Shown: piece by piece, positions 1 to 34,327 of the stretch
Numbering within the stretch: the stretch's first letter is position 1
Layout: every line of letters begins with the position of its first letter
Assembly (NCBI GenBank): GCA_012513795.1
Contig: JAAZBN010000310.1
Location: 1-34,327 of the forward strand
Direction of reading: 5' to 3'
Length of the DNA: 34,327 nucleotides
From: Bacteroidales bacterium
GTDB taxonomy: Bacteria; Bacteroidota; Bacteroidia; Bacteroidales; VadinHA17
Translations under genes and position numbers: made by a program
The notes under the pieces: generated by a model
The model's input: only the letters and a program-made list of their open reading frames with translations
The model's database searches: none
What the model was told of the DNA's origin: nothing

Positions 1-106
1 TTAATCTCCATTTATCACACAATTAATAATCTTTTCGTGAATGTAATCACATTTTTCATATTAATTAGTGTTTTTTGAGAAAATTATGTCCGCCCAGGCA
101 AAAGCC

Positions 107-1996
107 TTAGATTTTAATAACCTCGTCAAACCACCTTGTCACCGATTCCCTGTGGGTCACGAAAACAATCGTCACCCTGTCCTTCAGCCGTGCCAGCACC
201 TCCATCACGGTTGCCTCGTTCTCGGCATCGAGCGACGAAGTGGCCTCGTCGAGCAGCAGCACCGACGGCCTTCGCAGTAGCACCCTCGCCAGCGCCAGCC
301 GCTGGCACTCGCCACCTGAGAAGGCAGTATGATAGTTCACCACGAAGGCATCCAAACCCTTCCTGAACCGCTTCACCAGGTGCGCCGCGTTGACCTGCTC
401 CAGCACCGCCATGATCTCCTCGTCACCGATGCCCGTGCCGGCGTCGCCACCGCTCACTCTGTTTCGGGCTTCGTCGTCCTCACTGCCCGTCCTTATACCT
501 CTTTTCCCCGGCAGCCCTCCTCCGCCGGCCCCGGGAGCGCTGTCCCACACCAGGTTCTCGCGCAGGGTGCCGTCAATGAAGAACGGATCCTGCGGCAGGT
601 ATCCCAATCCCGCCTTCCACCGCGGCAGCAGGCTCTCATCCAGCAACACCCCGTCAACAACTATCCTCCCGGCAGCAGGCTTCTGCAACCCGGCAATAAG
701 GTCTATCAGCGTCGTTTTACCGCGACCCGACTGCCCCAGTATCCCGGTGATATTATGTGCCCTGATCTCAGCGCTGAACCCGTCAAACAGCCTCGCCCCG
801 TCGGGGTAAGAAAACGTTATCCCCTCCAGCCTTATCCCATCCTTCAGCTCAACTCCCCTTTCTGCGCTCCTCTCTCTGTGCTCTTCGCCCTGCCCTGTTC
901 TTTTCGCTCTGCGCTCTCCCCTCTCGCCGCTCCTCTCTCTTCGCTCTGCGCTGACTCCCACGTCCGGCAGATCAGCATCCAACTGCATCACCAGCTTCAC
1001 CGACGGCACGTTTGAGACAATCATGTTGATGTCGGTGTTTATTGCTATCAGCTGTGGGAAGATGCGCGAGAAGAGCAGTATCAGTATGACGAACGAGGCC
1101 ATGGGCGTGTTGCCCGACCGGTAACCGAACCAGACTATGCCCACCAGCACCACCAGCCCCACAATGCGCTGTATCAGCTGGGGCAGCGACCAGTTACGCT
1201 GCATCCTGTACTCCATATTGAGCAGTGAGGTGTTGGCCTCGTCAAACCGGTTGTAGTAATAGTCCTCCGAGCTGTGCACCTTGGCTATCTTCACCGTCTG
1301 CCAGAAGTCGTCTATGTATTTGAGGAGCCTGTTGTAGGAATCCACATACCCTTTGCCCAGGCGGAACGAGCGCGACAGGAACCGGCGCATGGCGAGGAAC
1401 GTAATTGCTCCCACCCCTATGATTATCAGCGTGAAGCGGGCGGAGATGAGCAGCGCGTAGAGGGTATATGCGCCGGTCATGATGACCGTGGTGAGGAGGC
1501 GCAGGTAGAAGAAGTAGTAGGCGGCCAGGTTGGGCACCTCGCGGGTGAGCACCTGGAGGTGGTTGGTCTTGCTGCGACTGTTCAGCAGCTGCCAGTCGGC
1601 CATGATGATCTTGCGGAACAGCCTGCGGCGAAGGGTGTATATGAATGTCTGCTGGTACCGGGCGTCGAGTATCGCCTTCCAGTACTGTATCAGGGCACTG
1701 AAGGTAAGCAGCACCATATACACCACCAGTATGCTGCCGATGGTTATCTCTATTCCTGCGCCTTCGGCGAAGTTGCGTATGGCCAGTGCGATGCCGTCAG
1801 GCTCGCCGCCTGTGCCGATGTTAAGCAGCTGCAGCAGTGGTATGAGCAGCACTATTGAGAAACCCGACGTCACACCCTGCAGCAGTGTCAGCAGCATGAT
1901 GAGAACAAGCTTCCAGGGCTGGTGCTCGCGTAACAGGCGAAACGTTTCAAGGATAAACCGGGCCTTACTCTTTATTTGGCTTTCCATGCCGGACAT
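107..1996 (-). CDS. Lasso peptide ABC exporter (D protein), fused TMD-NBD
   Basis: 629-residue ABC half-transporter, predicted to export the mature lasso peptide and give self-immunity. The N-terminal half has several hydrophobic spans (about residues 30-58, 85-105, 160-205, 275-320). The nucleotide-binding domain follows, with Walker A GQSGRGKT (421-428), Q-loop LPQD (467-470), signature FSGGE (559-563), Walker B VLLLDEA (579-585) and H-loop THR (614-616). It starts at ATG 3 nt after the B2 stop and is the last gene of the lasso operon, the usual place for D. Two in-frame inserts are odd: an Arg/Glu-rich linker (350-386) between the TMD and NBD, and a Gly-rich acidic stretch (486-526) inside the NBD helical region. 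No peptidase C39 domain is present, as expected because B2 removes the leader. Assignment as an ABC exporter is secure; the substrate is inferred from context. Confidence 0.9.
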   Translation of the reverse strand: MSGMESQIKSKARFILETFRLLREHQPWKLVLIMLLTLLQGVTSGFSIVLLIPLLQLLNIGTGGEPDGIALAIRNFAEGAGIEITIGSILVVYMVLLTFSALIQYWKAILDARYQQTFIYTLRRRLFRKIIMADWQLLNSRSKTNHLQVLTREVPNLAAYYFFYLRLLTTVIMTGAYTLYALLISARFTLIIIGVGAITFLAMRRFLSRSFRLGKGYVDSYNRLLKYIDDFWQTVKIAKVHSSEDYYYNRFDEANTSLLNMEYRMQRNWSLPQLIQRIVGLVVLVGIVWFGYRSGNTPMASFVILILLFSRIFPQLIAINTDINMIVSNVPSVKLVMQLDADLPDVGVSAERRERSGERGERRAKRTGQGEEHRERSAERGVELKDGIRLEGITFSYPDGARLFDGFSAEIRAHNITGILGQSGRGKTTLIDLIAGLQKPAAGRIVVDGVLLDESLLPRWKAGLGYLPQDPFFIDGTLRENLVWDSAPGAGGGGLPGKRGIRTGSEDDEARNRVSGGDAGTGIGDEEIMAVLEQVNAAHLVKRFRKGLDAFVVNYHTAFSGGECQRLALARVLLRRPSVLLLDEATSSLDAENEATVMEVLARLKDRVTIVFVTHRESVTRWFDEVIKI

Positions 1997-1999
1997 CTT

Positions 2000-2434
2000 T
2001 CAGATTGATGTTACCTCGCTGTACTCATTCATATTCTCACCTCCTATTATCACCGAACCGTCAACCGAGAGCCAGGCATGAGCTTCGAGTCCTTTGGAGT
2101 CGCTCTTTTTCACTCCAAGGTGAACTGTTGATTTTATGCCTCTCCTGGCAAGCATCCGGTGTGCTGACAGCGCCTTCACCAGGCATGTCGACCGCCAGGG
2201 CGTTCTCCGGGATAGTCCATTTATAACCCCGGCCAGTGTGCGACAGAAATCGCGGCATGAGAATATCTCCTCAGCAACAACAGCCCGGACACTCCGTCTG
2301 TGGATCCTGTTCATCCAAACCCTGGAAGGTGTAAAGCTCACCTGCAAGCGCGCAAGGAGAAGCTGCCAGATTGCGCCAGGTATAAGACTACGCTCGTCAG
2401 GAGTGATCCTGCGGGCAGGTAAAAAGTTATTCAA
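2000..2434 (-). CDS. Lasso leader peptidase B2 (transglutaminase-like)
   Basis: 144-residue protein of the lasso B2 family, a papain/transglutaminase-fold protease that cuts the leader from the precursor. The expected catalytic triad is visible: Cys84 in the STCLVKALSAH motif, His119 in AHAWL and Asp125 in VDG. Length is typical for a stand-alone B2. The start is TTG at 2434; an in-frame TGA lies upstream within the B1 gene and no in-frame ATG intervenes, and the first internal Met (41) would remove the helical N-terminus. It lies 17 nt after the PqqD-like gene and 3 nt before the exporter gene. Split B1/B2 organisation is common outside the classical single-B proteobacterial clusters. Confidence 0.9.
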   Translation of the reverse strand: MNNFLPARRITPDERSLIPGAIWQLLLARLQVSFTPSRVWMNRIHRRSVRAVVAEEIFSCRDFCRTLAGVINGLSRRTPWRSTCLVKALSAHRMLARRGIKSTVHLGVKKSDSKGLEAHAWLSVDGSVIIGGENMNEYSEVTSI

Positions 2435-2451
2435 AACAGGTAAGTGAAATG

Positions 2452-2724
2452 TTATTCTGAAGGGACGATCAGTTTCCTGGCGGCCATGTCATCAATAAAG
2501 GCCAGCACATCATTCAGGCAGGTCTCGCGGTCAACCTCATACTCTTCCATGAGGCGGTCAGCCAGTTCATCAACTGTTGAGGGTTTTTCAGAGAGCAACT
2601 CCCAGATGCGGCTGCCAACAGGGTCAAGGGAATAATAGAATCCTGCAGTGGGACTCATTAATACAAGTTCGTCGTCAATTTTATTGGACAGGACATCTGT
2701 TGATACTCTGAAAAGTAGCTGCAT
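2452..2724 (-). CDS. PqqD-like RiPP recognition element (lasso B1)
   Basis: 90-residue PqqD/RRE-fold protein that binds the precursor leader and delivers it to the B2 peptidase. The pattern is characteristic: an N-terminal beta region with DDELVLMSP, then GFYYSLDPVGSRIWELL, then a helical part with the STVDELADRLMEEYEV motif. ATG start. It sits 143 nt after the precursor stop and directly before B2, the canonical B1-B2 arrangement. PqqD-like proteins also serve other RiPP pathways, but the adjacent B2, Ser2-type cyclase and precursor make lasso synthesis by far the best reading. Confidence 0.92.
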   Translation of the reverse strand: MQLLFRVSTDVLSNKIDDELVLMSPTAGFYYSLDPVGSRIWELLSEKPSTVDELADRLMEEYEVDRETCLNDVLAFIDDMAARKLIVPSE

Positions 2725-2836
2725 CTCAGAAAGGATTAATAAAAAGAGAGTTATTGAAGCAAAAGATCAACGGATAAAACCCTATAAAATTTCGCTAATT
2801 CATAGGATTAGTATTCCTCTCTCCTGACAATACAAA

Positions 2837-2867
2837 GGAATTGAGCAACCAGGCTGTTTTGCATTCC
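2837..2867 (-). promoter_or_regulatory. Hairpin just after the lasso precursor stop codon
   Basis: Immediately after the TAG of the precursor, the minus-strand transcript can fold: GGAAT (2867-2863) pairs with ATTCC (2841-2837) and GCAA (2862-2859) with TTGC (2848-2845), with a 3-nt bulge and a 10-nt loop. There is no strong U-tract, so it is not a convincing full terminator. Its position between A and B1 fits a partial terminator or 3'-end stabiliser that would let precursor mRNA exceed enzyme mRNA, as is usual in RiPP operons. This role is inference from position and pairing only. Confidence 0.4.
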
Positions 2868-2999
2868 CTATGATAACCACTTATCCGGAGCAGCACCGCC
2901 ATCAAGGGTCCTGTTGCCTCTTCCCGAATAAGTCTGCTTTATTGACAATGCCTTTGTTATCAGAGGCTTACGCCAATTCTTTTTAATTTTAGTATTCAT
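2868..2999 (-). CDS. Lasso peptide precursor (A), 43 aa
   Basis: Short gene of 43 codons between the lasso cyclase and the PqqD-like gene. ATG at 2999 lies 1 nt after the cyclase TAA, with a GGAAAGG ribosome-binding site about 6 nt upstream; stop TAG. The leader is basic (MNTKIKKNWRKPLIT...) and carries an aromatic-x-x-Pro pattern (W9..P12, hydrophobic 13-14) resembling the YxxPxL recognition motif, then Thr23 at the conserved penultimate leader position. Cutting after Tyr24 gives the core SGRGNRTLDGGAAPDKWLS. Asp33 is then core residue 9, giving a Ser1-Asp9 macrolactam, a standard lasso ring size. The core ends in Ser, the residue phosphorylated by paeninodin-type kinases. Cutting after Ser25 instead would give a Gly1-Asp8 ring. 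I do not recognise this core as a known peptide. Confidence 0.93.
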   Translation of the reverse strand: MNTKIKKNWRKPLITKALSIKQTYSGRGNRTLDGGAAPDKWLS

Positions 3000-3000
3000 C

Positions 3001-4911
3001 TTAACCTTTCCGCAAATTATCAAACCACATGTTGAATTCCAACAACAGATAGGTATTAATTATAACCCAATAGTCTCCTGCGAAATAACTTCTTTTTTTT
3101 GAATCTAACAAATTAAATATTCTTGACTTGAAAAGTGGTATGTAAATCAGGGATTCTAAATGACTCCTGGCCTCCATGTTAATGATGTTATCCGAAAAAC
3201 GTGAAAAGTCACTTACTATTATATCATGAAATCCCGGCGAATAGGTAATCTTGTCCTTCCTTAACCTTATTTCCTCAGGAAGGATTCCTTCCATGGATAT
3301 TCTTATAAGACCCCTGGGTAACCCATCTGCCAGAAAATATTCGACCGGCAGGCCAAGCAGGAACTCGACAAGTCTCCTGTCAGCCAGGGGATAAGTGATT
3401 TCAACATCGAAGTATGAGGATTCGCAATCCCATTCTTCATAAAACGGCTCATGATCAACAGGCCAGATATTTCCGGTTATCATTAAATCAGCGTAGTAGA
3501 TTTTTTTCTTGAGTTTTACGAACTCTCTCTCAAGCCTCTTTCTTACCTGTAAATAAGGGATTAGTTCAAGCTCATCGACAACTGACTCAACTGACCTGCC
3601 ATTTAATTTATTCCATAATGCGGTATACCAGTAAGGCAAGAAGGGATGTATTATTTTTCTCCGGATTATTGTTCTGACTGGAGTTTTTGTCTTTTTACTT
3701 TCAGATCGTAGGAGCGATGTTAAGGTCATTATTCTGCCGTGCAGCAGCAGGTGCGGATAAGGATTTAAAAACCTGTTTGTAGCGGTAAAATCACCCAGGA
3801 CGCCAGATAATACCCTTCTTACATTGTGTGATTTAAATTGACTGAAAATTGCCTCATCAACATAATGGTTAGCATTTACCACAGAGTATTGCTGACTGAA
3901 TTTCATGTGCAGATTGGTGTGAAAGCTCAGTTGCGAGTGATAGACAAACTCTGGCTTAATATTATTATGCTGCCTTAAGATAGCTCGGATATATCTCATC
4001 TCGTCTACCGCACCATCTGGATTCAATTCAGGATCCAGAACTGATGAAACCGTTATTACCTCTCCATCTCTTGCGGCGCATTGAAGTGCCGTAACACAGG
4101 CAATTGTACCCGAGTCCAGTCCACCACTTAATGGTACACCAATCTTCTGCTGCCCGCGGGTATGATCAGCCAGTATTCTTTCGATTAGAGTCCTCAACTG
4201 GCGGGATGCATCTGTAAGGGAAGGTATATTATTATTGCGTGAATACTTGGGCTCCCAATATTTATTTAGCAATAACTTTTCACTTCTGATTATCATGGTG
4301 TTTGCAGGACCTATTCTGATTATGTTTCTCCAGGCCGTTAAGTATGGTTTGTTCCATACATTGAAGGCCTGCTCTCTTAATAGAGTATTATCCAAATCTG
4401 TGATCACGAAAGGAATACGCACTATTGCCTTCAATTCTGTTGAAAAAACAAACCTCCCATCCTGGTAATAATAAAGAAACGGTTTCACCCCCATCTGATC
4501 CCTCGCGCAGAACAATTCCTTCTTTTCCTTATCCCATATTGCGAAAGCAAAATCACCATAGATGTCCTTAACAAAATCCTTACCGTACTTTCTGAACGAG
4601 CGCAACAACAATAACGGATCCGTTATCCGGTTCCGCTCCTCATCAGTGATGCCCAGGCGATCCATAATAGCCTCACGCTCATCAAGACGGGCGTTGGCAG
4701 TGATGACAAACCCATCTTCCTCGTATGGTGATTTATCATAAACTGATTCGGGTGTTACCTGCAGCAGCATGTGCCCCAGCGCAACCGACTCCTCTCTGTA
4801 CAAGCCCTGACCATCTGGTCCGCGATGGGCAAGGTCGGTCTGCATGGATCTGATCCACTCATCCTGCAACGGACGGCCTTCAAAATCAATTATCCCGAAA
4901 ATGGCACTCAT
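3001..4911 (-). CDS. Lasso cyclase (C), asparagine synthetase homologue
   Basis: 636-residue AsnB-like protein. In lasso pathways it adenylates the ring-forming Asp/Glu side chain of the core and closes the macrolactam. The N-terminal Ntn/amidotransferase-like domain begins MSAIFG: the catalytic Cys2 of glutamine-dependent enzymes is Ser, as expected of a lasso cyclase that needs no ammonia. The ATP-pyrophosphatase loop is SGGLDS (262-267), with the C-terminal synthetase domain following. Start ATG is 2 nt after the nucleotidyltransferase stop; stop TAA is 1 nt before the precursor ATG, so C and A are tightly coupled. An A8 run in the coding strand (3093-3100) is in frame. An exopolysaccharide amidotransferase is the alternative, but the Ser2 and neighbours argue against it. 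Confidence 0.92.
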   Translation of the reverse strand: MSAIFGIIDFEGRPLQDEWIRSMQTDLAHRGPDGQGLYREESVALGHMLLQVTPESVYDKSPYEEDGFVITANARLDEREAIMDRLGITDEERNRITDPLLLLRSFRKYGKDFVKDIYGDFAFAIWDKEKKELFCARDQMGVKPFLYYYQDGRFVFSTELKAIVRIPFVITDLDNTLLREQAFNVWNKPYLTAWRNIIRIGPANTMIIRSEKLLLNKYWEPKYSRNNNIPSLTDASRQLRTLIERILADHTRGQQKIGVPLSGGLDSGTIACVTALQCAARDGEVITVSSVLDPELNPDGAVDEMRYIRAILRQHNNIKPEFVYHSQLSFHTNLHMKFSQQYSVVNANHYVDEAIFSQFKSHNVRRVLSGVLGDFTATNRFLNPYPHLLLHGRIMTLTSLLRSESKKTKTPVRTIIRRKIIHPFLPYWYTALWNKLNGRSVESVVDELELIPYLQVRKRLEREFVKLKKKIYYADLMITGNIWPVDHEPFYEEWDCESSYFDVEITYPLADRRLVEFLLGLPVEYFLADGLPRGLIRISMEGILPEEIRLRKDKITYSPGFHDIIVSDFSRFSDNIINMEARSHLESLIYIPLFKSRIFNLLDSKKRSYFAGDYWVIINTYLLLEFNMWFDNLRKG

Positions 4912-4913
4912 AA

Positions 4914-6062
4914 TTACTTGCGACTGGTAATATTGTAACGCTTCCTGAGGTAATAGTCCAGAAATACACGGGGCACTACCAAACCAATGATGACAGCCCG
5001 GAGATAATCATAGATCATCCTGGCTCTGATCTTGAAACCTGTTCGTGTCCGCAGATGAAACATCAGCCTTCCTCTGCCGTAACCTATCCTGTGCCAGAGG
5101 GCCGGCGACAGGCTCATGGCCTTTATCCTGCCCTCAGCAAGCCGCCGGATCTGTCCGATCTCCACCCGGCTCCTAAGGGCCCCAGGTATCGCAGCACCTG
5201 TGAGAACAGAAGCCAGCGCCACAATTATGTAAACACCCTTTTCAATATTGTAGCGCCTGGCCTTGCCAATAACCCAGTCCCAGTCAATCTCAGCTTCCTT
5301 TGCCAACATCTGACCTACATCAAGCGGCTGCTTGAGCTTTATCAGCGGATCCTTGCCGGCATGATGCATCAGTGCCAGCAAAAAACTGGCAGAGGCATTG
5401 AAGACAAGAAGCTCGCGACCCTGAATCATTGACATCTCCGTCATCGGCATCAACTCCTGCAGGCTGATATCAAGGCCACTGAAGGAAGACCCGATCTTCC
5501 AGTGAAACTCAACATGAAAAATTCGTACGTCCCCCTCAAACCTGTCGAAGTTTAACTCAGCCGATTCCTTCTTGATCTTGTCAACCAGGCCGGGGTCAGA
5601 TGATCTTTCAAGCCGATAACCTCTGAGAGGCATCAGCTCTATCACACTGTCAAGGTCATCGTAATCAATCAATAGATCAATATCAACTCCCTCCCTGTCG
5701 GCCAGGTTGCCATAATACTCATGCGCCAGCCAGAATCCCTTGAAAGGCACGGCGGTAATCCCGGCCTCGCTTAGCATTGAGATGATCTCAAAAAACTCAG
5801 CCACATAGCTGAGCTGCTCATATAAATTCTGCCTCCGGGCATCACCAATCTTTTCACTGAACAAAGCCGGCACCAACGGTTCAGTCATCCCTGACAACAA
5901 CCCGGCCAGCTGCGGCTTGATCGAATGCATGTCGGCCCGCACAAGCAGATCATCCCAGCCAATCCGGTGACTGCCGATTATCTTTCGAGCCTCCTCAACC
6001 GCTGCAGCCTGATCATCCAGCCGCACCGCAAGCTTTAATATCTCAAATTCCGAAGAACTCAC
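4914..6062 (-). CDS. Nucleotidyltransferase family protein (NTP_transf_5-like), lasso tailoring candidate
   Basis: 382-residue protein with the pol-beta-type nucleotidyltransferase signature of the uncharacterised NTP_transf_5 group: FKGFWLAHEYYG (107-118) followed by VDIDLLI, with putative metal-binding Asp127 and Asp129. The N- and C-terminal parts are helical without clear membrane spans. The GTG start overlaps the kinase TGA by 4 nt (GTGA), implying translational coupling with the kinase. Proteins of this type recur beside HPrK-like kinases in lasso clusters; from memory, such a pair in the Bacillus peptide pseudomycoidin goes with further modification of the C-terminal phosphate, including sugar addition. 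Here it may cap or glycosylate the phosphorylated C-terminal Ser. The exact reaction cannot be read from sequence. Confidence 0.8.
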   Translation of the reverse strand: MSSSEFEILKLAVRLDDQAAAVEEARKIIGSHRIGWDDLLVRADMHSIKPQLAGLLSGMTEPLVPALFSEKIGDARRQNLYEQLSYVAEFFEIISMLSEAGITAVPFKGFWLAHEYYGNLADREGVDIDLLIDYDDLDSVIELMPLRGYRLERSSDPGLVDKIKKESAELNFDRFEGDVRIFHVEFHWKIGSSFSGLDISLQELMPMTEMSMIQGRELLVFNASASFLLALMHHAGKDPLIKLKQPLDVGQMLAKEAEIDWDWVIGKARRYNIEKGVYIIVALASVLTGAAIPGALRSRVEIGQIRRLAEGRIKAMSLSPALWHRIGYGRGRLMFHLRTRTGFKIRARMIYDYLRAVIIGLVVPRVFLDYYLRKRYNITSRK

Positions 6063-6892
6063 CCTGCTGAAATTATTTTTTCAAGCGTTTCCCTCAACTC
6101 ACTTATTCCGGTGGCATCCGAACGCCTGACATCATATACTCTCACAGCAGAGGCAATGACAGATAAGGTCCGGAAATAAATCTTCTCATTCTCCTTCATC
6201 CCCTCGAGGTACTCCCAGCGGTATATCTCATTCCTCATAGCAACAAACTTGTCTGCCCCGGTAACCTCCTGCGACGAAACACCAGAATCATTCTCCGTGG
6301 AAATTATAAAAACCATTTCCAGGGGAAAATACTCTGTCTCGCCCTTATTAACCGGGTAATAATACTTTTCGTTATCGGGCGCAATCTTCCTGAGCCCCGC
6401 CTTTTTTAGACCCAGCTGCTTCAGGGTGTCATCCCAAAGCTTGATGCGGTCAGAGAGGGCCATTATCACAGGCACCCCCTCCCTGATAACCATTGGGGTG
6501 ACGTCATCGGTCAGAAAGCCGGCCCCGTTAAAAACAAATGAGGCGGTGACAGATGACTTCCCTGCTCCCGCCTCGCCACAGACGAGGATACCCTTGCCGT
6601 CCAGCACAAAACTGCTGCCATGCAACGGCAGTATCTTCCGCTGGTGCAGAATAGCCCCGTAAACCGAGCCGTTCAGGTACAGTTCCAGAGTCTCCCTAGA
6701 AGCACCCTTCACCGGGGCATACTCAACCTCCCTGCCATCACAGGCATAATACCGCCCCACACCTTCAACCTGCATTGCAAACTCCCTCTGGTTCATCTGC
6801 CAAAAATCGTCGGCATAGTCAGGCGACACCACCGCACGGGGTTCGGCAACCTTCTTCACCGTTACATCCTTCAGTGGAAAGTGCAAGATCAT
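6059..6892 (-). CDS. HPrK-like kinase, predicted lasso C-terminal Ser kinase
   Basis: 277-residue protein related to the catalytic domain of HPr kinase/phosphorylase. The P-loop is GEAGAGKSS (106-114), preceded by LHGSS with His91 and followed by LTDDVTP (127-133), whose Asp129/Asp130 match the metal/catalytic acid region. The variable N-terminal domain is unlike true HprK. Homologues in paeninodin-type clusters phosphorylate the hydroxyl of the C-terminal Ser of the linear precursor. The precursor encoded here ends in Ser, which supports that role. ATG start directly follows a TAG, 69 nt after the WecA-like gene; it overlaps the nucleotidyltransferase by 4 nt and is the first gene of the lasso set. 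Regulation of HPr itself is unlikely given context. Confidence 0.85.
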   Translation of the reverse strand: MILHFPLKDVTVKKVAEPRAVVSPDYADDFWQMNQREFAMQVEGVGRYYACDGREVEYAPVKGASRETLELYLNGSVYGAILHQRKILPLHGSSFVLDGKGILVCGEAGAGKSSVTASFVFNGAGFLTDDVTPMVIREGVPVIMALSDRIKLWDDTLKQLGLKKAGLRKIAPDNEKYYYPVNKGETEYFPLEMVFIISTENDSGVSSQEVTGADKFVAMRNEIYRWEYLEGMKENEKIYFRTLSVIASAVRVYDVRRSDATGISELRETLEKIISAG

Positions 6893-6961
6893 CTAACCGA
6901 TTGTCAGGCAGCTGACATACATGTTTAATGGAAATCCGGCGAAACCGGCAGGAACCGCCAT

Positions 6962-8068
6962 TCAGGCCTCAACGGCCGCTGCGCCATGCGGCACTCTTCC
7001 TGCTGACGCCGTCCTGGCCGCCGCCCTGTACACAAACCACACCGCAATGAGACAGATGGTAAACAGGATAACCCCCAGCCAGATCATGCCGACACCGTCA
7101 AGCAAAAAGGCTATAGCTATCATCATGATATTAAAGAGGGCTATGTATAATGTCGACTCCCGGTGCGTAAATCCTGCCCTCAGCATAAGATGATGTATGT
7201 GACGCTGGTCAGCCTTGAAAGGACTCTGATTGTGAGCTATCCGCAGCACTATCACACGCAACGTGTCAAATAGTGGCACTATAAGTATCCCTATTGCCAC
7301 CGCCGGTGCGGAAGTGAGACTGATAACCGACCTGCCCTGGGCCACCAGCTCGTTGAACCTGATGGCAAAGACTGCAAGAGTGAAGCCTATCACCAGTGAT
7401 CCGGTGTCGCCCATGAATATCTTAAACCGTCCGTTGGAGAGGTTAAAGCGAAGGAAGGCTATCAGGGCGCCCGTCAGCGCGGCAGCAATGACCGTGTAAC
7501 CGAAATCGCCCGACAGGTAAAAGAAGATACCGAAGGTGACTGATGTCACCACCCCTACCGTTGCTGCCAGCCCGTCGATGCCGTCAATAAGATTCACGGC
7601 ATTGATGATCAGTATTATTACAAAGACAGTAATGAAGAACGAAGCCCACGGAGAGATCTGATCTATCCCCAGGAACCCGTGTAGACTCGTAAAACTGAGA
7701 TCGGTAAAGAAGAATATGATGACCGCGGAAACAAACTCGCCCGCCAGTTTCTTTACCTGGTTCATTGCTATGAGGTCATCCTTCATCCCTATAAAGAAGA
7801 GGATCACCACCGCCGCTGTGAAGTATGATAATCCCGGCAGGTAACCGTCAACACCAAGCAGGTACCCTATCAGAAACCCGGCAAAGATACCTATGCCGCC
7901 CAGCGTGGGCACATTGATGTGGTGTATCTTGTGTCCGTTGGGCTTGTCCTCCAGGTGCCGGCGTCTGACAATGGAGACCACCTTGGGGACATAATACCAT
8001 GTAACAAGCAGGGCACTTATGAAAGCCAGCACTATTGCCGGCCAACCTGTAATCATTAATTCAGGCAT
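6962..8068 (-). CDS. WecA/MraY-like undecaprenyl-phosphate sugar-1-phosphate transferase
   Basis: Polytopic membrane enzyme (368 aa from ATG 8068; a TTG at 8086 would add six residues) of the polyprenyl-phosphate HexNAc-1-P transferase family. It loads an amino-sugar phosphate onto undecaprenyl phosphate to start a glycan. Motifs seen in order: the KPNGHKIHHINVPTLGG loop, GMKDDL (aspartate pair), NAVNLIDGIDGLA, FMGDTGSL and the C-terminal HIHHLML histidine motif. About ten or eleven hydrophobic spans. The tail after the last span is Ala/Arg-rich. It sits at the join between the sugar-nucleotide genes and the lasso genes. The substrate is probably UDP-GlcNAc or a derivative; its role is in glycan rather than lasso synthesis. 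Confidence 0.9.
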   Translation of the reverse strand: MPELMITGWPAIVLAFISALLVTWYYVPKVVSIVRRRHLEDKPNGHKIHHINVPTLGGIGIFAGFLIGYLLGVDGYLPGLSYFTAAVVILFFIGMKDDLIAMNQVKKLAGEFVSAVIIFFFTDLSFTSLHGFLGIDQISPWASFFITVFVIILIINAVNLIDGIDGLAATVGVVTSVTFGIFFYLSGDFGYTVIAAALTGALIAFLRFNLSNGRFKIFMGDTGSLVIGFTLAVFAIRFNELVAQGRSVISLTSAPAVAIGILIVPLFDTLRVIVLRIAHNQSPFKADQRHIHHLMLRAGFTHRESTLYIALFNIMMIAIAFLLDGVGMIWLGVILFTICLIAVWFVYRAAARTASAGRVPHGAAAVEA

Positions 8069-8191
8069 CGCGGAGGCAGTTTTCAACTATTAACTTCAAT
8101 CAGTTACTTTCAAAAAAAACACAGCAGTCTTCCCCTTCCGCTTTCCGACATTAAAGGGTTGATAATTCCTTCGGGATATCAGGTTTCAAAT

Positions 8192-8866
8192 TTACTCTAA
8201 ATTTTCCGGCCGTGCAGGCAGATTCCTAAAAATTTTTCGAACAATATCCGATTCCGGGAAAAGTATCACCCACCCGGTTATGAATACCAGCAGGAAATCA
8301 GTGCGTAACGAGATGTTCCTGAGGTACCACAACTCCAGCTCTCCTTTGTACGGCGCGATATGATCGCGATAGAACTCATGCCTGTCGCCTTGGTGTGCCG
8401 AGATCCACTTCTCCTCGTCGCGAAATATGATTGACCCTATGCCTGTCATCCCCGGCACGGCATCATAGATTGTCTCCTGCACTTGAGGCGGAAATTTCAG
8501 GAAATCGATCTCCATCTGTGGACGAGGACCTACAAACGACATGTCGCCCACCAGGATGTTAAAGAGCTGTGGCAGCTCGTTGATCTTCGTCCTGCGCAGA
8601 AACCGCCCGAAGGGAAATACCCTCGGATCATTCCTGACCGTCAGGCTGCCCGTCCCCAGCGAAGGACTGGCCTTCAGCATGGTGGCGAACTTCCATATTT
8701 TGAATGGCCTGTTCTTATAACCCACTCTCTTCTGCCCGTAGAAGACATAATGCTCCCCTGTCAGCAGCAGTATTATCATCACCGGCACCAGCAGCGGTGA
8801 CAACACCACAATCGCCAACACAGAAAATATTGTATCAAAAAAACGTTTAAAAACCTTTCTGTACAT
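8192..8866 (-). CDS. Bacterial sugar transferase (PglC/WbaP-type), divergent catalytic motif
   Basis: About 224 residues from ATG 8866, the start that begins MYRKVFKRFFD as usual in the family; an upstream frame extension passes through a 16-bp repeat and is unlikely to be coding. One N-terminal membrane segment (about 11-37), then the cytosolic domain with GQKRVGYKNRPFKIWKF and VGDMSFVGPRPQ. The family normally transfers a sugar phosphate to a polyprenol carrier. Oddities: the Asp-Glu dyad of the LDELPQ motif reads INELPQ (Asn96-Glu97), and the usual KFRTM is KFATM. The enzyme may act differently, belong to a divergent subfamily or be inactive. It is the third such gene in this window. Confidence 0.8.
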   Translation of the reverse strand: MYRKVFKRFFDTIFSVLAIVVLSPLLVPVMIILLLTGEHYVFYGQKRVGYKNRPFKIWKFATMLKASPSLGTGSLTVRNDPRVFPFGRFLRRTKINELPQLFNILVGDMSFVGPRPQMEIDFLKFPPQVQETIYDAVPGMTGIGSIIFRDEEKWISAHQGDRHEFYRDHIAPYKGELELWYLRNISLRTDFLLVFITGWVILFPESDIVRKIFRNLPARPENLE

Positions 8867-8884
8867 ATTAATTTCTAACTTTTG

Positions 8885-8916
8885 ACTGCAGGACCGCAAG
8901 ACTGCAGGACCGCAAG
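8885..8916. repeat. Perfect tandem duplication of a 16-bp unit
   Basis: ACTGCAGGACCGCAAG occurs twice head to tail (8885-8900 and 8901-8916), and a third copy begins ACT before diverging. It fills the 57-nt gap between the 4,6-dehydratase gene and the following sugar-transferase gene. No protein is encoded convincingly across it. It may be a slippage-prone spacer or part of a dispersed intergenic repeat family; only these copies were seen here. Confidence 0.85.
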
Positions 8917-8923
8917 ACTATCA

Positions 8924-10144
8924 TTACATCTTGGAGTCAAGCCCCTTCCCCTTTTCAATATGTTCAAAGTTAGGCAGATACTCCCTGAGTATCTCAACCA
9001 CGCCCGCCTTGGTCACATCTCCTGAGTCGAACAGCCTCCGCAGCCTGGCAAATATCTCATCAATCTCACTGCTCTCCCTCTTCACGGAGTTCTTTATCAC
9101 CCCCAGGCTGGTGAACTTCTCCGCGTCAATCACCTCCCCTTCAGTGAAGAACTCCTCGTAAGGCTTCTCGCCCGAGGTGTCTGTCTCGAAGAAGTAAACA
9201 GGGTATGACACAGAGCTCTCGTTGAGCAGCAGGGCTTTCTCACGTGCCTCCTGCTCAGAGCTGCATATGTCGGCCACCAGCTTCAGGTACCGGAGCAGGT
9301 CGCGTGCCACCGCATCAAATGATATCATGTCACGCTCTTCATCCAGCTTCGGGAAGATTATGTCTCCCGACTCGCCCAGTACCGAGGCTATCATGCACAG
9401 TTCACCCGACTCGCTGGGCGAGACGAAGAACCTGCGTATGCCCAGCGGGCACGACCATGGCTGGCGCTTGCCGAGCCGCTCTATGAACCCCAGCGGCAGG
9501 CTGCCGTTGGAGAAGGCCACGTTGGCAAAGCGGGCAGTGGTTATCTTCAGCCTCGACGAGTAGGCCATGATCAGCTCCTCCATCAGCTTCTTGCTGGCGC
9601 CCATGATGTTAACAGGATTGGCCGCCTTGTCAGTGGAAACACAGAAAAAATGTTCAGGCGGATATTCAAGCAACAGGTCGAGCAGCCGGCGTGCACGCAA
9701 GACATTGTTTTCTATCATCGCCTCCACGGAGAACACATCTTTTTCGCTCCTTACATGCTTGTGCGCGGCGAAGTTGGCCACTATGTCAAACGGCGCCAGC
9801 GACCTGAACATCTTTTCAAAAACTCTGTCGCCAAAGTTCATCGGGTAGGTGATGAACTCCTGAGGTATGTTGTATCCTGTCGAGCTCCTGAGATCGCGCA
9901 CCAGCTCTGTGAGGCCGTTCTCACTGATGTCGACAACCACCAGTCGGCTGATATGGTACCTGAGTATAGCCTTGATATAATGCGAACCTATTGTACCTGC
10001 CCCGCCTATCACCAGCACACTCTTGCCGTTCAGCCTCTCACCCAGCTCATGGTGATATTTTTCCAGGTCAGGTTTCAGCAGGCTCTCAGCGCGCTTTGTA
10101 ACGTACTTTCGGGTAAAATCATCTATGTCAACGTATGTAATCAT
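8924..10144 (-). CDS. PglF-like NDP-sugar 4,6-dehydratase
   Basis: 406-residue soluble short-chain-dehydrogenase-type enzyme of the polysaccharide biosynthesis/CapD family. Rossmann motif GGAGTIG (47-53) binds NAD; FAAHKHVRSEKD (125-136) and STDKAANPVNIMGASK (170-185) are diagnostic. Met181 stands where classical SDRs have Tyr, as in PglF-type dehydratases. It should convert UDP-GlcNAc to the 4-keto-6-deoxy sugar, the substrate of the aminotransferase encoded 31 nt upstream. The N-terminal membrane domain of full-length PglF is absent, so this is the soluble short form. The C-terminal extension after about residue 340 is helical and less familiar. Confidence 0.88.
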   Translation of the reverse strand: MITYVDIDDFTRKYVTKRAESLLKPDLEKYHHELGERLNGKSVLVIGGAGTIGSHYIKAILRYHISRLVVVDISENGLTELVRDLRSSTGYNIPQEFITYPMNFGDRVFEKMFRSLAPFDIVANFAAHKHVRSEKDVFSVEAMIENNVLRARRLLDLLLEYPPEHFFCVSTDKAANPVNIMGASKKLMEELIMAYSSRLKITTARFANVAFSNGSLPLGFIERLGKRQPWSCPLGIRRFFVSPSESGELCMIASVLGESGDIIFPKLDEERDMISFDAVARDLLRYLKLVADICSSEQEAREKALLLNESSVSYPVYFFETDTSGEKPYEEFFTEGEVIDAEKFTSLGVIKNSVKRESSEIDEIFARLRRLFDSGDVTKAGVVEILREYLPNFEHIEKGKGLDSKM

Positions 10145-10175
10145 TTTTATCCTTTTACTGTAGCTGGTCTTTCCG

Positions 10176-11372
10176 TCACCTGGTCTTTCCTTTGCCGTAT
10201 CCCTCTATGTATGCGCTGCTGGGCAGGTTCACCACCCTGTCGGCAAACCAGACAGAGTTCTCCAGCCCGTCCGTCTGGCAATCGCGGTACATCGACAGCC
10301 TGTTCATCAGCTCCCAGATGGGCCTGGTCATTACCCCCCTGCTGTTTGTATATTCAAGAACCTCATCACGCCGCTTGCGGTCTTTTGTTATTATCACGTT
10401 CAGCCAGAAGTTTGACCGGCACTCCTCCGGCTCGTCAAAGAAGGTGAACTCGCTCTCCCTGAAGAACTCCCGGTAGCGGAAGGCGAGGTCGCGTTTCAGG
10501 GCTATGAACTGATCAAGTGTCTCCATCTGTGCGCAGCCGAGGGCAGCGTTGATGTTTGTGAGCCGATAGTTATACCCGGTCATGTCATGGACATACTCCC
10601 ACGCGTGCGGGATTTTGGCCTGGGTGGTCATGTGTTTTGCCTTCACTGCCAGCTCCTCGTCGTCAGTCAGTATCATTCCCCCGCCGCCGGTGGTGATGAT
10701 CTTGTTGCCGTTGAAGCTGAGTATGCCGGCCTTGCCGAAGGTGCCGGTATGCTTTCCGCCGAACAGGCTGCCAAGGCTCTCTGCGGCATCCTCTATCAGC
10801 GGAATGCCATAAGAATCAAGAACCTCCGCCAGGCGATCAATCTTCACCGGGTGGCCGAAGGTGTGCATCGGCACGCATGCGGCTATCCTGCGGCCTGTTT
10901 TCTTATTATAAGCCGAGTCGCCTCGCATTTCGGCATTATCTGAAAGCCATCGGGCCACGCTGTCAGGCGAGAGTCCCATTGTCTCGCGGTCAACGTCAAG
11001 GAAGACGGGCTTCGCACCTGTATAGGTGATGGCATTGGCGGTGGCGATGAATGTCAGCGATTGTGTTATCACCTCGTCATCACGCCGGACACCGGACAAC
11101 TGCAGTGCCACGTGCAATGCTGCCGTGCCGTTCATGGCAGCCACGGCGTAACGCGTGCCGGCATAATCTGCGCACATCCTTTCAAATTTTCCCACGAACT
11201 CTCCAACACTGGAGACGAAATTTGAATCAATGCACTCTTCAAGGTATTTTTTCTCATTGCCAATGAACCTCGGGTCGTGCAGAGGGATGAATGCCTCAGG
11301 TTCATGGAATTGAGAGCGTACAAAGTCAATCAGCGGGTCAAGTTCTTTCATCGTACGGGAAATATTCGTCAT
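10176..11372 (-). CDS. LegC/PglE-type sugar aminotransferase (DegT/DnrJ/EryC1/StrS)
   Basis: 398-residue PLP-dependent aminotransferase, predicted to aminate C4 of the keto sugar made by the adjacent dehydratase, giving UDP-4-amino-4,6-dideoxy-HexNAc. The N-terminal FIPLHDPRFIGNEKKYLEEC and NFVSSVGEFV patterns are characteristic of the LegC group. The PLP pocket shows IEDAAESLGS (Asp195) and the Schiff-base lysine in SFNGNKIITTGGGG (Lys224). ATG start, 8 nt after the upstream sugar-transferase gene. The stereochemistry at C4 cannot be assigned from sequence. Confidence 0.9.
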   Translation of the reverse strand: MTNISRTMKELDPLIDFVRSQFHEPEAFIPLHDPRFIGNEKKYLEECIDSNFVSSVGEFVGKFERMCADYAGTRYAVAAMNGTAALHVALQLSGVRRDDEVITQSLTFIATANAITYTGAKPVFLDVDRETMGLSPDSVARWLSDNAEMRGDSAYNKKTGRRIAACVPMHTFGHPVKIDRLAEVLDSYGIPLIEDAAESLGSLFGGKHTGTFGKAGILSFNGNKIITTGGGGMILTDDEELAVKAKHMTTQAKIPHAWEYVHDMTGYNYRLTNINAALGCAQMETLDQFIALKRDLAFRYREFFRESEFTFFDEPEECRSNFWLNVIITKDRKRRDEVLEYTNSRGVMTRPIWELMNRLSMYRDCQTDGLENSVWFADRVVNLPSSAYIEGYGKGKTR

Positions 11373-11380
11373 ACAGGATT

Positions 11381-11965
11381 TTAGTTCTTTCTGCCTGTAA
11401 GGGTTTTTATAATGATGCCAATGTCTCCTGCCAGGGAGTGATTATGATAATAATCGAGGTTTATTCTGACCTTATCGGGCCAGATGACCTCATCGTTATA
11501 TTTCTGCGGGTCAGGCACGGCGGCCAGTAGTTCCTCCTCGTTTGAATACTTCAATGTGGCTGGACCGGTTATCCCGGGCCTCAGTTCCAGTATAAGCCGT
11601 TCCTCGCCGGTAAGCTTGTCGGCATAGCCCGGCACATCCGGTCTCGGTCCCACGAAGCTCATGTCGCCCTTAAGCACGTTCCACAGCTCCGGCAGTTCGT
11701 CGAGCTTGTATTTGCGCAGTACGGCTCCGAGGGGGGTTATGCGACTCTCACCCTTTACCGAGACTGATCCCCCTCCGTGATTGACTGTCATCGTGCGAAA
11801 CTTGTAAATGGTAAAAGGCTTGCCGTGCCTCCCGGTACGTTTCTGGGAAAAAATAACAGGGCCAGGCATTTTTATCTTTATCAGTAATGCAATTACCAGG
11901 TACACCGGAATGCAGAGTATCAGCCCGGGCAGGGAGAATGTTATGTCAAATAGACGCTTAAGCAT
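11381..11965 (-). CDS. Small initiating sugar transferase (PglC-like)
   Basis: 194-residue monotopic phosphoglycosyl transferase. One N-terminal hydrophobic re-entrant helix (about 8-32), then FSQKRTGRHGKPFTIYKFRTM, the intact catalytic Asp89-Glu90 in KLDELPEL, and GDMSFVGPRPD. It transfers a phosphosugar from a UDP-sugar to undecaprenyl phosphate. Its position between the aminotransferase and acyltransferase genes parallels pglC in Campylobacter glycosylation loci and suggests an N-acylated 4-amino-4,6-dideoxy sugar as substrate. ATG start. Confidence 0.88.
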   Translation of the reverse strand: MLKRLFDITFSLPGLILCIPVYLVIALLIKIKMPGPVIFSQKRTGRHGKPFTIYKFRTMTVNHGGGSVSVKGESRITPLGAVLRKYKLDELPELWNVLKGDMSFVGPRPDVPGYADKLTGEERLILELRPGITGPATLKYSNEEELLAAVPDPQKYNDEVIWPDKVRINLDYYHNHSLAGDIGIIIKTLTGRKN

Positions 11966-11980
11966 TGAGCATTTGGTTCC

Positions 11981-12616
11981 TTAGTTCAGCCATTTCTTTT
12001 CTATAAAGACGAAGCTGGCAATTTTCACGTACTCGCTCAGAACCTTCTGGATATCCTCTTTCCTTCGCCACCATTTCGCTGGTTCAAACCCGGAATATTC
12101 ACTCGGCACTGTGATGACGCAAACAGGAATATCCTTTTTACGGAATGCTGTACGGAAGATCATTGAAGCACGACGGGTGTGGGTGGCAGATGTTACTATC
12201 ATGAGCGTGTCAATCGCATGGTTTCCTGTAAGGTATTTCCTGGTTATGATTGCTTCCGAAAGTGTGCTTAGGGCATCGCCGGGTAGCACGGTTATGCTGT
12301 CGGCAGGGACTCCGAGAGCTGTCAGAGCGTTTTTTGCCTGTTCGGTATCCCCGATGAACTTAACGCCTCTCGCCTCCAATCTCTTATAGGCGCCCATGCC
12401 TTCCTGTACTATCAGCAACCTGTCAGCCAGCCCATCGTTGTAAAGGTCCGCCGTCTGAAGAACCCTGTCAGGTATGCTCCCCGTAAGCATAAGCAGGGCG
12501 TCGGCATGAGCAGGACTGTTTTCTGTCACCAGCCATGACCCGGCACGACGGCAGCTCCAGACTCCCGAAAAGGCTATAAGCAGGATTGTGACTGTAAAGA
12601 GCAATTTTGATTTCAT
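11981..12616 (-). CDS. DUF218 / SanA-YdcF-like membrane-anchored protein
   Basis: About 211 residues from ATG 12616 (MKSKLLFTV...), chosen because it places the hydrophobic segment at residues 4-20, as a signal anchor. The remainder shows DUF218 features: HADALLMLTGSIPDRVLQTADLY near the N-terminus, an Asp/Gly-rich central part and MIVTSATHTRRASMIF. Family members are linked to envelope polysaccharide integrity, but no biochemical activity is settled. Its place between the acyltransferase and sugar-transferase genes suggests an envelope or lipid-linked sugar role. An 11-residue upstream extension in the same frame is possible but lacks a better start. Confidence 0.72.
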   Translation of the reverse strand: MKSKLLFTVTILLIAFSGVWSCRRAGSWLVTENSPAHADALLMLTGSIPDRVLQTADLYNDGLADRLLIVQEGMGAYKRLEARGVKFIGDTEQAKNALTALGVPADSITVLPGDALSTLSEAIITRKYLTGNHAIDTLMIVTSATHTRRASMIFRTAFRKKDIPVCVITVPSEYSGFEPAKWWRRKEDIQKVLSEYVKIASFVFIEKKWLN

Positions 12617-12667
12617 GTAGTGAAAGGCCCTGAATTCATCAGGAATCAAGCAGCCATAAAAACAGAC

Positions 12668-13330
12668 TTATGACTGGCTTTGTTTTGGAATGGCAATCAC
12701 CTTTTCCTTGAACCGGTGAAAAACCACTGAATCATCACCGACATTGTTGTCCAAAACCATCCCGGCTGCAATCTTGTTCCTGTTGCCAACCGAGATGCCC
12801 GGAATTGTAGCGCTGTTAATCCCGAAGAGGTTATCGTTGCCGACACTTGTAAATCCCGAAAAACATACATTGGGACTGATGAAATTGAAGTCGCCCACAA
12901 CCGTATCATGACCCATGCTGCAACGGGAGTTTATGAGGGTATAATTCCCAATCTTCACATTGGGACCAAGATTTGCATTGGGCCCGACAATTGATCCCTC
13001 TCCAATCGTTGCTGATTCCGACATATATACACTCGGGTGGATGAATGAGACAAATACAGCTCCCCCGGCAAGGAACCGCTCAACGAACAGTCTCCTGTAC
13101 TTAAGGTTGGCAATGCCGATTATATAAGCCTGACCGGGTGCTACTTTATGGCCTTTAATGCCTCCGAGCAGGGGAGCAGACAGCCTGTAGCCGGCATAGT
13201 TGTCAGGATTATCATCAAGGAACCCGATAACGTTCAATTCTCTCTTGCCTGTCACACTCTGAGAATATTTGATATAGTCGTCAATCTCAGCCGCGTGTCC
13301 CCCGGCGCCTATAATAATCACAGTTTTCAT
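12668..13330 (-). CDS. PglD-like sugar N-acyltransferase (left-handed beta helix)
   Basis: 220 residues from ATG 13330, which begins MKTVIIIGAGGHAAE; an upstream TTG is less likely. The N-terminal Rossmann-like UDP-sugar-binding part (IIIGAGGHA, FLDDNP) is followed by hexapeptide repeats from about 95 to 200 forming the acyl-donor site, with the expected general-base His in SMGHDTVVGD. This matches PglD/NeuD-type enzymes that acylate the 4-amino group of UDP-4-amino-4,6-dideoxy sugars. The donor could be acetyl-CoA or, given the nearby ACP/KASIII/SDR genes, a hydroxyacyl thioester. The enzyme class is clear; the donor is inferred. Confidence 0.86.
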   Translation of the reverse strand: MKTVIIIGAGGHAAEIDDYIKYSQSVTGKRELNVIGFLDDNPDNYAGYRLSAPLLGGIKGHKVAPGQAYIIGIANLKYRRLFVERFLAGGAVFVSFIHPSVYMSESATIGEGSIVGPNANLGPNVKIGNYTLINSRCSMGHDTVVGDFNFISPNVCFSGFTSVGNDNLFGINSATIPGISVGNRNKIAAGMVLDNNVGDDSVVFHRFKEKVIAIPKQSQS

Positions 13331-13408
13331 CGATTGAACAAAATTTAATGTCAACAACTAGCCAAAGCACCTGAAAATTATGGATTTGACAAAGGTTTTG
13401 TGCAGCAA

Positions 13409-14377
13409 TTAAAACCAAAAATTCTTCTTAATTTTTTTAAAGTAGAACCATGCCAAAATTCCGGGTGGAAGCAATAAAACGTAAAAGATTTTGAATCTAT
13501 TAGTGTTAATGTTTCTTAAAACGTAGAGCGGAGAAAATCCTAATTCAACTCCAGAGATTATATATTTCAGGATCAGATTAATAAAGTATTTGGGGTTATT
13601 ATTAAAATGGTCCAGATTTTCATCAAGAAAAAACCGGTTACTTGCTAGGTTATTAAAATGGCCCTTCTTTTTATCAGATATTCTAAGCAAGCTTTCTCCT
13701 GCATCATAATTATAGATTCTTAATCCCTTATTGATATATCTAGTTTTATATTTTCTACCAATTCTGGCCCAAAATATACCTTCACCAAGCATGTTAACTT
13801 TATTTGACAACCAAAAGTTTTCAGGTATGTCAACACATTCTCTAAGTTTTTTTAAATCCCAACAGACTATATGCTCATTGTTATTATGTTGTTTCAATAC
13901 CATTTCATGCCAGTTGGAGTCGATGAATTCTAACGCCTCTGGAAAATAGAAGTCACCTACCAATTTACCGGTAGAATCATGTGTAAGACCTGAAACCTCA
14001 GCAAACTGAGCTTCTAATCCGTAATGAATGATACTTTCCCATACCTTTTTAAAAGTTTCTATTGCATCTGGCCTTAACTCGTCATCGCTGTCGATACCAA
14101 TTAAGTATTTCGTATGACAAGTTTTGAAAGCCATTGACATGGCTGTATGTTTGCCTCCGTTTGCTTTATATCTGTAATCTATTGTAATCTGATTTTCAGA
14201 AATCCAGCCTTTAATTAAATCATGAGTTTTATCAGTAGAACCGTCATCTATTATTAACCAAATGAAGTCTTTATATGTTTGCCTCAGTAGCGAATGGTAA
14301 ACCCTCTGCAGCGTATGTGCCCGATTATAGGTAGGCGTAAAAACTGTAAATAGTATCCTTTTATTTGGGATATTCAT
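13409..14377 (-). CDS. GT2-family glycosyltransferase
   Basis: 322-residue inverting glycosyltransferase with GT-A fold. Motifs: FTPTYNRAHTLQRVYHSLLRQT at 12-33, IDDGSTD (42-48), the NGGKHTAM stretch and the DxD-like GIDSDDE. The C-terminus is hydrophobic and basic (about 285-322), suggesting membrane association. Coding sequence is visibly AT-rich compared with the genes on its left, in line with horizontal exchange of glycosyltransferases. It probably adds one sugar of the repeat unit; donor and acceptor cannot be assigned. Confidence 0.88.
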   Translation of the reverse strand: MNIPNKRILFTVFTPTYNRAHTLQRVYHSLLRQTYKDFIWLIIDDGSTDKTHDLIKGWISENQITIDYRYKANGGKHTAMSMAFKTCHTKYLIGIDSDDELRPDAIETFKKVWESIIHYGLEAQFAEVSGLTHDSTGKLVGDFYFPEALEFIDSNWHEMVLKQHNNNEHIVCWDLKKLRECVDIPENFWLSNKVNMLGEGIFWARIGRKYKTRYINKGLRIYNYDAGESLLRISDKKKGHFNNLASNRFFLDENLDHFNNNPKYFINLILKYIISGVELGFSPLYVLRNINTNRFKIFYVLLLPPGILAWFYFKKIKKNFWF

Positions 14378-14468
14378 AGCAAAATGTTTTGTTTTCTATC
14401 TTGTAAAATAGTATAGCAAATACATTGTCAACCAACACTATTACAGAATACTATAACAGCCGATTTAG

Positions 14469-15236
14469 TTATCTCGCAAGATATCCTCCATCAACCACCA
14501 GGTTTGTACCCGTAATCCACCGTGCTTCATCTGAAAGAAGGAACAGGCACACATTTGCCACGTCCTCAGGCTTACCCAGGCCAAGAGGGTGGAGTGATCT
14601 TACCCTGTTGAGCGAATCCTCATCCTTACTATAGACAGCATTCTTTGACATGGGTGTCTCCACCACACCGGGAGAGATGGCATTGACCCTTATATTTCTT
14701 GGGGCAAGCTCAATAGCCATTGATTTTACTGCAGAGATAAGGGCTCCCTTGGTCATAGAGTACAGTGTCTTCCCGCTCTCACCTACAACACCCATCACCG
14801 AACTTATAAATACTATGCTACCGCCATTCTCCGAGAAATGTGCCTGTTTTATTGCATGTTTAGTCAGGTTTATTACCCCGATGACATTTGTTCTGAAAAA
14901 TTCCTCCATTTTTCCCGGGGAAACAGCATTTACCGGCAGTGTTGCAGATATACCGGCACAATTGATAACCCCGTCAATCCGTCCATATTTACTGACAATG
15001 CCTTTTATAACTTCTGAAACACTTTCATAGGCAGCGAGATCAACTGAATACATCCCATGTATATGGGGTTGTTCCATCAATCCCATTGTCTCATTCAACC
15101 TCGTCTCGTCTCTCCCTAGTAGTATCACCCTGGCTCCTGACCGACTGCATTTCACTGCACACTCACGGCCAATGCCGGACGAAGCTCCGGTAACCAGAAC
15201 AAGCTTTCCATATAAAGAAAATGGAGTATTACTCAT
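14469..15236 (-). CDS. FabG-like short-chain dehydrogenase/reductase
   Basis: 255-residue classical SDR. Cofactor motif TGASSGIG (16-23), NCAG (92-95), catalytic Ser146, Tyr159 and Lys163 (YSMTK), and the C-terminal GTNLVVDGGY typical of 3-oxoacyl-ACP reductases. It follows a KASIII-like gene and an ACP gene in the same operon, so the simplest role is NADPH reduction of a 3-oxoacyl-ACP to 3-hydroxyacyl-ACP for decorating an amino sugar. A sugar reductase role is possible but the ACP context favours acyl chemistry. ATG start. Confidence 0.88.
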   Translation of the reverse strand: MSNTPFSLYGKLVLVTGASSGIGRECAVKCSRSGARVILLGRDETRLNETMGLMEQPHIHGMYSVDLAAYESVSEVIKGIVSKYGRIDGVINCAGISATLPVNAVSPGKMEEFFRTNVIGVINLTKHAIKQAHFSENGGSIVFISSVMGVVGESGKTLYSMTKGALISAVKSMAIELAPRNIRVNAISPGVVETPMSKNAVYSKDEDSLNRVRSLHPLGLGKPEDVANVCLFLLSDEARWITGTNLVVDGGYLAR

Positions 15237-15303
15237 TTTCAGATTATTATAAACATTAACCGAATGCCTAGCCTTATTAATGCCTGAAGTGGCAGCAGGA
15301 TAT

Positions 15304-16362
15304 CTATATTTCTATCTCCTCCCCGATGTGGCAATTATCCAGGCTGATAATTGCCGTGCCCCATGTAAGTCCTACGCCAAAACCACTCATAAGAACACGC
15401 TTTTTACCCTGAAGCTTCTCTCTCAGTTCCGAGATGATAGTGAGAGGTATGGAGACTGATGAGGTGTTTCCATATTTATGAATTGTTGCCGGCACTTTTT
15501 CTGATGGCAGTTTTAACTTCTTTGCCAGGAACCCGTTTATATAGCTGTTGGCCTGGTGAAAGACGAAATAATCAATAGCATCCTTCTCTACACCTGAATA
15601 TTCCAGCAGACGATTGAAATCCTTCGGCACCTCGCGTATTACGAAGTTAAAGACATCTGCTCCGTTCATGTAACCATGCTCATCCGAGCGGATGTTGCCA
15701 TATTCATCAACCACCTTTTCGGTAATCGTCTCGCATGAGCTCATAGTGCGGTAGCCTCCGGCGGGTATCTTGATCAGGTCAGCCCGTGATCCGTCAGAAT
15801 TGAGGGAGAACCAACTCCTGCCATACTTCTCACCACCTTCAACCAGGGCAGCAACGCCACCGTCGCCAAACAGGAATCCGGTCTTGCGATCCTTCAGTGA
15901 ATAGACTTTTGACCGTGTCTCACCGTCAAGCACAAGGGCCTTTTTCACCGACCCAGACGTGATCATGGAGTAAGCAACGGTAAGACCGTACAGGAATGCA
16001 GAGCAACCGAGGTTTATGTCAAATGTAATGGTTGATGAAGGCAGTCCTAGTCGCTCCTGCAGCAGGACAGATGTAGCCGGCATTCGGTAATCGGGTGTCT
16101 GGGAGATGAATATCAGCAGGTCTATCTCCTGCCGGTTGATATTCATGTCTGTCAGCAGCTTTACCGCCGCGGCATGGCAGAGATCTGACGAGCAGGTGTT
16201 CTCATCTGCAAACCGCCTTTCTGTGACGCCAATCTTATCAACTACCTCCTTAATGTCTTTTTTGTCAAAATAGAGGTCATATTCATAATTGTTTATGACC
16301 CGTGCCGGCACGGCGGCTGACATTCCGGCTATCCCGACGTTATTGAATGAAATCAGGCTCAT
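15304..16362 (-). CDS. 3-oxoacyl-ACP synthase III (FabH-like)
   Basis: 352-residue thiolase-fold ketosynthase III with the full triad: Cys120 in DINLGCSAFLYG, His269 in FHQAN and Asn299 in YGNTSS. GDGGVAALVE and the C-terminal GFGVGLTWGTAII motifs are also family-typical. It would condense an acyl-CoA (for example acetyl-CoA) with malonyl-ACP. The ATG overlaps the ACP stop codon by one base (TGATG), which couples it to that carrier. Unlike housekeeping fabH it sits in a glycan locus with a dedicated ACP and reductase. Confidence 0.9.
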   Translation of the reverse strand: MSLISFNNVGIAGMSAAVPARVINNYEYDLYFDKKDIKEVVDKIGVTERRFADENTCSSDLCHAAAVKLLTDMNINRQEIDLLIFISQTPDYRMPATSVLLQERLGLPSSTITFDINLGCSAFLYGLTVAYSMITSGSVKKALVLDGETRSKVYSLKDRKTGFLFGDGGVAALVEGGEKYGRSWFSLNSDGSRADLIKIPAGGYRTMSSCETITEKVVDEYGNIRSDEHGYMNGADVFNFVIREVPKDFNRLLEYSGVEKDAIDYFVFHQANSYINGFLAKKLKLPSEKVPATIHKYGNTSSVSIPLTIISELREKLQGKKRVLMSGFGVGLTWGTAIISLDNCHIGEEIEI

Positions 16363-16589
16363 CAGTTTTGTTTGGAAGACACCAGGTTTATAAGGTCTTC
16401 CACTGTTTTATAATTATTGAACTCCTGCATCTCTATCTCAATGCCGAAATCTGAATCCAACATGGCAAGCACCGATAGTTCAGTCAGTGAGCTGTAGTTT
16501 TCATAGTCTCGAAAAATGTCATCGTGTTTTACCTGGCTGGCATCCATTTCCAGTGCCTCGGCCAGCGCTGAGATAAGTTTTTCTTTCAT
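16362..16589 (-). CDS. Dedicated acyl carrier protein
   Basis: 75-residue acidic helical protein of ACP type. The phosphopantetheine site is degenerate: the usual DSL reads SSL (Ser33-Ser34-Leu35) within YENYSSLTELSVLAML, with Ser34 the likely attachment residue. The following FGIEIEMQEFNNYKTVEDLINLV is typical of helix II-III. It overlaps the FabH-like gene by one base. Similar small ACPs with KASIII and SDR partners occur in polysaccharide loci. It probably holds the acyl chain made for sugar N- or O-acylation. Confidence 0.87.
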   Translation of the reverse strand: MKEKLISALAEALEMDASQVKHDDIFRDYENYSSLTELSVLAMLDSDFGIEIEMQEFNNYKTVEDLINLVSSKQN

Positions 16590-16629
16590 ATAAATTGATG
16601 TTTAATGTTTGTCTTTGTGATATCCGGTT

Positions 16630-17259
16630 TCAGGCTTTACTCTTTTCTGATCCTGTGAATCTCTTCATTGTTGTAGCCGTATCTGAATTGATACCTTCCC
16701 TTCTGATGACATTCACTAGTGTCATGAATAAAATCTTCATGTCAAGCCAGAAGGAGAGGTGATCAACATACCATACATCCAGATCAAATTTTTGTTCCCA
16801 TGAGATAGCGTTTCTCCCGTTTACCTGTGCCCAGCCCGTAATTCCAGGCCGCACCTCGTGACGCCGGGCCTGATGTGCATTGTAGAGAGGCAGGTATTCC
16901 GGCAGCAACGGGCGGGGACCGACAAGGCTCATGTCTCCTTTCAGGACATTGATTAGCTGGGGAAATTCATCAAGTGATAGTGAGCGAATAAACCTGCCCA
17001 CACCGGTCAGCCTTTCATTATCAGGAAGCAGTCGGCCGGTTTTATCCCTGCGATCATTCATTGTCTTGAATTTCATGAGCCGGAATAGCTTGCCCCGGAA
17101 CCCGGGACGTGTCTGGATGAAAAGAATAGGTCCTTTGTTCGAGAATGCCAAAGCAGGCAGAAGGATCAGGCTGAAGGGCAACAAGACCAGGAGGCCCGTA
17201 AAAGACGCCAGGATATCAATTACCCGCTTAAATGCCTTCCTGTAAAGTCGTAATGTCAA
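16630..17259 (-). CDS. Initiating sugar transferase (PglC-like)
   Basis: 209-residue monotopic phosphoglycosyl transferase. The hydrophobic N-terminal helix (about 13-40) is followed by FIQTRPGFRGKLFRLMKFKTM, catalytic Asp97-Glu98 in SLDEFPQL, and GDMSLVGPRPLLPEY. The C-terminus contains GITGWAQVNGRN, as in PglC/WcaJ-like enzymes. The TTG start overlaps the preceding glycosyltransferase stop (TTGA), and no ATG is available nearby. It is the best candidate for the committed first step of the main repeat unit because it sits directly between the glycosyltransferases and the ACP module. Confidence 0.9.
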   Translation of the reverse strand: MTLRLYRKAFKRVIDILASFTGLLVLLPFSLILLPALAFSNKGPILFIQTRPGFRGKLFRLMKFKTMNDRRDKTGRLLPDNERLTGVGRFIRSLSLDEFPQLINVLKGDMSLVGPRPLLPEYLPLYNAHQARRHEVRPGITGWAQVNGRNAISWEQKFDLDVWYVDHLSFWLDMKILFMTLVNVIRREGINSDTATTMKRFTGSEKSKA

Positions 17260-18401
17260 TTTGATGCTGCTTTGATAACCTCCTCCGCGATGACGTGCGC
17301 ATTAGTCGCATTAAAATCAGCAGAGGCTTTAAGGGAATTAGCTCTGTATAAGGAAAGAGTATTGGCATTTTCTGATATCTCATCAATGAAATCAACCATT
17401 TCAGTAACCTGGCTATGACTGAAACATCTGCCGTTGTCATATTTTGCCACTATCCTGCTCAGCTCCGACTCTTCTCCCGCAATGCACAGCAGGGGCAGGC
17501 CGGCCGACATGAAATTAAAGGTTTTACTGGGGAGACTCAATGATGAGGCCCTGCTGCCGAGACTTACAACAGCCAGATCTGCCGAGGCAAAAGAGTAGGG
17601 GATCACCTCTACCGGCTGGAGGGGCAGCATGCGACAGTTGGTTAGCTGTAGTCTTCTTATCTCTTCAGCTATGTCTCTTTTTTGATCACCATCACCAATT
17701 ATCAGAAAGAGTATATTCTGATTTTGAACTTTAGCAGCTATCTGCGGTATGATAAATGCATCATGTGTGGCCCCCAGGTTGCCAGAATACAGGACTATGA
17801 ACCTGTTTTGCAAATTATATTCTATGACAAACGGGTTTGTCTCTTTCGCTATCGGCCTGAAAAATTCGTTGTTGCTCCAGACAGGAACAACCTTTATCTC
17901 TTTGTCAGGGCAATATTGTTTCAACAGTCCGGCCATGGTTTCAGTAAGTGTGAAAATATGTTCGGCTTGTCTGAATATCCTTTTATTGGCTTTAACCCAT
18001 GCTCTGTAGAAAACAGAACTTTCTGAAACGATGCCCATTTGAGCAATGGCATCAGGATACACGTCAAAGATGAAAAATGAAAAGCTGTTTCTGCAAAACA
18101 ATGGCAGCAGTGTTGCTAGGGGCGGATTTGATATGATTAACAGGTGGTCCCTGCGATGCCTGGTTTTAATGATGAAAAGTATTTGCAGGAATCCGGTAAT
18201 CCATGTGAATAAACGAAGGAACCCGGTTGTACGCTCATACCTGGCAATTTTTCTGATTTTAACCTCAGTAGATAATGGTTTTTCTCTTTCGACAAGCCTG
18301 CCTGCAACAAGCGTCACTTCTGCATTCCTTTCAACCAGTACGTTAGCCAGGTCTACCATAAGATACCCCGAATCCTGGTTTATCAAAACATATCTCTTCA
18401 A
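17256..18401 (-). CDS. GT4-type glycosyltransferase (WbuB/WcaI-like)
   Basis: 381-residue GT-B retaining glycosyltransferase. The N-terminal acceptor domain shows LINQDSGYLMVDLANVL and ISNPPLATLLPL, and the donor domain shows VLYSGNLGATHDAFI, IGDGDQK and LPSKTFNFMSAGLPLL. The EX7E motif is degenerate. It resembles the WbuB/WcaI group that often acts as second transferase after the initiating enzyme, here encoded by the next, overlapping gene. The start is TTG, 5 nt after the preceding stop; the first internal ATG (residue 15) would cut into the conserved N-terminus. Confidence 0.86.
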   Translation of the reverse strand: MKRYVLINQDSGYLMVDLANVLVERNAEVTLVAGRLVEREKPLSTEVKIRKIARYERTTGFLRLFTWITGFLQILFIIKTRHRRDHLLIISNPPLATLLPLFCRNSFSFFIFDVYPDAIAQMGIVSESSVFYRAWVKANKRIFRQAEHIFTLTETMAGLLKQYCPDKEIKVVPVWSNNEFFRPIAKETNPFVIEYNLQNRFIVLYSGNLGATHDAFIIPQIAAKVQNQNILFLIIGDGDQKRDIAEEIRRLQLTNCRMLPLQPVEVIPYSFASADLAVVSLGSRASSLSLPSKTFNFMSAGLPLLCIAGEESELSRIVAKYDNGRCFSHSQVTEMVDFIDEISENANTLSLYRANSLKASADFNATNAHVIAEEVIKAASN

Positions 18402-18406
18402 GGTGG

Positions 18407-19624
18407 TCAGGCGTTGTTCCTCTCAAGCATACTTTGATAGAGCGATATATATTCTCCGTACTTGACGGTCTTATTATACAATTTCACGGCCCTGTTACGG
18501 CAGGCACTACTGTAGTGTTCTTTCCCTTTTTTAAGAATAGTCTCAACAGCTTTGCCCAGGCTCGTGATGTCACCTTTTTCGACTACTATCCCGGTATTTT
18601 CATCAATGGCTTCAGGACTACCTCCGGTGTTATAGGTTATGACAGGAGTGCCGCAGGCAAGTGCTTCGATGTTGGTGCTCGGGAAATTGTCCACATAGGT
18701 AGGATTAACAAATACTTCAGCACCGGAATAGAGTGCAGCCAACTCATCAATATTTTCTGTTCTTGATATCGAAATGATACCGTCAGGAAGTTTTCTGGCC
18801 TGGTTTCGATTCGGCCCAACAAGCACTATTCCGATTTCAGGTTTAAGCATGGCACGTAACCTGATGAAATCGTCAAGGCCTTTCCTTTTTGTCCAGGAAC
18901 TGGCGACACCTAGTATATACTTCCTGCTTATCTTGTACTTCTCTGTCAGCGTATCTGATATGATCGGTTTGAAATTCTCAGTGTCAATTCCATTGTTGAT
19001 CACCTTGATTTCATAATCTTTCAGAAATGATTCGCGAAGATGCCCGGCAAGCCATTGCGATGGTGAAACCAGCACCATATTAGAAACTCCTGTTAACAAT
19101 TGTTTTTTATCCCTATAGTTAATCCGGGAATTGTCAAACAGAATAGATTTGGGGTAGCCCGATTTATTGGGACAACTGTAGCATCCTGTTTTCCACTTAA
19201 AGCAGTTAACCGCATCAAAGTGACTGCAATGACCGGTGAAAGGCCAGCAATCGTGGAAAGTCCATACTACCGGTTTTTTCGCTGATTTAAGATATTCGAA
19301 TAATACCCCTATGTGCAGATAATAGCCATGGATGTTATGAAGATGTATTATATCGGGATCAATGTTCTTGACCTGCCTGACCAGTTTTCGAGTTGAAGTT
19401 TTTGAGCCGAATCCGTGCCGGTCAAATAAACGAGTCTTTAGCCCATGCAGTTTCTTGTCGAGGTCATCCCCAATTTCAATTATTTGGCTCCGGCTGGGTC
19501 TTCCAGTGTAGGCAGCAGCGATATAACTTTCATGACCTGCTGCAATTAAAGATAAGCCAATCTCTTCTGCAATCCTGCCGTGACTACCGGAATTTACAGT
19601 AGTGTTTATCTGTAGAACCTTCAT
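18407..19624 (-). CDS. GT4-type glycosyltransferase
   Basis: 405-residue GT-B enzyme typical of Bacteroidota glycan loci. Features: MKVLQINTTVNSGSHGRIAEE at the N-terminus, DIIHLHNIHGYYLHI, VVWTFHDCWPFTGHC followed by a Cys-rich stretch (CFKWKTGCYSCP), INNGIDTENFKPI and the donor-site FPSTNIEALACGTPVITY. The Cys cluster at about 137-152 is a known feature of this subgroup and may bind metal. The ATG overlaps the preceding gene's TGA (ATGA). The sugar added is unknown. Confidence 0.9.
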   Translation of the reverse strand: MKVLQINTTVNSGSHGRIAEEIGLSLIAAGHESYIAAAYTGRPSRSQIIEIGDDLDKKLHGLKTRLFDRHGFGSKTSTRKLVRQVKNIDPDIIHLHNIHGYYLHIGVLFEYLKSAKKPVVWTFHDCWPFTGHCSHFDAVNCFKWKTGCYSCPNKSGYPKSILFDNSRINYRDKKQLLTGVSNMVLVSPSQWLAGHLRESFLKDYEIKVINNGIDTENFKPIISDTLTEKYKISRKYILGVASSWTKRKGLDDFIRLRAMLKPEIGIVLVGPNRNQARKLPDGIISISRTENIDELAALYSGAEVFVNPTYVDNFPSTNIEALACGTPVITYNTGGSPEAIDENTGIVVEKGDITSLGKAVETILKKGKEHYSSACRNRAVKLYNKTVKYGEYISLYQSMLERNNA

Positions 19625-20709
19625 GAAAGGATAAAATCAAGGTATTGTCGACCGATCTTTTCAATTGAAAATTTCTCAACACTAGAAGGCGCTTTAGCCG
19701 ACATTTTCTGCCTTAGTTCTTCATCATCGATCAACTGCTGCAATCTCTTTTGGAATAGATCATCATCAAAAACAGGCACAAGGAATCCATTTTCACCGTC
19801 AACTATCATCTCCGAAGGACCGGCAACACAATCATATGATACAACCGGAAGACCGGCAGACAAAGCCTCGCCGATTACATTTGGAAAACCTTCAACGCTG
19901 GAAGTAAATGCAAATATTTTACCTTTTAGATAGTAATGGCCGACATCCTTTTGCTCTCCTGTTAGGATTACTCTTCCATCCAATTTTAAATCCCGAATGA
20001 GCTTCTGTAATTTCTCCTTGTTTTTCTCTTTTAGAGCATCTCCTCCAACAATAATTAGTTTCCAATCTGGAGCTATTAGCCCTGAAAAAATGTTTATTAA
20101 CCGATCGTGATGTTTTGTTTTAATTAATCTGCCAACTGAGAGTATAATGTTTTCTTTATCAATTGCTTTTATGCCACGATTAATTTTTATGGGATTCCCA
20201 ATTGCAATGATGCTTTTACCAGGAAATCTTACTCTTAAGATTTCATTGGCCTTATTTGTTTGAGCAATTATACCTGCAGAATATTTGTACAATGTACCTC
20301 TTAAATATTCTGTGGTGTACTTATATCTTCTGATTGGACTTCCTCTATCACTTACAAATACCGGATAATGGGTATTGTGAAGTGCATATAAAACAAAATT
20401 GTTCCATTGAGTCCCGAAAGACAAGACTGCATCAGGTTGAATTTCTGATATCTTTCCCCTAATAAACTTAATACGTCTAATAATTTCAAATGGTCTGAAC
20501 AAATCTTGAAATGTACCTGTTATTAAATGAATTACAATATTATTGTTAAGGCTATAAAATATTTTCGGTGACTTGCCAAAAAGAATAAGATGCACCTCAA
20601 TCTTTTCGGTTGAAGAGTAGTAATTCGCCAACTCAGCCATCACCCGTTCCATACCACCGGCTTGAAGGGATGGAAGAGTAAATGCAAGCTTATAGACGTC
20701 TTTACCCAT
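19621..20709 (-). CDS. GT4-type glycosyltransferase
   Basis: 362-residue GT-B retaining glycosyltransferase. FTLPSLQAGGMERVMAELANYY marks the N-terminal domain; ILSVGRLIKTKHHDRLI, LTGEQKDVGHYY and an intact EX7E motif (EGFPNVIGEALSAGLPVV) mark the donor domain. It resembles GalNAc- or GlcNAc-type GT4 enzymes of O-antigen loci. ATG start overlapping the pyruvyl-transferase-like gene by 8 nt. Coding sequence is AT-rich. Confidence 0.9.
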   Translation of the reverse strand: MGKDVYKLAFTLPSLQAGGMERVMAELANYYSSTEKIEVHLILFGKSPKIFYSLNNNIVIHLITGTFQDLFRPFEIIRRIKFIRGKISEIQPDAVLSFGTQWNNFVLYALHNTHYPVFVSDRGSPIRRYKYTTEYLRGTLYKYSAGIIAQTNKANEILRVRFPGKSIIAIGNPIKINRGIKAIDKENIILSVGRLIKTKHHDRLINIFSGLIAPDWKLIIVGGDALKEKNKEKLQKLIRDLKLDGRVILTGEQKDVGHYYLKGKIFAFTSSVEGFPNVIGEALSAGLPVVSYDCVAGPSEMIVDGENGFLVPVFDDDLFQKRLQQLIDDEELRQKMSAKAPSSVEKFSIEKIGRQYLDFILS

Positions 20710-21832
20710 TGACTTCCGCTGAGCTGATTACCATATCTATATAATCAACTGAATTCTCTTTTCTTTTTTCAAGCAAATCAAATACCTCCTGAAACTTAAT
20801 AGCGTCATTATTTATATTTTCAAGACTTTCTTTTGCTATATGATCTGAAAGATTAAGGTAATTAAGGAGGTCTATCATTCTAGAGTTCACCTTTTGGTGA
20901 GTCCTTCTGAAGAGATAAAACTTTTTATTAAAAATCAGGCTGAAGCTCATACAATGAAAAGAGTTGGTCAGGCATATTTCACAGTTATGTATCAAACCAA
21001 GAAATTCTTCCGGACCTGCGTTTTTGAATGTTTTGTCTGCATATGAAATTGGATAGAGGCTCTCAATGGCATAAATCTTTAAATTATAAGCTTTTGACAA
21101 TTTTAATGCGGATTCTTTAATTAAGTGATTATTTTCCTGGTCGTAAATAAAAATATACTTCCCATCAGTAACCTGTTTGCTTAGATACTCCCATTCTGTT
21201 CTATTCAATAAAAATACAGGATCTACGACCACCGACCCTCCCTCGACTCCAAGCTTATTCAATATTTTCAAACCAGTATCCTCTCTAACCGATATAAAAT
21301 CAAACCTCTTTAGCCTGCTAGCAACAAACTTAACTAGACCTTGCGCTATGTCAGAAGTAGAAAAACTTGCTGCGTAAGATGCTTTGATGGAGCAGTTTGG
21401 CGCAAATTCTAAGTAGAAGGCAGGATCTTTGCCATTCGGAGATTCTGTATTCCATATCTGGTCGCTGCCAGCAAAAAATATATCAGCCTGCGGAGGATCA
21501 AATCTCAAGTCTTCGATTGATCGATATACTCTTGGGGTCAATTTAAGACGACTTGCTGTGAACAAATCAAATTTTCTTCTCCTTTTATACATTAGCAATC
21601 TTCTGGGCACAACGTATGCAAAATAGATGACCCTAAGGAATATATTCTTGTCCCATCTTGGACCTATAGCCCACAATTTATATGTTAAATAATCAGGTCT
21701 ATAATCAATTATCTCTGTATCATAACCACGATTCTCCAGATACTTCATCAGAGCATAGGCTTGTAGAGATGCCCCGAAATTATAAACATTGTGACAAGTT
21801 ATTGTCTTTATTTTAAGCTTATTACTTACCAT
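20702..21832 (-). CDS. Polysaccharide pyruvyl transferase family protein
   Basis: 376 residues from ATG 21832 (a TTG two codons upstream is less likely). Family motifs: ITCHNVYNFGASLQAYALMKYL near the N-terminus, FFAGSDQIWN, SYAASFS, FISVREDTGLKIL and CLTNSFHCMSFSLIF. The family adds pyruvate ketals to sugars of capsules and cell-wall polymers; several Bacteroidota members lie beside nitroreductase genes, as here (12 nt gap). The true donor or reaction of this subgroup is not established, so the name is a family assignment. Confidence 0.88.
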   Translation of the reverse strand: MVSNKLKIKTITCHNVYNFGASLQAYALMKYLENRGYDTEIIDYRPDYLTYKLWAIGPRWDKNIFLRVIYFAYVVPRRLLMYKRRRKFDLFTASRLKLTPRVYRSIEDLRFDPPQADIFFAGSDQIWNTESPNGKDPAFYLEFAPNCSIKASYAASFSTSDIAQGLVKFVASRLKRFDFISVREDTGLKILNKLGVEGGSVVVDPVFLLNRTEWEYLSKQVTDGKYIFIYDQENNHLIKESALKLSKAYNLKIYAIESLYPISYADKTFKNAGPEEFLGLIHNCEICLTNSFHCMSFSLIFNKKFYLFRRTHQKVNSRMIDLLNYLNLSDHIAKESLENINNDAIKFQEVFDLLEKRKENSVDYIDMVISSAEVNG

Positions 21833-21844
21833 CGGCAATTTGAA

Positions 21845-22804
21845 TCAATCAATAATCTTCAAGATTTCGCTTACATCCTTTCTTTTTGAACGTGGCACAC
21901 TGAACTCTTCAATTGGATATCCAATTGCAATCACTGAAATAACTTTCTCGGAGGGATCCAAGCCAATTAATTTCCTAAGTTTTTTATCAAGAAAATAATG
22001 TTTTGACCAGTTCAAGGCAACAGCTGCTATTTCATGGAAATGTAGAGCATACAGTAAGTTTTGCACAAAAATGCCCCCATCAATAAACACTTGATACCAT
22101 TCTGTTACAGATACAAAAACACCCCGGTTTACAGTGACAACTAGTAGCTGCTTAACTGATTCTGAGGTAGAATTAAGGCCACTTTGAATCAACAATACTT
22201 CATCTACTAAAGATTTCCTGGTAATAAATGTAACTTGCCAACCCTGCCTGTTGCATACTGATGGCGCATTCCCGGCTAGAGAAATAACTCTTTTAATTGT
22301 AGTGTAGTCAATAGACTCTGCGCTAAAATGTCTGACACTATGCCTTGAAACAGAGAATTCATTGAAACCTGAATGCGATGAAGAGAAATAATCTTTACAA
22401 TTAAAGGAAATTGTGCCACCTTCTTGCCCTTCAGAATATCTACTAAAAAATTCAATTTCATTATCTGAAATAATATCATTGATTTCTTGGCCTGTCTCCG
22501 CATGATAATCAAAATATTTCTTTAATACTGCACATCCCGACCTAAACTGAGAATTATTCACATCATACCCTCGGACAACCCATAGCTTTAGATAATTCAT
22601 CAACCGAGAGATCTTTGCCTTACCAAATCGAGACCTAATTGGTACATTAATGAGGCCTTTTTCCAGGCTGTGGTAATTAAACGTAATTCTGCCCTGAAGT
22701 TTAGTAGAAGAATTCAGGGAGTAACTACTAGAATATCTGACAAAACAAATAAACTCAAACAAATGATCCGAAAACAATGCTAAAATACTTATGATTTTCC
22801 CCAT
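21845..22804 (-). CDS. Nitroreductase-family protein
   Basis: 319-residue protein. The C-terminal two thirds match the FMN-dependent nitroreductase fold: SRHSVRHFSAESIDYTTIKR, then NAPSVCNRQGWQVTFIT, DGGIFVQNLLYALHFHEIAAVALNW and VISVIAIGYP. The N-terminal 110 residues are an extra domain with HSLEKGL, seen in glycan-locus members. Probably a flavin oxidoreductase acting with the pyruvyl-transferase-like enzyme; the substrate is unknown. ATG start. AT-rich. Confidence 0.82.
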   Translation of the reverse strand: MGKIISILALFSDHLFEFICFVRYSSSYSLNSSTKLQGRITFNYHSLEKGLINVPIRSRFGKAKISRLMNYLKLWVVRGYDVNNSQFRSGCAVLKKYFDYHAETGQEINDIISDNEIEFFSRYSEGQEGGTISFNCKDYFSSSHSGFNEFSVSRHSVRHFSAESIDYTTIKRVISLAGNAPSVCNRQGWQVTFITRKSLVDEVLLIQSGLNSTSESVKQLLVVTVNRGVFVSVTEWYQVFIDGGIFVQNLLYALHFHEIAAVALNWSKHYFLDKKLRKLIGLDPSEKVISVIAIGYPIEEFSVPRSKRKDVSEILKIID

Positions 22805-22826
22805 GTATCATTCTTGTTTACAATGC

Positions 22827-23831
22827 CTAAGAGACTACGCTGTCTACCATCCACCCATATGGATCAAACTTGCCCTCATGCCAGGAAAGTACACTGTCCC
22901 AATATCCAGGGCAAGCTTCATAGCCTCTGGGTGAAAAGCCATAGCTAATTTCAACTAAAAGTGGCTTTCCATTGTCGTTTACAAAATCAAACGCCACACA
23001 CTGGCTCTTCAGTTTCCCAGCCAAAGAAAACGATAGTTTAATGGTATCCTCGTCAAACAAGCTTCTGTCATAGAGAATATTGCCACTTCCAGAGGCCCTG
23101 AAATCGCCTCTGCGAACCATCCGTTTAATCGCGAATGCGTTATCTCCTATCACAACAACTCGTATGTCATGATCATTGTCAGCAATGAACTCCTGAAAAT
23201 AGACATACCCTTTCTCTCGTCCACGTAGTCTTGCATACGGAGGAGGTATAACAAAACGTACAATACCTTCTAAAATATCCCTTAAATCAGTCTTATTCAA
23301 CCTGAATAGCCTCCAACGCTCCTTCAGGCTTCCTGGTGGATCGTATGCGGCGAAACCACGATTAAAAGCTTTTCTGATTAATCGCCTTGCCTGACTGTAA
23401 TTTTTAACTAACCTGACATTCTGGGAACCGGCACCTCCCCGAAGTTTAAATACCTTGGGGTAACTAGTTTCCCCAGCCCATGAAATAGCTTCTTTTTTAC
23501 TATAGAAAATCCAGGTTGGCACCAATGGTGCCCCGATTGCTTCAAGAAGGTATTTCTGCCCGACCTTGTCATCAAAATGCCAAACAGTATTGAAGTCTGG
23601 AAAAACCTTCATTCCTGATTGTTCGAGAGAGAAGAGCAATTGCTTTGCAAAGAGGATTGCCCTGGGGCTGTTCTGATGAAAGTGCCACATCAGGCCATCG
23701 CAGTCAGTAAGGTCCTGAATTATGCTGTCCTTATAGCAGTCTACAAGTTTGTATTCAATCCCCTTGGAATCACAATAAGCAATCCACCGATCACTGAACG
23801 AACCTCGTGAGTTATGAATGGCGATCTTCAT
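22827..23831 (-). CDS. ATP-grasp domain ligase
   Basis: 334-residue ATP-grasp enzyme (RimK-like). The ATP-binding core includes YPKVFKLRGGAGSQNVRLVKN, YVYFQEFIADNDHDIRVVVIGD and AIKRMVRRGDFRASGSG; the metal-binding end is VAFDFVNDNGKPLLVEISYGFS. Such enzymes form amide bonds between a carboxylate and an amine through an acyl phosphate. In this locus it might attach an amino acid to a uronic acid or the reverse. The ATG overlaps the DUF362 stop by 4 nt (ATGA), so the two are probably made together. Confidence 0.85.
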   Translation of the reverse strand: MKIAIHNSRGSFSDRWIAYCDSKGIEYKLVDCYKDSIIQDLTDCDGLMWHFHQNSPRAILFAKQLLFSLEQSGMKVFPDFNTVWHFDDKVGQKYLLEAIGAPLVPTWIFYSKKEAISWAGETSYPKVFKLRGGAGSQNVRLVKNYSQARRLIRKAFNRGFAAYDPPGSLKERWRLFRLNKTDLRDILEGIVRFVIPPPYARLRGREKGYVYFQEFIADNDHDIRVVVIGDNAFAIKRMVRRGDFRASGSGNILYDRSLFDEDTIKLSFSLAGKLKSQCVAFDFVNDNGKPLLVEISYGFSPRGYEACPGYWDSVLSWHEGKFDPYGWMVDSVVS

Positions 23832-25156
23832 CTTACTTCATCAAAGTATTTCATCCAACCTTTCGGCGGGATGGCCTTAAGGGCATGAGCCTTGAGGTCG
23901 ACAAGATTAATCTGCTTTCCATTAAAAACAATAGGACTCGAATCACCTAGAGGATTTGAGTTCTTTAGCAATGACAATTCCTTAGGATCAAATCCCATCA
24001 TCAAAGCCATAGCCCTGTCATTCAGGAAAGAATCATTTGAAAAGGATATTAAACCAAGAGGCAGGGGTACGGGTTGAAGCGGACCTTCACCTTGACCAGC
24101 AATAATTCCATCACACAGGATAAAAATTTGTCGTTGTCTTTCAGAGGCAAACGAACCATCGGCTCTGCCAAATTCCGCAATCATGTTTAAGTCCAGAACC
24201 ATCCTCCAGGTTGTATCGTTTCCATGCCATCCTGCGGCTATCTGATGTTCCGGCCCCGGCAGGGATAGTCTCCACAATGCTGATGCAAGTTTTTGCCAAT
24301 ACCAGAAGCTTTTCTTACCCTGTCTCCTATTAGCCTCATCCAGAGTGAGCTCAGACCAATACCTCAAAATTGATCCGCCAGGGTAGCAATCCCCCCCCCG
24401 TTTTGTTCCTCCTATCCTGTGATGCGGCAGGAAATCTTTGTCCCCATTGATTCCAACCAGATTCTTCAGGGCTCCTGTAACACCCGTCTTCTGATGCGTC
24501 TTTATTTTAGGTAACGAAATCACTATATCAGCATCGAAAAACTCCTTTGCGATGCAGTACTTGTGGACACCTGGGGCATGAGCCTCCTGCATCCTGTCAG
24601 GATCGTAATTTGTAACCCTGAATCTCATCTTACCTGCTGAAGTGACAGGTTCGAGCATGCTTCTTTTTCCCAGATCAAAGATTACATATTCCGACAAAGG
24701 TTTTATTTCAGTCAAAGGCGAATTTCCTTCTACGCTATATTTTCGCCTCCTGAAATCAATTATAGATACAGCCACATTAGACTCTTTTGAAAGACGAGTG
24801 ATCTCACCGAGAAAATCAGGCGATAACATTTCATCCCACTTTGTCATCTGGATAGGTGCGTCTCCAATGACAATCTGTGCAGGACTCATTTTAAGAAGCA
24901 CCTTCAGAGCTGCAACTATGAACTTATTATGAGTCCTCAGGCAAAATTCATCTTCTGGAACCGAAGAGTGTTTTACCCAATTTGGTTTAATCAGGATATT
25001 TTTCCCTTGAAGTGTCTCTTGGTTTAGATGTTCTTTAGTGAGATTTTCGATTGCTCCCACTAAAGCATCCTGATCTGAGTAAATAGCAGACAGATATTGG
25101 AAATTTCTCTGGGCGATATTATTATAGAAAGTGTGAATATTTAAGTATCCCGACAT
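23828..25156 (-). CDS. DUF362 domain protein
   Basis: 442 residues from ATG 25156 (MSGYLNIHTF...), chosen over an upstream in-frame start that would overlap the preceding gene by 64 nt; it lies 2 nt after that gene's TAG. DUF362 features: ILIKPNWV, IVIGDAPIQ, FFDADIVISLPKIKTHQKTGVTGALKNLVG and GGDCYPGG. The fold is known mainly from ferredoxin-fused proteins, but no CxxCxxC cluster is seen here. Function in glycan loci is not known; coupling with the ATP-grasp gene suggests a shared modification. A coding-strand G9 run (24391-24399) lies in frame. Confidence 0.82.
   Translation of the reverse strand: MSGYLNIHTFYNNIAQRNFQYLSAIYSDQDALVGAIENLTKEHLNQETLQGKNILIKPNWVKHSSVPEDEFCLRTHNKFIVAALKVLLKMSPAQIVIGDAPIQMTKWDEMLSPDFLGEITRLSKESNVAVSIIDFRRRKYSVEGNSPLTEIKPLSEYVIFDLGKRSMLEPVTSAGKMRFRVTNYDPDRMQEAHAPGVHKYCIAKEFFDADIVISLPKIKTHQKTGVTGALKNLVGINGDKDFLPHHRIGGTKRGGDCYPGGSILRYWSELTLDEANRRQGKKSFWYWQKLASALWRLSLPGPEHQIAAGWHGNDTTWRMVLDLNMIAEFGRADGSFASERQRQIFILCDGIIAGQGEGPLQPVPLPLGLISFSNDSFLNDRAMALMMGFDPKELSLLKNSNPLGDSSPIVFNGKQINLVDLKAHALKAIPPKGWMKYFDEVR
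24391..24399. repeat. Homopolymer run of nine C (G9 in the coding strand)
   Basis: Nine consecutive C on the plus strand, read as G9 in the DUF362 gene at the TKRGGD codons. The reading frame is intact with nine bases; a gain or loss of one would truncate the protein near its middle. Such tracts are typical slipped-strand contingency sites in surface-polysaccharide genes and also typical sequencing-error sites. Confidence 0.9.
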
Positions 25157-25158
25157 GT

Positions 25159-26289
25159 CTATTTTCCCTGAAACATTGTGGCTCCCAACCGGGCTGTGGT
25201 CATGAACTCGGCATCGGGCCAACTCTTTAAAATCCTTTTAAGCAATTTGGAAAGCTGCTGCAAGCCGTTGTCCCTATTAGAAGGATTCAGGCTTCCGATA
25301 TAGTTTACCCTGTGCGAACTGATTATAGCAGGTTTATTCCAGCGAAACGCTATCTTAATATCGTTCAGGCAACCGTCTACCCAGTCTTTCCCTGGTTGAC
25401 TGGGTTCAAAAAAACAATTACGCGTAATATATCTTAAGCCGCTCCTATCCCTTTGACCAAGCCAGTGAATGACTTTTTTTGTTTCGCCATTTCCCAAAGG
25501 CTCGTTCTGTATTTTTGAAGCAGACCTGTATTTTATACCATTTTTTACGAGAGTCTTATTAAGATCATTATTAAACGGGCCATTGGGTGGTACGAAATAT
25601 TCTGGCCTGTAGCCGAAAAGCTTTTCGAACAGGTTAAGTCCCTCCTCGATAATTCTTTTGTGTTGTTCCAGTTCAATTGGATCTCCTAATAAAAAGGCGG
25701 CTTGAAAGTCTACCCCTGTTAATTTATCTTGATCAGGGACGAATCCCCACAAGCCCTGGTCAAAGGCCATTCTTGTCTGCCTGTCTCCTTTTTGCAGGGC
25801 TTTCATCCAGGCTGCGACATTGAGATGCTCACGGCCATGCATCTGCGGCACGAAAATGTTCTTCTCAATTCCCTCCTTCCATAGGTCGAATGATCTCTCA
25901 CAGCCCGGATATCTCTTTAATGTCTCAATAAAAGGCTCATAGAAATAATTCTGAAAATTCGAATCTATTATTTTCTGAAAATCAGGATTAGCAACAATGC
26001 TTACAGGGGTAAATATCGCATTATGACCCGAGCGATCTTTTGAAGCTGAAAGGACTTCAAAAAGCATCTCAAGATCAGTAGAAGAAGCAAGTGAATCGTT
26101 AAGGTTATACCTTTCTGCATCCCTACTTCTTACATCAACCCCGGCTTCCTTAAGCATCTGAAAAGCCTTGAGAGACGGCATCCGGATGCTGCCCCAGTCA
26201 TCGCTTTCAAAGACAATAATTTTCCGTTTGGTGCGCCAGCCGGGAAGGTTGCTTAGATTTCGCATTATGCGTTGAAGACTTGATGCCAT
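25159..26289 (-). CDS. NodB-fold polysaccharide deacetylase-like protein
   Basis: 376-residue protein related to carbohydrate esterase 4-type enzymes. The Asp pair appears in FESDDWGSIRM (28-38), the metal-binding His motif as MHGREHLNV, the substrate loop as YFVPPNGPFNND and the C-terminal His as SSHRVNYIG. No signal peptide, so it probably acts in the cytoplasm on a lipid-linked or nucleotide sugar rather than on exported polymer. ATG start; 2 nt before the DUF362 start. Family placement is by motif order; deacetylation itself is inferred. Confidence 0.78.
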   Translation of the reverse strand: MASSLQRIMRNLSNLPGWRTKRKIIVFESDDWGSIRMPSLKAFQMLKEAGVDVRSRDAERYNLNDSLASSTDLEMLFEVLSASKDRSGHNAIFTPVSIVANPDFQKIIDSNFQNYFYEPFIETLKRYPGCERSFDLWKEGIEKNIFVPQMHGREHLNVAAWMKALQKGDRQTRMAFDQGLWGFVPDQDKLTGVDFQAAFLLGDPIELEQHKRIIEEGLNLFEKLFGYRPEYFVPPNGPFNNDLNKTLVKNGIKYRSASKIQNEPLGNGETKKVIHWLGQRDRSGLRYITRNCFFEPSQPGKDWVDGCLNDIKIAFRWNKPAIISSHRVNYIGSLNPSNRDNGLQQLSKLLKRILKSWPDAEFMTTARLGATMFQGK

Positions 26290-26316
26290 GCAAGCTATAG
26301 AAAAGTATTTTTAGTT

Positions 26317-27588
26317 TTAGAACAATCCCTTAACATATGCAATCAAGGGAGTATTGTCATGAACAAAAAGCGAAAGGATAGGATTACCAAAGGTTGTGGC
26401 AAAACTGATATAGTCAAACCCTATCCTTATGGCGACTACTATAAATAAAATCAATCCCGGCACTGAAATAACTCTCAACACTTTCAATACTTTCTGAGAA
26501 TAATTATCCTGAAGATATAATGTAATAAAGAAGATCATTATCAGGTTAGCAATGGAGACAAACCTGCCTCCTGATGGCACTAACGATGCAAGATTCGCCC
26601 ATCCATAAAACCACAGGCCGAAACAGAAAAGATTAAGAAATGGTCCCTCGAGACGTTTACGACCTTTTAAAAAAATGAAGATCGCGAATAGATAGGAGGT
26701 ATAGGTTAATACTTCTCCGGATAGCGGTACATACCAGTTTATTCTCTCTCGTGCTTCAGCTATTCGTTGTGCATAATTAATATTCGTATATGACTCAACC
26801 CGGGGATCCATAAAAGATGGTAAAAAGTCAAGTAAATCCCTGATTGCCTCAAGGTTTATTGTATTAATAAACGAAGTAACAATAAAGAATATAAAGTATA
26901 TGTTTAACCTGTTTCTAAATAAGGCATAAGTTGCCAGGATCGCAACAGGGAAGATGAATGAAAAGTGAAACAATATGGACCCGACCGACCACCACAACCT
27001 TCTCTTGTTACCCTCGAACAGGTAAGGCAAAAGACCATAAATAAAAACTTGTGATGCTGTCCACATCCTGAATCCATTTATATTCCAGATAGGATTTATA
27101 AGGGCGAAGGTCAGAATTAAGACAAAAGTGACTGGTGAAATTTTATCATCAATCTTATCAAGGAGGTACCAGAGATTCCTGGAATAGAAAAACCCGAAGA
27201 TCAATGCAAAGCAAGCAAGAAGAATAGAGGGATTATCAGTAAATAACGAAATAAACCATGTCAGTAACGGTTGAACAACATCTACAAAATTACTTCCAGG
27301 CGTATAAATAGAATTTGTTATGTCAGAGAATGTTACTCCTTCGCTATGGAAAGTCTTCAGAGTATTGGCATATCTGGCAGAGTCGGGCCCTTCGCTCGCA
27401 ATTACAAAGGTCAGCCCCAGGAATATACAAAACAACCAGAAGATGTTCATTGACCACCTCCTGTTGTGATGCCGTAAGGCTGCCAGCATAACGCCAAAAG
27501 GCCAGACTAAAAAGCCTAAAAAGTACCTGATCTTTAACCGACTACCCGAATAATAATGCTCAGATTTGAGTGTAACCTGGTTTTCCAA
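26317..27588 (-). CDS. EpsG/Wzy-like polysaccharide polymerase
   Basis: 423-residue polytopic membrane protein with about ten to twelve hydrophobic spans and a large periplasmic-type loop. The GFRMWTASQVFIYGLLPYL and SILFHFSFIFPVAIL segments match the EpsG family pattern (Arg-rich start of a span, then a His-Ser motif). Predicted to polymerise lipid-linked repeat units in the periplasm. TTG start, 11 nt after the preceding gene; the first Met (34) would remove part of the first span. It is the only polymerase candidate in the window. Confidence 0.83.
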   Translation of the reverse strand: MENQVTLKSEHYYSGSRLKIRYFLGFLVWPFGVMLAALRHHNRRWSMNIFWLFCIFLGLTFVIASEGPDSARYANTLKTFHSEGVTFSDITNSIYTPGSNFVDVVQPLLTWFISLFTDNPSILLACFALIFGFFYSRNLWYLLDKIDDKISPVTFVLILTFALINPIWNINGFRMWTASQVFIYGLLPYLFEGNKRRLWWSVGSILFHFSFIFPVAILATYALFRNRLNIYFIFFIVTSFINTINLEAIRDLLDFLPSFMDPRVESYTNINYAQRIAEARERINWYVPLSGEVLTYTSYLFAIFIFLKGRKRLEGPFLNLFCFGLWFYGWANLASLVPSGGRFVSIANLIMIFFITLYLQDNYSQKVLKVLRVISVPGLILFIVVAIRIGFDYISFATTFGNPILSLFVHDNTPLIAYVKGLF

Positions 27589-27599
27589 CGATCTATTCT

Positions 27600-28697
27600 T
27601 TAAAGCTCCATAAACTGAGCAGCAACGTTTCTTATATCATATTTTTTTAGATCTTCCAGCATCATTCTTTTAGCATAATCACCTGACAAAAACTCATCCA
27701 CAACCGTAAGGTCAGTATCTTTTCTAATATTCATAACAGGCCTTCCTGCAATGGCATAGTCTATCAATTTGCTCGGAATCTGTTCATTAGTGTTATTATC
27801 AATATTGACAAGAAAATCCATCGTTGTTAGCACTTTCAAGAGTTCCACTCTTGGCAATGGCTCGCGAAGTTCAAGTTTATCATTTAGTTGAGTCTTGTAA
27901 CCATTAATCATACTCAGGTGTGAACTGAAAATAAAGAATTTGAAATAATCTTTCATTTTTGACAAATGATCCAGTAGTGCCTTTGGATCCCTTCTTCCCG
28001 GGATGAAATTGCCAGCATATGCAAACCTGGGGTACTCATGCTTCTTAACGAAAGCTGGCATATCATCGATTTCATCCAATCTGAAGCCCTGGGGTATAAC
28101 TCTTATTTTGTCATGAAACTCAGGATAATAAGGTGTTTTAGCAGTTTCAACCGGGATGGTAATATAATCACACTTACGACAAAAGCTTTTTTCAAAGTAC
28201 TTAAAATAGAATGGTTTGTGAAAGGTGTCCAACCTTGCAAGCATAAAAGGATCGCCACAATCAGCAATCCATTTTTTTGCAATGGAATTTCCCTTCTTCC
28301 AGGCTTTGGCCACACCCCAATGAATTGGATGAGGAACAGCAATTGAAATTAAAAGATCATGACCTCTTTCGTTTTTTAATGCTTTGGCGACCATAAACAT
28401 TAGCTGGATATCAGGATATTCAAACAGAACCTGCAAAGTCCTTCGCAGAGCTCTCCTTAACAAAAGAACTGGGCCGCCGCCATTAAGTTGTATAGGCTTA
28501 AATCTTAAGGTCCCGAGATCTTTAATCTTAACATTATGAATCTTCTCGAATTCAGTGTAGTCTCCGCCGTTGGTTGGAAACAATATTGTCACATCATGTC
28601 CCTGCCGTGCAAATTCTTTAGCAAGTTCAGTTGCGCGAAACGAGCGGGGAGAAATTTCGGGGAAAAAGGATCTACAAACTATAAGAATTCTTTTCAA
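27600..28697 (-). CDS. GT4-like glycosyltransferase
   Basis: 365-residue GT-B protein. The N-terminus RILIVCRSFFPEISPRSFRATELAKEF is typical of this group, and the donor domain includes RFAYAGNFIPGRRDPKALLDHL and IPSKLIDYAIAGRPVMNI. The EX7E motif is weak. TTG start; the codon gives MKRILIV, the expected first strand. Encoded between the asparagine-synthase-like and polymerase genes. Sugar specificity unknown. Confidence 0.83.
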   Translation of the reverse strand: MKRILIVCRSFFPEISPRSFRATELAKEFARQGHDVTILFPTNGGDYTEFEKIHNVKIKDLGTLRFKPIQLNGGGPVLLLRRALRRTLQVLFEYPDIQLMFMVAKALKNERGHDLLISIAVPHPIHWGVAKAWKKGNSIAKKWIADCGDPFMLARLDTFHKPFYFKYFEKSFCRKCDYITIPVETAKTPYYPEFHDKIRVIPQGFRLDEIDDMPAFVKKHEYPRFAYAGNFIPGRRDPKALLDHLSKMKDYFKFFIFSSHLSMINGYKTQLNDKLELREPLPRVELLKVLTTMDFLVNIDNNTNEQIPSKLIDYAIAGRPVMNIRKDTDLTVVDEFLSGDYAKRMMLEDLKKYDIRNVAAQFMEL

Positions 28698-28788
28698 TAA
28701 GAATAATTTTGGTAGTGGTCAATGACTACGGGAATAATGAGGAATCTTTTTAATAAATCTCATAAGCCTATCTGATCTAACAAAGATT

Positions 28789-30468
28789 CTAACCAACCTG
28801 ATCAATGTAAGTATGAATTCTCCTTATGTTACTTAAAGTTGTAATACTATTGATTGGTAAATTAGCAATTTTTTGATTCTTTGGGTAATGTTTTAAATAT
28901 TTCATTAGTGATTGGGGAAGAGAAAGGCTTTCCACATATTCCGATAATGTTTCATCCAGATTATTGTAGATTAAGTGATAACCCTCACCTGGAATAAATG
29001 AAGATTGTCCCATTCCAAGACCCTTTAAAATCCTTTTGATGGAAAGAGGTATTTGATTTATTAGTTTAGTTTTAAGAGGCACTCTATTGTTCTCCAGAAT
29101 ATCGTTTGCAAATGGTATTTGTTTAAGTTGATCAACTAATAAGTAATTTTTAAATATTTCCTTAAACATTATTCTTTTGAATCGATAATTAAATCCGATC
29201 TCTTCCCAGTAATTAAATAATTCCAGATCCCATTCAGGGATGCGCCATCCAAAGCCAAAAAATTCATAACATCTTACACTATTGGCGATGAACTTTGTTT
29301 GACGCTCCTTCCAATCAAAACATTCACAGATTTGTGCAGGTAAAGTATTATATTCGGTAATGATTTTTTTGATCTGTTTAATTACATTGGTCCTACTTTT
29401 AGAATAATATCCAAATCCAGAAAAGTGCCTCTTTAATATAGGAATTGCAGATTGAATTGTTGGACAGCTCAGCATATCGCTGTCCAAATGGTTTCCGGCT
29501 ATTACTTCAAGTGCATGGCCTGGCACAAATACATCAGTTGGTTGAAGTATGCCCATTTCTTTTAAAGCATATACAGCCGGAAAATCCTGTAAGTGAGCAA
29601 CAGAAGTGCCATTAAAAGCATACTCTAAATATGATTCAATTAAATTGCTCTCATATAATCTATCCTTCCATTCCGGATAATCAATAAAGAACCACTTATA
29701 GCCAAGTGCTTCTGAAACCCGCTTACTTATGAGTGATTGGATATTATCCTTAATACCATAAGTATAGCAAATCACATTTTTGATCCCTTTTTTATACAAA
29801 TAATTTACGATTACACGGGAATCATATCCTCCACTTAAAGGAATTACCCAGTTATTTACACCTGGGGCACTTTTAATCATTCTAGCGAACACACTGGAAA
29901 AAATTTCATCTTGTATTCTGGCCTCATATGTCAAATCTCTTTCATTTTCATCATCAGTCATTTTTGGGGTCCAGTTAAAGTACTGTATCCTGGATATAGA
30001 ATTGTCTGCAAGCTTGATTTTAATAATTTCTCCTGATTGAACTGAGTAAACATTTTTAAAAATTGTAAAGGGACCTGCAACATAATCAGAACAGAAATAC
30101 TGTTCCAAAGCATCTTCATCAAACTCAAAGCTTACATGATTCTCTTTGCAATATTTCTCGAGACTATCTGTTATAACCAGATTTTTATCATCATTGAGAA
30201 AATAGACAACGGGGTAGGTTCTCATCCTATCCGTAGCGATCAACGTCTGCTCGGGATTAGTTAGGATTAGTGTGAAATTGCCATTTAAGTCCTTCACCAG
30301 ATTATCTAGATTATCCGACCCACTGTTTATTTCGTTGAAGATTATGTCTGCCAATCTTTGATTATCAAATACTGAACCTTTATACTCTGCCCAACCGCAT
30401 GTGGAAATGTACAGTTGGCCAGAGTTGAGAAAATACCAGTACGATTTATATAAGAATTTACTGATCAT
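28789..30468 (-). CDS. Asparagine-synthase-like protein lacking the N-terminal nucleophile
   Basis: 559-residue protein with a degenerate glutaminase-like N-terminal domain (no MC start; LNGNFTLILTN and IATDRMRTYPVVYF are recognisable) and an ATP-pyrophosphatase domain with PLSGGYDSRVI (PP-loop SGGYDS). It cannot use glutamine by the normal Cys2 mechanism. In glycan loci such proteins may amidate sugar carboxylates with free ammonia or another amine. It is only distantly similar to the lasso cyclase in this window and lies 24 kb from the lasso genes. The 91 nt after the stop contain a plausible continuation in the +1 frame. ATG start; AT-rich. Confidence 0.83.
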   Translation of the reverse strand: MISKFLYKSYWYFLNSGQLYISTCGWAEYKGSVFDNQRLADIIFNEINSGSDNLDNLVKDLNGNFTLILTNPEQTLIATDRMRTYPVVYFLNDDKNLVITDSLEKYCKENHVSFEFDEDALEQYFCSDYVAGPFTIFKNVYSVQSGEIIKIKLADNSISRIQYFNWTPKMTDDENERDLTYEARIQDEIFSSVFARMIKSAPGVNNWVIPLSGGYDSRVIVNYLYKKGIKNVICYTYGIKDNIQSLISKRVSEALGYKWFFIDYPEWKDRLYESNLIESYLEYAFNGTSVAHLQDFPAVYALKEMGILQPTDVFVPGHALEVIAGNHLDSDMLSCPTIQSAIPILKRHFSGFGYYSKSRTNVIKQIKKIITEYNTLPAQICECFDWKERQTKFIANSVRCYEFFGFGWRIPEWDLELFNYWEEIGFNYRFKRIMFKEIFKNYLLVDQLKQIPFANDILENNRVPLKTKLINQIPLSIKRILKGLGMGQSSFIPGEGYHLIYNNLDETLSEYVESLSLPQSLMKYLKHYPKNQKIANLPINSITTLSNIRRIHTYIDQVG

Positions 30469-30508
30469 GAATACTGGAAACTTATTGATTGTGCTAATTG
30501 AAACGGGG

Positions 30509-31651
30509 CTAGATTTTCACCTGGGATAATATTTTTATAGCTCGAACCATTACAAACCTGGCGCTTTCACATCTAAGGAAGTTTAAGATATAGCGGTATT
30601 CTACTTTCCTTCCCTTAACTATGTTCAGAATATATTTTATTAGGTTCTTAAAATTCAAAGTAGACCTTTCACTATTTAATGCTCTCAACATTGTATGTTC
30701 AAAAGAAGGCCAAAGATCCAGGCAGAGTTTATTCACCTCAGTCATATATTCTTCATGATCCCCTAGCTTACGACAGATTAATTCATTATGATCTTGTATC
30801 TGCTTAGAAGTATCAATTCTTATTTCATCATTGACTTTGACCGTATTAATTACCTGATAGGCTAATTTTCCGTGTTTATCAATTCTGAGCATAACAGATA
30901 GTCCATTATTCCAATATTCTTTCTCACTGTTAACATCAAAGAAGAAGTTGCCCAGGCTATAGAATATCGGTTTGTCTTTGTACACCTCCCAACCCTGTGG
31001 CACATGTGGATGGCCTCCAATAACGGCATCTGCCCCAAGGTCAATCAATTCTTTGTACCTGTCTCTCCATTCCGGCAACGGGATATCACAATACTCTACT
31101 CCTGCGTGCGCAATTACAAATAGGTAGTCAAGTCCTGGTTTAACATCCCGGATCAGTGAGTTTACACTACTATGATTTATCCAGGCACATCCTCGCAGAC
31201 TTTTGTCAGACCAGTTATCATTAAGGATACCAAACTCACACTGCACCAGTGCAATAAAACCAATTCTCAATCCATTTAGCTCAACCTTCTTTACCTGGTA
31301 AGCTTCTTCTCAATCCCCGGCACCGGTAATTACGGATGTTTTGAATGCATTCATAGTACCAGTAAGAGCCTCCTGGCCATAATCAACCATATGGTTATTG
31401 GCCAGTGAAATGACATTGAACCCATTCTTTTCGCACCATGCCGGAGAGTCGATTGATTGAGGCAGATAGGCAGTTCCCATTATTGTAATCGGATCTCCAG
31501 GTTCTATTGCACCTTCAAAATTCAGGAACATAAGATCAGATTCATGGATGAGATTATTAAACTCATCTGACAAGATGATACTTTCGGGATTCTTCGAAAT
31601 AAAATCCCCACAAAACAATATTTTAACAGTATCTCTTCCCCGATGTTCCAT
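30509..31651 (-). pseudogene. CapA/PGA_cap-like metallophosphatase-fold gene with in-frame TGA
   Basis: One reading frame of 380 codons interrupted by a single TGA at 31312-31310 (codon 114). Both sides are CapA-like: KILFCGDFI, NFEGAIEPGD and LANNHMVDYGQEALTGTM before the stop; VIAHAGVEYCDIPLPEW, DAVIGGHPHVPQGWEVY and FYSLGNFFFD after it. The sequence around the stop reads GAGD-stop-EEAY, fitting the family GAG..EEA motif, so a point change rather than a frameshift is responsible. CapA-like proteins act in capsule synthesis or attachment. TGA ends many other genes here, so a recoded genome is unlikely. Restart at a TTG (31270) would omit key residues. Sequencing error is possible. Confidence 0.82.
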
Positions 31652-31653
31652 CT

Positions 31654-33138
31654 CTACTGATAAATGAGTCTGATTCTGTTAAGGATCTGTGTTCCGTAAT
31701 CTATCTTAATCAGTTTCCCACTAACCATTATTATTCCATAGTATAAGATCACCAATACTATTAATGTTAAAAATATATTCCAAGTTTGCATGATCCAATG
31801 TTTCACAAGTAACATAAGGGCTAATACTACCGTAAGGTGAATGACAATAATCAAAATGTGTTTGATTAATGAACGATTAAGTAGTGCAATTTTATAATTA
31901 ATATAAATATAAACAAGACTACTAAGCACTATTGCCAACTGAATTAGTGCATGTGTTAGCGCAATTAAGACGACGGGAAGTTTCTGATATACAATCACAA
32001 AATCCACTCCCCAGATAATTATTGCGGCAATAGAATGTATATAGAAATAGATATTTGACTTCCCCATCGCTAATAGCACGGATAAGTATGGAATGACCTC
32101 GGCAAAGTCTCTTAATAATGATACCTGTAAAAAGGATTTAGAGGCTTCATATTGTGGGCCATAAAGTATTACAACGATATCCTTTGCAAAGAACAGACAA
32201 AAGAATATTAGAGGATATATTAAACTAATTGACTGAAAAACTGATTTATTATATGTTTCAAGAGCCTCTTTCATATTCCCTTCCGAATCTGCTTTAGAGA
32301 ATAATGGTAGCAAAACGCTTTTTACAGAGCCTGCTATCATTCCAATGAAAGGTATGGTTATATATCCGTTTGAAAATTCTGCAAACACATCTGTCCCATA
32401 GTATCTGCTGATAAAAAAGGTGTTGGCTGAATGCAACGCCATCCCTACCAGGCTGGCACCCATCAAAGGCGTAGAATAATTGAAAACAGTTTTATACATA
32501 TTGGGAATCAATTCCTTCTTAATTTCAGTGTAAGGCTTGTTCTTCAGGTACATTGCAACCAGGAAAGTTATGAAAGAGGCGATTCCCCATCCAATGATTG
32601 CCGAGCGATATGTTCCATGTAACAGGATTACCGGCAATACAATGCATAAAAACATTAAAGATTTATTAAAAACATGATAGAAAAAAATCGATTTCGTCTT
32701 TTTAAGAGCAGTATAAATGCCTTCTACACCTAAAGCAGGAATTGTGAATAAGGGAAAGGGAGAAAATATTTTCAACCCTATCGAAAGTTCCGGGTTTTTG
32801 AGTATGTCTGCTATTAGGCCGGAAGTGAGATATAGAAATATTGAAAATGCCAGGCCAATAAGGACAAAGACTCTGTTAATACTGTTAACCAAATGTTTCC
32901 CTTGTCCATGTGTCAAACGAGGAATAAAATAGGCAAAAACTCCGGGTAATCCAGCTGTAAAAACAACCTGCAATGTAGTAAAGACATATAGTATTTGCCT
33001 GTAAGTTCCATATTCCGCTTTGTTAAAATAACGAGATAATATGGCTGCACTTAATAAGGTAACAGCAAATGTGCTGAAGCTGCTTATTGATAGCCAAAGA
33101 GCCTGGTTAAAATTGCTTTGTGGGTATTTCTCTTTCAC
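31654..33138 (-). CDS. Wzx-like polysaccharide flippase (MOP superfamily)
   Basis: 494-residue integral membrane protein with about 13-14 hydrophobic spans. The N-terminus ALWLSISSFSTFAVTLLSAAILSRYFNKAEYGTYRQI is typical of oligosaccharide-unit translocases. It should flip the undecaprenyl-linked repeat unit to the periplasm for the EpsG/Wzy-like polymerase. GTG start at 33138 with no nearby ATG. It appears to be the first gene of the polysaccharide operon, after a 165-nt gap downstream of the T9SS remnant; no clear TAnnTTTG promoter was found there. Confidence 0.9.
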   Translation of the reverse strand: MKEKYPQSNFNQALWLSISSFSTFAVTLLSAAILSRYFNKAEYGTYRQILYVFTTLQVVFTAGLPGVFAYFIPRLTHGQGKHLVNSINRVFVLIGLAFSIFLYLTSGLIADILKNPELSIGLKIFSPFPLFTIPALGVEGIYTALKKTKSIFFYHVFNKSLMFLCIVLPVILLHGTYRSAIIGWGIASFITFLVAMYLKNKPYTEIKKELIPNMYKTVFNYSTPLMGASLVGMALHSANTFFISRYYGTDVFAEFSNGYITIPFIGMIAGSVKSVLLPLFSKADSEGNMKEALETYNKSVFQSISLIYPLIFFCLFFAKDIVVILYGPQYEASKSFLQVSLLRDFAEVIPYLSVLLAMGKSNIYFYIHSIAAIIIWGVDFVIVYQKLPVVLIALTHALIQLAIVLSSLVYIYINYKIALLNRSLIKHILIIVIHLTVVLALMLLVKHWIMQTWNIFLTLIVLVILYYGIIMVSGKLIKIDYGTQILNRIRLIYQ

Positions 33139-33303
33139 AGGAAGTCATGAACGATATTACAGGGTGGCCTGTTTATATTTTTCTTAGTGGCCCAGAATTG
33201 AATAAGACCCCTTGCTTTAAGCTAGAAAGGTCTTTCAAAAGGTTAATTCTTATCTTTAGAGTTGTCATTATGATTTAGTTTTAGAAATCTCAACTCTATT
33301 AGA

Positions 33304-34218
33304 CTAATAGACAATAATCTTACGGCTAAACAATTTGTTATTTTTATAAATTATCATATTATACGTACCTGCAGGTAGGCCTGAAAGATCTATTTCCAGT
33401 TTTGTGCCTTCACTAAAGTGATTTGACCTGGTAAGCCTTCCTGAAGAATCATAAATCTCCACAATACAATCTGCTATATATTCCTGATCCAGTGTTATTG
33501 ACACGCAGTCATCGGCCGGATTCGGATAAATTAGAAGATGGTTGCCGATTAAATCATTTATATCTGATGTTTGGGTGGTGAATGATAAAATCGGACCATA
33601 TCCGGTGCCAACTGAATTGGTGGCGTAAGCCCGGTAATAGTATTTTGTGTTTGGCTCCAGGGAAGTCATGACTGTGGTGAAACTGCCGGTTCCTGTTCCG
33701 TCATTGGTGAAATTATCGGATATTGTCGGGGTTTCATTCGTGCTCCAGCATAATCCTCTTGCAGTAATATCCGCGCCTCCGTCAGAGGTAATATTTCCGC
33801 CTGCACTTGCAGATGTTTCTGAAATGTCGGTGACAGCTTCGGTAGTTACAGTTGGAACGTAGAGTATATTAACAGAAAAAGAAATCGACTTGGTATCCGT
33901 AAGCCTGAAGTGGTCTTCTGTCTGAATCATCATGGTATAATCTCCGTTCGGCAAATCCAAAGGAAGCGACCCGTCTTTGTTAAGGGCGATTTTGGTTTTA
34001 CCATCATCAATCGAATACCAGGCACTCTTGAAATTATCATCGGTGATGGTGTAGCTCAGCGTCGGCTTCTCAGCCGTATAGAGTGCATCATTCACTGGCG
34101 AGGTTACTGTCAACACAGGAGGTACTATATCACGTTTCTCTATGACATGGAAAATCTCATCGAAATTAGGATTTGAAGTATAGTTTGGAGGCGTGGTGCC
34201 ATAATTTGAATTAGTCAA
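33304..34218 (-). pseudogene. 5'-truncated T9SS-sorted surface protein remnant
   Basis: About 304 codons encoding the C-terminal part of a secreted Bacteroidota protein. There is an Ig-like domain (SPVNDALYTAEKPTLSYTI), a repeat typical of secreted proteins of this phylum (NITSDGGADITARGLCWSTN ... YRAYATNSVG) and a type IX sorting domain beginning LLIYPNPADD and ending SRKIIVY. It has no signal peptide, no early ATG (only a TTG right after an in-frame TAA) and starts abruptly in what looks like mid-domain. The upstream bases are stop-rich and hold an inverted repeat. Most likely the 5' part was lost by insertion or deletion. Confidence 0.72.
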
Positions 34219-34225
34219 GACTTAA

Positions 34226-34299
34226 TCTGACAGTTAGGGATTAAACTATATTTGAATTTAGAGAAAACAAATAAATGTTTAACCCCAAAAACTGTCAGA
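34226..34299. repeat. Imperfect inverted repeat (74 bp) at the broken T9SS gene end
   Basis: The left arm TCTGACAGTTAGGGATTAAAC (34226-34246) pairs with the right arm ending AACTGTCAGA (34277-34299). The outer ten bases are identical, with two extra bases in the right arm, and a roughly 30-bp AT-rich centre lies between. It lies 8 bp beyond the point where coding sense of the T9SS gene ends. It could be a miniature inverted-repeat element, paired insertion-sequence ends or a strong transcription terminator. No transposase is visible in the window and no target duplication is obvious. Confidence 0.65.
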
Positions 34300-34327
34300 A
34301 ATGAATACAGAAGTAAAATTAATTAAA

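Follow-up and report, generated by a model that had tools for sequence, protein, structure and literature searches.

The lasso cluster and its precursor gene

The window, by which we mean the whole 34,327-nucleotide stretch of Bacteroidales DNA that was analysed (contig JAAZBN010000310.1), carries seven genes in the order K, N, C, A, B1, B2, D, all on the minus strand (Table 1). Lasso cyclases are asparagine-synthetase-like proteins that lack the N-terminal glutaminase Cys, and C is of this kind: its PF00733 score was over the cut-off, it begins MSAIFG with no Cys2, and it contains the motif SGGLDS. For both C and B1 the best NCBIfam match was to a lasso model, in each case under the cut-off (NF033535 at 370.7 bits against 525 for C, and NF033536 at 68.2 bits against 80 for B1), and B1 also matched TbiB1 (5v1u), which we take to be a lasso B1 protein, with an E-value of 3.4e-14. 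The B2 motifs STCLVKAL and EAHAWLSVDG contain the expected Cys, His and Asp, presumably its peptidase residues; a search of B2 against solved structures gave no match at E 0.1. Matches to D with 41-76% identity were found in four other loci (L076, L003, L085 and L088). Both a PqqD/RRE protein (B1) and a transglutaminase-like peptidase (B2) are present, and judged by its predicted gene content the cluster is complete for lasso peptide biosynthesis.

Table 1. Predicted genes of the lasso cluster, parts of its precursor, and Cys-rich genes of related loci
Feature	Position	Strand	Size	Remarks
K, HPr-kinase-like	6059..6892	minus	277 aa	PF07475 23.5 bits, under cut-off 33.3
N, NTP_transf_5	4914..6062	minus	382 aa	PF14907 130.4 bits, over cut-off 31.2; DxD 127-129 (DIDLL)
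C, lasso cyclase, asparagine-synthetase-like	3001..4911	minus	636 aa	PF00733 82.9 bits, over cut-off 21
A, lasso precursor	2868..2999	minus	43 aa	translation MNTKIKKNWRKPLITKALSIKQTYSGRGNRTLDGGAAPDKWLS
A leader	residues 1-24			...WRKPLI...KQTY
A core			19 aa	SGRGNRTLDGGAAPDKWLS; predicted ring Ser1-Asp9, C-terminal Ser19
B1, PqqD-like leader-binding protein	2452..2724	minus	90 aa	PF05402 84.6 bits, over cut-off 23.4
B2, leader peptidase	2000..2434	minus	144 aa	NF033537 77.2 bits, over cut-off 33
D, ABC exporter	107..1996	minus	629 aa	PF00005 and PF00664 over cut-off
Cys-rich gene, L001	L001:3028-4074
Cys-rich gene, L002	L002:8368-9414
Cys-rich gene, L003	L003:8286-9332
Cys-rich gene, L076	L076:3572-4645	minus
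Cys-rich gene, L099	L099:7884-8831
Cys-rich gene, L100	L100:4593-5648	minus

The first-pass annotation of this DNA had singled out a 43-codon gene between the cyclase and PqqD-like genes, with Thr at leader position -2, Ser1, Asp9 and a C-terminal Ser. We located the ORF exactly there, on the minus strand between the end of C at 3001 and the beginning of B1 at 2724, and its translation has all four of these residues. A starts with an ATG at 2999, one base past the stop codon of C, with a purine-rich stretch (GGAAAGG) upstream, and its stop codon ends at 2868. An alternative TTG start at 3023 would give a longer protein of 51 residues; in the alignment, the ATG column is the start in three of four relatives (the L002 start is four residues further on, and for L001 the ATG was taken and an upstream TTG set aside). 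The features of a lasso precursor, a leader Thr at -2, a small residue 1, and an Asp or Glu within positions 7-9, are all present in A, and Asp9 is the sole acidic residue among core positions 7-10. As the annotation had said, a gene this short can be overlooked under the ORF length cut-offs in common use. It had also failed to recognise the sequence among described lasso peptides, and in keeping with this, three pieces of the peptide were absent from the literature text we searched, a body of text without most subscription papers and without RODEO-type precursor collections. Pfam and NCBIfam each gave 0 families for A at E 0.001, which means little at such a short length.

A loose motif for such precursors (W/Y/F..P.[ILVM]..T.[GASC]..[DE]) matched one ORF in the real window and five ORFs in 60 simulated windows (~0.08 per window), one of the five with a C-terminal Ser; because matches arise at this rate the motif is weak evidence, and we rejected it as proof of A on its own. 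We built a precursor profile from four rows (L001, L002, L003 and L076), leaving out the window sequence. The rows were ORFs directly after homologous cyclases, chosen by eye with knowledge of the window sequence, and their place behind the cyclase is independent of that sequence. When the 3.1-Mb genome of the window was searched with this profile, A ranked first with an E-value of 7.6e-10 and the runner-up scored 0.25, a result that we regard as decisive for predicting A to be the precursor. Conservation of the frame beside homologous genes, which the annotation had named as a check, was also found: precursors were recognisable behind the cyclase in the same four loci, and L085 has a more distantly related one in that place. 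That A might be a frame left open by chance in the gap from C to B1, with the real precursor elsewhere, draws on the rate at which the bare motif turns up and on the lack of a family match, but it fits poorly with a profile hit unrivalled in the genome and with a placement the same as that of precursors in four related loci, and its likelihood is negligible; A is almost certainly a genuine lasso precursor.

Related clusters and precursors

Four loci have cyclases 48-51% identical to C: L076, from the same genus; L003, from Algibacter mikhailovii; L002, from a Prolixibacteraceae MAG; and L001, from a Cytophagales MAG. As in the window, all four have the precursor directly behind C, a K gene, and a C-terminal Ser on the precursor; they differ from it in their cores and in an extra Cys-rich gene after A, so that the order in the genome with L076 (G006) is K, N, C, A, X, B1, B2, D, X being the Cys-rich gene. 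Only L076 and L003 gave a match to N; contig ends cut through L001 and L002. A further genome, G521, has K, N and C in the order seen in the window, with a cyclase 82% identical over the 175 residues present. Its cluster is split over two contigs, which end inside C (L086) and just past the start of D (L088) and thus break off before any precursor, and the profile gave no match in this genome at E up to 10.

Clusters of this kind were rare. Counting C matches at E 1e-60 or better, and including the window's own genome, we found them in 3 of 117 genomes of the family, in 2 of 393 genomes drawn from the order and in 2 of 395 drawn from the phylum. A contig scan for C gave 38 loci, of which L001-L003 were 48-49% identical to it along almost all of its length; among the remaining 35, mostly partial matches, identity in the best segment did not exceed 33%.

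Seven residues (K6, W9, P12, I14, T23, G34 and S43) were invariant in the five aligned precursors, the window included. MAFFT set an Asn opposite Asp9 in the L003 row; counting from Thr(-2), the Asp of L003 is core position 9. All six precursors, the window's and those of five relatives, end in Ser. They also fit Thr(-2), with S, G or A in position 1 and Asp or Glu in position 8 or 9; these three fits arise partly by construction, since the script sought a Thr so placed, whereas it did not ask for the terminal Ser. Positions 1 and 7 varied among the six.

The precursor in L085 (L085:8426-8539) is shorter, at 37 aa, with the core GTGTNNQEADSSNS, Glu8 and a C-terminal Ser, and it stands beside a K gene and a cyclase 29% identical to C. 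Its position behind C led us to it; the precursor profile missed it, the best match in G602 (E 1.09) being on another contig. A lasso-like candidate precursor in L099 (L099:7666-7803), with Gly1 and Asp8, lies between a distant cyclase and a Cys-rich gene, and it ends in Val even though the same locus has a distant K match (25% identity). L087 likewise has a K match (27%), but we identified no precursor in that locus. Judging by these two loci, the presence of K is not always coupled to that of a terminal Ser.

The same kinds of gene are found together in known systems. The bsf cluster of Bradymonas sediminis, as set out in passages of PMC10368454, is a seven-gene set of A, B1, B2, C, D, K and N, the same seven kinds of gene as in the window; its leader has Ile at -2 and the motif YxxPxL, its ring is Gly1-Asp8 and its kinase acts on Ser3, whereas the window has Thr, WxxPxI and a predicted Ser1-Asp9 ring. 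Pseudomycoidin (psm) of Bacillus pseudomycoides has psmK, psmN and a modified C-terminal Ser (passages of PMC9266682), comparable to the K, N and C-terminal Ser of the window; its core is different, its phylum is another, and the likeness in N is one of gene type. Paeninodin (pade) of Paenibacillus dendritiformis, in the same source, also pairs a kinase (PadeK) with a C-terminal Ser, on a different core, and the passages of PMC9266682 that describe it name no N gene, whereas the window has one. Lasso genes of Butyrivibrio fibrisolvens adjoin genes for a nucleotidyltransferase, an HPr kinase/phosphorylase, a family 2 glycosyltransferase and EpsH (passages of PMC7533575); these clusters are from Firmicutes, are predicted only, and were likened to the window by gene description. 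Since lasso clusters with nucleotidyltransferase, HPr kinase and glycosyltransferase genes are described in those passages, the combination of K and N with lasso genes is already known; the sequence of A did not turn up in the literature text searched. With the window, a lasso cluster complete with K and N becomes available from Bacteroidota, a phylum that a passage of PMC7533575 calls an underexplored source of these peptides. Together with its relatives it also defines a small family of precursors that share a WxxPxI-like leader and a C-terminal Ser.

Tailoring genes and predicted product

While the lasso precursor of the first-pass annotation stood, the tailoring genes K and N of the same cluster were missing from it. 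In K, His91, Lys112 (Walker A), Asp129 and Asp130 were invariant in six of six aligned cluster kinases. According to passages of PMC9266682, lasso kinases require a His-Lys-Asp-Asp motif and act on the C-terminal Ser; we read H91, K112, D129 and D130 as the four residues of that motif. A K profile searched against solved structures matched HPr kinases weakly (best E 9.6e-05), and next Rab GTPases and KaiC from E 0.012, with a P-loop in common. In N, D127 and D129 were invariant in 4/4 aligned proteins. Structural matches of N to 8etq (E 1.4e-04), presumably a designed repeat protein, and to 8k4i (E 0.22) were taken as not meaningful. The cluster therefore has, within itself, the features of paeninodin-type phosphorylation, namely kinase K with the four residues and a precursor with a C-terminal Ser, together with a feature of the pseudomycoidin type, nucleotidyltransferase N. 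The related clusters are ready material for learning what N enzymes do: passages of PMC9266682 leave open whether PsmN itself adds sugar, and those of PMC10368454 show no function for the N protein of the bsf cluster.

The cyclised bare core has a computed mass of 1938.966 Da ([M+H]+ 1939.973, [M+2H]2+ 970.490). The annotation's figures (~1938.97 Da, m/z 1939.97 and 970.5) are thus correct for the bare core; they cover the unmodified form only and ignore K and N. Because the operon has K and N of the kind that phosphorylate and then hexosylate a C-terminal Ser, heavier ions are to be expected, and the main ion may be other than that of the bare cyclised core. The computed neutral masses are 2018.932 Da with one phosphate, 2180.985 Da with a hexose added and 2343.038 Da with two hexoses. 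By analogy with paeninodin and pseudomycoidin, as described in passages of PMC9266682, the product would be expected to carry a phosphate on Ser19 (~2018.93 Da) and is perhaps also hexosylated on the phospho-Ser (~2180.99 Da).

Modelled on studied systems, B1 would bind the leader in the W9..P12..I14 region and K would phosphorylate the precursor at the C-terminal Ser19. B2 would cleave behind Tyr24, using the Thr at -2, and C would link the Ser1 amine to the Asp9 side chain, closing a ring around the threaded tail. N would then modify the phospho-Ser with a hexose, or with a nucleotide that leads to one, and export of the finished product would fall to D. We infer the enzymatic steps, the threading and the step order from those systems; the genes, their order, the conserved features of the precursor, and the signature residues of K and N are what was observed. 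On this analogy it is fairly probable that A is a lasso precursor phosphorylated on Ser19 and made into a product by K, N, C, B1, B2 and D, while the chance that N adds a hexose is somewhat short of even.

It is improbable that the bare cyclised core is itself the product, with K and N inactive or serving, for example, the neighbouring polysaccharide pathway. K does score under its Pfam cut-off, and the polysaccharide-rich same-strand run that ends with the cluster is one that K and N could serve. K matches also occur beside a cyclase in L001, L002, L003, L085 and L087, however, and the flanks of L002 and L003, examined by eye, have no polysaccharide run (L003 has one acyltransferase-like gene); K moreover keeps its four catalytic residues and all six precursors their terminal Ser, which argues for a modified product. 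Similarly improbable is the idea that the target of K lies in the ring, at Ser1 or Thr7, and not at Ser19. Both residues are on hand in the core of A, and BsfK phosphorylates Ser3 according to passages of PMC10368454; only the C-terminal Ser, however, is common to all six precursors, positions 1 and 7 being variable, and this pattern favours Ser19 as the predicted site.

Genomic setting

From 6892 to 34218 the window is a same-strand run rich in polysaccharide genes, with the lasso cluster at its end. The genes upstream of K include glycosyltransferases, sugar transferases, a pyruvyl transferase, EpsG and a flippase, with others interspersed, and the large ORFs there lie on K's strand with the exception of one antisense ORF at 9650-10447. 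The Pfam scan left out two window ORFs of more than 150 aa (25159-26289 and 27600-28697) and four antisense ORFs. Within the run, nitroreductase, RimK-like ATP-grasp and DUF362 genes stand in a row (21845-25222), and the gene at 33304-34218 has a Por_Secre_tail domain. This domain fits a placing of the genome in Bacteroidota, as do the nearest named relatives of the cyclase, which come from that phylum.

The gene adjoining K is WecA-like (PF00953 over cut-off; TIGR02380 at 172.6 bits, short of the cut-off at 326), and K's neighbour in L076 shares 64% identity with it. Among 22 genomes of the genus, the WecA-like gene was found in 11 at E 1e-80 and the cyclase in 2 at E 1e-60, and the lasso cluster is therefore the variable part. 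In G521, a sugar-transferase-like gene was seen by eye two genes upstream of K.

This neighbourhood raises a further reading, in which the lasso cluster would be functionally part of the adjoining surface-polysaccharide locus and N would couple a sugar of that pathway to the phospho-Ser19 made by K; if so, the lasso peptide would be tagged with a sugar from the neighbouring pathway. It is suggested by the position of the cluster at the end of the run, by the WecA-like gene adjoining K in both genomes of the genus that have the cyclase, and by the sugar-transferase-like gene of G521. A single inherited insertion site accounts for the polysaccharide neighbourhood as well, and we consider such a functional tie very unlikely.

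Cys-rich proteins and other side genes

In the four related clusters, the next large gene behind the precursor encodes a Cys-rich protein of 348-357 aa (Table 1). Its C-terminal part is PqqD/RRE-like by eye, and the AlphaFold model was of low confidence (mean pLDDT 42). The two members scanned, those of L003 and L076, had no Pfam match at E up to 1. Searching 395 genomes of the class with a profile of three members gave matches in three at E 1e-10; of these three places, L099 and L100 hold lasso-type genes and L101 holds none of the lasso genes tested. The profile gave no match in the window's genome or G521 (both 88-89% complete) or in G602, and our literature search returned no paper that joins a lasso peptide with CxxCxxCC. 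Going by its gene neighbourhood, this is possibly an undescribed lasso-associated protein.

L002 also contains a gene (L002:5044-5979) in which a weak CxxCxxCC-type N-terminus, scoring under the Pfam cut-off, is fused to a B2-like domain. In the alignment the Cys and His positions of B2 are not kept in this domain, which is perhaps a non-peptidase relative of B2.
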